A DNA stretch of 64,000 nt from Arenimonas maotaiensis. Lineage in GTDB: Bacteria > Pseudomonadota > Gammaproteobacteria > Xanthomonadales > Xanthomonadaceae. Shown here one piece after another: positions 1 to 64,000 of this stretch. A model generated the notes under the pieces. That model saw only the letters and a list, made by a program, of their open reading frames with translations. It had not been told where the DNA came from and ran no database searches. Each line of letters begins with the position of its first letter. Position 1 is the first letter of the stretch. The stretch lies in assembly GCF_014638745.1 (NCBI RefSeq), contig NZ_BMFO01000002.1:372001-436000 (forward strand), read 5' to 3'. Both the position numbers and the translations under genes were made by a program.

Positions 1-332
1 TCCCGGTCGCCATCCAGAAGTCGATGGACCAAGCCCGCAAGACCATGATCAGCGTCGACCTGAACCAGGGCACCCTGTGGCACCCGGTCAAGTCCGGCCA
101 CGGCGCGGCCCGCGTGTTCATGCAGCCGGCCTCCGAAGGTACCGGCGTGATCGCCGGCGGCGCCATGCGCGCCGTGTTCGAAGCGGTCGGCGTGAAGGAC
201 GTGCTGGCCAAGGCCATCGGTTCCCGCAACCCGATCAACCTGGTTCGCGCCACCGTCAAAGGCCTGACCTCCATCCAGTCGCCGGCCCGCATCGCGGCCA
301 AGCGCGGCAAGAAAGTCGAGGAGATCGTCTAA
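1..332 (+). CDS. rpsE: 30S ribosomal protein S5 (5' truncated by window edge)
   Basis: This is the C-terminal part of ribosomal protein S5, a 30S subunit protein involved in decoding accuracy. The reading frame is already open at base 3, so the start codon lies outside the window. The visible sequence holds the typical S5 C-terminal domain, with the stretch [20 protein letters not shown] followed by [16 protein letters not shown]. The basic tail [10 protein letters not shown] ends at a TAA that overlaps the rpmD start by one base, which implies translational coupling. It belongs to the spc operon with rpmD, rplO and secY. Identification is secure; only the N-terminus is missing. Confidence 0.97.
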
Positions 333-514
333 TGTCCGAGAAAACCGTCAAAGTCCGCCTGGTCAAAGGCCTGCGCGGCTGCCAGCAGCGCCACCGTCTG
401 TCGGTCAAGGCGCTGGGCCTGAACAAGCTCAACGACGTCCGTGAACTGAAGGATTCCCCCTCGGTGCGCGGCCTGATCAATCAGCTGCACTACCTCGTCC
501 GCGTCGAATCGTAA
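332..514 (+). CDS. rpmD: 50S ribosomal protein L30
   Basis: A 60-residue protein starting at ATG 332, whose first base is the last base of the rpsE stop codon. It carries the L30 signature: the N-terminal strand [19 protein letters not shown], the segment [14 protein letters not shown] and the C-terminal [14 protein letters not shown]. The length is normal for bacterial L30. It is a large-subunit protein of the spc operon and lies 20 bases before rplO. A longer open frame begins upstream, but the reading only resembles L30 from this ATG. Confidence 0.96.
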
Positions 515-534
515 TCGGGCCTAGGAGAAACAAT

Positions 535-972
535 ATGCAATTGAACACCCTGTCTCCCGCACCGGGCGCCCGTAAAGAACGCGTCCGCGTCGGTCGCGGC
601 ATCGGCTCCGGCCTCGGCAAGACCGCCGGCCGCGGCCATAAAGGTTCCTACGCCCGCACCGGTAAAGGCAAGATCAAGCCGGGTTTCGAAGGCGGCCAGA
701 TGCCGCTCAAGAAGCGCCTGCCGAAGGTCGGCTTCCGCTCCAAGCTGAAGAACGACACCGCCGAAGTGCTGCTGTACCAGCTGGACAAGCTGGACGTCGC
801 CGAAGTCGATTTCGCCGTGCTGCGCGCCGCCAAGCTGGTGCCGGCCAAGGCCAAGCAGGCCAAGATCGTCAAGAAGGGCGAAGTCAGCAAGAAGTTCGTG
901 CTGAAAGGCATCCTGGCCACCGAAGGCGCCAAAGCCGCCATCGAAGCCGCCGGCGGTTCGGTAACGGAGTAA
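535..972 (+). CDS. rplO: 50S ribosomal protein L15
   Basis: Ribosomal protein L15, 145 residues, a late-assembly protein of the 50S subunit. The N-terminus has the L15 pattern [21 protein letters not shown], then the glycine/arginine-rich loop [16 protein letters not shown], and later a segment ending [15 protein letters not shown]. An AGGAGAAA ribosome-binding site sits just before ATG 535. It is followed after four bases by secY, as in the spc operon of most proteobacteria. Nothing unusual is seen. Confidence 0.97.
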
Positions 973-976
973 TCCC

Positions 977-2347
977 TTGTCCCAAGCAAGTTCGGCGGCA
1001 TCCCTGTTCGGCGGTCTCGGTAAATTCACCGAGCTCCGCCAGCGTCTCCTGTTCGTGGTCCTGGCGCTGATCGTATTCCGGATCGGCAGCTACATCCCGG
1101 TACCGGGCGTCAACCCGCAGGCCATGCTAGCCTTGATGGAAGCGCAGCAGGGCACCATCGTGGACATGTTCAACATGTTCTCGGGCGGCGCCTTGCACCG
1201 TTTCAGCCTGCTTGCGCTGAACGTGGTGCCGTACATCTCGGCCTCCATCATCGTGCAGTTGATGGGCCAGATGTACGAGCCTTGGAAGGCGCTGAAGAAG
1301 GAAGGCGAGGCCGGCCGGCGCAAGCTGACCCAGTATTCGCGTGTCGGCGCCATCCCGCTGGCCATCTTCCAGAGCTTCGGCATCGTGAGCTGGCTGCAGG
1401 CGCAACCGGGCGCGGTATATACCCCAGGCCTGAGTTTCACCATCACCGCCGTGGTCTCGCTGACCGCCGGCACCCTGTTCCTGATGTGGCTGGGCGAGCA
1501 GATCACCGAGCGCGGCATCGGCAACGGCGTGTCGCTGATCATTTTCGCCGGCATCGTGGCCGGCCTGCCGTCAGCCGTCATCGGCACCCTGCAGCAGGTC
1601 TCCAGCGGCGACATCAGCGTGTTCTCGATTTTCGTGATCATCGCGCTGGTGCTGGGCGTCACCTATTTCGTGGTGTTCATGGAGCGCGGCCAACGCCGCA
1701 TCACCGTGAACTACGCCCGCCGCCAAGGCGGTCGTCAGGCCTACATGAACCAGAGCTCGCATCTGCCGTTGAAGCTGAACATGTCCGGTGTGATTCCGGC
1801 CATCTTCGCCTCCAGCCTGATTCTCTTCCCGGCCACCATTTCGACCTGGATGAGCGCCGATTCGGCCCAGGCCGAGGGCTGGCGCGGCGCATTGTTCCGC
1901 GGCCTGCAGTCGATTTCGCAGGCGCTGGCGCCCAACGAGCCGCTGCATATGCTATTATACGGCGCCTTGATTCTCGGCTTCGCCTTCTTCTACACCGCCC
2001 TGGTGTTCAACTCCCAGGAAACCGCGGATAACCTGAAGAAGTCGGGCGCCCTGGTTCCGGGCATCCGTCCCGGCAAGGCCACCGCCGATTACATCGACGG
2101 CGTGCTGACCCGTTTGACCCTGATCGGCGGCCTGTATCTGGTGCTGGTCTGCCTGACTCCGGAGCTGATGCGCGCCGGATTCAACGTGCCTTTCGCTTTC
2201 GGCGGCACGTCCCTTCTCATCGTGGTGGTTGTGGTGATGGACTTCACGGCGCAGATCCAGGCGCACCTGGTGTCCCATCAGTACGAAGGCCTGATGAAGA
2301 AGGCCAACTTGAAGAGCGGCTCGCGCGGCAGCTTCGCGCGCGGGTAA
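977..2347 (+). CDS. secY: Preprotein translocase subunit SecY
   Basis: SecY, 456 residues, the channel-forming subunit of the Sec translocon in the inner membrane. The protein has the expected ten hydrophobic segments, the early stretch [20 protein letters not shown], the plug-region sequence [13 protein letters not shown], and the cytoplasmic loop with [17 protein letters not shown]. The start is TTG at 977: GGAG at the end of rplO lies about eight bases upstream and no better ATG exists nearby. It is the last gene of the spc block here; rpmJ, which follows secY in Escherichia coli, is absent. Confidence 0.96.
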
Positions 2348-2422
2348 GCGATTGTATGCCCTGCGCTGGAGTAGCGCGGGGCGGGTGCCCGGAAGGGCGT
2401 CCGGCATGAGCTTGTCGCTGGA

Positions 2423-2443
2423 GCATGGGCACACTCCCCATGC
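2423..2443. other. Hairpin in the secY-rpsM spacer
   Basis: A perfect inverted repeat GCATGGG-N7-CCCATGC lies in the 198-base gap between secY and rpsM. It has no T-tract directly after it, so it is not a classical terminator. It could be an RNA processing site or could attenuate readthrough into the alpha operon. No coding sequence is seen in this gap. Confidence 0.4.
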
Positions 2444-2472
2444 CGGAGTTCGGACGGCCTCGGCCGCCCGGG

Positions 2473-2502
2473 CTTTCATTTAACCCGAAGCCCTGTTATA
2501 AT
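2473..2502 (+). promoter_or_regulatory. Candidate promoter for the rpsM-rplQ operon
   Basis: A perfect TATAAT -10 box lies at 2497-2502, about 44 bases before the rpsM start. The -35 region (CTTTCA, 18-base spacing) matches only three of six consensus bases. The long spacer after secY and this -10 box suggest the alpha operon has its own promoter here. The call is by motif only. Confidence 0.5.
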
Positions 2503-2545
2503 TTTCGATTCCCCTCCGCGGTGAATCTTATATGGAGAACGCCTG

Positions 2546-2902
2546 ATGGCGCGCATAGCTGGTGTCAATCTGCCTGCCCAGAAGCATGTCTGGGTCGGCC
2601 TGCAAAGCATTTTCGGAATCGGCCGCACCCGTTCCAAACTGGTGTGTGAATCGGCGGGCGTGAACCCGTCCACCAAGATCCGTGACCTGTCCGAACCCGA
2701 GGTGGAGAAGCTCCGCCTGGAAGTCGCCAAGTTCACGGTCGAAGGCGACCTGCGCCGCGAAGTCGGCATGTCGATCAAACGTCTGATGGATCTCGGTTGC
2801 TACCGCGGTCTGCGCCACCGCCGCGGCCTGCCGCTGCGCGGCCAGCGCACGCGTACCAACGCCCGCACCCGCAAGGGTCCGCGTAAAGCCATCAAGAAGT
2901 AA
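2546..2902 (+). CDS. rpsM: 30S ribosomal protein S13
   Basis: S13, 118 residues, a head protein of the 30S subunit that contacts the P-site tRNA. It begins [10 protein letters not shown], has the helix-two-turn-helix segment [17 protein letters not shown], and ends in the basic tail with [27 protein letters not shown] site lies nine bases upstream of ATG 2546. It opens the alpha operon and is preceded by a long spacer with a candidate promoter. It is followed by rpsK after 12 bases. Confidence 0.97.
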
Positions 2903-2914
2903 GGAAGCACGCAC

Positions 2915-3310
2915 ATGAGCAAAGCTGCAGCCGCTGCCAAAACGAAGAAGAAGATCAAGCGCGTCGTCACCGACGGCGTCGCCCACGTCCACGCTTCGTT
3001 CAACAACACCATCATCACGATCACCGACCGCCAGGGCAACGCCCTGAGCTGGGCCACCTCCGGTGGCGCAGGCTTCCGCGGTTCGCGCAAGTCCACCCCG
3101 TTCGCGGCCCAGGTCGCTTCGGAAAAGGCCGGTAAAGTGGCCCTGGACTACGGCGTGAAGACCCTGGAAGTCCGCATCAAGGGCCCGGGCCCGGGCCGTG
3201 AATCCGCCGTCCGCGCGCTGAACGCCTGCGGATACAAAATCATGAACATCATCGACGTGACCCCAATCCCGCACAACGGGTGCCGTCCGCCCAAAAAGCG
3301 CCGCGTCTAA
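2915..3310 (+). CDS. rpsK: 30S ribosomal protein S11
   Basis: S11, 131 residues, platform protein of the 30S subunit. The N-terminus is alanine/lysine rich, followed by the typical [20 protein letters not shown] and the C-terminal block [19 protein letters not shown]. It starts at ATG 2915 after an AAGGAAG ribosome-binding site and lies in the alpha operon between rpsM and rpsD. Length and motifs are standard. Confidence 0.97.
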
Positions 3311-3330
3311 GGGAAGGAGAACAATAAGTC

Positions 3331-3960
3331 ATGGCTCGTTATATCGGTCCCAAATGTAAACTGTCGCGTCGCGAAGGCGCCGACCTCAGCCTGAAGTCGC
3401 CGGCCCGCGCCCTCGACTCCAAGTGCAAACTCGAACAGAAACCCGGCCAGCACGGCGCCGTGGCCAAGAAGGGCAAGCTGTCCGACTACGCCACCCAGTT
3501 GCGCGAGAAGCAGAAGGTCAAGCGCATCTACGGCCTGCTGGAACGCCAGTTCCGCGGCTATTACGCCAAGGCCGCCCGCCGCAAGGGCAACACCGGCGAA
3601 ATGCTGCTGCAGATCCTGGAAACCCGTCTCGACAACGTGGTCTACCGCATGGGTTTCGCGGTCACCCGTCCGGCCGCCCGCCAGCTGGTGTCGCACAAGG
3701 CCATCCTGGTCAACGGCAAGAGCGTCAACCTGCCGTCGTACCAGGTCAAGGCCGGCGACAGCATCGAGCTGACCGAACGCGCGAAGAAGCACCTGAACGT
3801 GCAGGAAGCCCTGAACCTGGCCCAGCAGATGGACCTGGTGCCGAGCTGGTGCGAAGTGGACAGCAACAAATTCGCCGGTGTGTTCAAAGCCGTTCCGGAC
3901 CGCGCCGATCTGCCTTCCGACATCAACGAAGCGCTGATCGTCGAACTGTACTCGAAGTAA
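3331..3960 (+). CDS. rpsD: 30S ribosomal protein S4
   Basis: S4, 209 residues, a primary 16S rRNA-binding protein that nucleates 30S assembly. It begins [16 protein letters not shown] and contains the S4 RNA-binding fold around [20 protein letters not shown] and [19 protein letters not shown]. In enterobacteria S4 is the translational repressor of this operon; that role is known for the family but not visible here. ATG 3331 follows a GGAAGGAG site. The neighbours are rpsK and rpoA. Confidence 0.97.
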
Positions 3961-3984
3961 TAATCTTCAGGAGTGTCATTCCCC

Positions 3985-4980
3985 ATGACGGTAACCGCCC
4001 ACCAAGTGCTGCGCCCGCGCGGCCCTGTAATCGAACGTAGCAGCGCCCACCGCGCGAAAGTGGTCATCGAACCGCTGGAGCGCGGCTACGGCCACACGCT
4101 GGGCAACGCCCTGCGCCGCGTGCTGCTGTCTTCGATTCCCGGCTTCGCCATCACGGAAGTCGAGATCGACGGCGTGCTGCACGAATACAGCACCATCGAA
4201 GGCCTGCAGGAAGACGTGCTGGAAGTCCTGCTGAACCTGAAGGACGTCGCCCTGCGCCTGCAAGGCGTCGACCACACCACCCTGAGCCTGAGCAAGAGCG
4301 GCGCGGGTGAAGTCACCGCCGGCGACATCAAGGCCGACCACACGGTCGAGATCCTGAATCCGGAACACGTGATCTGCACCCTGACCAAGGACGCCTCGAT
4401 CAACATGCGCCTGAAGGTCGAGCGCGGCTTCGGCTACCAGCCGGCGTCGGCCCGTCGCCGTCCGGACGACGAAACCCGCACCATCGGCCGCCTCGTGCTG
4501 GACGCCAGCTTCTCGCCGGTCCGCCGCGTGGCCTATGAAGTGGTCGCCGCCCGCGTCGAACAGCGCACCGACCTCGACAAGCTGGTGCTCGACATCGAAA
4601 CCAACGGCACCATCGACGCCGAAGACGCCATCCGCACCGCGGCCGACATCCTGACCGACCAGCTGTCGGTGTTCGGCGACTTCACCAAGCGCGCCGACCA
4701 GGACAAGAAGCCGGCCGGCCCGGGCGTGGATCCGGTGCTGCTGCGTCCGATCGACGATCTGGAGCTGACCGTCCGTTCCGCCAACTGCCTGAAAGCCGAG
4801 AACATCTACTACATCGGCGATCTGGTGCAGCGTACGGAAGTCGAACTGCTGAAGGCCCCGAATCTGGGCAAGAAATCCCTCACCGAGATCAAGGACGTGC
4901 TGGCCCAACGCGGCTTCACCCTGGGTCAGAAACTGGACAACTGGCCGCCGGCCAGCCACCAGCTGGGAATGTTGGGTTAA
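3985..4980 (+). CDS. rpoA: DNA-directed RNA polymerase subunit alpha
   Basis: RNA polymerase alpha subunit, 331 residues. The N-terminal assembly domain includes [20 protein letters not shown] and [20 protein letters not shown]. The C-terminal domain, which binds UP elements and activators, includes [20 protein letters not shown] and [20 protein letters not shown] chose ATG 3985 because the protein then begins [14 protein letters not shown], like Xanthomonas alpha as I recall it. The in-frame GTG at 3973 directly abuts the AGGAG and cannot use it. A hairpin separates rpoA from rplQ. Confidence 0.97.
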
Positions 4981-4989
4981 TTAAACACA

Positions 4990-5009
4990 GCGCGGGTTTC
5001 CGCCCGCGC
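4990..5009 (+). other. Hairpin between rpoA and rplQ
   Basis: GCGCGGG and CCCGCGC form a perfect seven-base stem with a six-base loop (TTTCCG). There is no T-tract, so it is unlikely to stop transcription. It may stabilise or process the mRNA between rpoA and rplQ. The ribosome-binding site of rplQ (TAGGAA) lies just after it. Confidence 0.4.
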
Positions 5010-5029
5010 GCCGATTAGGAATCACGACC

Positions 5030-5416
5030 ATGCGTCACCAAAAATCCGGCCGTAAATTCAGCCGCACCAGCGCCCACCGCGAAGCGATGTTCGTCAACAT
5101 GGCGGCCTCGCTGTTCAAGCACGAGCTGATCCGCACCACCCTGCCGAAAGCCAAGGAACTGCGCCGCGTCGCCGAGCCGCTGATCACCATCGGCAAGACC
5201 GACGGCGTCGCCAACCGCCGTCTCGCCATGTCGCGCCTGCGCGACAAGGAAGCCGTCGGCAAGCTGTTCGTCGAACTCGGTCCGCGCTACAAGGAGCGTC
5301 CGGGCGGCTATCTGCGCATCATGAAGTGCGGCTTCCGTCCGGGCGACAACGCCCCGATGGCCTATGTCGAACTGGTCGACCGCCCGCAGGTCTCGGCCGT
5401 CGCCAGCGCCGAATAA
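5030..5416 (+). CDS. rplQ: 50S ribosomal protein L17
   Basis: L17, 128 residues, a 50S protein near the exit tunnel. It begins [20 protein letters not shown] and has the family block [19 protein letters not shown] and the C-terminal [20 protein letters not shown]. It is the last gene of the alpha operon and is followed within 20 bases by a strong Rho-independent terminator. Standard length and motifs. Confidence 0.97.
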
Positions 5417-5434
5417 GCGCCGTCAGTTGTATCG

Positions 5435-5462
5435 AAAAAGCCCCGATCCGTCGGGGCTTTTT
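5435..5462 (+). terminator. Rho-independent terminator of the alpha operon
   Basis: AAAAAGCCCCGA and TCGGGGCTTTTT form a 12-base stem with a TCCG loop and a T-tract. It lies 18 bases after the rplQ stop and ends the ribosomal protein block. Confidence 0.93.
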
Positions 5463-5477
5463 CATGCGCGAAATGTT

Positions 5478-5506
5478 TTGCCAATGCGCCGCAAACGCGC
5501 TAGTGT
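5478..5506 (+). promoter_or_regulatory. Candidate promoter of dsbB
   Basis: TTGCCA at 5478-5483 (five of six -35 bases) is followed after 17 bases by TAGTGT at 5501-5506 (three of six -10 bases). It sits between the rplQ terminator and the dsbB start at 5539. Motif match only. Confidence 0.4.
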
Positions 5507-5538
5507 AAAGGTCTGCAGTCCGTATCCCCCGAACCGTC

Positions 5539-6039
5539 ATGAATCCGCTGAGCTGGTCCTTCCGCCGTCTGTATCTCCTCGCCGCCGCCGCCTGTTTCGG
5601 CTCCGTGGCCTACGCCCTGTATGTGCAGTACGGCATGCTGATGCAACCCTGTCCGCTGTGCATCCTGCAGCGCGTCGCGTTCCTGGCCATGGGCGTGTTC
5701 TTCCTCGCCGGCGCGGCCCACAATCCCGGCGCGTTCGGCCGCAAGGTCTATGCCGCACTGGCCGGCCTGTCGACGGTCGCCGGTCTGGCCGTGGCCGGCC
5801 GGCATGTCGCCATCCAGTTGGCGCCGGCCGACCAGCTGTCGTTTTGCGGCGGCATGGGCCTGGATTACATGCTCGAGGCCATGCCGCTGACCGAGGTGCT
5901 GGTCACCGTGTTCAAGGGTTCCGGCGAATGCGCCAAGATCGATTGGCAATTCCTCGGCCTGTCGATGCCGATGTGGACGCTCGTCCTTTACACCGGCTTC
6001 CTGTCGCTTGCCGTATATTCGGCATTCAAGAAATACTGA
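5539..6039 (+). CDS. dsbB: Disulfide bond formation protein B
   Basis: DsbB, 166 residues, an inner-membrane protein that reoxidises DsbA and passes electrons to quinones. Four hydrophobic segments are visible. The first periplasmic loop carries the redox pair C38-P-L-C41 in the typical context CPLCILQRV. The second loop carries Cys103 and Cys131, matching the usual second pair. It follows the ribosomal terminator with its own candidate promoter. The DAHP synthase gene begins eight bases after the stop, so the two are probably co-transcribed although functionally unrelated. Confidence 0.93.
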   Translation: MNPLSWSFRRLYLLAAAACFGSVAYALYVQYGMLMQPCPLCILQRVAFLAMGVFFLAGAAHNPGAFGRKVYAALAGLSTVAGLAVAGRHVAIQLAPADQLSFCGGMGLDYMLEAMPLTEVLVTVFKGSGECAKIDWQFLGLSMPMWTLVLYTGFLSLAVYSAFKKY

Positions 6040-6047
6040 GATTCCCG

Positions 6048-7397
6048 ATGAAACCGAATCAAGACTGGCAACCGGCCGGTTGGCGGAACCATACCGCCCT
6101 GCAGCAACCCGTGTATCCCGATGCCGCCGCGTTGGCGGCGGTGCAGGGCGAATTGGCGCGGCTGCCGCCGCTGGTCACTTCCGCCGAGATCCTGGCGCTG
6201 AAGCAGCACATCGCGCGCGCGCAGGAAGGCCGTTCCTTCCTGCTGCAGGGCGGCGACTGCGCCGAAAGCTTCAGCGACTGCGAATCCGGGCTGATCTCCA
6301 ACCGGCTCAAGATCCTGCTGCAGATGAGCCTGGTGCTTGTGCACGGCCTGCGCAAGCCGGTGGTGCGCGTCGGCCGCTTCGCCGGCCAGTACGCCAAGCC
6401 GCGCTCGGCCGACCTGGAGACCAAGGACGGCACGACCCTGCCGAGCTACCGCGGCGACTTCATCAACGCGCCCGAGTTCACCGAAGCGGCTCGCGTCCCC
6501 GATCCGCGCCGCATGGTGAAAGGCCACGCGCGTTCGGCGATGACCATGAACTTCGTGCGCGCGCTGATCGACGGTGGCTTCGCCGACCTGCACCATCCCG
6601 AATACTGGGATCTGGGCTGGGTCTCGCAGTCGCCGCAGTCGGCGCAGTACCGCAAGCTGGTGCAGTCGGTCAGCGACGCCATCCGGTTCATGGAGACCAT
6701 CTCCGGCGAACCGGCGCACAACGTCAACCGCACCGAGTTCTACACCTCGCACGAAGCGTTGCTGCTGCCGTACGAGGAGGCGCTGACCCGCCGCGTGCCG
6801 CGCCAGGACGGCTGGTTCAACCTGTCGACCCACTATCCGTGGATCGGCATGCGCACGGCGCAGCTGGACGGCGCGCACGTGGAGTATTTCCGCGGCATCG
6901 CCAATCCGGTCGGAATCAAGATCTCGGCCTCGGTGACCGACAATCAGATCAAGCGCCTGTGCGAGACGCTCAACCCGGACAACGAGCCGGGCCGGCTGAC
7001 GCTGATCCACCGCTTGGGCGCCGACAAAGTCGGTGCCGAACTGCCGCGCTTGGTGCGCGCGGTGCGCTCGATCGGCGCGCGCGTGCTGTGGGTCTGCGAT
7101 CCGATGCACGGCAACACCGAGTCGACCAGCAACGGTTTCAAGACCCGGCGCTTCGACAACATCAAGGCCGAGCTGGAGACCAGCTTCGACGTGCACGCGG
7201 CCGAGGGTTCGCATCTGGGCGGCGTGCATCTGGAGCTCACCGGCGAGAACGTGACCGAATGCCTGGGCGGCGCCCGCGACCTGTCGGAAGCCGACCTGGA
7301 ACGCGCCTACCGCTCGACCGTCGATCCGCGCCTGAACTACGAACAGTCGCTGGAGATCGCCATGTCGATCGTGCACAAGCACCAGAGCCTGGGCTGA
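6048..7397 (+). CDS. Class II 3-deoxy-7-phosphoheptulonate synthase (DAHP synthase)
   Basis: A 449-residue class II (plant-like) DAHP synthase, which condenses phosphoenolpyruvate and erythrose 4-phosphate in the first step of the shikimate pathway. Family sequences seen include FLLQGGDCAESF near residue 65, RVGRFAGQYAKPRS, LPSYRGDFIN, TSHEALLLPYEEAL, WIGMRTAQLDGAHVE, CDPMHGNT and GVHLELTGENVTECLGG. The start ATG 6048 gives MKPNQDWQPAGWR; an open frame continues upstream through dsbB in another frame but is not coding. Class II enzymes replace or supplement the AroFGH type in Xanthomonas-like bacteria. It is convergent with cysB, seven bases away, with no terminator visible between them. Confidence 0.94.
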   Translation: MKPNQDWQPAGWRNHTALQQPVYPDAAALAAVQGELARLPPLVTSAEILALKQHIARAQEGRSFLLQGGDCAESFSDCESGLISNRLKILLQMSLVLVHGLRKPVVRVGRFAGQYAKPRSADLETKDGTTLPSYRGDFINAPEFTEAARVPDPRRMVKGHARSAMTMNFVRALIDGGFADLHHPEYWDLGWVSQSPQSAQYRKLVQSVSDAIRFMETISGEPAHNVNRTEFYTSHEALLLPYEEALTRRVPRQDGWFNLSTHYPWIGMRTAQLDGAHVEYFRGIANPVGIKISASVTDNQIKRLCETLNPDNEPGRLTLIHRLGADKVGAELPRLVRAVRSIGARVLWVCDPMHGNTESTSNGFKTRRFDNIKAELETSFDVHAAEGSHLGGVHLELTGENVTECLGGARDLSEADLERAYRSTVDPRLNYEQSLEIAMSIVHKHQSLG

Positions 7398-7404
7398 GAC
7401 GCGG

Positions 7405-8406
7405 CTAGATCTCGAATTCGCCGATTCCGGCCGGCGCTTGGCGTTCCCGCCAATGCGGCGGCGGCAATGACGGCGCCGCCTGTGCGCCGCGCAGCAGACG
7501 CTGCAATTCGTTGCCGTGCAGCCAGGGCAGCAGGCGTCGCAGCAGGCTGAGCGTGTAATCGCGCAGGATGCGGTCCTTGCGCAACAGCGCCCAGCAGGTG
7601 CATTGCGGTAGCAGTCCGGCGGCTTCGATGCGGACCAGGTCGCGGTCTTCCGCGCTCTGCGCCATCTCCGCCAGCACGCCGACGCCGAAACCGGCGCGCA
7701 CATAGGTCTTGATCAGGTCGGCGTCGCGCGCGGTCATCGCCAGATTGACCGCCAGACCTTCGCTGCTGAACGTCTGCCGCAGCGAGGAGGCCGGATCGAC
7801 GCTGGATTCGTAACTCACCAATGGATACTGCGCCAGTTGTTCCAGCCGCGGCGCGTCGGTCCGGTGCGCCAGCGGATGGTCCGGCTTGACCAGGATGATG
7901 CGGTCCCAGCGGTACAGAGGCAGGGCGATATAGCCGGACGGCGGCAGCGTACCGGCGCTGGAGATGATCGCCAACTCGGCCTCGTCGCGGTCCAGCATCG
8001 CCAGCGATTCGGCGTCGGTGCCCGGATTCAGGTGCACCGCCACGGTCGGGTATTCGCGGTTGAACGCGGCCAGGGCCGGCGGCAAGGCGTAACGCGCCTG
8101 GGTATGGGTGGTGGCGATGCGCAGTTCGCCGTCGTGCACCTGGCGCAGGTTGGCGGCCAGGGCCTTGATGTTGTTGGCCTGGATCAGCAGCAGGCGCGCG
8201 TGCTCGATCACTTTGGCGCCGGCCGGCGTAATGCCCTCCAGGCTGCGGGCGCCGCGGGTGAACAGCAGGAAGCCGAGTTCGTCCTCCAGCTGTTTGATCT
8301 GCTTGGACAGTCCGGGCTGGGTACCGTTGACGCGCTCGGCGGCCTGCGTGACGTTCAGGCCGGAGTCGGCGATGGCGACCAAGGCGCGCAGTTGGGTCAG
8401 GGTCAT
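7405..8406 (-). CDS. cysB: LysR-family transcriptional regulator, CysB-type
   Basis: A 333-residue LysR-family regulator. The N-terminal winged helix-turn-helix is MTLTQLRALVAIADSGLN followed by VTQAAERVNGTQPGLSKQIK. The rest is a CysB/Cbl-like effector domain with RIATTHTQARYALPPALAAF and the pattern FVGVGVLAEMA-like near residue 240. CysB activates sulfate assimilation and cysteine synthesis in response to N-acetylserine; that is family knowledge. Divergent placement beside a cysteine synthase gene and a shared palindromic operator strongly support a CysB role. The C-terminus has a proline/arginine-rich tail of about 25 residues beyond the core domain. The start is ATG 8406. Confidence 0.88.
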   Translation of the reverse strand: MTLTQLRALVAIADSGLNVTQAAERVNGTQPGLSKQIKQLEDELGFLLFTRGARSLEGITPAGAKVIEHARLLLIQANNIKALAANLRQVHDGELRIATTHTQARYALPPALAAFNREYPTVAVHLNPGTDAESLAMLDRDEAELAIISSAGTLPPSGYIALPLYRWDRIILVKPDHPLAHRTDAPRLEQLAQYPLVSYESSVDPASSLRQTFSSEGLAVNLAMTARDADLIKTYVRAGFGVGVLAEMAQSAEDRDLVRIEAAGLLPQCTCWALLRKDRILRDYTLSLLRRLLPWLHGNELQRLLRGAQAAPSLPPPHWRERQAPAGIGEFEI

Positions 8407-8429
8407 GGGGTATCCGGAGCGGAGTAGGG

Positions 8430-8450
8430 CATATGACGAAATGTCATATG
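8430..8450. promoter_or_regulatory. Palindromic operator between cysB and cysK, likely CysB-binding
   Basis: A perfect inverted repeat CATATGAC-N5-GTCATATG. Its centre (8440) is about 64 bases upstream of the predicted cysK transcription start, the classical activator position for LysR regulators, and 24-44 bases upstream of the cysB start codon. Activation of cysK and autoregulation of cysB are inferred from position. Confidence 0.7.
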
Positions 8451-8468
8451 TCCGACAGCTTAGGTTAT

Positions 8469-8497
8469 TTTACAGCCGGGGACAATGCGCCTAGATT
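8469..8497 (+). promoter_or_regulatory. Promoter of cysK
   Basis: TTTACA (8469-8474, five of six -35 bases), a 17-base spacer, then TAGATT (8492-8497, four of six -10 bases). The predicted start is near 8504, 25 bases before the cysK ATG. The CysB-type operator lies just upstream. Confidence 0.6.
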
Positions 8498-8528
8498 GAA
8501 TGCCTCATTCCGACCAGGACGCACCGAC

Positions 8529-9482
8529 ATGATTTACGACAGCATCCTCGACACCATCGGCCGTACGCCGATCGTCAAACTCGGCCGCATCGCCCCGGCG
8601 CACGTCCATCTGTACGCCAAGGTCGAATTCTTCAATCCCGGCGGTTCGGTCAAGGACCGTCTGGCGCTCGCCGTCATCCTCGACGCCGAACAGCGCGGTC
8701 TACTCAAGCCCGGCCAGACCGTGGTCGAGGCGACCTCGGGCAACACCGGCGTGGCGTTGGCCATGGTCTGCGCCGCGCGCGGCTATCCGTTCGTGGCGGT
8801 GATGAGCGAGACCTTCTCGATCGAGCGTCGCAAGCTGATCCGCGCCTACGGCGGCAAGGTCATCCTGACGCCGGCCGCCGAGCGCGGCAGCGGCATGGTG
8901 CGCAAGGCGCAGGAGTTGGCGGCCACACACGGCTGGTTCCTGGCGCGGCAGTTTGAGAATCCGGCCAATCCGGCCTACCACCGCAGCACCACCGCCGCCG
9001 AGATCCTGCAGGATTTCGCCGGCAAGCGCCTCGACTATTTCGTCAGCGGCTGGGGCACCGGTGGCACCATGACCGGTGTCGGCGAGATGCTGAAACTGGC
9101 CCGGCCCGACGTCCGCATCGTCACCACTGAACCGGCCGGCGCCTCGCTGTTGGCCGGCAAGGAATGGCAACCGCACAAGATCCAGGGCTGGACGCCGGAT
9201 TTCGTGCCGGCGGTGCTGAACCGCAGCGTGCCGGACGAGGATATTCCGGTCGACGACGTCACCGCCCGCGATACCGCGCGCCGTCTGGCGGCGGAAGAGG
9301 GCGTGTTCGTCGGTATTTCGGCCGGTGCCACCTTGGCCGCCGCGTTGAAAGTGGCGGAATCGGCAGCCGAAGGCTCGGTGATCCTGGCCATGCTGCCGGA
9401 CACCGGCGAACGCTACCTCAGCACCTTCCTGTTCGAAGGCGTCAACGAGGGCTCCGACGACGAGTGGCTGGCGTCGCTCTGA
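8529..9482 (+). CDS. cysK: Cysteine synthase (O-acetylserine sulfhydrylase A type)
   Basis: A 317-residue PLP-dependent enzyme that makes cysteine from O-acetylserine and sulfide. The PLP lysine is K42 in NPGGSVKDRLA, the substrate loop is EATSGNTGVALA, and the phosphate-binding loop is GWGTGGTMTG. The segment RQFENPANPAYH favours CysK over CysM. An open frame extends upstream to 8433 but would include the operator and promoter. ATG 8529 has an AGGA site nine bases before it and gives MIYDSILDTIGRTP, the usual N-terminus. It is divergent from the cysB-like regulator and converges on a TauE-type transporter gene. Confidence 0.93.
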   Translation: MIYDSILDTIGRTPIVKLGRIAPAHVHLYAKVEFFNPGGSVKDRLALAVILDAEQRGLLKPGQTVVEATSGNTGVALAMVCAARGYPFVAVMSETFSIERRKLIRAYGGKVILTPAAERGSGMVRKAQELAATHGWFLARQFENPANPAYHRSTTAAEILQDFAGKRLDYFVSGWGTGGTMTGVGEMLKLARPDVRIVTTEPAGASLLAGKEWQPHKIQGWTPDFVPAVLNRSVPDEDIPVDDVTARDTARRLAAEEGVFVGISAGATLAAALKVAESAAEGSVILAMLPDTGERYLSTFLFEGVNEGSDDEWLASL

Positions 9483-9489
9483 CGCCGGC

Positions 9490-10263
9490 TCAGGCGGCGA
9501 ACAGCAGCCAGGCCTGACGCGCGATCAGCGCCAGCACGATGACCAGGAACACGGCGCGCACGAAGGCCTGGCCTTTGCGGATGGCCAGGTGGCTGCCGAG
9601 GTAGCTGCCGAGCATGTTGCCGACGATCAGCGGCAGGGCCAGGGTCCAGATCACGAAGCCGCTGAACATCAACACCGTCCAGGAGCTCAGATCGGCGGCG
9701 ACGTTGGCGGCCTTGGCCGAGGCCGAGGACTTCAGGAAGTCCAGACCGAGAAAGCTGACGAAGGCGAATACCATCAGCGTGCCGGTGCCCGGGCCGATCA
9801 GGCCGTTGTAGAAGCCGGTCGCGGCGCCGATCGCCAATGCGGCCACGCTCTCGTGCCGAGGATGGAAGCGGCGCTCCTCCTTCAGCCCCAGATCCTTGCG
9901 CAGGGCGGTGTACAGCGCCAGCAGCACGCAGATCGCCAGCACGGTCCACTTCAGCAACTCGGGGTCGATGCGTTTGGCGAACTGCACGCCGACGGCCGAG
10001 GCCGTGAGCGCCGCGGCGCAGGCCGGCAACAGGATGCCGCGTTCGACGCGGACCTTGCGCAGGTAGTTCCAGGCCGCCACCGAGGTGCCCATGATCGAGC
10101 TGGTGCGCTGCGTGCCGATGGCCTGCAGGATGCCGAGACCGGGATGCAGGTTGAGCATGGCCGGGGTCAGCACCAGGCCGCCGCCGCCGACGATGCTGTC
10201 GATCAGGCCGGCGGCGAAGCCGGCGAGGGCGGTCAGCAGCCAGAGGATGGTATCGATTTCCAT
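9490..10263 (-). CDS. TauE/SafE (TSUP) family membrane transporter
   Basis: A 257-residue integral membrane protein of the TSUP family, whose members are implicated in sulfite, sulfoacetate or other organosulfur export. About eight transmembrane segments are visible. The family signatures are in the two half-repeats: the N-terminal GLIDSIVGGGGLVLTPAML and the central GAATGFYNGLIGPGTGTLM. It lies convergent to cysK with a seven-base gap, so a role in sulfur compound traffic is plausible but inferred. It is downstream of typA on the same strand but separated by a terminator. The substrate is unknown. Confidence 0.85.
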   Translation of the reverse strand: MEIDTILWLLTALAGFAAGLIDSIVGGGGLVLTPAMLNLHPGLGILQAIGTQRTSSIMGTSVAAWNYLRKVRVERGILLPACAAALTASAVGVQFAKRIDPELLKWTVLAICVLLALYTALRKDLGLKEERRFHPRHESVAALAIGAATGFYNGLIGPGTGTLMVFAFVSFLGLDFLKSSASAKAANVAADLSSWTVLMFSGFVIWTLALPLIVGNMLGSYLGSHLAIRKGQAFVRAVFLVIVLALIARQAWLLFAA

Positions 10264-10280
10264 GGTCGGTATCCGGGCAA

Positions 10281-10308
10281 GAAAAACCCCGCGGACGCGG
10301 GGTTTCTC
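10281..10308 (-). terminator. Rho-independent terminator of typA
   Basis: AAACCCCGC and GCGGGGTTT pair around a GGAC loop. Read on the minus strand, the stem is followed by a run of five T, directly after the typA stop. It separates typA from the downstream TauE-type gene. Confidence 0.88.
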
Positions 10309-10311
10309 GTG

Positions 10312-12138
10312 TTAAGCGCGGCCGGCGCGCTTGCGCTCGTTCTCGGTCAGGTGCTTCTTGCGCAGGCGGATTTCCTTCGGGGTGACTTCCACCAGCTCGT
10401 CGTCCTCGATGAAGTCCAGCGCCTGCTCCAGCGTGTATTTGATCGCCGGGGTCAACTTGATGGCGTCGTCCTTGCCGGAAGCGCGCATGTTGGTCAGCGG
10501 CTTGGTCTTGATCGCGTTCACGGTCAGGTCGTTGTCCTTGGAATGGATGCCGATCAGCTGGCCTTCGTAGACATTGTCGCCTTCGGCGGCGAACAGCTTG
10601 CCGCGCTCTTCCAGCGGGCCCAGCGCGTAGGCCGGGGTGGCGCCCGGGGCGTTGGCGATCATCACGCCGTTCGGGCGTTTGGCGATGGCGCCTTCGGACT
10701 TCGGGCCGTAATGGTCGAACACGTGGAACAGCAGGCCGGAGCCCTGGGTCAGGGTCTTGAACTCGTTCTGGAAGCCGATCAGGCCACGCGCCGGAATTTC
10801 GTAATCCAGGCGCACGCGGCCCCGGCCGTCGGATTCCATGCTCTTCAGCTGGCCCTTGCGGATGCCGAGTTTCTCCATCACGCCGCCCTGGTGCTGCTCT
10901 TCGATGTCGACCACCAGCTGCTCGATCGGCTCCATCAGCTGGCCGTCGATTTCCTTGATGATCACTTCCGGGCGCGACACCGCCAGCTCGTAGCCTTCAC
11001 GGCGCATGGTTTCGATCAGCACCGACAGATGCAGTTCGCCGCGGCCGGAGACCAGGAACTTGTCGGCGTCGGAGCCTTCCTCGACGCGCAGGGCGACGTT
11101 GTGCACCTTCTCGCGGTCCAGGCGCTCTTTCAGCTGGCGGCTGGTCAGGAACTTGCCGCCGGACAAATCTTTATTGCCGGCGAACGGCGAGTTGTTGACC
11201 TGGAAGGTCATCGAGATGGTCGGTTCGTCGACGGTCAGCGCCGGCAGCGCTTCCGGGAAATCCAGGGCGCACAGGGTGTCGGAAATGGTCAGTTCCTGGA
11301 TGCCCGAAATCGCCACGATGTCGCCGGCCTGCGCCTCTTCGACCTCCAGCCGTTCCAGACCGAGGAAGCCGAGCACCTGCAGCACTTTGCCCTGGCGTTT
11401 CTTGCCTTCGCGGTCGATGATGGTGACCGGCATGTTCTTCTTGACCTTGCCGCGCTGGATGCGGCCGATGCCGATCAGACCGACGTAGCTGTTGTAGTCC
11501 AGCTGGCTGATGCGCATCTGGAACGGGCCTTCGAGGTCGACCTGCGGCGGGCTGACGTGCTTCATGATCGCTTCGTACAGCGGGGTCATGTCGCCGTCGC
11601 GGGTTTCCGGATCCAGGCTGGCGTAGCCGTTCAGCGCCGAGGCGTACACGATCGGGAAGTCCATCTGCTCGGCGGTGGCGCCCAAGCGGTCGAACAGGTC
11701 CCAGACCTGCTCCACCACCCAGTCCGGACGCGCGCCCGGGCGGTCGATCTTGTTGACCACCACGATCGGCTTGAAGCCCATGTCGAACGCCTTCTGGGTC
11801 ACGAAGCGGGTCTGCGGCATCGGTCCGTCCATGGCGTCGACCAGGATCAGCACCGAGTCGACCATCGACAGTACGCGCTCGACTTCGCCGCCGAAGTCGG
11901 CGTGGCCCGGGGTGTCGACGATGTTGATGCGGTTGCCGTTCCAGTTGATGGCGGTGTTCTTGGCCAGGATGGTGATGCCGCGCTCCTTTTCCTGGTCGTT
12001 GCTGTCCATCACGCGCTCGGCGATCTGGGCGCGTTCGCCGAAGGTGCCGGATTGCTTCAGCAGTTGGTCGACCAGGGTGGTCTTGCCGTGGTCGACGTGG
12101 GCCACGATCGCGATGTTGCGGAGGTTTTCGATGGACAT
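10312..12138 (-). CDS. typA: Ribosome-associated GTPase TypA/BipA
   Basis: TypA/BipA, 608 residues, a translational GTPase related to EF-G that assists ribosome assembly and stress or low-temperature growth. The G1 motif is in [13 protein letters not shown] near residue 15; other G motifs include [20 protein letters not shown] and [15 protein letters not shown]. The C-terminal half contains [20 protein letters not shown] and the TypA-specific domain. An in-frame ATG at 12189 would add 17 residues, but a TATAAT box overlaps it. ATG 12138 gives the usual [12 protein letters not shown] start, so I prefer it although no good ribosome-binding site is seen. Confidence 0.95.
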
Positions 12139-12187
12139 AGGGAGGCTGCCTGAACCGGCATGATTATCGTAGGGAGATGAGCCGGAC

Positions 12188-12217
12188 ATTATACTCCGTC
12201 AGGGCCTGTTAAGTCGA
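12188..12217 (-). promoter_or_regulatory. Candidate promoter of typA
   Basis: On the minus strand, TCGACT (plus 12212-12217, four of six) is followed after 18 bases by a perfect TATAAT (plus 12188-12193). The predicted start would be near 12180, about 40 bases before the chosen typA ATG. Confidence 0.55.
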
Positions 12218-12264
12218 TTTATGGCATCCTATTCAACCCGTATTCACCCACCCCGGAGCCATCC

Positions 12265-12771
<507 letters not shown>

Positions 12772-12793
12772 GCCGGCAAGTGCGGTAAGGCAA

Positions 12794-12824
12794 CGAAAAA
12801 CGGGCGCTTCGGCGCCCTTTTTTC
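12794..12824. terminator. Bidirectional terminator between ppiB and the M48 operon
   Basis: GGGCGC and GCGCCC pair around a TTCG tetraloop. A run of five A precedes the stem and a run of six T follows it, so it can serve ppiB on the plus strand and the convergent lipoprotein gene on the minus strand. Confidence 0.9.
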
Positions 12825-12842
12825 GTCATCGGCTCCGCCGGC

Positions 12843-13433
12843 TCACTTGACGTGGCGCAGGCCATCCAGCATGCGCGCCACAGCACCGGCGTCGCGCGGC
12901 GCGTAGTATTCGGCCGGCGCTTTCCAGTACAGCACGTCGAGTTTGCCGCCGCGCTCCACGGCGGCCACGCTGCCCAGGTAAATCAGCCCTTCCGGGCTGG
13001 TTTGGCGCAGTTCGAAGCGGATGCCGGGCGTGCCGCCGAAGTCGTGCGGGCGGAAGTTCTCGTCCGAGACCTGCGCCCAGCCCTGTCCGCGGATGGCGTC
13101 CAGAATCACGTCGCGCAGCTCGTCCGGGCGCATGCCCGGCCGGAACCAGGGCCCGTTCGGGTTCGACTTGCGCTCGCGGCCGAGCTGGAACACGTGTTCG
13201 CCGGGTTTGATGTCGTTATAGACGCTCAGGCTGTTCAGGCCCGGGCCGTCGATGGTCCACAGTTCCTGGCGCGGGGATTTGATGCGCGCCCAGGCCAGGT
13301 CCGAGTCCAGACGCATGTCGAACACCTCGGCCGTGCTGCCGGCCTGCTGCAGGCGGCCGCCGGGGCTGGCGCAGGCGCCCAGCAGCGCCATGGCGAAGAG
13401 AAGAACGGCGGATTTGGGGCGGAACGGGTTCAC
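12843..13433 (-). CDS. Predicted outer-membrane or periplasmic lipoprotein of unknown function
   Basis: A 196-residue protein with a signal peptide and a lipobox LLGAC; the lipidated cysteine would be Cys21. The mature part has no motif I recognise. Segments such as GEHVFQLGRERKSNPNGPWF and DFGGTPGIRFELRQTSPEGL suggest a compact beta-rich fold. It starts with GTG 13433 inside a GTGA overlap with the stop of the M48 protease gene upstream, so it is almost certainly translated with it. It is the last gene of a three-gene operon of exported proteins. A cell-envelope role is inferred only from export and context. Confidence 0.8.
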   Translation of the reverse strand: MNPFRPKSAVLLFAMALLGACASPGGRLQQAGSTAEVFDMRLDSDLAWARIKSPRQELWTIDGPGLNSLSVYNDIKPGEHVFQLGRERKSNPNGPWFRPGMRPDELRDVILDAIRGQGWAQVSDENFRPHDFGGTPGIRFELRQTSPEGLIYLGSVAAVERGGKLDVLYWKAPAEYYAPRDAGAVARMLDGLRHVK

Positions 13434-14590
13434 GGGCGGTTCTCCAGGGATTGGATGTCTTTTTCGATGAACAGCCGGTCTTTGGCGGTCGGCTCGCGTT
13501 CAAGATAGCGGCGCAGGTGCGTGGCGGCCTCGGCGGCTTGCCCGCGACGTTTCAACACCAGGCCGTATTCGCGCCAGGCGCCGGCCGGCGTTTCCGCGCG
13601 GCCGACAGCGCTGGCGTACAGCGCATCGGCGCGCTCCCGGTCGTCGTTACGGTTGCGGCGGCGCAGGGCCTCGGCCAGATAGAATTCGTAGGTTCCCAAC
13701 AGTTCCGGCGCCGCGGCGCGCTTCAGATCCTCGATCATCTGGATGCTGGTGGCGAACGTGCGTTTGCCGAGCTCGGCGTCCAGCCATGCCGCCAGATGCG
13801 GTCTGACCGCCGCGGCGTAGCGCGCCTGATGGCGTTCGTAGTCGCCGGGCGGAACGCGTGCGGCGGCGGCGCGCATGTCTTCCAGGCGCTCCGAGGTCTT
13901 CGGGTGGCTGGCGAACACCGGGTCGTGGCGGCGGCGCGGATCGGCGGTTTCCTCGCGCAGCATCCGTTCCCAGACGCGCACGCCGGCCTGCGGGTCGTAG
14001 CCGTGCCCGGTCACCAGATGGAAACCGATCTCGTCGGATTCGCGTTCGTTTTCGCGCGAGAACTGCATGACGTTGGCCAGTCCCACCATCTGCGCGATGC
14101 CGCCGGCCAAACCGACGCCGCCGGCCCAGGTCAGCACGCCGAAGGTGGCCAGGAAGGCCGAGGTACGTTTGGCTTTTTCCCAGCTCTGCAAACTATGGCG
14201 CTGCCGGAAGTGGGCGAATTCATGGCCCAGCACCAGCGCCAGTTCGGATTCGTCCTGCATGCGCAGCAAGGCGCCGGTGAACACCAGCACCGCGCCGTTG
14301 GGCGCCATCGAGGCGTTGAACACCGGCACGTCGATGATATACAGGCGCATGTCCGGGCAGTAGTCGCCGACCACGTCGCACAGTACGCCGCGCACGTAAG
14401 CGTTCAGCGCCGGATCGCGCACCACATAGGGCGAGGCCTGGATGTCCTTCTCGGCCTGGTCCATGCCGTACCACAGTTCGGCTTCGGTGCTGCCCGACGC
14501 CGGCTTCTCTCCGGCGCGCAGGGCATCGGCCGCCGCCGCGCCGGCGGTGGACAGGCTCAGCGCCAGCAGCAGGGCCGCACGCAGGCTCAC
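13430..14590 (-). CDS. M48-family periplasmic metalloprotease with C-terminal TPR-like helices
   Basis: A 386-residue zinc metalloprotease of family M48 (BepA/LoiP/HtpX relatives). A signal peptide covers about residues 1-21. The zinc motif is H123-E-F-A-H127, followed by ENERESDEIGFHLVTGHGYD, which supplies the third ligand glutamate. From about residue 290 the sequence is helical and repeats like TPR units, as in BepA. Such proteases act in outer-membrane protein quality control; that is family knowledge. It starts with GTG 14590 in a GTGA overlap with the gene before it and ends in a GTGA overlap with the next gene. Confidence 0.88.
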   Translation of the reverse strand: MSLRAALLLALSLSTAGAAAADALRAGEKPASGSTEAELWYGMDQAEKDIQASPYVVRDPALNAYVRGVLCDVVGDYCPDMRLYIIDVPVFNASMAPNGAVLVFTGALLRMQDESELALVLGHEFAHFRQRHSLQSWEKAKRTSAFLATFGVLTWAGGVGLAGGIAQMVGLANVMQFSRENERESDEIGFHLVTGHGYDPQAGVRVWERMLREETADPRRRHDPVFASHPKTSERLEDMRAAAARVPPGDYERHQARYAAAVRPHLAAWLDAELGKRTFATSIQMIEDLKRAAAPELLGTYEFYLAEALRRRNRNDDRERADALYASAVGRAETPAGAWREYGLVLKRRGQAAEAATHLRRYLEREPTAKDRLFIEKDIQSLENRP

Positions 14591-15348
14591 AGCGGAAAGC
14601 TTTTCAGCAGGTCGTCGACCACCAGATCGGCGCCTTCGGCGCTGCGCAGGTCGCCGGATTGCTTGACCATCACGTTATGCCAGACCACTTGCCCGGTGCG
14701 CAGGTCGACCAAGGCCGCGACGCCGACCTGCATACCGCCGCCGATGTCGATGTAGGAGCCCATCGCCAGCCCGGCGACCAGGGTGAAGGCGCGCAGGGCG
14801 CTGCGGCCGCCGCTTGCGTAGCTGTCGCGCACATACGTGAACAGCGCGTAATCGGCGCCGGTGGCCTGCCGGATTTCCGCCACGCCGGGCCCCAGGCTCC
14901 AGTCGAGCAGCGGCTTGCCGGTCTTGGCGTCTTTCTTGGTGGCCAATACGCTGCCCGGGTTGGAGTATTGCGCGATGCTCAGCGCCACCACCTGGTTCAG
15001 GCGCAGCACCTGGCCCAGGCGCGAGGACGGTTCGAGTGCGTCGGGAATGTCGAAATCCGGTGTCCGGCTGCCGTTGCGGGCCGTAATCAGGCGGCCGACC
15101 GCCGCCGGATAATGCCGGCGGGCGGCATCCGACCAGTCCTTGCGCGGTTCCTGCAGGCCGCCGGCGGTGACCAAGCTGAGTTCGATGTCCGGTTCGACCA
15201 ACACGATGCTGCCTTCGATGCGGACGTTCTCACCGGTTTCGGTGACCGCGGTCTTGGCGCGGGTCGCGGCCGCCGCCGGCGCTGCCAAGCCGATGGCGAG
15301 AATCAGCAACAGGCCACGCAGGTGCTTGGCGTTCAGTTCGGTTTTCAT
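14587..15348 (-). CDS. Exported protein of unknown function upstream of the M48 protease
   Basis: A 253-residue protein with a clear signal peptide ending near residue 27 (GLAAPAAAATRAK). I do not recognise the family. The mature sequence contains VRIEGSIVLVEPDIELSLVT, a region on ranges of expressed activity GADYALFTYVRDSYASGGRS, and a glycine-rich AMGSYIDIGGGMQVGVAALVD-like stretch. I chose ATG 15348 because a CGGGGA site lies about seven bases before it. An adjacent ATG at 15351 is equally possible, and an open frame to 15453 has no support. It is the first gene of the coupled three-gene operon. Confidence 0.75.
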   Translation of the reverse strand: MKTELNAKHLRGLLLILAIGLAAPAAAATRAKTAVTETGENVRIEGSIVLVEPDIELSLVTAGGLQEPRKDWSDAARRHYPAAVGRLITARNGSRTPDFDIPDALEPSSRLGQVLRLNQVVALSIAQYSNPGSVLATKKDAKTGKPLLDWSLGPGVAEIRQATGADYALFTYVRDSYASGGRSALRAFTLVAGLAMGSYIDIGGGMQVGVAALVDLRTGQVVWHNVMVKQSGDLRSAEGADLVVDDLLKSFPL

Positions 15349-15403
15349 CATGATTCCCCGGTCGTCCCGCCCGTGCGGCGGGTTGCCGCCATGGACGGCA
15401 TGG

Positions 15404-15409
15404 TATGAT
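15404..15409 (+). promoter_or_regulatory. Candidate -10 box for the aminotransferase gene
   Basis: TATGAT (five of six) lies 36 bases before the ATG at 15445. No good -35 at 16-18 bases is seen; TTGCCG lies 15 bases upstream. The region also holds a CCCGCC-N5-GGCGGG hairpin at 15366-15382. Confidence 0.35.
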
Positions 15410-15444
15410 ATTGCACCTTTTGCCTGCACGATGGAAGACACGCA

Positions 15445-16644
15445 ATGCCGCAATTAGCCCAACGCATCGGCCGCGCCAAACCTTCCGCCATCATGGCCGT
15501 GGCCGAAAAGGCCAAAGCCCTCAAGGCGGCGGGACGCGACATCATCAGCTTCTCCATCGGCGTGCCCAATTTCCTGCCCGGCCCGCACGTATACGCCGCC
15601 GCCGCCGAGGCCCTGAGCAAGGACTCCGGTCAATACGGCGTCAACCGCGGCGCCGACGCCCTGCTGGACGCCTTCCTGGCGCACATCGCGCGCGCCGGCC
15701 TGACCGGCTACACCCGCGCCCATGTCGCCACCGGCATCGGCGCCAAGCATATGCTGTACAACCTGGCTGAAGCCCTGCTCGATGAAGGCGACACCATCGC
15801 CTTCGCGGTGCCGTACTGGACCACCTACCAGGACATCGCCGACATCGTCAACGCCAAGACCCTGCATCTGCACTGTCCGGCCAGCCAGAACTACAAGATC
15901 ACACCGGCCCAGCTCGATGCCGCCCTGCAACAGAAGCCGAAGGTGTTCCTGTTCAACAACCCGAACAACCCGACCGGCATGGTCTACAGCAAGGACGAGA
16001 TCGCCGCGCTGGCCGATGTGCTGGTGAAGTATCCGGACACCTGGGTGATCAGCGACGACATCTATCACCGCATGGTGTTCGACGGTCTCGGCTACCACAA
16101 CTTCGTGAGCGCCCGCCCCGAGCTGCGCGACCGCGTCATCTTCGTCGACTCGCTGTCCAAGACCTACGGCATGCCAGGCTGGCGCGTCGGCTTCATCGCC
16201 GGTCCGGAATCCGTGGCCAAGGCCGTCGCCACGCTGAACTCCAACCACATCACCAACATCCCGGAAGTGGTCACCGCCGCCGCCATCGCCGCGCTGAGCG
16301 GCCCGCAGGACGTGCCGGACCAGAAGAACCGCGAATTCGAAGCCAAGCGCGACGTGGTGATGGCCGCGATGGCCGCCATCCCCGGCGTGGTCTGTCCGCG
16401 TCCGCAGGGCGCGTTCTACGTGTTCCCGGACATCTCCTGCGCGTTCGGAAAGAAGCACGGCGACACCGTGATCGGCAACGACGTCGAGTTCTGCAATGTG
16501 CTGCTGGAAGCCAAGGGCGTGGCCTGCGTGCCGGGCTCCGCGTTCGGCGCGCCGAATTCGCTGCGCATCTCCTACACCTGCCCGAGCGCGCAATTGCCGG
16601 AAGGCCTGAAGCGCATCCAGGAATTTTTCGCTGAATTAACCTGA
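15445..16644 (+). CDS. PLP-dependent class I aminotransferase (aspartate aminotransferase type)
   Basis: A 399-residue fold-type I aminotransferase. The PLP lysine is K239 in [17 protein letters not shown]. Other class I motifs are [29 protein letters not shown] and the C-terminal arginine region [11 protein letters not shown]. The pattern fits the aspartate aminotransferase Ib subgroup, interconverting aspartate and oxaloacetate. The neighbour 17 bases downstream is mdh, which also handles oxaloacetate, so a shared C4-metabolism unit is likely. Exact substrate preference cannot be fixed from sequence. Confidence 0.88.
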
Positions 16645-16661
16645 ACCCCGGAGTGAATCCC

Positions 16662-17648
<987 letters not shown>

Positions 17649-17656
17649 GCCGAACG

Positions 17657-17675
17657 GGGCGGGCATTGCCCGCCC
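17657..17675 (+). terminator. Hairpin after mdh, possible weak terminator
   Basis: GGGCGGGC and GCCCGCCC form an eight-base stem with an ATT loop, followed by TTCGTTT rather than a pure T-run. It may partly separate mdh from prpB, which starts 44 bases further on. Confidence 0.55.
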
Positions 17676-17718
17676 TTCGTTTATGGGCCGATGGCCCGCA
17701 CAACCGGGAACACCAAAG

Positions 17719-18594
17719 ATGATTTCAGCCGGCACCCGATTCCGCGCCGCCCTTTCCGAAGAAACGCCGTTGCAGGTGATGGGCGCCATCACCGCCTATG
17801 CCGGGTTGATGGCCAAACGCACCGGCTACAAGGCCCTGTACCTGTCCGGCGGCGGCGTGGCCGCCAACTCGCTGGGTATCCCCGATCTCGGCATCAGCAC
17901 CATGGAAGACGTGCTGACCGACGCCCGCCGCATCGTCGACGCCACCGGCATGCCGCTGCTGGTCGACATCGACACCGGCTGGGGCGGCGCGTTCAACATC
18001 GGCCGCACCATCCGCAATTTCGAGCGCATCGGCGTGGCCGCCGTGCATATGGAAGACCAGGTCGGCCAGAAGCGCTGCGGCCACCGGCCGGGCAAGGAGG
18101 TGGTGTCCAAAGACGAAATGGTCGACCGGGTCAAGGCCGCGGTCGACGCGCGCAGCGACGCCGATTTCGTGATCATGGCGCGCACCGACGCGGCCGCGGT
18201 CGAAGGTCTCGATGCCGCCATCGAGCGTGCGGTGGCCTATGTCGAGGCCGGCGCCGACATGATCTTCCCAGAAGCGATGAAGACCTTGGACGACTACCGC
18301 AAGTTCAAATCCGCGGTGAAGGTGCCGATCCTGGCCAACCTGACCGAATTCGGCAGCACGCCGTTCTTCACCACCGACGAGCTGCGCGACGCCGGCGTGG
18401 ACATCGCCCTGTACTGCTGCGGCGCCTACCGCGCGATGAACAAGGCGGCGCTCAACTTCTACGAGACCGTCCGCCGCGAAGGCACCCAGAAGAACCTCAT
18501 TGACACGCTGCAGACGCGTGCCGAGCTGTACGATTTCCTCGATTACCACCGCTACGAAGACAAACTCGACGCGTTATTCGCCGACAAGAAATAA
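17719..18594 (+). CDS. prpB: 2-methylisocitrate lyase
   Basis: A 291-residue member of the isocitrate lyase/PEP mutase superfamily. PrpB splits 2-methylisocitrate into succinate and pyruvate, the last step of the methylcitrate cycle for propionyl-CoA. The catalytic cysteine is C120 in [14 protein letters not shown]; metal-binding blocks include [14 protein letters not shown] and [13 protein letters not shown] 17719 gives [12 protein letters not shown], typical for the family; upstream extension in frame overlaps mdh. It is followed after nine bases by prpC. Confidence 0.95.
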
Positions 18595-18603
18595 GGAACC
18601 GAC

Positions 18604-19749
18604 ATGAGCGAACAAGTCCTCCCGAAAGCCAAGAAATCCGTGGCGCTGAGCGGCACCGCCGCCGGCAATACCGCCCTGTGCACCGTCGGCCGCAGCGGCA
18701 ACGACCTGCATTACCGCGGCTACGACATCCACGATCTGGCCACCCAGTCCTCGTTCGAGGAAGTCGCGCACCTGCTGGTGCACGGCACCCTGCCGGCCGC
18801 CTCGCAACTGGCCGCCTACCGCGCCAAGCTGAAACGCCTGCGCGGCCTGCCGGCCATCGTCGCCGAAGCGCTGGAACTGGTGCCGGCCAACGCGCACCCG
18901 ATGGACGTGCTGCGCACCGGCTGCTCGGTGCTGGGCACCGTGCTGCCGGAACGCGAAGGCCACCCGGCCAACGAAGCGCGCGACATCGCCGATAAGCTGA
19001 TCGCCAGCTTCGGCTCGATGCTGCTGTACTGGTGGCACTTCACCCGCAACGGCCGCCGCATCGATGTCGAAACCGACGACGAGACCACCGCCGGCCACTT
19101 CCTGCACCTGCTGCACGGCGAGCCGCCGAGTAAATCGCATGCGCGCGCGCTGGACCAATCGTTGGTGCTGTATGCCGAGCATGAGTTCAACGCCTCGACC
19201 TTCACCGCGCGCGTCATCGCCGGCACCGGCTCCGACCTGCATTCCTGCATCACCGGCGCCATCGGCGCGCTGCGCGGGCCCAAGCACGGCGGCGCCAACG
19301 AAGTGGCGATGGACATCATCAGCCGCTACGGTTCCGCCGACGCCGCGGAAGCCGACATCCGCGCGCGCATGGAGCGCAAGGAGATCATCATCGGCTTCGG
19401 CCACCCGGTGTACACCATCGGCGATCCGCGCAATCCGATCATCAAGGAGATCTCGCGCAAACTCTGCGCCGAGGGCGGCAACCGGACGCTGTTCGACGTG
19501 TCCGAGCGCATCGAGAACCTGATGATGGACACCAAGAAGATGTTCCCGAATCTCGACTGGTACAGCGCCTCGGCCTACCACATGATGGGCATCCCGACCC
19601 CGATGTTCACCCCGCTGTTCGTGATCGCGCGCACCACCGGTTGGAGCGCGCACGTCATCGAACAGCGCGAGGACGGCAAGATCATCCGCCCGAGCGCCAA
19701 CTACACCGGCCCGGAAGACCGCGAATACGTGCCACTGAACCAACGCTGA
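18604..19749 (+). CDS. prpC: 2-methylcitrate synthase
   Basis: A 381-residue citrate synthase-like enzyme that condenses propionyl-CoA with oxaloacetate. The N-terminus [20 protein letters not shown] is typical of PrpC. Active-site blocks are [14 protein letters not shown] and [17 protein letters not shown]. It follows prpB closely and precedes acnD by 31 bases, so the cluster order is prpB-prpC-acnD-prpF. The short length and N-terminus separate it from housekeeping GltA. Confidence 0.94.
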
Positions 19750-19780
19750 GCCGCGCGCCGGCCGCAACCGACAGACGACG

Positions 19781-22393
19781 ATGAACACCGATTACCGCAA
19801 ACCGCTGCCCGGCACGAAACTCGATTACTACGACGCGCGCGCCGCGGTCGATTCCCTGCGCCCCGGCGCGTGGGCGGAGCTGCCGTACACCGCGCGCGTG
19901 CACGCCGAGAACATCGTGCGCAAGGCCGATCCGGCCCGACGCGACGACTACCTGCGCCAGCTGGCGGAGCGCCGACGCGATCTGGACTTCCCGTGGTTCC
20001 CGGCGCGGGTGGTCTGCCACGACATCCTCGGCCAGACCGCGCTGGTCGATCTGGCCGGCCTGCGCGACGCCATCGCCGACATGGGCGGCGACCCGGCGCA
20101 GGTCAATCCGGTGGTGCCGGTGCAGCTGATCGTCGACCACTCGCTGGCGGTGGAATGCGGCGGCTTCGACCCGGATGCGTTCGCCAAGAACCGTGCCATC
20201 GAGGACCGCCGCAACGCCGATCGCTTCCACTTCATCGACTGGACCAAGCAGGCGTTCCGCAACGTCGACGTGATTCCGCCGGGCAACGGCATCATGCACC
20301 AGATCAATTTGGAGAAGATGAGCCCGGTGATCCACATGCAGGACGGCGTGGCTTTCCCGGACACCTGCGTCGGCACCGACAGCCATACGCCGCATGTGGA
20401 TGCGTTGGGCGTGATCGCCATCGGCGTCGGCGGCCTGGAGGCCGAAAACGTGATGCTCGGCCGCGCCTCGTGGATGCGTCTGCCGGACATCGTCGGCGTC
20501 GAGCTGACGGGCAAGCCGCAGCCGGGCATCACCGCCACCGACATCGTGCTGTCGCTGACCGAATTCCTGCGCCAGCAGAAAGTGGTGGGCGCGTATCTGG
20601 AGTTCCGCGGCGAAGGCGCCGCGGCGCTGACCATCGGCGACCGCGCCACCATCTCCAACATGGCGCCCGAATACGGCGCCACGGCCGCGATGTTCTTCAT
20701 CGACGGCAACACGCTCGACTACCTGCGCCTGACCGGCCGCAGCGACGAACAGGTGGCGCTGGTGGAAACCTACGCCAAGGCTGCCGGCCTGTGGGCCGAT
20801 GATCTGCGCGCCGCGCAGTACGAGCGCACGCTGCAGTTCGATCTGTCAGGCGTGGTGCGTACCATGGCCGGTCCGTCCAATCCGCATGCGCGCCTGCCGG
20901 TGGCGCAACTGGCCGAACGCGGCATCGCCGACGAAGGCAAGCTGCAGGCGGGCCGGGCGGAGGAGGCGAAGGGCCTGCTTCCCGATGGCGCGGTGATCAT
21001 CGCCGCCATCACGTCGTGCACCAATACCTCCAACCCGCGCAACGTCATCGCCGCCGGTTTGTTGGCGCGTAACGCCGCGCGCCTGGGACTGACCCGCAAG
21101 CCGTGGGTGAAGACCTCGTTGGCGCCGGGCTCGAAAGCGGTGGCGCTGTATCTGGACGAAGCCGGATTGACCGAGGACCTGGAAAAGCTCGGCTTCGGCA
21201 TCGTGGCCTTCGCCTGCACCACCTGCAACGGCATGAGCGGCGCGCTGGATCCGGCGATCCAGCAGGAAATCATCGACCGCGACCTGTACGCCACCGCGGT
21301 GCTCAGCGGCAACCGCAACTTCGACGGCCGCATCCATCCCTACGCCAAGCAGGCGTTCCTGGCTTCGCCGCCGCTGGTGGTGGCCTATGCCATCGCCGGT
21401 ACCATCCGTTTCGACATCGAGAAGGACGTGCTGGGCACGGTCGACGGCCGCGAAATCCGCCTCAAGGACATCTGGCCAAGCGACGCCGAAATCGACGCGT
21501 TGGTGAAATCGGCGGTCAAGCCGGAGCAGTTCCGCCGCGTGTACGAGCCGATGTTCAAGATCGCGGTGGCGTCGGGCGAGGCCGTCAGCCCGCTGTACGA
21601 CTGGCGTCCGCAGAGCACCTACATCCGCCGTCCGCCGTATTGGGAAGGCGCGCTGGCCAAGCCGCGCACGTTGCGTGGCATGCGGCCGCTGGCGGTGCTG
21701 GGCGATAACATCACCACCGACCACCTGTCGCCGTCGAACGCGATCCTGGCGTCCAGCGCGGCCGGCGAATACCTGGCCAAAATGGGCCTGCCGGAAGAGG
21801 ACTTCAATTCCTACGCCACCCACCGCGGCGACCACCTGACCGCGCAACGCGCCACCTTCGCCAACCCCACGCTGCTGAACGAGATGGCGGTGGTGGGCGG
21901 TGCGGTGAAGAAGGGTTCGCTGGCGCGTGTGGAGCCCGAGGGCACGGTGATGCGCATGTGGGAAGCGATCGAGACCTACATGGGCCGCGGCCAGCCGCTG
22001 ATCATCATCGCCGGCGCCGATTACGGCCAAGGCAGTTCGCGCGACTGGGCAGCCAAGGGCGTGCGCCTGGCCGGCGTGGAGGCGATCGTGGCCGAGGGCT
22101 TCGAACGCATCCACCGCACCAACCTGATCGGCATGGGCGTGCTGCCGTTGGAGTTCAAGCCGGGCGAAACCCGCAAGACCTACGGCATCGACGGCACCGA
22201 GACCTTCGATGTGCTCGGCGAACGCGCGCCGCGCGCCACGCTGACGCTGGTGGTCAACCGTCGTAACGGCGAGCGCGTCGAGGTGCCGGTCACCTGCCGT
22301 CTCGATTCCGACGAGGAGGTTTCCATCTACGAGGCCGGCGGCGTGCTGCAGCGCTTCGCGCAGGACTTCCTCGAAGCCAACAAGGCGGACTGA
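19781..22393 (+). CDS. acnD: Fe-S dependent 2-methylisocitrate dehydratase AcnD
   Basis: An 870-residue aconitase-superfamily enzyme. AcnD dehydrates 2-methylcitrate to a 2-methylaconitate isomer that PrpF must then isomerise. The 4Fe-4S cysteines are C413 (TSCTNTSNPRN), C479 and C482 (CTTCNG). The swivelling domain is present near the C-terminus with DYGQGSSRDWAAKGVRLAGV. Pairing with prpF identifies it as AcnD rather than a general AcnA. The prpD-type dehydratase of E. coli is absent from the cluster. PrpF starts four bases after the stop. Confidence 0.94.
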   Translation: MNTDYRKPLPGTKLDYYDARAAVDSLRPGAWAELPYTARVHAENIVRKADPARRDDYLRQLAERRRDLDFPWFPARVVCHDILGQTALVDLAGLRDAIADMGGDPAQVNPVVPVQLIVDHSLAVECGGFDPDAFAKNRAIEDRRNADRFHFIDWTKQAFRNVDVIPPGNGIMHQINLEKMSPVIHMQDGVAFPDTCVGTDSHTPHVDALGVIAIGVGGLEAENVMLGRASWMRLPDIVGVELTGKPQPGITATDIVLSLTEFLRQQKVVGAYLEFRGEGAAALTIGDRATISNMAPEYGATAAMFFIDGNTLDYLRLTGRSDEQVALVETYAKAAGLWADDLRAAQYERTLQFDLSGVVRTMAGPSNPHARLPVAQLAERGIADEGKLQAGRAEEAKGLLPDGAVIIAAITSCTNTSNPRNVIAAGLLARNAARLGLTRKPWVKTSLAPGSKAVALYLDEAGLTEDLEKLGFGIVAFACTTCNGMSGALDPAIQQEIIDRDLYATAVLSGNRNFDGRIHPYAKQAFLASPPLVVAYAIAGTIRFDIEKDVLGTVDGREIRLKDIWPSDAEIDALVKSAVKPEQFRRVYEPMFKIAVASGEAVSPLYDWRPQSTYIRRPPYWEGALAKPRTLRGMRPLAVLGDNITTDHLSPSNAILASSAAGEYLAKMGLPEEDFNSYATHRGDHLTAQRATFANPTLLNEMAVVGGAVKKGSLARVEPEGTVMRMWEAIETYMGRGQPLIIIAGADYGQGSSRDWAAKGVRLAGVEAIVAEGFERIHRTNLIGMGVLPLEFKPGETRKTYGIDGTETFDVLGERAPRATLTLVVNRRNGERVEVPVTCRLDSDEEVSIYEAGGVLQRFAQDFLEANKAD

Positions 22394-22396
22394 GCC

Positions 22397-23590
22397 ATGG
22401 CCTACGCACCGCAACGCCGCATCCCCGCCACCTACATGCGCGGCGGTACCTCCAAGGGCGTGTTCTTCCGTCTGGAGGATCTGCCCGAGGCCGCGCGCGT
22501 GCCGGGTCCGGCGCGCGACGCCCTGCTGCTTCGGGTGATCGGTTCGCCCGATCCGTACGGCAAGCACACCGACGGCATGGGCGGTGCCACCTCCAGCACC
22601 AGCAAATGCGTGATCATCGCCAAGTCCTCGGTGCCCGGTCACGATGTCGATTATCTGTACGGCCAGGTGTCGATCGACACCGCTTTCGTCGACTGGTCCG
22701 GCAACTGCGGCAACCTGTCCTCGGCCGTGGGCCCGTTCGCCATCGCCAACGGTCTGCTCGATCCTTCGAAGGTGCCGCAGGACGGCCTCTGCACCGTGCG
22801 CATCTGGCAGGCCAACATCGGCAAGACCATCGTCGCGCATGTGCCGATGGCGGGCGGCCAGGTGCAGGAGATCGGCGACTTCGAGCTCGATGGCGTAAGT
22901 TTTCCGGCCGCCGAGATCGTGCTGGAGTTCATCGATCCGGCCGACGAGGGCGAAGGCGAGGGCGGCGGCGCGATGTTCCCGACCGGCAACCTCGTCGATG
23001 AACTCGATGTGCCCGGCGTCGGCACGCTCAAGGCCACCATGATCAACGCCGGCATTCCGACCGTGTTCGTCAACGCCGCCGACATCGGCTACACCGGCAG
23101 TGAACTGCAGGACGCGATCAACGGCGATGCCAAGGCGCTGGCCATGTTCGAGGCCATCCGCGCGCATGCCGCGGTGCGCATGGGGCTGATCAAAGACGTA
23201 TCCGAGGCCGCCACGCGCCAGCATACGCCGAAGGTCGCGTTCGTCGCGCCGGCGGCTAGCTATACAGCATCCAGCGGCAAGCGCGTCGCCGCCGCCGACA
23301 TCGACCTGTGCGTACGCGCGCTGAGCATGGGCAAGTTGCACCACGCGATGATGGGCACCGCCTCGGTGGCCATCGCCGCCGCCGCCGCCGTGCCGGGAAC
23401 AGTGGTCAATGCCGCCAGCGGCGGCGGTACCCGCAATGTAGTCACCTTCGGCCATCCGTCCGGCACGCTGCGTGTCGGTGCCGATGTGCGGCAGGTGGAC
23501 GGTCAGTGGACCGTCACCAAGGCGGTGATGAGCCGCAGCGCGCGGGTGCTGATGGACGGCGCGGTACGCGTGCCGGCGGATGTCTGCTGA
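22397..23590 (+). CDS. prpF: 2-methylaconitate cis-trans isomerase PrpF
   Basis: A 397-residue protein of the PrpF/diaminopimelate epimerase-like fold. It isomerises the 2-methylaconitate made by AcnD. Family sequences include PATYMRGGTSKGVFFRLEDL near the N-terminus, DGMGGATSSTSKCVI and SGNCGNLSSAVGPFAI, the last with the conserved active-site region. It completes the prpB-prpC-acnD-prpF set. The last base of its stop codon is the first base of the next start codon. Confidence 0.94.
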   Translation: MAYAPQRRIPATYMRGGTSKGVFFRLEDLPEAARVPGPARDALLLRVIGSPDPYGKHTDGMGGATSSTSKCVIIAKSSVPGHDVDYLYGQVSIDTAFVDWSGNCGNLSSAVGPFAIANGLLDPSKVPQDGLCTVRIWQANIGKTIVAHVPMAGGQVQEIGDFELDGVSFPAAEIVLEFIDPADEGEGEGGGAMFPTGNLVDELDVPGVGTLKATMINAGIPTVFVNAADIGYTGSELQDAINGDAKALAMFEAIRAHAAVRMGLIKDVSEAATRQHTPKVAFVAPAASYTASSGKRVAAADIDLCVRALSMGKLHHAMMGTASVAIAAAAAVPGTVVNAASGGGTRNVVTFGHPSGTLRVGADVRQVDGQWTVTKAVMSRSARVLMDGAVRVPADVC

Positions 23591-24039
23591 TGGGTTACCC
23601 GGACTGGGATGCGAATCTGCTCGTGGTCGCCGCCACCTTCGCGGCGGTGGCGATGGCGGTCCTGGTCCATTACGAAGGCCTCAGTTTCATCTCGGGCCGC
23701 CTGGCCCGGCGCCGCGAACATTACTCCCGGCGCAAGGTGCTGTACGCCATCTTCGGCGTGCTCGGCCTGCATGTCGTCGAAATTTGGATACTCGGCATCA
23801 CCCTGTGGGCCCTGCTGCATTATCCGGATGCCGGTTCGGCGGTGGGTATGCCCGTAGTCAACCTGCTGGACTGCATCTACCTGTCTGCCGAGAGCTTCAG
23901 CACCGTGGGCTTCGGCGACATCTCGCCGCAGGGCCCGATCCGCTTCCTGGCCGGTACCACCTCGCTGACCGGCTTCGTGCTGATCACCTGGTCGGCCTCT
24001 TTCACCTATCTGGAGATGGAGCGCTTCTGGCGCAGATAG
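23590..24039 (+). CDS. Small ion channel of the two-transmembrane (Ion_trans_2) type
   Basis: A 149-residue membrane protein with hydrophobic segments near residues 8-27, 50-77 and 120-140. Between the last two lies a pore loop with the potassium-channel signature T105-V-G-F-G-D110, in the context SAESFSTVGFGDISPQG. No cytoplasmic regulatory (RCK/TrkA) domain is present. The start overlaps the prpF stop by one base, so it is likely translated from the methylcitrate mRNA. A role in potassium flux is inferred from the filter; the link to propionate metabolism is unexplained. Confidence 0.82.
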   Translation: MGYPDWDANLLVVAATFAAVAMAVLVHYEGLSFISGRLARRREHYSRRKVLYAIFGVLGLHVVEIWILGITLWALLHYPDAGSAVGMPVVNLLDCIYLSAESFSTVGFGDISPQGPIRFLAGTTSLTGFVLITWSASFTYLEMERFWRR

Positions 24040-24051
24040 CCGGCGGCAGGA

Positions 24052-26175
<2,124 letters not shown>

Positions 26176-26295
26176 TCAAGCGCCTCGACTTATGGCATTC
26201 GCCGTTGCATGTAGCGCTGCCGTTCCTCGTCACGTCAGGTAACGTAAAAACGGCGATTTGTTGACGAATTCATGACATGTTTCACACTTTCGGGC

Positions 26296-26323
26296 TTGCA
26301 TTTGCTCCATTTAATGTTATGTT
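26296..26323 (+). promoter_or_regulatory. Candidate promoter of ompA-like gene
   Basis: TTGCAT (26296-26301), a 16-base spacer and TATGTT (26318-26323), in an AT-rich stretch unlike the rest of the window. It implies a 5' leader of about 95 bases before the ATG at 26424. Confidence 0.45.
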
Positions 26324-26423
26324 AGTGTTAACGATTCGATCAGGAATGCGATCGTTGAAGTCGCGGGCATATGAGCCTGTTTCGATTTGTAGCGTTTTTT
26401 CCACGTGCATATGGAGATCTAAA

Positions 26424-27479
26424 ATGAAGAAAAATCTACTCGGCCTTGCTCTTCTCGGCGCCGTCAGCCTCTCGCAAGTCGCTTCCGCCCAGGAGTTCGA
26501 CGATCGTTGGTACCTGTCCGGCACCGTCGGTGTCCTCGGTACCGACAAGGATCGCCTTGATGCCAACAACGACCTGCTGTTCGGCATCGGTGTCGGCAAA
26601 CGCGTCAGCCCGAACTTCGGCCTCGAGCTTTCGCTCGACCGCTCCAGCCCGGCTCTCGACATCAACCCGTTCACCGGTGACGTGAACTGGGACCTGACCT
26701 CGGCCTTCCTGAACGGCCGCTACTACTTCGTGAAAGAAGGCCGTAACTGGGATCCGTTCCTGGTCGGCGGCATCGGCGCCACCCGCCACGACATCGAAAG
26801 CATCTATGAAGGCACCGAATGGGCCGCCAAGCTCGGCGCCGGTATCGAAACCGACCGCCGCAAGCGCGTTGATTACCGCGTCGAAGCCGGCGTGCGTTAC
26901 GACAGCCACAACGAGAACGATCAAGTCGTCGGCGACATCGGTTCGTTCATGGACTACTACGCCGCCGCTTCGGTGCTGGTGAAGCTGGGCGACTTGGTCG
27001 CTCCGGTCGAACCGACCCCGCCGGCTCCGGCCTGCGACACCCTCGACGGCGACGGCGACGGTGTGAATGACTGCAACGACAAGTGCCCGAACTCGCAAGC
27101 CGGTGAAGTGATCGGCGCCGACGGTTGCGCGGTCAAACTGACCATCGACCTGAAAGGCGTGAACTTCGACTTCGACAAGGCCACCCTGCGTCCTGACGCG
27201 GTCGTGATCCTCGACGAAGCCGTCGCCGTGCTGCAGAAGTACCCGCAGCTGCGCGTCGAAGTCGCCGGCCACACCGACTCGAAGGGCAAGGACGCTTACA
27301 ACCAGAAGCTGTCCGAGCGTCGCGCCCAAGCGGTGTACGACTACCTGACCGGTAAGGGCATCGACGCCTCCCGTCTGGTCGGTCCGAACGGTTACGGCGA
27401 AACCCGTCCGATCGACACCAACGACACCGAAGAAGGCCGCGCCAACAACCGCCGTACCGAACTGAACGTTCAGAACTAA
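26424..27479 (+). CDS. OmpA-family outer-membrane protein
   Basis: A 351-residue outer-membrane protein. The signal peptide MKKNLLGLALLGAVSLSQVA-SA is cleaved before QEFDD. An eight-strand beta-barrel domain (about 23-190) is followed by a calcium-binding thrombospondin type 3-like linker (DGDGDGVNDCNDKCPNSQAG). The C-terminal OmpA peptidoglycan-binding domain contains FDFDKATLRPDAVVILDEA, VEVAGHTDSKG and ERRAQAVYDYL. It anchors the outer membrane to peptidoglycan. ATG 26424 has GGAG seven bases upstream; open frame before it is leader. Codon use suggests high expression. It ends at a strong terminator. Confidence 0.93.
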   Translation: MKKNLLGLALLGAVSLSQVASAQEFDDRWYLSGTVGVLGTDKDRLDANNDLLFGIGVGKRVSPNFGLELSLDRSSPALDINPFTGDVNWDLTSAFLNGRYYFVKEGRNWDPFLVGGIGATRHDIESIYEGTEWAAKLGAGIETDRRKRVDYRVEAGVRYDSHNENDQVVGDIGSFMDYYAAASVLVKLGDLVAPVEPTPPAPACDTLDGDGDGVNDCNDKCPNSQAGEVIGADGCAVKLTIDLKGVNFDFDKATLRPDAVVILDEAVAVLQKYPQLRVEVAGHTDSKGKDAYNQKLSERRAQAVYDYLTGKGIDASRLVGPNGYGETRPIDTNDTEEGRANNRRTELNVQN

Positions 27480-27498
27480 GCGGTCGCACGCGACATGG

Positions 27499-27526
27499 AA
27501 AAGCCCGGCTTCGGCCGGGCTTTTTT
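27499..27526 (+). terminator. Rho-independent terminator of the ompA-like gene
   Basis: GCCCGGC and GCCGGGC pair around a TTCG tetraloop, extended by AAAA/TTTT and followed by six T, 20 bases after the stop. Confidence 0.93.
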
Positions 27527-27562
27527 ATTGCCGTACCGCAGGGGATTCCGTATCATCGTGCA

Positions 27563-28066
27563 ATGGACAATGCATCGATCAAGACTTTCCGTTTCCGCCC
27601 ATGGTCGGCTCTGCCGTTGTTGGCGGTTGTGGCGCTGATGGCGTCCTGCCAACGCGAGCAACCGGCGCCGCCCAAGCCGGCCCCGGTGATCGAGCCGGTG
27701 CAGATGCCGCCGCCGCCGCCGCAACCGACGCCGGAACAGATCGCCGCGGCGGAAGCCAAGGCGGCCGCCGAAGCCGAAGCGGTACGCAAGGCCGAGGCGG
27801 CGAGGTTGGAGGCGGAGCGCAAGCGCAAGGCGGCGCAGCAGGCGGCGAAAAAACGTCCGATATACACCAAGGGCGACCGCAAGCCCGGAACCTCGACGGC
27901 CACGCCGAAGCCGGAAGAAGCGGCCAAGCCCAAGGAAGTGCGCTTCAACATGACCCAAGGCGGCAAGAAAATGACTGCCGAGGATTTCGACGCTTGGATG
28001 AAGTCGCAGGGCATCCGCATCGTGCCGGCCAAGCCGGCTGAGCCCAAGCCCGAAGACAAACTCTGA
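27563..28066 (+). CDS. Proline-rich predicted lipoprotein of unknown function
   Basis: A 167-residue protein with a hydrophobic N-terminal segment and a lipobox LMASC (Cys29). The next part is proline rich (APPKPAPVIEPVQMPPPPPQ). It is followed by a charged alanine/glutamate/lysine/arginine helix from about 57 to 95 that may form a coiled coil. The C-terminal segment MTAEDFDAWMKSQGIRIVPA looks like a small folded motif. This layout resembles envelope-spanning linkers such as TonB or lipoprotein spacers, but I recognise no family. It lies between two terminators, so it is its own transcription unit. Confidence 0.72.
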   Translation: MDNASIKTFRFRPWSALPLLAVVALMASCQREQPAPPKPAPVIEPVQMPPPPPQPTPEQIAAAEAKAAAEAEAVRKAEAARLEAERKRKAAQQAAKKRPIYTKGDRKPGTSTATPKPEEAAKPKEVRFNMTQGGKKMTAEDFDAWMKSQGIRIVPAKPAEPKPEDKL

Positions 28067-28094
28067 GTCAGGGCGCGGTCTTGCGGCGCAATGG

Positions 28095-28120
28095 AAAAAC
28101 CCGGCTCAGCCGGGTTTTTT
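28095..28120. terminator. Bidirectional terminator between the lipoprotein gene and the lipid operon
   Basis: CCCGGC and GCCGGG pair around TCA, with five A before and six T after. It serves the plus-strand lipoprotein gene and the minus-strand lipid operon; the stop of the last lipid gene lies inside it. Confidence 0.9.
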
Positions 28121-29146
28121 GTTGCGGAAGCGGTAGTGCGCCACCATCCACTCGTTGCCGCCGTCATAGGCGAACAGCTCGGCGCACGACATCCAGAACA
28201 TGCGCCAGCGCTGGGCCCAGATGTCGGCCTGGTCCTCACCGTAGGCTTTAGCCAAAATCGCGCGAACCTGGTCGCGGTGGGCGTCCTGGTTGGCCAGCCA
28301 ATGATTGGCGGTGCGGGCGTAGTGGCGTCCGGGCACCAACCAGCGCGATTCGACCGCAAGGCTGTCGGCGAAGTGCAGCAGGGTGTCGGCCGAGGGCATC
28401 AGGCCGCCGGTGAAGAAATAGCGGCCCATCCAGTTGTCTTCGCCCTCGACCTCGAACGGATACATCAGATAGCGGTGCACGAAGATATGCACGAACAACG
28501 CGCCGTCGGGGCGCAGCCAGCGCGAGACGGAATCCAGCAGGGTCCGGTAGTTGCGCATGTGTTCGAACATCTCGATCGAGACGCAGCGGTCGAAGCTGTC
28601 GGCGGGGAAGTCAAGCACGTTGACGTCACGGGTGAGCACGGTGACGTTGCCCAAGCCGCGCTCCCGGCACTGCGCTTCGATGTGCGCGCGCTGGGTGGCC
28701 GAATTGGAGACCGCGGTGATGCGCGCGTTCGGGTAGTTCTCCGCCATCCACAGCGTCAGCGAGCCCCAGCCGCAGCCGAGCTCCAGGATGTCCTGTCCAT
28801 CGCGCAGTTCGGCGCGTTCGCCATACAGGCGCAGCATATGCTCTTCGGCTTCGTCCAGGCTCTCGTCGCCGTTGGGGTAGTAGGCCGAGGAATACTTCAA
28901 GCGCTTGCCGAGGCACAGCGTGAAGAATTCGGTGGGAACCTCGTAGTGCTGTTCGTTGGCGGCGGCGGTCTCGATCGCCACCGGACTCCGCTTCAGCTCT
29001 TCGATCAGGGCGTTGAAACGGCGGTCGGCCAACCCGGCGTCGCGGGCGCCTTCATCGGCCAGGCGCTGCGCGCACAGGCGGCGGATGCCGTAACGGATCA
29101 GGGCGTCGGGCAGCAGCCGGCGTTCGGCGAAATCGATCAGACTCAT
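28106..29146 (-). CDS. CFA-family SAM-dependent methyltransferase (second copy)
   Basis: A 346-residue methyltransferase of the cyclopropane-fatty-acid synthase superfamily, shorter than E. coli CFA synthase (382). The SAM-binding motif is DILELGCGWGSLTLWMAE and the acidic catalytic block is SIEMFEHMRNY. The segment LFVHIFVHRYLMYPF keeps a histidine where the bicarbonate-binding histidine of CFA synthase sits, but KYSSAYY has serine where E. coli has cysteine. It is the last gene of the eight-gene operon and ends in the terminator. It probably transfers a methyl group to lipid or another substrate; the product is not known. Confidence 0.82.
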   Translation of the reverse strand: MSLIDFAERRLLPDALIRYGIRRLCAQRLADEGARDAGLADRRFNALIEELKRSPVAIETAAANEQHYEVPTEFFTLCLGKRLKYSSAYYPNGDESLDEAEEHMLRLYGERAELRDGQDILELGCGWGSLTLWMAENYPNARITAVSNSATQRAHIEAQCRERGLGNVTVLTRDVNVLDFPADSFDRCVSIEMFEHMRNYRTLLDSVSRWLRPDGALFVHIFVHRYLMYPFEVEGEDNWMGRYFFTGGLMPSADTLLHFADSLAVESRWLVPGRHYARTANHWLANQDAHRDQVRAILAKAYGEDQADIWAQRWRMFWMSCAELFAYDGGNEWMVAHYRFRNKKPG

Positions 29147-29158
29147 AAGGCTCCGGGT

Positions 29159-29938
29159 TTATCGGGCTTTCGGGGGGAAAGGGAAGAACGCGCTGACTTC
29201 GCGCTGGTAGCGCCGGTAATCCTTGCCGCGCGAGCGCAGGGACTGCGCTTCGGTCCACGGGATGCCGCTGATGCGGTACAGGAAGGCCAGCATCAGCACC
29301 GGGCCGATCAGGCTGAGCGGCATGCGCGCGCCGCCGACGGCGATCAGCACATAGGCGAACCAATGCAGCCATTCGAAGAAGTAATTCGGATGCCGCGACC
29401 AGGCCCACAACCCGCTCCGGCAGGTTTTGCCGCGGTTGTTTGGGTTGCCGCGGAAGCCGGCCAGCTGCGCGTCGGCCAGGGCTTCGCCGGACACGCTCAA
29501 CACGAACACGGCCAGCGCCGCGAACCACAGCGCGTCGAAACCGCGGGCGGGGTTGGACGCGGCGGCGATGAACGGCAGGCTGAACAGGGCGACGATCACG
29601 GCCTGGCCTTGGAAGAACACTAACAGCTTGGCCGGACTGCCGTTCCAGGCCGCGCGCAGCGCCTGGTAGCGGCCGTCCTCGGGCTCGTGGCGTACGCGCA
29701 CGAACAGGGCCAGGGACAGGCGCAGACCCCAGATGCCGGCGAATCCGGCCACGGCCAGACGCGCCGCCGGACTGCCGTCGGATACCCAAGCGCAGTAGAT
29801 GCCGGCCAAGGCCATCAGTCCGGCCCAGGCGACGTCGACGATGCCGATGTTGCGCAGCTTCAGGGCCAGCAGCCAGACCAGCGTCATGGCCACGGCACTG
29901 CCGGCGAACACCGGCAGCAGGATATCGGCAATGCTCAT
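29159..29938 (-). CDS. DUF1295 membrane protein (steroid 5-alpha-reductase-like)
   Basis: A 259-residue polytopic membrane protein with about six to seven hydrophobic segments. The C-terminal block CRSGLWAWSRHPNYFFEWLH and the tail RSRGKDYRRYQREVSAFFPF are typical of DUF1295/steroid reductase-like proteins, which usually reduce double bonds in lipids. It overlaps the DUF2878 gene by four bases and precedes the second CFA-type gene by 12 bases. The role in the pathway is inferred: a reductase acting on a modified fatty acyl chain or an isoprenoid is possible. Confidence 0.8.
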   Translation of the reverse strand: MSIADILLPVFAGSAVAMTLVWLLALKLRNIGIVDVAWAGLMALAGIYCAWVSDGSPAARLAVAGFAGIWGLRLSLALFVRVRHEPEDGRYQALRAAWNGSPAKLLVFFQGQAVIVALFSLPFIAAASNPARGFDALWFAALAVFVLSVSGEALADAQLAGFRGNPNNRGKTCRSGLWAWSRHPNYFFEWLHWFAYVLIAVGGARMPLSLIGPVLMLAFLYRISGIPWTEAQSLRSRGKDYRRYQREVSAFFPFPPKAR

Positions 29939-30489
29939 GGCGTCGCTTCCTCATGGTTCGAAATGCCGCGGTCCAGCCAGCGGATCGTGCTGAAGCCGAT
30001 ACCCCAGACCGCGCCGATCAGCAGCAACGACGGAATCAGCCGATGCTCGACCGTCATCGCCCCGAAACGCGCGGCGGCGATGCCGTAGGCCAATGGCCCG
30101 CCCAGCAGGCCGAACAGGAAAGTGTATAGGCGGCTGCGGTAGACCGCGCGCAGCGAATGATTCAAGGTCAGCGCGAACGCCAGCCACAGCGCCATGATCC
30201 ACAATGGCGCCCAATCGGCCCATGGAAAGGCGCCGGCATAGCGCAGCCATTCCGATTTCACCAGCACGCTGTCCATCACGAAGCCGATCGGCAGGGCGAT
30301 CGCCACGGTCCGCAAATCGCGTTGCCGGTTGCGGCCGAACGCCAGCACCAACAGCGCGAACACGGCCGCAGCCAAGGCGCCGGGCCGCCAATCGCCGTTA
30401 CCGGCGCCGATCACGCACGACAGCCAGACGGACTGGAAGCCGATCAGATTGAGCAGCGTGCGCGGCAGGTCGGCGGACGCGGATTGCAT
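29935..30489 (-). CDS. DUF2878 family membrane protein
   Basis: A 184-residue integral membrane protein with about five hydrophobic segments and no known catalytic motif. Segments include NLIGFQSVWLSCVIGAGNGD, VAIALPIGFVMDSVLVKSEW and LWIMALWLAFALTLNHSLRA. DUF2878 proteins recur beside CFA-type and DUF1365 genes; that is recalled family context. ATG 30489 shares a base with the preceding stop. A longer open frame to 30585 overlaps the CFA gene and is not supported. Function unknown; a lipid-handling role is inferred from the operon. Confidence 0.75.
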   Translation of the reverse strand: MQSASADLPRTLLNLIGFQSVWLSCVIGAGNGDWRPGALAAAVFALLVLAFGRNRQRDLRTVAIALPIGFVMDSVLVKSEWLRYAGAFPWADWAPLWIMALWLAFALTLNHSLRAVYRSRLYTFLFGLLGGPLAYGIAAARFGAMTVEHRLIPSLLLIGAVWGIGFSTIRWLDRGISNHEEATP

Positions 30490-31727
30490 CAGTCGGCCTG
30501 TCCGGGTTTGGCGAACAGCATATGCACGTCGCTGATCGAGCGTTCGCGGAAGCCGGCCTCGCAGTAGGCCAGGTAGAAATCCCACATGCGCACGAAGCGG
30601 GTGTCGTAGCCGAGCGCACGCACCGCCGTTTCGGCATCAAGGAAGCGCCGGCGCCATTCATTCAGGGTGCGCGCATAGCTGTCGCCGATGTCCTGCAGGC
30701 CGGTCAGCCGCAGTTGCCCGGCCTCGGCGGCGGAGGCCACCATCGAGCTGACGCAGGGGATGTAGCTGCCGGGGAAGATGTAGCGCTTGATGAAGTCGAC
30801 GCTGTGCAGGGCCTGTCGGTAACGATGATCCTCGATGGTGATGGCCTGGATCAGCGCCTTGCCGCCGGGCTTCAGCAGGGACGCGCACTTGGCGAAGTAG
30901 GTGTCTTGGTACTGGTGGCCGATGGCTTCGATCATCTCGATCGACACCAGTTTGTCGAAGCGGCCCTCCAGTTCGCGGTAATCCTTGAACAGCAGGGTCA
31001 CGCGCTCCTGCAGGCCGGCCGCGCGGATGCGTTCCGCGGCCAGGTCGTGCTGCTGCCTGGAAATGGTGGTGGTGGTGACCCGGCAACCGTAGCGCGACGC
31101 CGCATACACCGCCATCGCGCCCCAGCCGGTACCGATCTCGACCAGATGGTCGTCCGGGCCCAGCTCGAGTTTTTCGCAGATCAGCTGCAGCTTGCGTTCG
31201 GAGGCTTCCTCCAGCGTCATGTCCTCGCGCTCGAACACCGCCGAGGAATACATCAGGCTGGGGTCGAGGAACAGCTCGAACAGGTCGTTGCCGAGGTCGT
31301 AGTGCGCCGCGATGTTGCGCCTGCTGCCGGAGCGTGTGTTGCGCCGCAGTGCGTGCGCGCCGCGCATCAGCCAGCCGGCGAAGCGGGCGCCGCCGCCTTC
31401 CATCGCGTCCAACAGGTCGCGGTTGCGGATCAGCAGGCGCATGATGTCGACCAGGCGCGCGGAACGCCAGTCGCTGTCCATGTAGGATTCGGCGGCGCCG
31501 ACCGAGCCGCCGAAGGCGACTTTGGCGAAGAACGCCGGATCGCGGATCTCCAGGGTGCCGAAGTCGGGGGCGGACGCATCGCCGAGTAGCAGCGGACCGC
31601 CGCCTGGTTCGGCCAGGCGGAAGTGGCCATGGCGTAGGCCGGCCAGTTTGCCGAGCACCTGCCGGCGGATCAGGGCGTCGAACGCGGAAGGCTTGCCGGC
31701 GGCGGTCTGGAGCTCGGTATCGATCAT
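30489..31727 (-). CDS. Cyclopropane-fatty-acyl-phospholipid synthase family methyltransferase
   Basis: A 412-residue CFA-superfamily methyltransferase. After an N-terminal domain of about 130 residues comes HYDLGNDLFELFLDPSLMYS, then the SAM motif VEIGTGWGAMAVYA and the acidic residue E267 in SIEMIEAIGHQY. Where E. coli CFA synthase has a bicarbonate-binding histidine (LLHTIG) this protein has Q294 (LIQAIT), and S162 replaces the cysteine. The product may therefore be a methylated rather than a cyclopropane fatty acid. The gene lies between DUF1365 (seven-base gap) and DUF2878 (one-base overlap). Confidence 0.87.
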   Translation of the reverse strand: MIDTELQTAAGKPSAFDALIRRQVLGKLAGLRHGHFRLAEPGGGPLLLGDASAPDFGTLEIRDPAFFAKVAFGGSVGAAESYMDSDWRSARLVDIMRLLIRNRDLLDAMEGGGARFAGWLMRGAHALRRNTRSGSRRNIAAHYDLGNDLFELFLDPSLMYSSAVFEREDMTLEEASERKLQLICEKLELGPDDHLVEIGTGWGAMAVYAASRYGCRVTTTTISRQQHDLAAERIRAAGLQERVTLLFKDYRELEGRFDKLVSIEMIEAIGHQYQDTYFAKCASLLKPGGKALIQAITIEDHRYRQALHSVDFIKRYIFPGSYIPCVSSMVASAAEAGQLRLTGLQDIGDSYARTLNEWRRRFLDAETAVRALGYDTRFVRMWDFYLAYCEAGFRERSISDVHMLFAKPGQAD

Positions 31728-31734
31728 GTCGGTC

Positions 31735-32490
31735 TCAGGGGTGGTCGTGGAACGGAACGCGTTTGAACCAGAGCAGCAGGGCGTTCCAGTAGATGCCGAC
31801 GGCGACTTTCGCGGTGATCCACGGGAACGCCAACAGTTGCCGCAGCAGCGATGATGGACTCAATTCTCGCCGCCGCAGGGTCAAGGTCGCGTCAAATTGC
31901 CGCTCGCCGGCCCGTTGTACCCGCATGTACACGCCCAAGGCCTCGCTGGGTGTGCCGAAGCGCCAATCGTACTTCAGCGCCATCGGCAGGAACGGCGAGA
32001 CATGGAAGCGCTTGGGGAAGCGCCATGTCGCCGGCTGCCGCGCATCATGGCCGGGTTCGATCGGCAGGAAATAGCTGAAACGCTCGCCCCACGGTGTGTT
32101 GGTGATTTCGGCCAGAATCCAACGCAGGGTCCGGCCGTCTTCGTCGAACCCGTAGTAGAAGCTGACCGGATTCATCACGAACCCCAGCACGCGCAGGTGC
32201 GTCAGCATGAAAATCGGTCCGCGCTGGGCCTGCCCCGTTTCGGCTTCGGCGTGCCGGCGCACGGCCTCGTCCAGCGAAAGCGACGGGTCGCCGAAATAAT
32301 CGGCGCGCCGGTACTGCAGCCAATTGAAGCGGCCGATCGAGCAGAACGGCAGCCGCGACAGGGTGGCTTCGATCCGGCGGGTATCGAGATAGAGCTGGAA
32401 CAGCCCGTAACGGAAGGCGTGCGGCTTCGGGACGAAGCGCCGGTGCGCGATACGTCCGACGTACAGGGCATCGGACTGCAGGGCCGTCAT
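31735..32490 (-). CDS. DUF1365 family protein
   Basis: A 251-residue DUF1365 protein. Family blocks seen are YVGRIAHRRFVPKPHAFRYG, FCSIGRFNWLQYRRADYFGD, LTHLRVLGFVMNPVSFYYGF and WGERFSYFLPIEPG. DUF1365 proteins are regularly encoded beside FAD oxidoreductases and CFA-type methyltransferases; in Rhodobacter sphaeroides a similar set belongs to the singlet-oxygen response. The biochemical function is not established as far as I know. Four-base overlap with the FAD oxidoreductase gene upstream. Confidence 0.85.
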   Translation of the reverse strand: MTALQSDALYVGRIAHRRFVPKPHAFRYGLFQLYLDTRRIEATLSRLPFCSIGRFNWLQYRRADYFGDPSLSLDEAVRRHAEAETGQAQRGPIFMLTHLRVLGFVMNPVSFYYGFDEDGRTLRWILAEITNTPWGERFSYFLPIEPGHDARQPATWRFPKRFHVSPFLPMALKYDWRFGTPSEALGVYMRVQRAGERQFDATLTLRRRELSPSSLLRQLLAFPWITAKVAVGIYWNALLLWFKRVPFHDHP

Positions 32491-33728
32491 TCCCGCTCCA
32501 GCAGTGCCTGGGCGACCTCATGGCCGCTGCGGAAGCCGTCTTCATGGAAGCCGAAACCCCAGTAGGCGCCGCAGAACCAGCTGCGGTTGAGGCCTTGGAT
32601 TTCGCCGCGGCGGGTCTGCGCGCGCACCATCGCGTGGTCGTATTGCGGATGCTGATAATCCATCACCGCGAAGATTTTGTCCGGTGCGATCTGCCCGCGC
32701 TGGTTCAGGCTGACGATGAACGGCTCGGGACTGTCGACGCCCTGCAGGATGTTCATGCAGTAGCTGACCGTGCACGGCGCCGACGGATCGGCGGGGATGT
32801 CGGCGTTCCAGGCCGCCCAGGCGCGGCGGTCCGGCGGCAGCACCGAGGCGTCGCGGTGCAGCACGGTTTCGTTCGAGGCGTAACGGATGGCGCCGAGGAT
32901 CTCGCGCTCTGCCGTGCTCGGCGCCCCCAGCATGGCCAGGGTCTGGTCGCTGTGGCAGGCGAACACCGCCTGGTCGAAGCGTTCGTTGCCGTCGGCGGTC
33001 TCGAGCTCGACATGCGACTCGAAGCGGTTGACCCGGCGTACGCCGGCGCCGAGGCGGACGTCGACCGGCCATTGCGCCGCGAGCTTTTCGACGTAGCTGC
33101 TGGAACCGTTCTCCAGCACGCGCCAGACCGGCCGGCCGCTGAGTTGCAGCATGTGGTGGTTGGCCATGAACGCCACCAGGTACTTGGCCGGAAAGTCCAG
33201 GATGCGCGCGCTCGGCGACGACCACAGCGCGCTGGCCATCGGAATCAGGTGGTTTTCGGTGAAGTAGCGGCCGTAGCCGCCCGCGCGCAGATACTCGCCC
33301 AGGGTCGGGCCGTCCTCGGCGGAGGCCAGCAGCGCCGGGCATTCGCGGTAGAAACGCCGGATTTCGGCCAGCATGCGCCAGAACGCCGGCGAGGCCAGAT
33401 TGCGCTTCTGGCAGAACAGGCCGCCGAGGTCGTGCGCGTTGTAGTACATCCCGAGCGCGCGGTTGTGCACCGCGAAGCTCATCTCGGTTTCGCGCGTACC
33501 GACACCCAGTTGGCGCAGGAACGCGCTGAACAGCGGATAGTTGCCGGGATTGTGCACGATGAAGCCGGAATCGATGCGGTACCGGCGTCCAGCCATCTCG
33601 AGCGTGTGCGTGTGGGTGTGGCCGCCGAGCCGGTGCTCTTTCTCGAACAACACCACTTCATGCCGTTGCGCCAGCGCCCGGGCGCTGGCGATGCCGGCGA
33701 TACCGCTGCCGATGACCGCGATTCTCAC
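32487..33728 (-). CDS. FAD-dependent oxidoreductase of the amine-oxidase type
   Basis: A 413-residue flavoprotein. The dinucleotide motif GSGIAGIASARALAQ is at residues 7-21, followed by LFEKEHRLGGHTHTHTLEM. This group of NAD(P)/FAD-binding proteins is a standard partner of DUF1365 and CFA-type methyltransferases. A role in oxidation or desaturation of a lipid-bound intermediate is inferred. Starts in a four-base overlap with the desaturase gene and ends in a four-base overlap with the DUF1365 gene, so the three are coupled. Confidence 0.85.
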   Translation of the reverse strand: MRIAVIGSGIAGIASARALAQRHEVVLFEKEHRLGGHTHTHTLEMAGRRYRIDSGFIVHNPGNYPLFSAFLRQLGVGTRETEMSFAVHNRALGMYYNAHDLGGLFCQKRNLASPAFWRMLAEIRRFYRECPALLASAEDGPTLGEYLRAGGYGRYFTENHLIPMASALWSSPSARILDFPAKYLVAFMANHHMLQLSGRPVWRVLENGSSSYVEKLAAQWPVDVRLGAGVRRVNRFESHVELETADGNERFDQAVFACHSDQTLAMLGAPSTAEREILGAIRYASNETVLHRDASVLPPDRRAWAAWNADIPADPSAPCTVSYCMNILQGVDSPEPFIVSLNQRGQIAPDKIFAVMDYQHPQYDHAMVRAQTRRGEIQGLNRSWFCGAYWGFGFHEDGFRSGHEVAQALLERE

Positions 33729-34660
33729 ATCGCCTCCGCTTTAACGCGTGCCGGCACCGGCTTCAGGTCCCAAGCCAAGCCCAGCGCCTGCATCGTGCGC
33801 AGCGCAAGGTAGGTCAGGTCCAGTTCCCACCAGAAGAAGCCCTGGCGGACGCTGTTGGGATAATGATGGTGGTTGTTGTGCCAGCCTTCGCCGAAGGTGA
33901 ACAGCGCCAACAACGCATTGTTGCGGCTGTCGTCGCGGGTGGCGTAGCGGCGCGAGCCCCAGACGTGCGCCACCGAGTTGATGCTGACGGTGACATGGAA
34001 CAGCAGCACCGTGGACAGCACGAAGCCCCAGACCAGCAGCTGGGCGCCATCGGTATCCAGCCCCGGCGCGTGACGGGCCAGCAATTCGCCGATAAGGTAC
34101 AGCAATGCGGCCAACACGGCCGGCGCGACGATATCAAAGCGGTTCAGCCAGCGCAGGAACGGGCGTTTGGCGAAATCTTGGATCACCGAATAATCGGTGG
34201 CGAAGGCTTCATGCCGCAGGAACCAGCTCATGTGGCTGCGCCAGAAGCCGTGGATCGGGCTGTGCAGGTCCTGCGGGGTATCGGAATGCCGGTGGTGATG
34301 GCGGTGGTGGGCGGCCCACCACAGCGGGCCGCGTTGCGCGCTGGCGGCGCCGATGAAGCCGAACAACGATTCGACCCAGCGGTGGGTCTTGAAGGTCTTG
34401 TGCGAAAAATAACGATGGTAGAAGCCGGTGATGGCGAACATGCGCAGGCCGTAAGTGACTGCCAAGGCGGCCAGCGCAGCGTGCGAATAGCCGACCCAGA
34501 ACACCGCCAGGCAGGCCAGATGCAGGCCGATGAACGGCAGGATGCGCAGCCAGGCGACGCCGTCGCCTTTCGGCTCGGGCACGGCTTCGCTGTCGAACCA
34601 GGCGATGAGGGTACGGAGGCGGGAGCGCGAAGCAGACATACCGTTAATTCTGGACGGCAT
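33725..34660 (-). CDS. Membrane fatty-acid (acyl-CoA type) desaturase
   Basis: A 311-residue integral membrane di-iron desaturase. The three histidine boxes are present: HRYFSH, HHRHHH (in WWAAHHRHHHRHSDTP) and HNNHHH (in GEGWHNNHHHYPNSV). Three to four hydrophobic segments surround them. It introduces a double bond into fatty acyl chains at the membrane, supplying substrate for the CFA-type enzymes of the operon (inferred). The start is either ATG 34660 or ATG 34639; neither has a strong ribosome-binding site, and I give the longer form. It follows the OsmC gene by 21 bases. Confidence 0.9.
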   Translation of the reverse strand: MPSRINGMSASRSRLRTLIAWFDSEAVPEPKGDGVAWLRILPFIGLHLACLAVFWVGYSHAALAALAVTYGLRMFAITGFYHRYFSHKTFKTHRWVESLFGFIGAASAQRGPLWWAAHHRHHHRHSDTPQDLHSPIHGFWRSHMSWFLRHEAFATDYSVIQDFAKRPFLRWLNRFDIVAPAVLAALLYLIGELLARHAPGLDTDGAQLLVWGFVLSTVLLFHVTVSINSVAHVWGSRRYATRDDSRNNALLALFTFGEGWHNNHHHYPNSVRQGFFWWELDLTYLALRTMQALGLAWDLKPVPARVKAEAM

Positions 34661-34681
34661 GCGGTGATTCCATCGTGAAGG

Positions 34682-35128
34682 TCAGTTCTCGACCCGGAAG
34701 TCGGTATTGAGCGTGTTGGCGATGAAACAGTTGCGGTGCGCGCTGTCGTGCAGCTTGGCCAAGGTCTCGGCGTCCGGCGCGTTGTCGCCACCGAACTCGA
34801 TCCGTGGATGCAATACGCAGTGCGTGATCGCCATGCGGCCGTCGGCGTTCTTGCCGAGGGTGCCGGTGATGTGGTCGCGGTAGCTCAGCACGGTGTAGCC
34901 GCGTTTGGCGGCCACCGCCAGGAAGGTCAGCATGTGGCAGGAGGACAACGCCGCCAGCAACAGGGTTTCGGGGTTGGATGCCGCCGGATTGCCCAGGAAC
35001 GCCGGCGCGGCCGAGTTCAACAGGGCATGTCCGTTCTCCAGGGTGACGGTATGGTCGCGCGAATAGGTGTCCGCCTGCTGCGGATGCGACTGCGCGTTCC
35101 ATTCGATGTCGGCGACGTGTTCGGACAT
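34682..35128 (-). CDS. OsmC-family protein
   Basis: A 148-residue OsmC/Ohr-family protein. OsmC-like peroxidases reduce organic hydroperoxides through a pair of cysteines. Here the first redox cysteine fits SSCHMLTFLAVAAKRGYTV and the second fits HRNCFIANTLNTDFRVEN. The ribosome-binding site GAGGAG is about seven bases before ATG 35128. It is the first gene of the lipid-modification operon, which fits defence of unsaturated lipids against peroxidation. The divergent pseudouridine synthase gene begins only 36 bases away. Confidence 0.85.
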   Translation of the reverse strand: MSEHVADIEWNAQSHPQQADTYSRDHTVTLENGHALLNSAAPAFLGNPAASNPETLLLAALSSCHMLTFLAVAAKRGYTVLSYRDHITGTLGKNADGRMAITHCVLHPRIEFGGDNAPDAETLAKLHDSAHRNCFIANTLNTDFRVEN

Positions 35129-35151
35129 GACGGTCTCCTCGGGTTTGCCGT

Positions 35152-35157
35152 ATTCTA
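35152..35157 (-). promoter_or_regulatory. Candidate -10 box for the osmC-lipid operon
   Basis: TAGAAT on the minus strand (five of six) lies 24 bases before the OsmC ATG. No acceptable -35 is seen, and no obvious ECF-sigma (RpoE/ChrR type) promoter either. The whole divergent spacer is 36 bases. Confidence 0.3.
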
Positions 35158-35164
35158 CACCGGC

Positions 35165-35893
35165 ATGACCGACACCGCCCCCAAACGCCATGGCCTCGCC
35201 CGCGTGCTGTCCAAGCTGGGCCTGGCCTCGCGCACGCAGGCGGCGGCATGGATCGCCGAAGGCCGGGTGCGGGTCAACGGCCGCGTGCGCCGCGACCCCG
35301 AGTTTCCGGTGCGCATGGGCGTCGATGCCGTCGCCGTCGCCGGCGAGGCCGCACAGCGGCAACAGCGCCGCGTGCTGATGCTCAACAAGCCGCGTGGTCT
35401 GGTCACCACCCGCAATGACGAAAAGCAACGCGCCACCGTGTACGACTGCCTGCCGGCCGACATGCCGTGGTTGGCGCCGGTAGGGCGTTTGGACAAGGCC
35501 AGCGAGGGCCTGCTGCTGTTCAGCAACGATCCGCAGTGGGCGGCGCGCGTCACCGATCCCGCGACCGGCCCCGACAAGACCTACCATGTGCAGGTCGATT
35601 GCCGGCCCGATGCCGCGTTGTTGAAAGCTTTGGAGACCGGTGTCGACTCGTCCGAGGGCCTATTGCGCGCCAAGCGGGCCCAGCTGTTGCGCGTCGGCGA
35701 AAAGAACGCCTGGTTGGAAATCGTGCTGGACGAGGGCCGCAACCGCCAGATCCGGCGACTGCTCGAAGCCTTCGATATTGAGGTATTGCGTCTGGTGCGC
35801 ACCGCCATCGGCGGCCTGCCCTTGGGCGACCTGCCGAAAGGGCAGTGGCGGGAGCTCGGCGCGGACGAAATCGCTTTATTGGATCACGCCTAG
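35165..35893 (+). CDS. RsuA/RluB-family pseudouridine synthase
   Basis: A 242-residue pseudouridine synthase. The N-terminal S4 RNA-binding domain is [20 protein letters not shown] followed by [18 protein letters not shown]. The catalytic aspartate is in [17 protein letters not shown], and the family block [16 protein letters not shown] follows. It modifies a uridine in 16S or 23S rRNA, but the exact site cannot be told from sequence. ATG 35165 is 36 bases from the OsmC start on the other strand. Its 3' end overlaps the convergent kbl gene by 18 bases. Confidence 0.88.
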
Positions 35894-37072
35894 CTCGCGG
35901 CCGACCTTGGTGAAGGCGGCGATGGCGCGGTCCAGGTGCTCGCGGGTGTGCGCGGCGCTCATCTGGGTGCGGATGCGGGCCTGGCCCTGCGGCACCACCG
36001 GGAAGAAGAAACCGACCGCATAGATGCCCTCATCCAACAGGCGCTTGGCGAATTCCTGCGCCAGCGGGGCATCGTGCAGCATCACCGGCACGATCGGGTG
36101 GCTGCCCGGCTTGAGCGCGAAGCCCGCGGCCGCCATCTTCTCGCGGAAGTATCGGGTGTTGTCCTGCAGTTTGGCGCGCAGGCCGTCGGCCGCGGCCAGC
36201 ATGTCGAACACCTTGATGCCGGCCGCCACCACCGGCGGCGGCAGCGAGTTGGAGAACAGGTAGGGGCGCGAACGTTGACGCAGCAGCTCGATCACCGCTT
36301 TCGGGCCGGTGGTAAAGCCGCCCAAGGCGCCGCCGAGCGACTTGCCCAAGGTGCCGGTGAAGATGTCGATCTTGTCCAATACGCCGCCGACTTCCGCCGA
36401 GCCGCGGCCGGTCGCGCCCAGAAAGCCGGTCGCGTGGCATTCGTCGATATGCACCAGTGCGCCGTATTTCTCCGCCAACGCGGTGATCTCGGCCAGCGGC
36501 GCGATGAAGCCGTCCATCGAGAACACGCCGTCGGTGCTGATCAGGATCTTGCCGCAGCCGTCGGCGCGCGCCTTCTGCAGCTGCGCCTCCAGGTCGGTCA
36601 TGTCGCAGTTGGCGTAGCGGTAGCGCTTGGCCTTGCACAGGCGGATGCCGTCGATGATCGAGGCGTGGTTCAGCGCATCGGAGACCACGGCGTCGTTCTC
36701 GCCCAGCAGCGGTTCGTACAGGCCGCCGTTGGCGTCGAAGCAGGCGGCGTACAGGATGGTGTCCTCGGTGCCGAAGAATTCGGCGATCTGGGCTTCCAAG
36801 GTCTTGTGCAGGTCCTGGGTGCCGCAGATGAAGCGTACCGAGGCCATGCCGAAGCCGTGGCTGTCCAGCGCGTCCTTGGCGGCCTGGATGACGTCCGGGT
36901 TGTCGGCCAGGCCGAGGTAGTTGTTGGCGCAGAAGTTCAGTACCCGGCGGCCGTCGACCAGTTGGATTTCGGCGGACTGGGCGCTGGTGATGATGCGTTC
37001 CCGCTTCAGCAGGCCTTGGGCTTCGATTCGGGCGAGTTCATTCTGGTAGTCGAGCAGGGCGGGCTTGGTCAT
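35876..37072 (-). CDS. kbl: Glycine C-acetyltransferase (2-amino-3-ketobutyrate CoA ligase)
   Basis: A 398-residue PLP enzyme of the alpha-oxoamine synthase family. Kbl cleaves 2-amino-3-ketobutyrate with CoA to glycine and acetyl-CoA, after Tdh has oxidised threonine. Family blocks are [51 protein letters not shown] and [16 protein letters not shown] with the PLP lysine. ATG 37072 gives [13 protein letters not shown], matching the usual start; the frame extends to 37108. Its partner tdh lies 1 kb upstream on the same strand, separated by an opposite-strand porin gene. Confidence 0.94.
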
Positions 37073-37363
37073 GGCGAGAATCCGGGATGGGGTGATTGAT
37101 CGGGTCATTTTACATCAAATGCCCGCCGCTTGATTTCGTAACACATTGAATTATTGAATATTATTTCGATTTATTAGAGCGGTTACACAGGCTGGGAGCT
37201 CTGTTTGGTAGATGAACATGCCTTGAACCACAGGCCACAAACTGTGACAGGGCTACACAAATTGCTAAGAATCCGTTAACATCGGTTCAAGCCAGCCGGC
37301 TAAGGAAGTCGGTGCGCCTCGGGCTTCGACCCGTAAATAAACCAATCCTTTTGGAGAATTTCA
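37073..37363. other. AT-rich spacer between kbl and the TorF-type porin gene
   Basis: This 291-base gap is much richer in A+T than its surroundings and has no plausible gene. It must hold the promoters of kbl (minus) and of the porin (plus). I see TAAAAT on the minus strand at 37107-37112 as a possible kbl -10, overlapped by an inverted repeat ATCAA-N11-TTGAT (37114-37134). No convincing complete plus-strand promoter was found. Confidence 0.5.
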
Positions 37364-38047
37364 ATGCAAAACAACCTGAAAGCCGCCGTCCTGGCCGCGC
37401 TTCTGTTGGCTCCGGCCGCCGCCTTCGCGCAAGACGCCGAATCGAACTTCAGCTGGAACGCCGGCGTTGCCTCCGACTACGTGTTCCGCGGCATCTCGCA
37501 ATCCAACCGTGACATCGCCTTCCAAGCCGGCGTTGACTACGCTTTCGGCGACAGCGGCTTCTATGCCGGCGCCTGGGGTTCCAACGTCGACTTCCAAGAC
37601 ACCACCGGTCCGAAGGGTGAGGTCGACCTGTATGTCGGCTACAACACCGACATCACCGACAACGTCAACTTCGACGTGATGCTGACCCGTTACACCTATC
37701 ACGGTTCGGACGCCGGTTACGGCAACATCGACTACAACGAACTGATCACCAAGGTCGGTCTGAAGGACGTCGGCACCCTGACCGTCGGCTACACCAACGA
37801 CTACTCGAACAGCGGCGAAAACGTCACCTATGTGAACCTGGGCAACAGCTGGGATCTGGGCGGCGAATACACCCTGAACGCCGGCTTCGGCCGCACCTTC
37901 TCCGACTTCGGCGACTACAACGACTGGAACGTCGGCGTGAGCAAGTCGTTCAAGGGCATCGAGTTCGGCCTGAACTACTACGACACCAACCTCGAAGGCC
38001 CGCGCGCGGCCGACGCCGTGGTGCTGAGCATGACCATCGGCGGCTAA
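37364..38047 (+). CDS. TorF-family putative porin
   Basis: A 227-residue outer-membrane beta-barrel protein. The signal peptide is MQNNLKAAVLAALLLAPAAA-FA, cleaved before QDAES. The mature part begins FSWNAGVASDYVFRGISQSN, typical of the TorF/Gcw_chp family, and alternates hydrophobic strands rich in Tyr and Gly. GGAG lies seven bases before ATG 37364. Codon use suggests good expression. The transported substrate is unknown. The gene stands alone between kbl and tdh and ends in a strong terminator. Confidence 0.87.
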   Translation: MQNNLKAAVLAALLLAPAAAFAQDAESNFSWNAGVASDYVFRGISQSNRDIAFQAGVDYAFGDSGFYAGAWGSNVDFQDTTGPKGEVDLYVGYNTDITDNVNFDVMLTRYTYHGSDAGYGNIDYNELITKVGLKDVGTLTVGYTNDYSNSGENVTYVNLGNSWDLGGEYTLNAGFGRTFSDFGDYNDWNVGVSKSFKGIEFGLNYYDTNLEGPRAADAVVLSMTIGG

Positions 38048-38067
38048 TCCCCGGCGATGCGGTAATT

Positions 38068-38095
38068 AAAAAGGGGCGCCTCGGCGCCCCTTTTT
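38068..38095. terminator. Bidirectional terminator between the porin and tdh
   Basis: AAAAAGGGGCGCC and GGCGCCCCTTTTT surround TC, giving a symmetric stem with a short loop. It can stop transcription from both the plus-strand porin and the minus-strand tdh. Confidence 0.88.
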
Positions 38096-38122
38096 CATGC
38101 CCGCGATCCGCTTCCGGCGGAA

Positions 38123-39154
38123 TCACCAGCTGCACACCACCTTGCCGCAGACGCCGGCTTCCATCAGGTCGAAGCCTTTCTGGAAGTCATCGATGTGGAC
38201 CTGGTGGGTCAGTACCTTGTGCAGCGGGAAGCCGGTCAGTACCATCTGGGTCATCTTGTACCAGGTCTCGTACATCTTGCGGCCGTAGATGCCTTGTACG
38301 GTCAGGCCCTTGAAGATGATGCGGTCCCAATCCACGCCGGCGCCCTTGGGCAGGATGCCGAGCAGGGCGACCCTGCCGCCGTGGTACATGCAGTCGAGCA
38401 TGTCGTTGAAGGCCTGCGGCACGCCGCTCATCTCCAGGCCGACGTCGAAGCCCTCCATGTGCAGTTCGGCCATCACGTCCTTCAGGCTCTGCTTGGAGAC
38501 GTTGACCACCCGGGTCGCGCCCATGTCGGCGGCCAGCTTCAGCCGGTAGTCGTTGACGTCGGTGACCACCACGTTGCGGGCTCCGACATGCTTGCAGATG
38601 CCGGCGGCGATGATGCCGATCGGGCCGGCGCCGGTGATCAGCACGTCCTCGCCGATGACGTCGAACTCCAGCGCGCAATGCGCGGCGTTGCCGTAGGGGT
38701 CGAAGAACGCGGCCAGCTCGCTCGGGATCTGGTCGGGGATCGGCCACAGGTTCGAGGCCGGCATCACGATGTATTCGGCGAAGGCGCCATGCCGGTTGAC
38801 GCCGATGCCGACCGTGTTCGGGCAGAGGTGCTGGCGGCCGCCGCGGCAGTTGCGGCAGTGGCCGCAGACGATGTGGCCTTCGGCCGAGACCCGGTCGCCG
38901 ATGGCGTAGCCGGTCACGCCCGGGCCCAGCTCGGCGATGCGGCCGACGAATTCATGGCCGATCACCAGTCCCGGGGTGATGGTGCGTTGGCTCCACTCGT
39001 CCCACTTGTAGATGTGCAGGTCGGTACCGCAAATCGCGGTCTTCTCCAGCTTGATCAGGACTTCGTTCGGGCCCGGGCTGGGCACGGGCACCTGCTCCAT
39101 CCAGATTCCCTTCTCGGGGTGGCGTTTGACGAGGGCTTTCATCATGGCGGTCAT
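38123..39154 (-). CDS. tdh: L-threonine 3-dehydrogenase
   Basis: A 343-residue zinc-dependent medium-chain dehydrogenase that oxidises threonine to 2-amino-3-ketobutyrate, the substrate of Kbl. The catalytic zinc site is in [17 protein letters not shown] and GHEFVGRI; structural zinc cysteines lie in [15 protein letters not shown]. The NAD fold is [20 protein letters not shown]. The GGGAG eight bases before ATG 39154 supports this start; ATG 39142 ([12 protein letters not shown]) would match the E. coli length better. It is transcribed alone with a divergent S46 peptidase gene upstream. Confidence 0.94.
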
Positions 39155-39258
39155 AGGGGGACTCCCGTTGCAAGGCCGCCATTATACGCATAGGCGACCA
39201 CCGGGACGCGGATTTCGGTCATAATCGGGGTTTGTCCCCGTCGTCCGGAGTTCCTGGT
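39155..39258. promoter_or_regulatory. Divergent promoter region of tdh and the S46 peptidase
   Basis: A perfect TATAAT occurs on the minus strand at 39181-39186, suited to tdh, and CATAAT on the plus strand at 39220-39225, suited to the peptidase. Neither has a good -35 box at normal spacing. Confidence 0.4.
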
Positions 39259-41412
39259 ATGCGTTTGAAAATGCTGTCTTTATTATTGGCTTTCGGTGCC
39301 GTCGCGCAGGCGGACGAGGGCATGTGGGTGCCGCAACAGCTCGGCGAGATCGCCGGCCCGCTGAAGCGCGCCGGCTTGGCGCTGGATCCGGCCGACTTCG
39401 CCGACCTGACCGGCAAGCCTCTGGGCGCCGTGGTCTCGCTCGGCGGCTGCACCGCCTCGTTCATCTCCCCGAACGGCCTGGTGGCCACCAACCACCACTG
39501 CGCCTACGGCGGCATCCAGCTCAACTCCACGCCGCAGAACAACCTGATCGCCGACGGCTTCATCGCCGCCTCGCCGGAACAGGAGCTCAACGCCGGTCCG
39601 AACTCGCGCATCTACGTGATGGATTCGATCACCGACGTCACCGATGCCGTGAACCGGGCCGTGCCGGCCAAGGCCGACGGCCTGCAGCGCCAGCAAGCCA
39701 TCGAAAACGCCACCAAGGCGCTGGTGGCGTCCTGCGAAAGCGAGCCGGGCTACCGCTGCTCGATGTACAGCTTTTTCGGCGGCGTGCAGTACCGCCTGTT
39801 CAAGCAGATGGAAATCAAGGACGTGCGCCTGGTCTACGCACCGCCCGGCAGCATTGGCAACTACGGCGGCGAAGTCGACAACTGGATGTGGCCGCGCCAC
39901 ACCGGCGACTTCACCCTGATCCGCGCCTACGTCGGCAAGGACGGCAAGCCGGCCGCCTACTCCAAGAACAACGTGCCCTACCGCAACGCACGCTGGCTGA
40001 AGGTCGCGCGCGATCCGCTGGCCGAAGGCGATTTCGTGATGGTCGCCGGTTATCCGGGCCGCACCAACCGCTACGCACTGGCCGACGAGTTCGACAACAC
40101 CGAGAACTGGGCCTATCCGTTCATCAGCGGCCACTACAAAGCCGTGCGCGACCTGGTGCACGCCGCCGGCAAGGCCGACAAGGACATCGACATCAAATAC
40201 GCCAGCACCGTACGTAGCTGGGAGAACGTGCTGAAGAACTACGACGGCCAGCTGCTCGGCTTCCGCAAGAGCGGCGCCGCGGCGCTGAAGCGCGCCGAGG
40301 AAAAGGCCGTGCTGGCTTGGTTGGCCAAGCAGGGCAAGTCCGGCAAGCCGGCGCTGGCCGCACACCGCCAGCTGGTCGCCCTGCACATGCAGGACCGCAA
40401 GACGCAGGTGCGCGACAGCCTCGTCGGCAGCATCGCCAACCTCGGCCTGTTGGGCAACGCCCGCAGCCTGTACCGCCTGTCGGTGGAACGCACCAAGCCC
40501 AACGCCGAGCGCGCGCCGGGCTATCAGGACCGCGACCTGCCGCGCTTCGAGGGTGCCATGCGCGAACTGCAGAACCGTTTCCATCCGGCCATGGAGCGCC
40601 AGCTGATGCAGTACTGGTTGACTCAGTACATCGCCCTGCCGGCCGATAGCCGCAACGCCGCGCTGGACGCCTGGCTCGGCGGCAATGACGCCGCCGCCGT
40701 CGAGCGCGCCTTGGATGGCCTGTACGCCGGCACCAGCTACGGCCGCCTGGAAGAGCGCGAGAAATGGCTGAAGGCCGACAGGGCGGCGTTCGAGGCCAGT
40801 AGCGACAGCGTCATCCGCCTGGCGGTCGCGCTTTACCCCGAGCTGCTGGCGGTGGAGAACACCGGCAAGGCCCGCGCCGGCGAATACGCCCGTTACCGCC
40901 CGGTGTTCATGCAGGCGGTGATGGACTACAAACGCGCCCGCGGCCAAGGCGTGTATCCGGACGCCAACGGCAGCCTGCGCCTGACCTACGGCAACGTAAC
41001 TGGCTATACGCCGCAGGACGGCGCGCGCTACGTGCCGTTCACCACCGCCGAGGGCATGGCCGCCAAGGCCACCGGCGTCGAGCCGTTCGACGCCCCGCGC
41101 CGCGCGCTGGATTTGGTCGCCGCCAAGGATTACGGCCCGTACGCCGATGCCAAACTCGGCAGTCTGCCGGTCAACTTCCTGTCGAACCTCGACATCACCG
41201 GTGGCAACTCCGGTTCGCCGGTGATGAACGGCAAGGGCGAACTGGTCGGTCTGGCCTTCGACGGCAACTGGGAGTCGGTCAGCTCGAACTGGGTCTACGA
41301 CGGCAGCCTGAACCGCATGATCTCGGTCGATGCCCGCTATATGCTCTGGGTCATCGACAAGGCCTTCCCGGCTCCGAACGTGCTGGCGGAAATCGAAGCC
41401 GCCAGGCAATAA
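39259..41412 (+). CDS. S46-family dipeptidyl-peptidase (DPP7-like)
   Basis: A 717-residue secreted serine peptidase of family S46, which removes dipeptides from peptide N-termini in the periplasm. A signal peptide ends near residue 17 (LAFGAVAQA). The catalytic histidine lies in LVATNHHCAYGGIQLN and the serine in LDITGGNSGSPVMNGKGE. The residue after the serine block in LAFDGNWESVS is glycine; DPP11-type enzymes with acidic specificity have arginine there, so a DPP7-like preference for hydrophobic P1 residues is predicted. ATG 39259 has CCGGAG eight bases before it. Confidence 0.9.
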   Translation: MRLKMLSLLLAFGAVAQADEGMWVPQQLGEIAGPLKRAGLALDPADFADLTGKPLGAVVSLGGCTASFISPNGLVATNHHCAYGGIQLNSTPQNNLIADGFIAASPEQELNAGPNSRIYVMDSITDVTDAVNRAVPAKADGLQRQQAIENATKALVASCESEPGYRCSMYSFFGGVQYRLFKQMEIKDVRLVYAPPGSIGNYGGEVDNWMWPRHTGDFTLIRAYVGKDGKPAAYSKNNVPYRNARWLKVARDPLAEGDFVMVAGYPGRTNRYALADEFDNTENWAYPFISGHYKAVRDLVHAAGKADKDIDIKYASTVRSWENVLKNYDGQLLGFRKSGAAALKRAEEKAVLAWLAKQGKSGKPALAAHRQLVALHMQDRKTQVRDSLVGSIANLGLLGNARSLYRLSVERTKPNAERAPGYQDRDLPRFEGAMRELQNRFHPAMERQLMQYWLTQYIALPADSRNAALDAWLGGNDAAAVERALDGLYAGTSYGRLEEREKWLKADRAAFEASSDSVIRLAVALYPELLAVENTGKARAGEYARYRPVFMQAVMDYKRARGQGVYPDANGSLRLTYGNVTGYTPQDGARYVPFTTAEGMAAKATGVEPFDAPRRALDLVAAKDYGPYADAKLGSLPVNFLSNLDITGGNSGSPVMNGKGELVGLAFDGNWESVSSNWVYDGSLNRMISVDARYMLWVIDKAFPAPNVLAEIEAARQ

Positions 41413-41417
41413 CACGG

Positions 41418-41441
41418 AAAGCCGGCGCAAGCCGGCTTTTT
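41418..41441 (+). terminator. Rho-independent terminator of the S46 peptidase
   Basis: GCCGGC and GCCGGC pair around GCAA, extended by AAA/TTT and followed by five T, six bases after the stop. Confidence 0.92.
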
Positions 41442-41476
41442 GTTAGTATGGAAACGCAACCACACGGGGAGACGCG

Positions 41477-42862
41477 ATGAAAGTCAGCCTATTCGGCGCC
41501 GCCGGCGCGGTCACCGGTTCCTGCCATCTGGTCGAGGCCTGCGGCAAGCGCATCCTGCTCGATTGCGGCATGATCCAGGGCAGCCGGATCGAGGAGGCCA
41601 AGAACGCCTTGCCGTTCGATTTCGACGTCAAGCGCATCGACGCCGTGGTGCTGAGCCACGCCCACATCGACCACTGCGGCCGCCTGCCGGTGCTGATGCA
41701 ATACGGCTTCCATGGGCCGATCTACACCCAGCGCGCGACCGCCGACCTGTTGCCGGTGATGCTGGAGGACGCGGCCTCGCTGGCCGAGATGGACGCCGAA
41801 CGCCGCAACCGCTTCCACAAGGACGGCCACAGCCACCACAAGCCGCTGTTCACCCGCCACGACGTCGGCCAGGTGGTGCGGCAGCTCGAGCGTCTCGACT
41901 ACCGCCGGCCGATCGAACTGTTCCCCGGCATCACCGTCACCTTGCAGGACGCCGGCCACATCCTCGGTTCGGCCAGCGTGCGGGTGCAGGCGGTCGAGGA
42001 CGGCGTGACCAGGACGCTGGTGTTCTCCGGCGACCTCGGCCCACGCAACACGCCGATCCTCAACGATCCCGATCCGTATGACGCCGCCGATCTGGTGCTG
42101 TTGGAATCGACCTACGGCGGCCGCCTGCACCGCGACCGCGCCGCCACCCTGGAGGAGATCGGCCAGATCTTCGAGACCGCCTGGAAAGGCGGCGGCAACA
42201 TCCTGATTCCGGCCTTCGCCGTCGGCCGCAGCCAAGAGCTGCTGTACTGGTTCGCCAAGCACTTCGACGACTGGGGGCTCGGCAAATGGCGCATCTTCAT
42301 GGACAGCCCGATGGCGTCCAAGGTCATCGAGGTCTACGACCGGCACGAGGAACTGTTCGACGCCGACGCCAAAGCCATGTTCCACGGCCGGCCGCATCCG
42401 TTCCGGCTGCCGAACCTGAAGTACACCACCGACGTCGAGGATTCCAAGGCCATCAACGAGCACAAGGGCGGCTGCATCATCATCGCCGGATCCGGTATGT
42501 GCAACGGCGGCCGCATCCGCCACCACCTGCGGCATAACCTCGGCAGCGCCAGGAACCACGTGCTGTTCGTCGGCTATCAATCGGCCGGTACGCTCGGCCG
42601 CCTGCTGGTCGACGGCATCGACTCGATCAAGCTGTTCGGCGAGGAGATCCGCATCAAGGCGCACCGGCACACCATAGGCGGTCTGTCCGCGCATACCGAC
42701 CAATCCGGCCTGCTCGACTGGTTCGGCGCCTACGACCGGCATCCGCGCGTCGCGCTGGTGCACGGCGAGGACGATGCCCGCAAGGCGTTGGCGCTGGCGT
42801 TGAAGACCCGCTTCGACGTCGATGCGCAGATTCCCGCCTACGGCGACACGCTGACGATCTGA
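41477..42862 (+). CDS. Beta-CASP metallo-beta-lactamase fold protein (RNA-processing nuclease-like)
   Basis: A 461-residue metallo-beta-lactamase protein with an inserted beta-CASP domain. The metal motif is H61-A-H-I-D-H66 (LSHAHIDHCGRLP), with later DAGHILGSASVRV and FSGDLGPRNTPIL. Beta-CASP and C-terminal motifs include IPAFAVGRSQELLYW, IIAGSGMCNGGRIRHHLRHN and GGLSAHTDQSGLLDW. This is the architecture of CPSF-73/Ysh1-like RNA nucleases. The substrate in bacteria is uncertain. It ends 21 bases before the DUF485-actP pair and may share their mRNA. Confidence 0.88.
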   Translation: MKVSLFGAAGAVTGSCHLVEACGKRILLDCGMIQGSRIEEAKNALPFDFDVKRIDAVVLSHAHIDHCGRLPVLMQYGFHGPIYTQRATADLLPVMLEDAASLAEMDAERRNRFHKDGHSHHKPLFTRHDVGQVVRQLERLDYRRPIELFPGITVTLQDAGHILGSASVRVQAVEDGVTRTLVFSGDLGPRNTPILNDPDPYDAADLVLLESTYGGRLHRDRAATLEEIGQIFETAWKGGGNILIPAFAVGRSQELLYWFAKHFDDWGLGKWRIFMDSPMASKVIEVYDRHEELFDADAKAMFHGRPHPFRLPNLKYTTDVEDSKAINEHKGGCIIIAGSGMCNGGRIRHHLRHNLGSARNHVLFVGYQSAGTLGRLLVDGIDSIKLFGEEIRIKAHRHTIGGLSAHTDQSGLLDWFGAYDRHPRVALVHGEDDARKALALALKTRFDVDAQIPAYGDTLTI

Positions 42863-42883
42863 TCCACTGCGAGGACCTCCGAC

Positions 42884-43195
42884 ATGTATGACCCGATCCA
42901 TGCACTGATCCACGCCCATCCGAAATTCCAAGAGCTGGTGCGCAAGCGCGAGCGCCTGGCATGGATCCTGTCGGGACTGATGTTGGCGCTGTACCTCGCC
43001 TTTATCCTCTTGATTGCGTTCCGTCCGGATTGGTTGGGTGCCCGCATCCGTCCGGGCGCCCCGACGACCTGGGGCATTCCGGCCGGCATCGGTCTGATCG
43101 TGTCCGCCTTCGTGTTGACCGGCATCTACGTGCGCCGGGCCAACGGCGAGTTCGACCGGCTGACCCGCGAACTGCTCGAGGATGTGACGCGATGA
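42884..43195 (+). CDS. DUF485 membrane protein, partner of ActP
   Basis: A 103-residue protein with two hydrophobic segments (about 27-47 and 63-83) and the DUF485 N-terminus [23 protein letters not shown]485 genes (yjcH in E. coli) are normally placed directly before actP and may act with the symporter. The stop overlaps the actP start in ATGA, which shows translational coupling. Confidence 0.9.
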
Positions 43196-44853
43196 GCGCA
43201 TCGCGGATCGGCATCGGCCTGGCCGCCCTGTTGGCCGCAGGCCCGGCCATGGCCGCCGGTGCCTTGGATGGTGAGGTGCAGAAGCAGGGCACCAACGTCA
43301 CCGCCATCGCGATGTTCCTGGCCTTCGTGGTCGCCACCCTCGCCATCACCTATTGGGCGGCGCGGCGCAACACCTCGGTGGCCAACCACTATGCCGCCGG
43401 CGGCCGCATCACCGGTTTCCAGAACGGGTTGGCGATCGCCGGCGACTATATGTCGGCGGCGTCCTTTCTCGGCATCTCGGCGCTGGTGTTCGGCTCCGGC
43501 TACGACGGACTGATCTACTCGATCGGCTTTCTGGTCGGCTGGCCGATCATCCTGTTCCTGATGGCCGAACGCCTGCGCAACCTCGGACGCTACACGTTCG
43601 CCGACGTCGCCTCGTTCCGTTTGAAGCAGATGGAGATCCGCAGCCTGTCGGCCTGCGGCACCCTGGCCGTGGTGGCCCTGTACCTGATCGCGCAGATGGT
43701 CGGCGCCGGCAAGCTGATCCAGCTGCTGTTCGGCCTGGACTACGCCACCGCCGTGGTGCTGGTCGGCATCCTGATGGTGCTGTACGTGCTGTTCGGCGGC
43801 ATGCTGGCTACCACCTGGGTGCAGATCATCAAGGCGGTGCTGCTGCTGTCCGGCGCCAGCTTCATGGCGTTCATGGTGATGAAGCACGTCGGCTTCGACG
43901 CCGACCGCCTGTTCGCCGAAGCCATCGCCGTGCATCCCAAGGGCGCGGCCATCATGAGTCCGGGCGGCTTGGTCAAGGATCCGGTCTCGGCCATCTCGCT
44001 CGGTTTGGCCCTGATGTTCGGCACCGCCGGCCTGCCGCACATCCTGATGCGCTTCTTCACCGTCGGCGACGCCAAGGCCGCGCGCAAGAGCGTGTTCTAC
44101 GCCACCGGATTCATCGGCTATTTCTACATCCTCACCTTCATCATCGGTTTCGGCGCCATCCTGCTGGTCAGCACCGATCCGGCGTTCAAGGACGCCGCCG
44201 GCGAGCTGCTCGGCGGCAACAACATGGCGGCCGTGCATCTGGCCGATGCGGTCGGCGGCGACCTGTTCCTCGGCTTCATCTCGGCGGTGGCTTTCGCCAC
44301 CATCCTGGCGGTGGTCGCGGGGTTGACGCTATCGGGCGCTTCGGCGGTCTCGCACGATTTGTACGCCAGCGTGTTCAAGCAGGGCCGGGCCGACGAACGC
44401 GCCGAGCTGCGGGTGTCCAAGCTCACCACCTTGGCGCTCGGCGTGGTCGCCATCGTGCTCGGCATCCTGTTCGAGAAGCAGAACATCGCGTTCATGGTCG
44501 GTCTGGCGTTCTCCATCGCCGCCAGCTGCAACTTCCCGGTGCTGTTCCTGAGCATGTACTGGAGCCGCCTGACCACGCGCGGGGCGCTGGTCGGCGGCGC
44601 GCTGGGCCTGGTCACCGCCGTGACGTTGATGGTGCTGGGGCCGACGGTCTGGGTGCAGGTGCTGGGCCATGCCGAGCCGCTGTTTCCCTACGAATATCCT
44701 GCGCTGTTCTCGATGGCGGCGGCGTTCGCCGGCATCTGGCTGTTTTCGGTCACCGACCGTTCGGCCGGCGCCGACATGGAGCGGGCCCGCTTCCTGTCGC
44801 AGTTCATCCGCTCGCAGACCGGGCACGGCGCCAGTGGTGCCGTCGATCACTGA
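43192..44853 (+). CDS. actP: Cation/acetate symporter ActP
   Basis: A 553-residue sodium:solute symporter family protein that takes up acetate and related short monocarboxylates. A signal-like N-terminus ([13 protein letters not shown]) is followed by about 13 transmembrane segments. Family motifs include [38 protein letters not shown] and [20 protein letters not shown]. The preceding DUF485 gene supports ActP. In context acetate supply would feed the same acyl-CoA metabolism as the prp genes. Its last seven bases overlap the convergent Mth938-type gene. Confidence 0.93.
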
Positions 44854-45221
44854 GCGATCAGGAAGCCGGCCACCACGTTGCGGCCTTCCTGGGCCAGGAT
44901 GTTGAAGGTGCGGGCGGCGGCGGCGTTGTTCATGGTTTCGAAGCCGATGCCGCGTTGCAGGAAGAAGGCCAGCTGCTTCGGGGCCGGGAACGCCTGCACG
45001 TCGCCGGTGCCGAGGATGAACAGCGCCGGTTGCAGATCCAGTACGCGCTGCCAGTGCGCGTCATCGGCCGCCGTCAGCGTGTCCAGGGTCCAATCTTCCA
45101 CCAACTCGTGGGGAGTCAACAGGAAGCTGGCGCGCAGTTCGCGCTCGTTGACCAACACGCCGCCGGCGCTGACGCCGCGGCACAGGTAACGGAAATCCGG
45201 CAGTTCCTGGGTGATCTGCAT
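44847..45221 (-). CDS. Mth938-like domain protein (DUF498/DUF598)
   Basis: A 124-residue protein of the Mth938-like fold. Motifs are [38 protein letters not shown] and [20 protein letters not shown], which end with a conserved asparagine-rich turn. Related human proteins belong to mitochondrial complex I assembly, but the bacterial function is not established. It starts with an ATG that shares one base with the yhbY stop and overlaps the actP end by seven bases. So yhbY and this gene are co-transcribed. Confidence 0.85.
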
Positions 45222-45526
45222 CAGGCTTTCGGCAGGATGATCAGCGGTTTGTCCTTGCTGCGCCGGTAGACGATGGCGATGTTGCCGATGCGGCCGACCA
45301 GGGCCGCGCCCGAGCCGGCCACCAGCGTGTCGATCCAGGCGTCGCGGGTCTCGCGGTCGTCGGCGGCGAACTTCACCTTCAGCAATTCGTGGCGCTCCAA
45401 GGCGAGGTCCAGTTCGGCCAGCAACGGTTCGCCCGGGCCTTTGGCGCCGACCAGGATCACCGGTTTCAGGTCATGGGCCAGACCGCGCAGGTAGCGTTTC
45501 TGGGGATTGGTAAGGGGTGCGGTCAT
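45221..45526 (-). CDS. yhbY: YhbY-type ribosome assembly RNA-binding (CRM) protein
   Basis: A 101-residue CRM-domain protein associated with pre-50S ribosomal particles. It contains LTNPQKRYLRGLAHDLKPVI, the GxxG-type RNA-binding loop LVGAKGPGEPL and the end block GRIGNIAIVYRRSKDKP. ATG 45526 begins MTAPLTNPQKRYL, a normal start. The gene is divergent from rlmE, as in other gammaproteobacteria where yhbY lies beside rlmE-ftsH. Confidence 0.91.
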   Translation of the reverse strand: MTAPLTNPQKRYLRGLAHDLKPVILVGAKGPGEPLLAELDLALERHELLKVKFAADDRETRDAWIDTLVAGSGAALVGRIGNIAIVYRRSKDKPLIILPKA

Positions 45527-45601
45527 GACCTTCAGCCTGGGATTTACGGGGGATAAAAGGGTATCATGAACCCCAGTCCACGCCCACTCCAGCCGCCCCG
45601 C

Positions 45602-46222
45602 ATGGCCACCCGCAGCAAAAGCAGCCAACGCTGGCTGAAAGAGCATTTCTCCGACCCCTTCGTGAAGAAGGCCCAGGCCGAGGGCCTGCGCTCGCGCGCG
45701 GCCTACAAACTCGAGGAGCTGCTCGAGCGCGACCGCCTGATCAAGCCCGGCATGACCATCGTCGACCTCGGCGCCGCGCCCGGCGGCTGGTCGCAGATGG
45801 CGCGCAAGGTGATGGGCGACAGGGGTCGGGTGATCGCCCTCGACATCCTCGACATGCCGCCCATCGCCGGGGTCGAATTCATTCACGGCGACTTCAGGGA
45901 GGAATCGGTACTGTCGGATCTGGAACGGCTGGTCGGCGACAAGCCGGTCGACCTTGTTTTATCGGACATGGCCCCCAATATGTCCGGTGTGGGCACGGTG
46001 GATCAGGCCCGGGCGATGTACCTGTCCGAGCTGGCCCGGGATTTCGCCGAAGCCCATCTGAGGAAGGGCGGTGATTTCCTGATCAAGCTGTTCCAGGGCG
46101 AGGGTTTCGACGCGTACGTCAAGGACCTGCGTCCGCGCTATCAGAAGCTCACCATCCGCAAACCGGCCGCCTCACGGCGCCGTTCGAACGAGGTTTACGC
46201 GTTGGCCGCCGGCAAGCGCTGA
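45602..46222 (+). CDS. rlmE: 23S rRNA (uridine-2'-O-)-methyltransferase RlmE
   Basis: RlmE (RrmJ/FtsJ), 206 residues, methylates the 2'-O of U2552 in the 23S rRNA A-loop. The start [18 protein letters not shown]-like block is followed by [16 protein letters not shown], the SAM motif [14 protein letters not shown], and the catalytic K-D-K-E set in SDMAPNMSG and [17 protein letters not shown] 45602 gives the expected N-terminus; ATG 45566 has a better AGGG site but lies directly after a TATCAT -10-like box, so I prefer 45602. It is followed by ftsH after eight bases. Confidence 0.93.
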
Positions 46223-46230
46223 GGAAAAAC

Positions 46231-48150
<1,920 letters not shown>

Positions 48151-48168
48151 GGCCCCGCTGCCGTTACG

Positions 48169-48198
48169 AAAAAAGCCGGAGCACGCTCCGGCTTTTTT
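48169..48198 (+). terminator. Rho-independent terminator of rlmE-ftsH
   Basis: GCCGGAGC and GCTCCGGC form the stem around AC, extended by six A and six T on either side. It lies 18 bases after the ftsH stop. Confidence 0.93.
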
Positions 48199-48239
48199 CA
48201 TGGGTTACCATGAAGCCGCGACAACCACCGGAGTCCGCC

Positions 48240-49136
48240 ATGTTCGATACCGTTCCCACCCTGCAATGCGGCGCGCGCGCGCTCCGGCTCGACCGGCCGC
48301 GCATCATGGCCATCGTCAACGTCACGCCCGATTCGTTCTCCGACGGCGGCCGCCACGATACCGCCGCGCTGGCCATCGCGCACGCATTGCGTCTGGTCGA
48401 GCAGGGCGCCGATATGCTCGACATCGGCGGCGAATCGACCCGTCAGGGTGCCGAGCCCGTCCCGCTGCAGGAAGAGCTGGACCGCGTGCTTCCGGTCATC
48501 GAGGCCCTGGCGCAGCGGGTCGAGGTGCCGATCAGCATCGATACCTTCAAACCGGAGGTGATGCGCGCCGCGGTCGCCGCCGGCGCCGGCTTCATCAACG
48601 ACGTGCACGCCCTGCGCCGCGAGGGCGCGCTGGAAGCGGCCGCCGGGCTCGGTGTGCCAATCTGCCTGATGCATATGTCCGGCGACCCGCAGACCATGCA
48701 GCGGGATGTGCGCTACGACGACGTGCTGGCCGAGGTGCACCGCTTCCTGGCCGAGCGCCTGTTCGCCTGCGAGATGGCCGGCATCGCCAAGAAGAACCTG
48801 GTGGTCGATCCGGGCTTCGGCTTCGGCAAGCACCTGGAGCACAATCTGGCGCTGCTGGCGAACCTCGAGCGATTCGGAAGCTTGGGCGTGCCGGTGTTGG
48901 CCGGGGTGTCGCGCAAATCGATGATCGGCCAGATTACCGGCCGCGACGTCGGCGGGCGCGTGGCCGGTTCGGCCGCGGCCGCCTTGCTGGCGGCGCAGAA
49001 CGGCGCGGCCATCATCCGCGTGCATGACGTGGCCGAAACCTGCGATGCGCTGGCGGTGCTAACGGCTGTGCAGGGTGCCCGGCGCCACGAAGCCAAGGCG
49101 GCCGCGCCGGTCATCCGCTGGCCGGATGAGGACTGA
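48240..49136 (+). CDS. folP: Dihydropteroate synthase
   Basis: A 298-residue dihydropteroate synthase, which joins p-aminobenzoate to the pterin precursor in folate synthesis and is the sulfonamide target. Motifs are IMAIVNVTPDSFSDGG, DMLDIGGESTRQGAE, SIDTFKPEVM, INDVHAL, LVVDPGFGFGKHLEHN and VPVLAGVSRKSMIG. GGAG seven bases upstream supports ATG 48240; an in-frame ATG at 48210 is less likely. It follows the ftsH terminator. In E. coli glmM would come next; here putP follows instead. Confidence 0.95.
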   Translation: MFDTVPTLQCGARALRLDRPRIMAIVNVTPDSFSDGGRHDTAALAIAHALRLVEQGADMLDIGGESTRQGAEPVPLQEELDRVLPVIEALAQRVEVPISIDTFKPEVMRAAVAAGAGFINDVHALRREGALEAAAGLGVPICLMHMSGDPQTMQRDVRYDDVLAEVHRFLAERLFACEMAGIAKKNLVVDPGFGFGKHLEHNLALLANLERFGSLGVPVLAGVSRKSMIGQITGRDVGGRVAGSAAAALLAAQNGAAIIRVHDVAETCDALAVLTAVQGARRHEAKAAAPVIRWPDED

Positions 49137-49146
49137 GCCTTTGCTC

Positions 49147-49152
49147 TATAAT
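49147..49152 (+). promoter_or_regulatory. Candidate -10 box for putP
   Basis: A perfect TATAAT 29 bases before the putP ATG. No clear -35 box is seen at normal spacing. Confidence 0.4.
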
Positions 49153-49181
49153 CGGGTCTTCCCCCCGCAGAGCGAACGCCC

Positions 49182-50666
49182 ATGAGCTGGTCTCCCCTGT
49201 ACGTCACCTTCGCCGTCTACATCCTGCTGATGGTCGGCATCGGCTTTGTGGCCTGGCGCTCGATCAACAGCCTGGACGACTACATCCTCGGCGGCCGCAA
49301 CCTCGGCAGCGTGGTCACCGCGCTGTCGGCCGGCGCTTCCGACATGAGCGGCTGGTTGCTGCTCGGCCTGCCGGGCGCGCTGTATCTGGGCGGGGTGTCC
49401 GAATCCTGGATCGCCATCGGCCTGATCGTCGGCGCCTGGTGCAACTGGAAGTACGTGGCGGCGCCGCTGCGCGTGTACACCGAGCGCAGCAACAACGCGC
49501 TGACCCTGCCGGATTATTTCAGCCACCGTTTCGAGGACCGTTCCCGGCTGCTGCGCATCCTGTCGGCGGTGATCATCCTGGTGTTCTTCGCCATCTATTC
49601 GGCCTCCGGCATCGTGGCCGGCGCGCGCCTGTTCGAGTCGGTGTTCCATGTGCCGTACGCGCAGGCGCTGTGGATCGGCGCCGGCGCCACCATCCTGTAC
49701 ACCCTGGTCGGCGGTTTCCTGGCCGTGAGCTGGACCGACACCGTGCAGGCCACCCTGATGATCTTCGCCCTGATCCTGACGCCGGTGATGGTCATCCTGG
49801 CGGTCGGCGGCGTCGAGCCGAGCATGGCGCTGATCGCGCAGACCGATCCGGCGCATCTTGATTTCTTCAAGGGCACCACGCTGGTCGGCATCGTTTCGCT
49901 GCTGGCCTGGGGCCTGGGCTACTTCGGCCAGCCGCACATCCTGGCGCGCTTCATGGCCGCCGAGTCGGCCAAGTCGATCCGCAACGCCCGCCGCATCGGC
50001 ATGACCTGGATGGTGCTGTGCCTGCTGGGCGCGATGGCGGTCGGCTTCTTCGGCATCGCCTATTTCGCGCAGCATCCGGAGCAGGCCGCACCGGTCAGCG
50101 CCAACAACGAGCGCGTGTTCATCGAGCTGTCCGGCCTGCTGTTCAATCCGTGGATCGCGGGCATCCTGCTGTCGGCCATCCTCGCCGCCATCATGAGCAC
50201 GCTCAGCTGCCAGCTGCTGGTCTGCTCCAGCGCCCTCACCGAGGACTTCTACAAAGGCTTCTTCCGCAAAAACGCCTCGCAGCGCGAGCTGGTCTGGGTC
50301 GGCCGCGCCGCGGTGCTCGCGGTCTCGGTGCTTGCCATCGTGTTGGCCGCCAATCCCGACAGCAAGGTGTTGGGATTGGTGTCGTACGCCTGGGCCGGTT
50401 TCGGCGCCGCATTCGGGCCGGTGGTGCTGTTCTCGCTCGGTTGGAAACGCATGACCCGCGACGGCGCCTTGGCCGGCATGCTGACCGGCGCGGTGACCGT
50501 GCTGGTCTGGAAACAGTTCGCCTGGTTCGGCCTGTACGAAATGGTGCCCGGTTTCCTGCTCGCCAGCGTGGCCATCGTCCTGGTCAGCCGGCTCGGCGCG
50601 CCGCCGTCCGCCGCCATGCAGGCCGGTTTCGACGCGGCCCGGGCGGAAATCGCGCAAAGCCGCTGA
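49182..50666 (+). CDS. putP: Sodium/proline symporter PutP
   Basis: A 494-residue sodium:solute symporter with about 13 transmembrane segments. The N-terminal blocks YILGGRNLGSVVTALSAGAS and DMSGWLLLGLPGALYLGGVS are typical of PutP. Later LGYFGQPHILARFMAAESAK and AIMSTLSCQLLVCSSALTED are also family markers. It imports proline with sodium. It follows folP by 45 bases with a candidate -10 box, and its stop shares one base with the miaA start. Confidence 0.92.
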   Translation: MSWSPLYVTFAVYILLMVGIGFVAWRSINSLDDYILGGRNLGSVVTALSAGASDMSGWLLLGLPGALYLGGVSESWIAIGLIVGAWCNWKYVAAPLRVYTERSNNALTLPDYFSHRFEDRSRLLRILSAVIILVFFAIYSASGIVAGARLFESVFHVPYAQALWIGAGATILYTLVGGFLAVSWTDTVQATLMIFALILTPVMVILAVGGVEPSMALIAQTDPAHLDFFKGTTLVGIVSLLAWGLGYFGQPHILARFMAAESAKSIRNARRIGMTWMVLCLLGAMAVGFFGIAYFAQHPEQAAPVSANNERVFIELSGLLFNPWIAGILLSAILAAIMSTLSCQLLVCSSALTEDFYKGFFRKNASQRELVWVGRAAVLAVSVLAIVLAANPDSKVLGLVSYAWAGFGAAFGPVVLFSLGWKRMTRDGALAGMLTGAVTVLVWKQFAWFGLYEMVPGFLLASVAIVLVSRLGAPPSAAMQAGFDAARAEIAQSR

Positions 50667-51607
50667 TGGCCGAAGACGCTCGCCCGCCGGCGATCGCCGT
50701 CATGGGGCCGACGGCCTCGGGCAAGACCGCGTTCGCGGTCGAGTGGGCGCAACGGCTCGGCACCGAAATCGTCAGCGTCGATTCGGCGTTGGTCTACCGG
50801 CGGCTCGACATCGGTTCTGCCAAGCCGGACGCCGCCACGCTGGCCGTGGCGCCGCACCGGATGATCGACATCCGCGACCCGCACGAAACGTTTTCCGCCG
50901 CCGATTTCGCCGCCGAGGCCCTGCCGCACATGCAGGCGCTGTCGGCGGCCGGCAAGGTGCCGTTGCTGGTCGGCGGCACCGGCCTGTATTTCCGCGCACT
51001 GCTCGATGGCCTGTCCGATATGCCGGCGGCCGACCCGGCCGTGCGTGCGGCGCTGAACGCGCAGGCCGAGGTCGAGGGCTGGGCCGCGATGCACGCGCGC
51101 CTGCGCGAGGTCGACCCGGACAGCGCGGCGCGCATCCATCCGAACGACCCGCAGCGCATCCTGCGCGCGCTGGAGATCCACCGGGTGAGCGGCCGTAGTC
51201 GCAGCGACTGGCAGTCCGCGCCGCGCCGTTCGGTTTTTCCGTTCCGCATCCTGCCGGTGGTGCTGGCGCCGGCCGACCGCGCCGTGCTGCACGAGCGCAT
51301 CGTGCGCCGCTTCGACCAGATGTTGGCGCAGGGCTTTCTCGACGAGATGCGCGGCCTGATGGCCGATCCGCGCCTGCATCCGGACCTTCCCGCGATGCGC
51401 GCCGTCGGCTACCGGCAGGCTTGGCAGCACTTGGCCGGCGCGACCGATTTCGACACCTTCCGCACGCAGGCCATCGCCGCCACGCGGCAGTTGGCTAAAC
51501 GCCAGCTGACTTGGTTCCGCGGATCGCCGGATTCACGCTGGTTTGACCCACAGTCCGAAAAAGATGCGCTAGACTGTCATTTGCGGCGTTTCCTCGGCCG
51601 CGACTGA
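50666..51607 (+). CDS. miaA: tRNA dimethylallyltransferase MiaA
   Basis: A 313-residue enzyme that prenylates A37 of tRNAs reading UNN codons. The P-loop is GPTASGKTAFAVEWA near the N-terminus, followed by VSVDSALVYRRLDIGSAKP, HRMIDIRDPHE and LLVGGTGLYFRALLDGLSDM. The C-terminal block ATRQLAKRQLTWFRG is typical. It starts in a one-base overlap with putP and precedes hfq, the conserved miaA-hfq order. Confidence 0.95.
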   Translation: MAEDARPPAIAVMGPTASGKTAFAVEWAQRLGTEIVSVDSALVYRRLDIGSAKPDAATLAVAPHRMIDIRDPHETFSAADFAAEALPHMQALSAAGKVPLLVGGTGLYFRALLDGLSDMPAADPAVRAALNAQAEVEGWAAMHARLREVDPDSAARIHPNDPQRILRALEIHRVSGRSRSDWQSAPRRSVFPFRILPVVLAPADRAVLHERIVRRFDQMLAQGFLDEMRGLMADPRLHPDLPAMRAVGYRQAWQHLAGATDFDTFRTQAIAATRQLAKRQLTWFRGSPDSRWFDPQSEKDALDCHLRRFLGRD

Positions 51608-51646
51608 AAGCAACAATAAATAATCCTAAGAAAAACGGAGCGTCCC

Positions 51647-51904
51647 GTGACCAAATCGCAATCCCTGCAAGACCCCTTCCTGAACGCCCTGCGCCGCGAG
51701 CGCGTGCCGGTGTCCATCTTCCTGGTGAATGGCATCAAGTTGCAGGGCACCATCGAAAGCTTCGACCAATTCGTGGTACTGCTGCGCAACACCGTCAGCC
51801 AGATGGTCTACAAGCACGCCATCTCCACCGTGGTCCCGGCCCGCAACGTCCGCCTTGGTGGCCCGGCCGCGGATGAAAGCGCGGACGCCGGCGCCGACGA
51901 GTGA
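51647..51904 (+). CDS. hfq: RNA chaperone Hfq
   Basis: An 85-residue hexameric RNA chaperone that pairs small RNAs with mRNAs. The Sm1 block is [20 protein letters not shown] followed by [18 protein letters not shown], and the Sm2 block is [14 protein letters not shown]. The start is GTG 51647: ACGGAG lies six bases before it and no ATG is near. A short acidic C-terminal tail of about 16 residues follows the core. The usual hflX gene is absent downstream. Confidence 0.96.
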
Positions 51905-51984
51905 CCGGCGCGGCGTCTTGAACTTCCGGGGCGCCGACCCCAAATCCAAGGGCAACGAGCAGGCATAAGGCCTCGGAGACAGCA

Positions 51985-53106
51985 ATGGCGTGGAATCAAC
52001 CCGGCAGCGGCAACAAGGAACCCTGGAAACGCAAAGGCTCCGGCAATCCGGTCGATGATTTCATGGCGCGCCTGAAGGACCAGCTCGGTCTCGGCGGCGG
52101 CAATGGCGGCGACCGGCCTTGGCTGAAGCCGGTGCTGGCGGTGCTGGCGGTGCTGGTGGTGTTCAACTGCTTCAAGCTCATCGACGAGCGCGAGCGCGGC
52201 GTGGTGCTGCGTTTCGGCAAGTTCGAGCGCCTGATGACACCGGGCGCCAACCTCAAGCTGCCCTGGCCGGTCGAGACCGTCACCGTGGTCGACGCCACAA
52301 AGGTCGAGACCCTGGAAGACACCGTCCGCGTGCTGACCAAGGACGAGAACATCGTCGACATCAAGCTCAACGCCCAGTACGTGATTTCCGATCCGCGTCT
52401 GTTCCTGTTCGGTTTCCGCGACGACGCGCTCGCCGCCGGCGGCATGCAGGGCACCGAGACCGTGCGCCAGGCCGCCGAAAGCGCGGTACGCGAGGTCATC
52501 GGCAACAACACCCTGGACACCGTGCTGTTCGACCGCGACCAGTTGATCGTGACCGCCAAGCAGCATCTGCAGGAATCGCTCGACCTGTACAAGACCGGCC
52601 TGCGCGTGACCCAGTTCAACCTGCCCGATGCGCGTCCGCCGGAAGAGGTCAAGAAGGCCTTCGACGAGGCCATCAGCGCCCGCGAGAAGAAGAACTCGAT
52701 CGTCAACGAGGCCAAGGCCTACGCCAGCAAGATCGTGCCGGAGGCTCGCGGTACCGCCGCCCGCATCAAGGCCGAGGCCGAAGGCTACCGCCAGGCCAGC
52801 ATCGCCAAGGCTATCGGTGATTCCGCCCGTTTCCGCCTGCTGGCCGACCAATACCGCAAAGCGCCGGAAGTGACCCGCAAGCGCCTGTACCTGGAAACCA
52901 TGCAGGAAGTGACGTCGCGCAATCCGAAAGTGCTGGCCGGCGGCAAGAACAACATCCTGTACCTGCCGCTGGGCGGGCAGGTGCCGGCCGCCGACAATCC
53001 GGCGGTGCGTCCGCCGGCGCAGACGCTGGTTCCGGCGGCGCTGCCGCCGGCGAACGAACGTTCCGGCCGCGGTGACGTCCGCCAGGGCCGCGAGGGAGGC
53101 AACTGA
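51985..53106 (+). CDS. hflK: FtsH protease modulator HflK
   Basis: A 373-residue SPFH/prohibitin-domain membrane protein. After a glycine-rich N-terminus (about 1-42) comes one transmembrane segment, LAVLAVLVVFNCFKL, then the SPFH domain with ERGVVLRFGKFERLMTPGAN. With HflC it forms a large complex around FtsH in the periplasm. GGAGA precedes ATG 51985. It lies 80 bases after hfq, without hflX, and overlaps hflC by one base. Confidence 0.94.
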   Translation: MAWNQPGSGNKEPWKRKGSGNPVDDFMARLKDQLGLGGGNGGDRPWLKPVLAVLAVLVVFNCFKLIDERERGVVLRFGKFERLMTPGANLKLPWPVETVTVVDATKVETLEDTVRVLTKDENIVDIKLNAQYVISDPRLFLFGFRDDALAAGGMQGTETVRQAAESAVREVIGNNTLDTVLFDRDQLIVTAKQHLQESLDLYKTGLRVTQFNLPDARPPEEVKKAFDEAISAREKKNSIVNEAKAYASKIVPEARGTAARIKAEAEGYRQASIAKAIGDSARFRLLADQYRKAPEVTRKRLYLETMQEVTSRNPKVLAGGKNNILYLPLGGQVPAADNPAVRPPAQTLVPAALPPANERSGRGDVRQGREGGN

Positions 53107-53978
53107 TGCGTAATCCGACCCCATTCCTGGCCGCCGGCGCGCTGGCCGTGCTGGCCCTGTTCGCCTCGGTGTACGTGGTCAACGAAAGCCAGACCGCCAT
53201 CGTGCTCAACCTCGGCAAGGTGGTGCGCAACGACGTACCGCCAGGACTGCACTTCAAAGTGCCGTTCGTCGAGCAGGTGCGCAAGTTCGACCGCCGCCTG
53301 CTGACCCTGGACGACAACCCCGAACGCTACTTGACCGCCGAGAAGAAGGACGTCGAGGTCGACTTCTTCGTCAAGTGGAAGATCAAGGACGTCACCACCT
53401 ATTACCGTGCCGCCGGCGGCGGCAACGAGGAGGCCGCGAAGCAGCGGCTGACCCCGATCGTGAAGAACGCCCTGCGCAACGACATCAACCAGCTGACCCT
53501 GCAACAGGTGGTGTCCAGCGGCCGCAACGAGCTGACCAAGCGCCTGCTCAAGCAGATCAACGCCGGCGCCGCCACGCTCGGCATCGAAGTGGTGGATGTG
53601 CGCATCAAGCGCATCAACTTCCCGCAGGACAGCCAGATCCTGGATTCGGTGTTCGACCGCATGAGCACCGAGCGCCAGCAGGTAGCCAACGCCCTGCGCG
53701 CCGAGGGCCAGGAGCTGGCCGAAAGCGTGCGCGCCGAAGCCGAGCGCGAGAGCCAGGTGATTTTGGCCGAAGCCCAGCGCGAGGCGCAGAAGGTACGCGG
53801 TGCCGGCGACAGCGAAGTGGCCCGGATTTCGGCCGCCGCCTACGGCCAAGACGCTGAATTCTATGCCTTCTACCGCAGTCTGGAGGCTTACAAGGCGTCT
53901 TTCGCCGACGGCAAGACCACCATGGTGCTGGATCCGGACTCGGAATACCTGAAGTACTTCGGCGGCGGCAAACGCTGA
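53106..53978 (+). CDS. hflC: FtsH protease modulator HflC
   Basis: A 290-residue SPFH-domain protein with a single N-terminal transmembrane segment (about 7-25, LAAGALAVLALFASVYVV). Motifs include NESQTAIVLNLGKVVRNDVP, GLHFKVPFVEQVRKFDRR and a long charged coiled-coil near ERESQVILAEAQREAQKVRG. Partner of HflK, with whose gene it overlaps by one base. The small DUF2065 gene often found between hflC and purA is absent. Confidence 0.94.
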   Translation: MRNPTPFLAAGALAVLALFASVYVVNESQTAIVLNLGKVVRNDVPPGLHFKVPFVEQVRKFDRRLLTLDDNPERYLTAEKKDVEVDFFVKWKIKDVTTYYRAAGGGNEEAAKQRLTPIVKNALRNDINQLTLQQVVSSGRNELTKRLLKQINAGAATLGIEVVDVRIKRINFPQDSQILDSVFDRMSTERQQVANALRAEGQELAESVRAEAERESQVILAEAQREAQKVRGAGDSEVARISAAAYGQDAEFYAFYRSLEAYKASFADGKTTMVLDPDSEYLKYFGGGKR

Positions 53979-54002
53979 CGCCACCCCCGTTTGCAAAGCG
54001 CG

Positions 54003-55367
<1,365 letters not shown>

Positions 55368-55391
55368 ACCGGGGGCGCCGCGCTTGAACGG

Positions 55392-55416
55392 AAAAACGGC
55401 CTGCGGGCCGTTTTTT
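55392..55416. terminator. Bidirectional terminator between purA and the Y-family polymerase
   Basis: ACGGCC and GGCCGT pair around TGCG, with A-run and T-run on the two sides. It serves the converging purA and polymerase genes; the polymerase stop lies at its edge. Confidence 0.9.
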
Positions 55417-56648
55417 CATGGATTGCCCCGCGTCGGGTCCTCGCGGCCGGGATCGGGGATGCGGTTGAACGCGATGCGCATCGGCGCGGCCGCGCTGCGC
55501 GCCGAGGCGTAGCCGATCTTCTGCGCGCCGAAACGCGCGTTGATGCGGTCGAGCACCGGATCCAATGGCGATGAGGCGTTCTGCCCGCCGGCGGCGAACA
55601 GGTCGTCGGTGGTGCCGATGCGTTCGCACAGATCCCACAGCACCACCGATACCGCCAAGGGCCGGCCATGCCGCGGCCGGTGCGCCAGCAGTTCGTCCAG
55701 ATGGCCGAGCAGGGTGCGGGTGTCGTCGCAGTCGTTGCAGTACGCGATTTCCTTCCAGCTCGGCGCGTCCAGGTATTTGATCTTGGCCTGCAGGCGGCGC
55801 GCCACCAGCTTGCCATGGCGCATGCGCGCGGCCGCCTTCTGCAACAGCTTCTTCAACACCGTTTCGGCGCCGGCCCCATGCCGGAGTTCGGGCGGCAGCA
55901 CATGCGAGTGGCTGATGCTCGAGGCGCCATGCGGCGCCGGTTCGGGCAGGTGTTCGCCGCGCAGACGGCGGTGGAAGCGGTCGCCCTCGACGCTGCCCCA
56001 GGCCTTGTGCAGCACCCGGATTGGTGCCGAGCACAGCTGCTCGACGCTACGGATGCCGAGCCGGTGCAGGCGCTTCTCCATCGCCGGGCCGATGCCGCAC
56101 AGGTCGCGCAATTCCAGTCGGTGCAATGCCCAGGGCAGATCGGCGGCCTCCAGAACGACCAGACCGTCGGGTTTCTGCATGTCGGTGGCGGTCTTGGCCA
56201 GGAACGCGTTCGGTGCGATGCCGATCGAGGCCCTGATGGCCGGGAATTCCGCCGCCAGATCGGCCTTGAGCGCGCGCGCGATGGCGATTGCATGCGCCCG
56301 TTCACGTTCGCGGCCGAGCAGCTCGCAGGCCATTTCGTCGATCGAGCCCACATGCGCCACCGGAATATGGCGATTGATCAGTTCAAGCAGACGGTGATGG
56401 TAGCCTACATACACCGCCGGCCGTGCCGGCACCAGCCGGATGCCGGGGCATAGCCGCTTGGCGTCGCGCACCAAGGTGCCGGTCTTCACGCCGTACCGCT
56501 TCGCCTCGTAGCTGGCCGCGATGCAGCAGGTGCTGTCGGCCATCACCGGCACCACGCCCACCGGTTTGCCGCGCAGCGCCGGTTCGTCCTGCTGCTCGAC
56601 CGAGGCGAAATACGAATTGAAGTCGATGAACAGGCTACGCAGTTCCAT
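55416..56648 (-). CDS. Y-family DNA polymerase (DinB/ImuB-like)
   Basis: A 410-residue translesion DNA polymerase-like protein. The catalytic carboxylates are present: D9 in LFIDFNSYFASVEQ and D104-E105 in GSIDEMAC. Also seen are ASYEAKRYGVKTGTLV and the helix-hairpin-helix block LCGIGPAMEKRLHRLGIRSV, so it may be active. The C-terminal little-finger region from about 235 is divergent. GGGAGG lies before ATG 56648. No umuD, imuA or lexA gene is adjacent, so regulation by DNA damage is not visible here. It could be Pol IV or a related lineage. Confidence 0.83.
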   Translation of the reverse strand: MELRSLFIDFNSYFASVEQQDEPALRGKPVGVVPVMADSTCCIAASYEAKRYGVKTGTLVRDAKRLCPGIRLVPARPAVYVGYHHRLLELINRHIPVAHVGSIDEMACELLGRERERAHAIAIARALKADLAAEFPAIRASIGIAPNAFLAKTATDMQKPDGLVVLEAADLPWALHRLELRDLCGIGPAMEKRLHRLGIRSVEQLCSAPIRVLHKAWGSVEGDRFHRRLRGEHLPEPAPHGASSISHSHVLPPELRHGAGAETVLKKLLQKAAARMRHGKLVARRLQAKIKYLDAPSWKEIAYCNDCDDTRTLLGHLDELLAHRPRHGRPLAVSVVLWDLCERIGTTDDLFAAGGQNASSPLDPVLDRINARFGAQKIGYASARSAAAPMRIAFNRIPDPGREDPTRGNP

Positions 56649-56729
56649 GCCGCCCTCCCGGTGCCGCGCGGGCGCCAGTCGCCCGTCATCCTGAAGTCTA
56701 GCCGGGCGGCTTCTCAGCGCCCGAGACGC

Positions 56730-58724
56730 TCAGTAACCCATACGGTCGATATGCGGCTGCAACGTGGCCATGTACGGCTCGAATTGCACACGGTAGTTCA
56801 GCCAGCGGTATTTCGAGCGTTGGTAAAGCGGTTCGGCGACCTGATGGTAGCTGTTGGTCTTGATTTGCTTCCGCTGTCCGACGGTGTCCCTGTGTTGCGA
56901 CATCCCTTCCTGCCAAGGCAGTCCGAGGAAGGCGCAGGTCTCCCGTAGAACGCCGTCGGGATCGCCGACGAGCGACTCGTAACGGACCCGGTGCACGCGC
57001 AGACCGGGCAGGGCGCCTTCAGCCAACTGCCATAGGCGCATCACACGGTCGTAGGTCTCCACCGCGGACGGCATGCGGGTGAAGTGGATCATGGCTTCGT
57101 TGACCGCGTAATGCTGCATGAAATTGCTGAGCACCACGTCGCAGGGATGACGTTCCGCGAACAGGAATCTCGCATTCGGGAACAGGCGGTGGATGAACGG
57201 CGCGTGGATGGTGCGGATCGGCATCTTGTCGATGACCAGCGCGTGCTCCGGCGTGCGCAGGCCATCGATCTGGCTACGGTACAGCGCGCGCAGCCGCTCG
57301 CGTCCGGTCCGGTCCAGGGTCGACAGCGCATCCGGATAATGGCCGGGCAGCCGGTCGAGCGCGAACGCCACGCGCTCCATGGTCGGTTTTTCCTCGATGG
57401 ACAATACCTGTCGATGGCCATCCAGCATCACGTCCAGCAACGTCGTGCCCGAGCGCGGGAAGCCGATCAGGAAGCAGAGGTCGTCGCCCAGGTCTTCGTC
57501 TTCGCCGCTGGCGGCGCAGGGTGCGCCCTTGGCCAGCCAGGCCTGCACGCGGTCCATCTGGGCTGGAAGCGCGGATTGATCGGTATTGCGTGCCCGTATG
57601 CTGGTCAGCGAAAGTTCGTTGCCCTTGGCATAGGCCTTGAACGCCTCGTCGTAGCGGCCGGTCCGGTCCGCCACCGTGCCGCACTCGTAATGATAGCTCT
57701 GCACGAGCCGCGGATTCATGCGGGCGGGATCGATTGCGCTCAGTATCCGCCAGGCGCCTTCATGGTCGCCGCGGCGTCGGTGCAACTTGGCGGATTCGAA
57801 CAGGATTCCGGAATCCGACGGCGTCGACGCCAAGCCTTCCCTGACCGCCTCTTCCGCCGCGTACAGGTCGCTCAGCAGTTCCAGCGTCGAAATCAGCTCT
57901 GCGCGCAGGTCGGCATCCTGCGGCGCCAGCGTCAGCGCCTTGCGGTAATAGTCCACGGCGGCATGCGTTTCCTGCAGCTCGCGCAGCAGGCTTCCCATGT
58001 GGCGCAGGCTCCGCGGCTGCGAGGGGTCTGCGGCGATGGACCGTTCGAAAGCGGCCTTGGCCTCGTCGAACTCGCGCAGGATGTGGTGGCAGATGCCGAG
58101 ATTCAGCAGGCCTTCGGCATGCGACGGATTGACGTCGAGCAGGGTGCGCAAGGTGCCGACGGCCGACATATTGTCGCCTTGTCCCATCTGCAGCAGGGCC
58201 AAGTTCAATAATGCCGATTGGTAGTCGGGCGCGATGGCGACGGCTTTCCGGTAGGCGGCTTCCGCCGCCTTGAAGTCGCGGCCCGCGCGCAGCACGTGGC
58301 CGAGGTTGTGCCAGGCTTGGCTGTAGCCCGGCGCGACCGCGACCGCGCGTTCGAACGCGCTTCTGGCTTCGCCGGCGGCACCGGCGTTGAACAGCGCGCG
58401 CCCCAGGTGGTTGAGCGCGAACGCGTTGTCCGGCTGCAGCGCGAGCGCCTTGCGTGCGATGGCCATGGCGCTGCGGGAGTCGCCGGCGAGCTGCGCCAGA
58501 GCGGCTTGGTCGATCAGGTCGTCGACGCTGCCGGATTTCGGCAGCGCCCGCATCAGGCCCGCCGCCTGGGCGTTCAGGCGTTCACCGACCAGGTGTTCGC
58601 GCAGCCAGTCGCCGAGATGGCGGTCGCCGCGGCGCGCCTCGGAGCAGGCCAAGGCCGTGGCGCCGTCGTAATCGCCCGCCGCCAGCATGGCGCGGGCCGT
58701 TTGCAGAACCGTATCGTCAGTCAT
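56730..58724 (-). CDS. TPR-repeat protein with C-terminal sulfotransferase domain
   Basis: A 664-residue fusion of tetratricopeptide repeats (roughly residues 35-400) with a sulfotransferase-like domain. Repeats include NAFALNHLGRALFNAGAAGE and SQAWHNLGHVLRAGRDFKAA. The C-terminal domain has the PAPS-binding loop FLIGFPRSGTTLLDVMLDGH and later FLFAERHPCDVVLSNFMQHY. Such proteins may sulfate proteins or carbohydrates; the substrate is unknown. No signal peptide is seen. It lies between the polymerase gene and the tRNA-Leu terminator, with no obvious partner. Confidence 0.82.
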   Translation of the reverse strand: MTDDTVLQTARAMLAAGDYDGATALACSEARRGDRHLGDWLREHLVGERLNAQAAGLMRALPKSGSVDDLIDQAALAQLAGDSRSAMAIARKALALQPDNAFALNHLGRALFNAGAAGEARSAFERAVAVAPGYSQAWHNLGHVLRAGRDFKAAEAAYRKAVAIAPDYQSALLNLALLQMGQGDNMSAVGTLRTLLDVNPSHAEGLLNLGICHHILREFDEAKAAFERSIAADPSQPRSLRHMGSLLRELQETHAAVDYYRKALTLAPQDADLRAELISTLELLSDLYAAEEAVREGLASTPSDSGILFESAKLHRRRGDHEGAWRILSAIDPARMNPRLVQSYHYECGTVADRTGRYDEAFKAYAKGNELSLTSIRARNTDQSALPAQMDRVQAWLAKGAPCAASGEDEDLGDDLCFLIGFPRSGTTLLDVMLDGHRQVLSIEEKPTMERVAFALDRLPGHYPDALSTLDRTGRERLRALYRSQIDGLRTPEHALVIDKMPIRTIHAPFIHRLFPNARFLFAERHPCDVVLSNFMQHYAVNEAMIHFTRMPSAVETYDRVMRLWQLAEGALPGLRVHRVRYESLVGDPDGVLRETCAFLGLPWQEGMSQHRDTVGQRKQIKTNSYHQVAEPLYQRSKYRWLNYRVQFEPYMATLQPHIDRMGY

Positions 58725-58773
58725 CGTCGCTTTCCTCGCAGACGTCCATTCTAGCGGTTGCTGCGGCTGGGCG

Positions 58774-58802
58774 AAAAAAAATCCCCGCCGATGGCGGGGA
58801 TT
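58774..58802 (-). terminator. Rho-independent terminator of tRNA-Leu
   Basis: Read on the minus strand, ATCCCCGCC and GGCGGGGAT pair around ATC and are followed by eight T. It lies nine bases after the tRNA 3' end. Confidence 0.93.
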
Positions 58803-58810
58803 CTTCGTAA

Positions 58811-58895
<85 letters not shown>

Positions 58896-59006
58896 AAGGT
58901 GCGTTTGAGTCGGCTATTGTAAGACAGGCTCCGGCCGCTTGTCAAAATTCTTTTTGCCGCCCTTGTCGATTCAGCAGGTTAAGGGTGGAGAGTGTAAGAT
59001 GGCGGC

Positions 59007-61379
59007 ATGAAGAAAACCCCCAAGAACAAGAACAAATCCGCCCTTCCGGCCTGGATGCCGGATTCGATGAAAAAGGCCGGCTCCGGCCAAGCCAAGAAAG
59101 CGCCGAAAGGCCCCGCCAAAGCCGCCGGCGGCCGCGGTAAACCCGGAAAATCGGCTGGCCCGGCATCGGGTGGCCGTTATGGCGCGACGCAAGACCCCCA
59201 TCATCGCCGCGAGGCCGGCAACTACGAGAATCCGATCCTGAGCCGGGAGGGCTTGCTGCAGTTCCTGCGCGACGCCGACGGCCCGCTGTCGCTCGACGAC
59301 CTGGCGAAGGCCCTGAAACTGACCGCCCCGGACCGCTACGAAGCCCTGCAGCGGCGTCTGCAGGCCATGGTGCGCGACGGCCAGTTGTTGCTGAACCGGC
59401 GCGGCGGCTACGCGCCGACGGCCGCCCTCGACCTGTTGGCCGGCACCGTGGTCGCGCATCCGGACGGCTTCGGTTTCGTCAAATTCGAGACCGGCGGCGA
59501 GGACGGCTTCCTGAATCCCAGCGAGCTGCGCAAGTGCTTCCACGGCGACCGCGTATTGGTCAATGTCATCAACCTCGATCACAAGGGCCGGCGCAACGTC
59601 GCCATCGCCGAGGTGCTGGAACGCCGGCATACCCGCATCACCGGCCGCTTCAACCTGCGTGCCGGCATCGCCACCGTGGTGCCGGACGACAAACGCCTGA
59701 TGCACGAGGTGCTGATCGGCCCGGACGACCGCAACGCGGCCAAGGACGGGCAGCTGGTGGTGGCCGAGATCACCTCGCCGCCGGAATCCGGCCGGCCGCC
59801 GATCGGCAGGGTGCTGGTGGTGCTGGGCGACACGCTGACGCCCTCGAAGGTGGTCGAGATGGCCATCTACGGCCACAACCTGCCGCATGAATTCCCCGAG
59901 CCGGTACTGCGCGAAGCCGACGCCGTGCCGGTCGACGTGCCGGCCGAAGACCTGGCCGGTCGGGTCGACATCCGCCATCTGCCGCTGGTCACCATCGACG
60001 GCGAGGACGCCAAGGACTTCGACGACGCCGTGTACTGCGAAGCCAATGCCGAGGGCTTCCGCCTGGTGGTGGCCATCGCCGACGTATCGCATTACGTGCG
60101 GCCCGGCAGCGCGCTCGACGACGAGGCCGTCAACCGCGGCACCTCGGTGTATTTCCCCGGATTCGTGGTGCCGATGCTGCCGGAGAACCTGTCGAACGGC
60201 ATCTGTTCGTTGAAGCCGAAAGTAGACCGCTTGTGCTTCGTCTGCGACATGCAGGTCGGCTTCGACGGACTGGTCACGCGTTCGCGCTTCTACGAGGCGG
60301 TGATGCATTCGCACGCACGCCTGACCTACAGCCAGGTCTGGCAGGTGGTCGGCGAGGGCGACGAGGCGCAGAAGACCGCGCTCGGCCCGCTGCTGCCTGC
60401 CATTGAACGCCTGCACCAGCTGTACGGCATCCTGGCCAAGGCGCGCGCCCAGCGCGGCGCCATCGAATTCGAGAGCGGCGAAGTCCGCTTCGAGCTGGAT
60501 GCCCGCGGCGAGGTCATCCGCGGCGGCCTGCTGGCCCGCAACGACGCGCACAAGCTGATCGAGGAATGCATGATCGCCGCCAACGTCGAGGCCGGCAAGG
60601 CCGTGCTGCGCGAGCAGGTGCCGGCGCCGTTCCGCGTGCACGACCGGCCGCCGGAATCGAAATACGCCGATCTGCTGGAATACCTGAAGGAGTTCTCGCT
60701 GAGTCTGCCGAGCTACGCCAAGGTGCAGCCCAAGGACTTCACCAACCTGCTGAAGAAGGTGCGTCAGCGGCCGGACGCCGCGCTGCTGGAGACCGTGCTG
60801 CTTCGTTCGCAGAGTCTGGCGGTGTACGGCACCGACAACAAGGGCCACTTCGGCCTGGCGCTGGAAGCCTACAGCCACTTCACCTCGCCGATCCGGCGCT
60901 ATCCCGACCTGCTGCTGCACCGCGCCCTGAAGAAAGCGCTGGTCTCGGCCAGTGACGGCGGCTTCCGCTACGAGGCCGAAGAGATGGCGCGTCTGTGCCT
61001 GGTGTGTTCGGAGAAGGAGCGCCGCGCCGACGAGGCCGAGCGCGAGGTCGACGAGCGCTACCGCAGCGCCTGGATGGCGCAGCACGTCGGCTCGCAGTTC
61101 GACGGCGTGATCAGCGGCGTCACCAGCTTCGGCCTGTTCGTCGAGCTGACCGATTCGAAGGTCAACGGCCTGGTGCACGTGACCCAGCTGCCGCACGATT
61201 ACTGGCACTTCGACCCGCTGCGCAAGACCCTGACCGGCGAGCGCAAGCGCATGTCGTTCCGCCTCGGCGACCCGATCCGGGTGCTGGTGCTGCGCGCCAG
61301 CGTCGAGGACAAGCGCATCGACTTCAAGCCGGTGTTCGCCGAAGCGGAAAAGAAGAAAAAGGCCTGGGCCGAGGAGTAA
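59007..61379 (+). CDS. rnr: Ribonuclease R
   Basis: A 790-residue 3'-5' exoribonuclease of the RNB family. A lysine-rich N-terminal extension (about 1-70) precedes a winged-helix-like region and cold-shock domains. The RNB catalytic aspartates lie in TIDGEDAKDFDDAVY, followed by VVAIADVSHYVRPGSALDDE. A C-terminal S1 domain contains FDGVISGVTSFGLFVELTDS. It degrades structured RNA and takes part in rRNA quality control. ATG 59007 has no well-placed ribosome-binding site, so the start is slightly uncertain. It is co-transcribed with rlmB. Confidence 0.95.
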   Translation: MKKTPKNKNKSALPAWMPDSMKKAGSGQAKKAPKGPAKAAGGRGKPGKSAGPASGGRYGATQDPHHRREAGNYENPILSREGLLQFLRDADGPLSLDDLAKALKLTAPDRYEALQRRLQAMVRDGQLLLNRRGGYAPTAALDLLAGTVVAHPDGFGFVKFETGGEDGFLNPSELRKCFHGDRVLVNVINLDHKGRRNVAIAEVLERRHTRITGRFNLRAGIATVVPDDKRLMHEVLIGPDDRNAAKDGQLVVAEITSPPESGRPPIGRVLVVLGDTLTPSKVVEMAIYGHNLPHEFPEPVLREADAVPVDVPAEDLAGRVDIRHLPLVTIDGEDAKDFDDAVYCEANAEGFRLVVAIADVSHYVRPGSALDDEAVNRGTSVYFPGFVVPMLPENLSNGICSLKPKVDRLCFVCDMQVGFDGLVTRSRFYEAVMHSHARLTYSQVWQVVGEGDEAQKTALGPLLPAIERLHQLYGILAKARAQRGAIEFESGEVRFELDARGEVIRGGLLARNDAHKLIEECMIAANVEAGKAVLREQVPAPFRVHDRPPESKYADLLEYLKEFSLSLPSYAKVQPKDFTNLLKKVRQRPDAALLETVLLRSQSLAVYGTDNKGHFGLALEAYSHFTSPIRRYPDLLLHRALKKALVSASDGGFRYEAEEMARLCLVCSEKERRADEAEREVDERYRSAWMAQHVGSQFDGVISGVTSFGLFVELTDSKVNGLVHVTQLPHDYWHFDPLRKTLTGERKRMSFRLGDPIRVLVLRASVEDKRIDFKPVFAEAEKKKKAWAEE

Positions 61380-61385
61380 CACGGA

Positions 61386-62132
61386 ATGAGCAAGACGGGA
61401 CAATGGATCGCCGGCATCAACGCCGTATCGTCGGCGTTGGAACACGATATCGAACACGTGCGCGAAGTGCTGGTCGAGGCCGGCAACAAGAACGCGCGCA
61501 TCGTCGAGATCGAGGAGAACGCGCGGCGCCGCGACGTCTCGGTGCGCCGGGTCAGCCATCAGGCGCTGGAAGGCATCGCCGGCGGTCTGCGCCATCAAGG
61601 CGTGATCGCGCGCTACGAAGCGGCCAAACCGATGGAGGAATCCGAGCTGCCGGCGCTGATCGAGGCCGCCGCCGGCAAGGCCCTGATCCTGGTGCTGGAC
61701 GGCGTGCAGGATCCGCACAACCTCGGCGCCTGCCTGCGCTCGGCCGCCGCCGCGGGCGTGACCGCGGTGATCATCCCGAAAGACAAGGCGGCGCCGCTGA
61801 ACGCGACCGTACGCAAGACATCGGCCGGTGCCGCCGACCGCATCCCGGTGATTTCGGTCACCAACCTGGCGCGCACCCTGCGCGCGATCAAGGACGCCGG
61901 CGTCTGGGTGTACGGCATGGACGGCGAAGCGCCGGCGCCGATCTACCGCACCGACTTCACCGGCAACGTCGCCCTGGTGATGGGCGGCGAGGGCGAGGGC
62001 ATGCGCCGCCTCACCCGCGAGCACTGCGACGGATTGGTCAAGATCCCGATGCCGGGCGAGATGGAAAGCCTGAACGTGTCGGTCGCCACCGGCATCGCGC
62101 TGTTCGAAGCGGTGCGCCAGCGCCACGGCTGA
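61386..62132 (+). CDS. rlmB: 23S rRNA (guanosine-2'-O-)-methyltransferase RlmB
   Basis: RlmB, 248 residues, a SPOUT-class methyltransferase acting on G2251 of 23S rRNA. The N-terminal substrate domain begins QWIAGINAVSSALEHD. The trefoil-knot motifs are LDGVQDPHNLGACLRSAAAA, VMGGEGEGMRRLTREHCD and IPMPGEMESLNVSVATGIAL. It starts six bases after rnr, with GAGGAG at the rnr end as ribosome-binding site. The rnr-rlmB pairing is the usual one. Confidence 0.95.
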   Translation: MSKTGQWIAGINAVSSALEHDIEHVREVLVEAGNKNARIVEIEENARRRDVSVRRVSHQALEGIAGGLRHQGVIARYEAAKPMEESELPALIEAAAGKALILVLDGVQDPHNLGACLRSAAAAGVTAVIIPKDKAAPLNATVRKTSAGAADRIPVISVTNLARTLRAIKDAGVWVYGMDGEAPAPIYRTDFTGNVALVMGGEGEGMRRLTREHCDGLVKIPMPGEMESLNVSVATGIALFEAVRQRHG

Positions 62133-62147
62133 GGCCGCGGCCAGGTT

Positions 62148-62765
62148 TCAGCGCGGCGCGCCCCAGGCGTTGACGATCCGGCAGAACAGCTGCGCGGTAC
62201 GTTCGGTGTCGTACACCGCCGAATGCGCTTCGCCGTTGTTCCACTCCAGTCCGGCCGCCAGCACCGCCTTGCTCAGCACGGTCTGGCCGTAGGCCATCGC
62301 CGCCAACGTCACGGTATCGAGCGTGCTGAACGGGTGGAACGGGTTGCGCTTGTGGCCGACGCGCGCGACCGCTGCGTTCAGGAAGCCGAGGTCGAACGAG
62401 GCGTTGTGCCCGACCAGGATGGCGCGCGTGCAGTGGTTGCGGCGCACCGCCTTGCGCACCGGCGCGAAGATGTGGTCGAGCGCCTCGCGTTCGGCTTTGG
62501 CGTCGCGGAAGGGATGCGAGACGTCGATGCCGGTCACTTCCAGCGATTTCGGATCGATTTCCGAGCCCTCGTAGGGAATGACGTGGCTGGAGAAGATCTC
62601 GCCCACCGCCAGCATGCCGTTCTCGTCGAATTCGATCGGCGCCGCCGCGATTTCCAGCAGGGCGTGGCGGTTGCAGTCGAAACCGCCGGTTTCGACGTCG
62701 ACCACCACCGGCAGATAGCCGCGGAAACGGTCGTTCAGGGGGAATTTCGGGGGCGTCTCGGACAT
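62148..62765 (-). CDS. rnt: Ribonuclease T
   Basis: RNase T, 205 residues, a DEDDh exonuclease that trims tRNA and other RNA 3' ends. D23 and E25 lie in [19 protein letters not shown]; the other motifs are [16 protein letters not shown] and [16 protein letters not shown] with the catalytic histidine and aspartate. It stands alone, convergent with rlmB and downstream of phoU behind a terminator. Confidence 0.94.
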
Positions 62766-62803
62766 GCGTCCATGATACCGTAGCGGCGGGCCGGGCGTGA
62801 TGG

Positions 62804-62828
62804 AAAAGGGCGGACACCAGGTCCGCCC
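62804..62828 (-). terminator. Terminator of the pst-phoU operon
   Basis: GGGCGGAC and GTCCGCCC form an eight-base stem with a five-base loop. On the minus strand it is followed by TTTT, 41 bases after the phoU stop. The core resembles a widespread palindromic repeat type, but only one copy was noticed here. Confidence 0.75.
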
Positions 62829-62868
62829 CTACATGCATGACGAGGTCCGGCTCCATGGCCGTCCGCCG

Positions 62869-63558
62869 TCATTCGCTGGTGCGGTCTTCCTTGCGGCGCT
62901 CGCCTTCCGGCATGTCGCCGTGCACCACGAACCAGGTGTTCTCGGCGATGTTGGTGGCGTGGTCGCCGATGCGCTCGATGTTCTTGGCCATGAACATCAG
63001 GTGGGCGCAGGCGCCGATGGTGCGCGGGTCTTCCATCATGTAGGTCACCAGCTCGCGGAAGAAGCTGGTGTACATGGCGTCCAACTCCACGTCGGCGTCG
63101 CGGACCCGGGCGGCCAGTTCGGCGTCGCCTTCGGAATAGGCCTTCAGCGCGTCGGCCAACAGCTGGTTGGCGATCTTGGCCAGGCGCGCGATGCGGCCGG
63201 TGATCGGCAGCGCCGGCGAGTTGTTGAGCACGATCGAGCGCTTGGCGACGTTGGTGGCGTAGTCGCCGATGCGCTCGATGTCGGCCGAGATGCGCAGGGC
63301 GGCGTAGACCTCGCGCAGGTCGCGGGCCATCGGCTGGCGCAGCGCCAACAGCTTCAGCACGTCCATGCTGACCGCGCTCTCCATGGCGTCGATGGCGTCG
63401 TCGTTGGCGACCACGCGCGCGGCGGCGTTGCTGTCGCGGCGGCCGAGCACGTCGACCGCGGCGTCCAGCTGCGACATGGCCAATTCGCCCATGCGCTTGA
63501 TTTCGTCGTACAGGCGGTCGAGTTCGGTGTCGAAGCTTTTCAGGATATGGTCGGTCAT
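62869..63558 (-). CDS. phoU: Phosphate transport regulator PhoU
   Basis: PhoU, 229 residues, two tandem helical PhoU domains that link the Pst transporter to the PhoR-PhoB system. Motifs are LDRLYDEIKRMGELAMSQLD, RISADIERIGDYATNVAKRS and the matching MAKNIERIGDHATNIAEN in the second repeat. It follows pstB by 10 bases, with GAGGA as ribosome-binding site, so it is the last gene of the phosphate operon. Confidence 0.95.
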   Translation of the reverse strand: MTDHILKSFDTELDRLYDEIKRMGELAMSQLDAAVDVLGRRDSNAAARVVANDDAIDAMESAVSMDVLKLLALRQPMARDLREVYAALRISADIERIGDYATNVAKRSIVLNNSPALPITGRIARLAKIANQLLADALKAYSEGDAELAARVRDADVELDAMYTSFFRELVTYMMEDPRTIGACAHLMFMAKNIERIGDHATNIAENTWFVVHGDMPEGERRKEDRTSE

Positions 63559-63568
63559 GGCGGGGTCC

Positions 63569-64000
63569 TCAGCCGAAACGGCCGGTGATGTAGTCTTCGG
63601 TCTGCTTCTTGGCGGGTTTGGTGAAGATGGTCTCGGTCACGCCGTGCTCGATCAGCTCGCCCAGGTACATGAAGGCGGTGAAGTCGGACACGCGCGCGGC
63701 CTGCTGCATGTTGTGGGTCACGATCAGGATGGTGAACTGCTGCTTGAGCTCGGAGATCAGCTGTTCGATCTTGCCGGTGGCGATCGGGTCGAGCGCCGAG
63801 GTCGGTTCATCGAACAGGATGACTTCCGGCTTCAGCGCCACAGCGCGCGCGATACACAGGCGCTGCTGCTGGCCGCCGGACAGGCCGAGTGCGCTCTGCT
63901 TCAGTTTGTCCTTGACCTCGTCCCACAGCGCGCCCTGGCGCAGGGCCTGCTCGACGCGCTCGTCCATCTCGGCGCGCGACAGCTTTTCGTAGTGGTTGAT
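63569..64000 (-). CDS. pstB: Phosphate import ATP-binding protein PstB (5' truncated by window edge)
   Basis: The C-terminal 143 codons of the PstB ATPase of the high-affinity phosphate ABC transporter. The signature [20 protein letters not shown], Walker [14 protein letters not shown] and switch histidine in [17 protein letters not shown] are present. The Walker A region lies beyond the window. The ending DYITGRFG is the usual PstB C-terminus. Directly upstream of phoU. Confidence 0.95.

Follow-up and report, generated by a model that had tools for sequence, protein, structure and literature searches.

A seven-gene operon predicted to make methylated furan fatty acids in Arenimonas maotaiensis, and the two control versions of its relatives

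The window studied here, a stretch of 64,000 nucleotides from Arenimonas maotaiensis, carries seven genes on its minus strand (28106-34639) that are likely to form a single operon, with methylated furan fatty acids (FuFAs) on membrane phospholipids as the predicted product. What is new here is how the operon is controlled: among 60 related loci the same genes exist in two main control versions. Plants, fish and microbes contain furan fatty acids, which are regarded as antioxidants, and the bacterial FuFA pathway has been elucidated in two phototrophs. Among the matches listed in the open-access literature we found no FuFA report for the host's family.

The original prediction described eight genes on one strand between 28106 and 35128. 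A check of the open reading frames recovered all eight at these positions on the minus strand, and the family names hold as well, each protein scoring above the curated Pfam cut-off (OsmC, FA_desaturase, an amine-oxidase-like FAD protein, DUF1365, CMAS, DUF2878, DUF1295 and a second CMAS). The ORF ends confirm the tight junctions, which are a gap of 21 nt between OsmC and the desaturase, counted from the first in-frame ATG of the latter, then two overlaps of 4, a gap of 7, overlaps of 1 and 4 and a gap of 12. A comparison of gene neighbourhoods covered the 60 related loci. The order desaturase-FAD-DUF1365-CFA-DUF2878-DUF1295-CFA is kept on one strand, among the genes found, in all 60, and 46 have the complete set; OsmC is not part of it. 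This grouping is therefore not a product of chance. At the far end, the stop codon of the second CFA-type gene, the last of the seven, overlaps with a hairpin at 28095-28119 (minus strand) that resembles an intrinsic terminator for the operon. The hairpin has an A-run before it and a T-run after it, and a 46-nt stretch folds at -21.6 kcal/mol; the simple pattern-based terminator scan did not list it.

The proposed link to methylated FuFAs and the singlet-oxygen response is supported. Judged by their sequences, three of the genes are UfaD-like, UfaO-like and UfaM-like; the reactions of the Ufa enzymes have been shown for Rhodobacter sphaeroides and Rhodopseudomonas palustris (PMC7380195). The Ufa sequences used for comparison are those of Cereibacter johrii, which is related to R. 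sphaeroides. The UfaD candidate (32487-33728, minus strand), putatively an FAD-dependent methyl-fatty-acyl desaturase, has a GxGxxG motif and is 41% identical to C. johrii UfaD over 417 aligned positions, which places it with the UfaD type. The UfaO candidate (31735-32490, minus strand), the putative O2-dependent furan-forming enzyme, matches Pfam DUF1365 at 9.2e-76, is 33% identical to C. johrii UfaO over 240 positions and is of the UfaO type; its AF2 model is a beta-barrel with a pLDDT of 93.9. An identity of just 33% is a point against the FuFA reading.

The third candidate, CFA1 (30489-31727, minus strand), would be a SAM-dependent fatty-acyl C-methylase. Is it UfaM, or a plain cyclopropane synthase, in which case the operon would stiffen the membrane with cyclopropane or methyl-branched fatty acids rather than make furans? 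CFA1 does score highly with CFA models (CMAS, 7.5e-83; CPFASynBruc, 1.4e-81, which is below that model's cut-off), and Halomonas UfaM expressed in Escherichia coli gave cyclic acids besides the methylated intermediate (PMC12089945). However, CFA1 is 42% identical to C. johrii UfaM, chosen as the only strong CMAS match of that genome, against 35% to the Klebsiella CFA synthase, and it falls on the UfaM side of a tree in which a single canonical CFA row sits on a long branch. C139 and H266 are active-site residues of CFA synthase. CFA1 has neither: at C139, H240 and H266 it carries S, A and Q, as does C. johrii UfaM, and these three residues are found in 59, 61 and 61 of 61 sequences (the 60 loci and the window), against C, H and H in the Klebsiella enzyme. 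Moreover, CFA1 directly follows UfaD and UfaO in 60/60 loci. By identity, tree and residues, CFA1 is distinct from CFA synthase and of the UfaM type, and we consider the cyclopropane reading very unlikely.

A stearoyl-CoA-desaturase-type enzyme, DES (33725-34639, minus strand), heads the seven genes. This putative membrane di-iron fatty-acyl desaturase matches Pfam FA_desaturase at 1.1e-24 and a PDB acyl-CoA desaturase at 3.2e-27, is homologous to SCD1 and has three His boxes (HRYFSH, HHRHHH and HNNHHH), of which the first and third patterns occur in 61/61 relatives and the second, as written, in 24/61. The original prediction named a di-iron desaturase among the makers of an unusual fatty acid, but as the key step this enzyme is not supported. 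The characterized pathway relies on the FAD enzyme UfaD for the diene and on DUF1365/UfaO to insert the furan oxygen (PMC7380195). Since the locus has UfaD-like, UfaO-like and UfaM-like genes, DES is probably not the furan-forming enzyme.

The prediction also spoke of two methyltransferases. Both are present, but they are different enzymes by identity, tree and residues, one of the UfaM type and the other, CFA2 (28106-29146, minus strand), of the coclaurine-methyltransferase or FufM type. CFA2 matches a PDB coclaurine N-methyltransferase at 3.9e-73, against 2.6e-28 for a bacterial CFA, and the 34 coclaurine-type CFA2 rows form one side of a tree branch with support 100. Its identity to C. johrii UfaM is 26%, the same figure as published for FufM against UfaM (PMC7380195). 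From its subfamily and its co-occurrence with ufa genes, CFA2 is probably FufM, the C-methylase that would add the second ring methyl and so give dimethyl-FuFA.

Its neighbour, the DUF1295 membrane protein (29159-29938, minus strand; Pfam, 2.4e-67), has a predicted fold like those of sterol reductases and 5-alpha-reductases (AF2 pLDDT 96.1; the best folds are the delta-14-sterol reductase 4quv and SRD5A, with E above 0.001). In most of the other lineages read, DUF1295 and the FufM-type gene go together: it accompanies CFA2 in 17 of the 20 loci read outside the family. The stretches read around L154, L158 and L164 have CFA2 without it. The DUF2878 protein (29935-30489, minus strand; Pfam, 2.3e-36) was detected in 51 of the 60 related loci.

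Could monomethyl-FuFA be the sole product, with CFA2 and DUF1295 acting on a head group or on some different lipid? N-methylation is the reaction of coclaurine-type enzymes, the nearest solved relatives of CFA2 are amine N-methyltransferases, and the DUF1295-CFA2 pairing also occurs in stretches where no ufa gene was found (L147-L149, L151, L159 and L160). Against this, UfaO is present in 30/33 CFA2 genomes and in 121/365 without CFA2 (Fisher 6e-11, with kinship left uncorrected; the other 3/33 gave no hit to UfaO at 1e-10), and in several lineages ufa genes are found alongside CFA2. The plant methyltransferase LIME1 is close to the coclaurine methyltransferase group. It is also LIME1 that the published FufM most resembles (PMC10940516). 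We regard a monomethyl-only product as rather unlikely. A point against the full reading given next is that Lemke et al. (2020) made dimethyl-FuFA in vitro with FufM and no added DUF1295 (PMC7380195).

On the dimethyl-FuFA reading, DES would place a double bond in the acyl chains of phospholipids and UfaM would methylate the unsaturated chain. UfaD, with FAD and O2, would convert this to a methylated conjugated diene, and UfaO would insert one O2-derived oxygen, closing the furan ring. FufM would then add the second ring methyl; DUF1295, which is membrane reductase-like, may assist the FufM branch and DUF2878 may be an accessory protein. The furan product would scavenge reactive oxygen in the membrane.

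The two control versions are readily told apart. An ECF sigma/anti-sigma pair lies near the operon in 35/60 loci (by best hit, 16 of the ChrR and 19 of the RskA type). A second set, here called window-type, consists of 20 loci and the window, shares one chromosomal site and has no such pair beside the operon. A divergent gene that by eye encodes an RNA pseudouridine synthase-like protein (35165-35893, plus strand) marks the fixed site; it adjoins the operon in 20/60 related loci and in 0/35 ECF-linked loci. Both promoter motifs were derived by inspecting the very loci that were later scored: TGCATCC-N16-CGTA lies upstream in 34/35 ECF-linked loci (score 10 or more) and in 0/21 window-type loci, and a tandem repeat with an 11-bp period, TTCAC-N6-ATCACCG, is found in 15/21 window-type loci (17/21 at a looser cut of 10 or more of 12) and in 0/35 ECF-linked loci. 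In the window the repeat, the proposed operator or promoter of the seven genes, is at 34662-34679 (minus strand); it matches 12/12 and is the sole match there allowing up to one mismatch. It is at the same place in 14 of the 20 other window-type loci. Among the window-type loci, the repeat is missing from L038, L054 and L058, L042 has just a doubtful copy elsewhere, and in L020 some 1.5 kb lie between the repeat and DES; in L016 and L017 it occurs together with an ECF-like site with N17. L041 carries the repeat but is located at neither kind of chromosomal site.

The repeat also bears on the start of DES, which has a first ATG at 34660 and a conserved second in-frame ATG at 34639. An ATG sits 21 or 22 nt past the repeat in 16/16 loci with a good copy, the window included; the second ATG is therefore the most likely start, and the gap between OsmC and the desaturase becomes 42 nt. 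A -10-like hexamer picked by eye, CAGAAT (34647-34652, minus strand), lies 7 nt before this ATG and would make the transcript near-leaderless; the promoter scan listed none at these positions. We propose that the operon is driven from the promoter with the repeat, not by a neighbouring ECF sigma/anti-sigma pair, and that an OmpR/PhoB-family activator probably binds the repeat.

The window-type operon may still depend on an ECF factor whose gene lies elsewhere, or need no more than sigma-70, the repeat then being part of the core promoter. We hold this to be possible but doubtful. In its favour, 5/21 window-type loci carry a close match to TGCATCC-N17-CGTA. The original prediction had seen neither an RpoE-type promoter nor a ChrR gene. 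Against ECF control, no such promoter was found upstream of the desaturase or anywhere in the window (best ECF-site score 8 of 11, with a shuffle p of 0.43). ChrR is missing not just from the window but from its genome, where profile searches gave no match to Cupin_7 (E 0.001) or RskA_C; the same Cupin_7 search finds a match in 77/119 family genomes. An 11-bp tandem would also not fit a -35/-10 pair.

OsmC had been cast as the leader of the operon, a role that the comparison does not support. The gene for this OsmC/Ohr-type protein (34682-35128, minus strand; Pfam OsmC, 6e-17; best PDB relative VCA0330, 2d7v, 1.6e-33) adjoins the operon in 6/60 other loci and 0/35 ECF-linked loci, and lies upstream of the operon's own conserved repeat. 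The protein has Cys at 64, 104 and 134; judged by eye, Cys64 and Cys134 are placed as in OsmC proteins. It is a patchy, optional upstream neighbour and probably its own transcription unit; a -10-like hexamer, TAGAAT (35152-35157, minus strand; by eye, unscored), lies 23 nt before its start, at a place where the promoter scan listed nothing. If OsmC and the seven genes were instead transcribed together, starting before 35128, the repeat would be incidental. The short gap of 21 nt to the first desaturase ATG, within which no terminator is listed, would fit such a transcript, and read-through could occur. We find it unlikely, as the few loci with OsmC argue against it, the repeat is kept at the same distance from the desaturase whether or not OsmC is present, and in L020 about 1.5 kb separates the two genes.

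A bolder joint proposal is that in one branch of the Lysobacteraceae a complete dimethyl-FuFA operon moved off sigma/anti-sigma control to a near single-target, CreB-like OmpR-family switch that acts at the repeat, beside a near-leaderless promoter, with DUF1295 as a new membrane reductase on FuFA or on a FufM-derived product. We hold this tentatively, as possible rather than probable. If true, the cell would produce the same antioxidant lipid but respond to another signal in doing so. An apparent whole dimethyl pathway, a desaturase and two uncharacterized proteins lie in one operon, and in several lineages of proteobacteria DUF1295 is linked with the FufM-type gene. With three or more kinds of control for a single operon, the locus is a clear case in which to ask how regulatory wiring changes around an unchanged pathway.

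The best-known relatives are the UfaM/UfaD/UfaO system of Rhodobacter (Cereibacter) sphaeroides and that of R. palustris, which adds FufM (Lemke et al. 2020, PMC7380195). The locus shares the Ufa homologues, and probably FufM, and the R. palustris gene numbers given there run UfaD-UfaO-UfaM, as here. Unlike either, the genes here are all in one operon with a desaturase, DUF2878 and DUF1295, and no rpoE-chrR adjoins. In R. sphaeroides ufaM lies elsewhere and the ufaD operon is otherwise annotated with a symporter, a hypothetical protein and an SDR (PMC7074977).

Among the Gammaproteobacteria, the Aeromonas salmonicida cluster SDR-FAD-DUF1365-cfa-DUF2878 (PMC10012899) has the FAD-DUF1365-cfa-DUF2878 core in common with our locus, as do Klebsiella-labelled, Aeromonas, Pseudoalteromonas and Legionella plasmid records, that of Legionella adding DUF1295. 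These clusters, unlike ours, carry varying combinations of photolyase, NTF2-like, SDR, DUF3833 or chalcone-isomerase-like genes; in Pseudoalteromonas a sigma factor and ChrR are present too. Neither a desaturase nor a second CFA-type gene appears in the feature tables, incomplete as they are, of the four plasmid stretches.

In Pseudomonas syringae the ECF-ChrR pair PSPTO_1043/1042 binds (T)GATCC-N16-CGTA before a UfaD/UfaO/UfaM-homologue locus, and homologues of the pair were already noted in Stenotrophomonas and Rhodanobacter (PMC5507510). Our ECF-linked relatives similarly have TGCATCC-N16-CGTA. The window has neither the anti-sigma gene nor the promoter. RskA-type pairs at this operon find no mention in the accessible portions of PMC5507510. 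The repeat resembles an OmpR/CreB-type box, to judge from its letters: the CreB (cre/blr) box of the CreBC/BlrAB two-component systems is TTCAC-N6-TTCAC (PMC4689548), and the locus shares its TTCAC-N6-xTCAC tandem and 11-bp period, although the second half-site here is ATCACCG and no CreD match was found in the window's genome.

The plant genes AtUFAMD1, AtUFAO1 and LIME1 belong to the same enzyme families, but are separate eukaryotic genes whose functions are inferred there too (PMC10940516). The same holds for the SAK1-dependent singlet-oxygen set of Chlamydomonas, where separate genes for CFA1, a coclaurine-type CFA2, DUF1365, DUF1295 and DUF2177 are co-induced by singlet oxygen (PMC4067076), so that DUF1295 and a coclaurine-type CFA2 are common to that set and to the operon described here.

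The eight ORFs at 28106-35128 on the minus strand bear out the families and junctions of the original prediction, as judged by ORF ends and Pfam. On sequence comparison the locus is very probably a furan-fatty-acid (FuFA) operon, encoding every step of the predicted dimethyl pathway together with a desaturase and two accessory proteins. The last stop codon of the operon is overlapped by a hairpin that is followed by a T-run. The G+C content of 28106-34639 is 65.9%, the same as that of the window (65.8%), and there is therefore no sign of a recent foreign origin. Among the matches listed, no description of this type of locus was found in the open-access furan-fatty-acid literature on Xanthomonas, Lysobacter, Stenotrophomonas or Xanthomonadaceae. 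The same holds for open-access literature on DUF1295 with cyclopropane, furan, fufM or LIME1; subscription journals fall mostly outside both searches.

In the pathway published by Lemke et al. 2020 (PMC7380195), phospholipid-bound cis-vaccenate is methylated by UfaM, a methylated diene is made by the FAD-binding UfaD, the furan is formed by UfaO (DUF1365) with insertion of O2-derived oxygen, and a second methyl is added by FufM. Our reference sequences come from a Cereibacter johrii locus, reached via an R. sphaeroides rpoE primer printed in PMC10673084. Read by eye, it contains rpoE, chrR, UfaD and UfaO along with three further ORFs, one transporter-like, one of 186 aa and one SDR-like; the lengths are close to those of R. 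sphaeroides RSP1087-1090. As C. johrii UfaM we took the only strong CFA-type gene of that genome, which by eye is preceded by a photolyase-like ORF. Identity to C. johrii UfaD is 41% for the window's FAD protein, and identity to UfaO is 33% for its DUF1365 protein. The first CFA-type methyltransferase (CFA1) is 42% identical to UfaM, versus 35% to the canonical Klebsiella CFA synthase. At the CFA-synthase positions C139, H240 and H266 both UfaM and the window's CFA1 have S, A and Q, an agreement found in 59/61, 61/61 and 61/61 sequences respectively (60 homologous loci and the window). We take C139 and H266 to matter for cyclopropane formation in CFA synthase. As a side observation, the UfaM-like gene of another homologous locus, L092, is split over two frames and missing from the feature table; the record (CP125156.1) is labelled a Klebsiella plasmid, yet at 5.4 Mb is chromosome-sized.

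A sequence search with UfaO (31735-32490) gave no solved relative, the one match being at E 0.4. The predicted structure, modelled with high confidence, is a beta-barrel with helices at the end. A fold search returned nothing at E 0.001 or better, and a weak resemblance to nitrobindin and to fatty-acid-binding-like barrels may serve as a lead towards its cofactor. H15, R17, E127, H137 and H162 are conserved.

The second CFA-type protein (CFA2), our FufM candidate, is of a different kind from CFA1. Among solved structures it matches plant coclaurine N-methyltransferases best (3.9e-73), far ahead of bacterial CFA (2.6e-28), and all 34 CFA2-type rows fall on one side of a branch in our tree. Identity to C. 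johrii UfaM is 26% for the window's CFA2, and the published identity of FufM to UfaM is also 26% (PMC7380195). The protein most similar to FufM is the plant protein LIME1 (PMC10940516). CFA2 is present in 33/398 genomes of the phylum (E 1e-45). A UfaO match (E 1e-10) is found in 30 of these 33, versus 121 of the 365 others (Fisher 6e-11, kinship ignored).

Outside the family (Lysobacteraceae/Xanthomonadaceae) we read CFA2 loci from 20 of the 28 matching genomes. DUF1295 adjoins CFA2 in 16 of them and is one gene away in L152 (17/20 in total); L154, L158 and L164 have CFA2 without DUF1295. Two of the 20 loci come from the same taxonomic order as the window and carry the whole operon; when these are left out the pairing stands at 15/18. 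In six of the 17 DUF1295-CFA2 loci the stretch read holds no ufa gene. A Caballeronia plasmid carries, in this order, sigma, anti-sigma, DUF1295, CFA2, lipocalin, UfaD, UfaO, UfaM. The fold predicted for DUF1295 (pLDDT 96.1) comes closest to delta-14-sterol reductase and to steroid 5-alpha-reductases, and it also bears some resemblance to ICMT; all of these fold matches lie above E 0.001, with a probability of 0.99-1.00 for the reductases and eukaryotic ICMT and 0.77 for archaeal ICMT. In Chlamydomonas, CFA1, CFA2, DUF1365, DUF1295 and DUF2177 share a table of SAK1-dependent singlet-oxygen-induced genes, and CFA2 is named coclaurine N-methyltransferase in another table of the same paper (PMC4067076). 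This independent co-induction supports one function for these families. DUF2177, listed there with DUF1365 and DUF1295, also lies beside the ufa locus of a Legionella lytica plasmid (L093, 10241-10651). Outside the window, the Arenimonas genome has a second FA_desaturase gene and a third, weak CMAS match (G000:C1:775065-775862 and G000:C4:33536-33925).

The operon is widespread in the family. A UfaO match was found in 62 of 119 genomes, the window's included, and we read the loci of 60 of the 61 others, leaving out G022, in which the match is in two pieces. For the genes found, gene order and the single strand are kept in 60/60 loci, and all seven operon genes are present in 46. DUF2878 was undetected in nine, DUF1295 in three, the desaturase (DES) in one (L048) and CFA2 in one (L050); the stretches of L048 and L050 end at a contig edge. 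DES is an SCD-type desaturase which, in the proposed pathway, would supply the unsaturated chain. Of 87 loci searched with DES, 61 gave a match: the family accounts for 59 (of its 60 loci), and the other two belong to the same taxonomic order.

In over half of the relatives that we read, the operon is under a different kind of control from that of the window. Flanking genes were compared by searches with the window's real neighbours; clustering of ORFs up- and downstream of the operon was dropped, as spurious ORFs of GC-rich DNA spoiled it. In 35 loci the operon has an ECF sigma/anti-sigma pair nearby: downstream of it in L071 and L072, and otherwise up to ~2.4 kb upstream, on one strand or the other. 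Best-hit sorting makes 16 of these pairs ChrR type and 19 RskA type. The idea that all operon-side anti-sigma factors are ChrR was ruled out by Pfam, which finds RskA_C in three of the proteins tested (two from the family and one from Caballeronia) and Cupin_7 in both of the tested ChrR-type proteins. Cupin_7 matches in 15 of the 16 ChrR-type loci, L040 being without. None of the window's flanking genes searched for was found at any of the 35 ECF-linked loci. Twenty loci and the window have the same pseudouridine-synthase-like neighbour and no sigma/anti-sigma pair. Among these 20, KBL, the window's other upstream neighbour, is present in 10 and the OmpA-like neighbour in 16; in L042, L054 and L058 a weak ECF match occurs by itself ~2.1-2.4 kb upstream. 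L041, L048, L053, L064 and L066 were assigned to neither version. L048 has the OmpA-like gene beside the operon and ends at a contig edge; it probably belongs to the window type, but was kept out of the motif counts for want of DES.

Each version has its own motif upstream of DES. As a pattern, the published ECF motif is absent there in 59 loci and the window, and a scan allowing mismatches gave no more than a slight excess over shuffles. The sequence TGCATCC-N16-CGTA (at least 10/11) is found in 15/16 ChrR-type, 19/19 RskA-type, 0/21 window-type and 1/4 other loci. The tandem repeat TTCAC-N6-ATCACCG is found in 15/21 window-type loci at a score of at least 11/12 and in 17/21 at a score of at least 10, the L042 copy being doubtful by its place, and in 0/35 ECF-linked and 1/4 other loci. 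That other locus is L041, which matches neither of the two kinds of site and whose proteins group with the ECF-linked loci, yet it has the repeat 22 nt before an ATG. The TGCATCC and CGTA halves occur with N17 in five of the 21 window-type loci (L016, L017, L038, L054 and L058), and L016 and L017 carry both this ECF-like site and the repeat. Both motifs came from inspecting these sequences, so that part of their fit is built in; fixed spacing and mononucleotide shuffles served as controls, as did the same scans upstream of CFA2, where neither motif turned up. The Fisher values for motif against version are 6e-11 and 2e-14, but these associations are not independent events, since the loci share ancestry and the label changes once on the operon tree. 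That tree (concatenated FastTree, 57 labelled loci) has long branches and an unsure root, and four plasmid-record rows fall within its window-type group.

All 16 loci that score at least 11/12, among them the window and L041, have an ATG or GTG 21 or 22 nt past the repeat, and from this spacing the window's likely desaturase start is 34639. A genome-wide search for TTCAC-N7-TCACCG in 22 genomes gave 36 matches, 16 of them at the ufa operon, versus 12 for the reversed control pattern, and the repeat is therefore close to a single-target site.

The OsmC gene (34682-35128) had been put forward as the leader of the operon. It adjoins the operon in 6 of the 20 other window-type loci, versus 0 of 35 ECF-linked ones (p = 0.001). 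Because the OsmC match ends ~24 to 71 nt before the repeat in all six, we place the gene ahead of the promoter-like element that precedes the operon, and not at the operon head. Read-through from OsmC into the operon is possible. In L020 (11116-12602) ~1.5 kb separates OsmC and the repeat from the desaturase match.

The window's genome has no Cupin_7 match and no RskA_C match. The repeat consists of two half-sites of 7 bp each, spaced at an 11-bp period, and a -10-like hexamer follows shortly downstream. Such a layout is typical of OmpR/PhoB-family activators, and by analogy we predict that one would act at the window's repeat. A further kind of control, possibly light-responsive, is suggested by an Aeromonas sp. 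BC14 plasmid (L094, 2219-4524), on which a MerR-family regulator and a photolyase gene come before the ufa genes. The nearest known printed motif to the window's repeat is the cre/blr tag TTCAC-N6-TTCAC, which is bound by CreB (PMC4689548). Membership of the CreBC regulon was considered on this account; against it, the genome has no CreD. The TGCATCC-N16-CGTA motif of the ECF-linked loci resembles the PSPTO_1043 promoter, TGATCC-N16-CGTA (PMC5507510); the same paper reports homologues of the PSPTO sigma/anti-sigma pair in Stenotrophomonas and Rhodanobacter.
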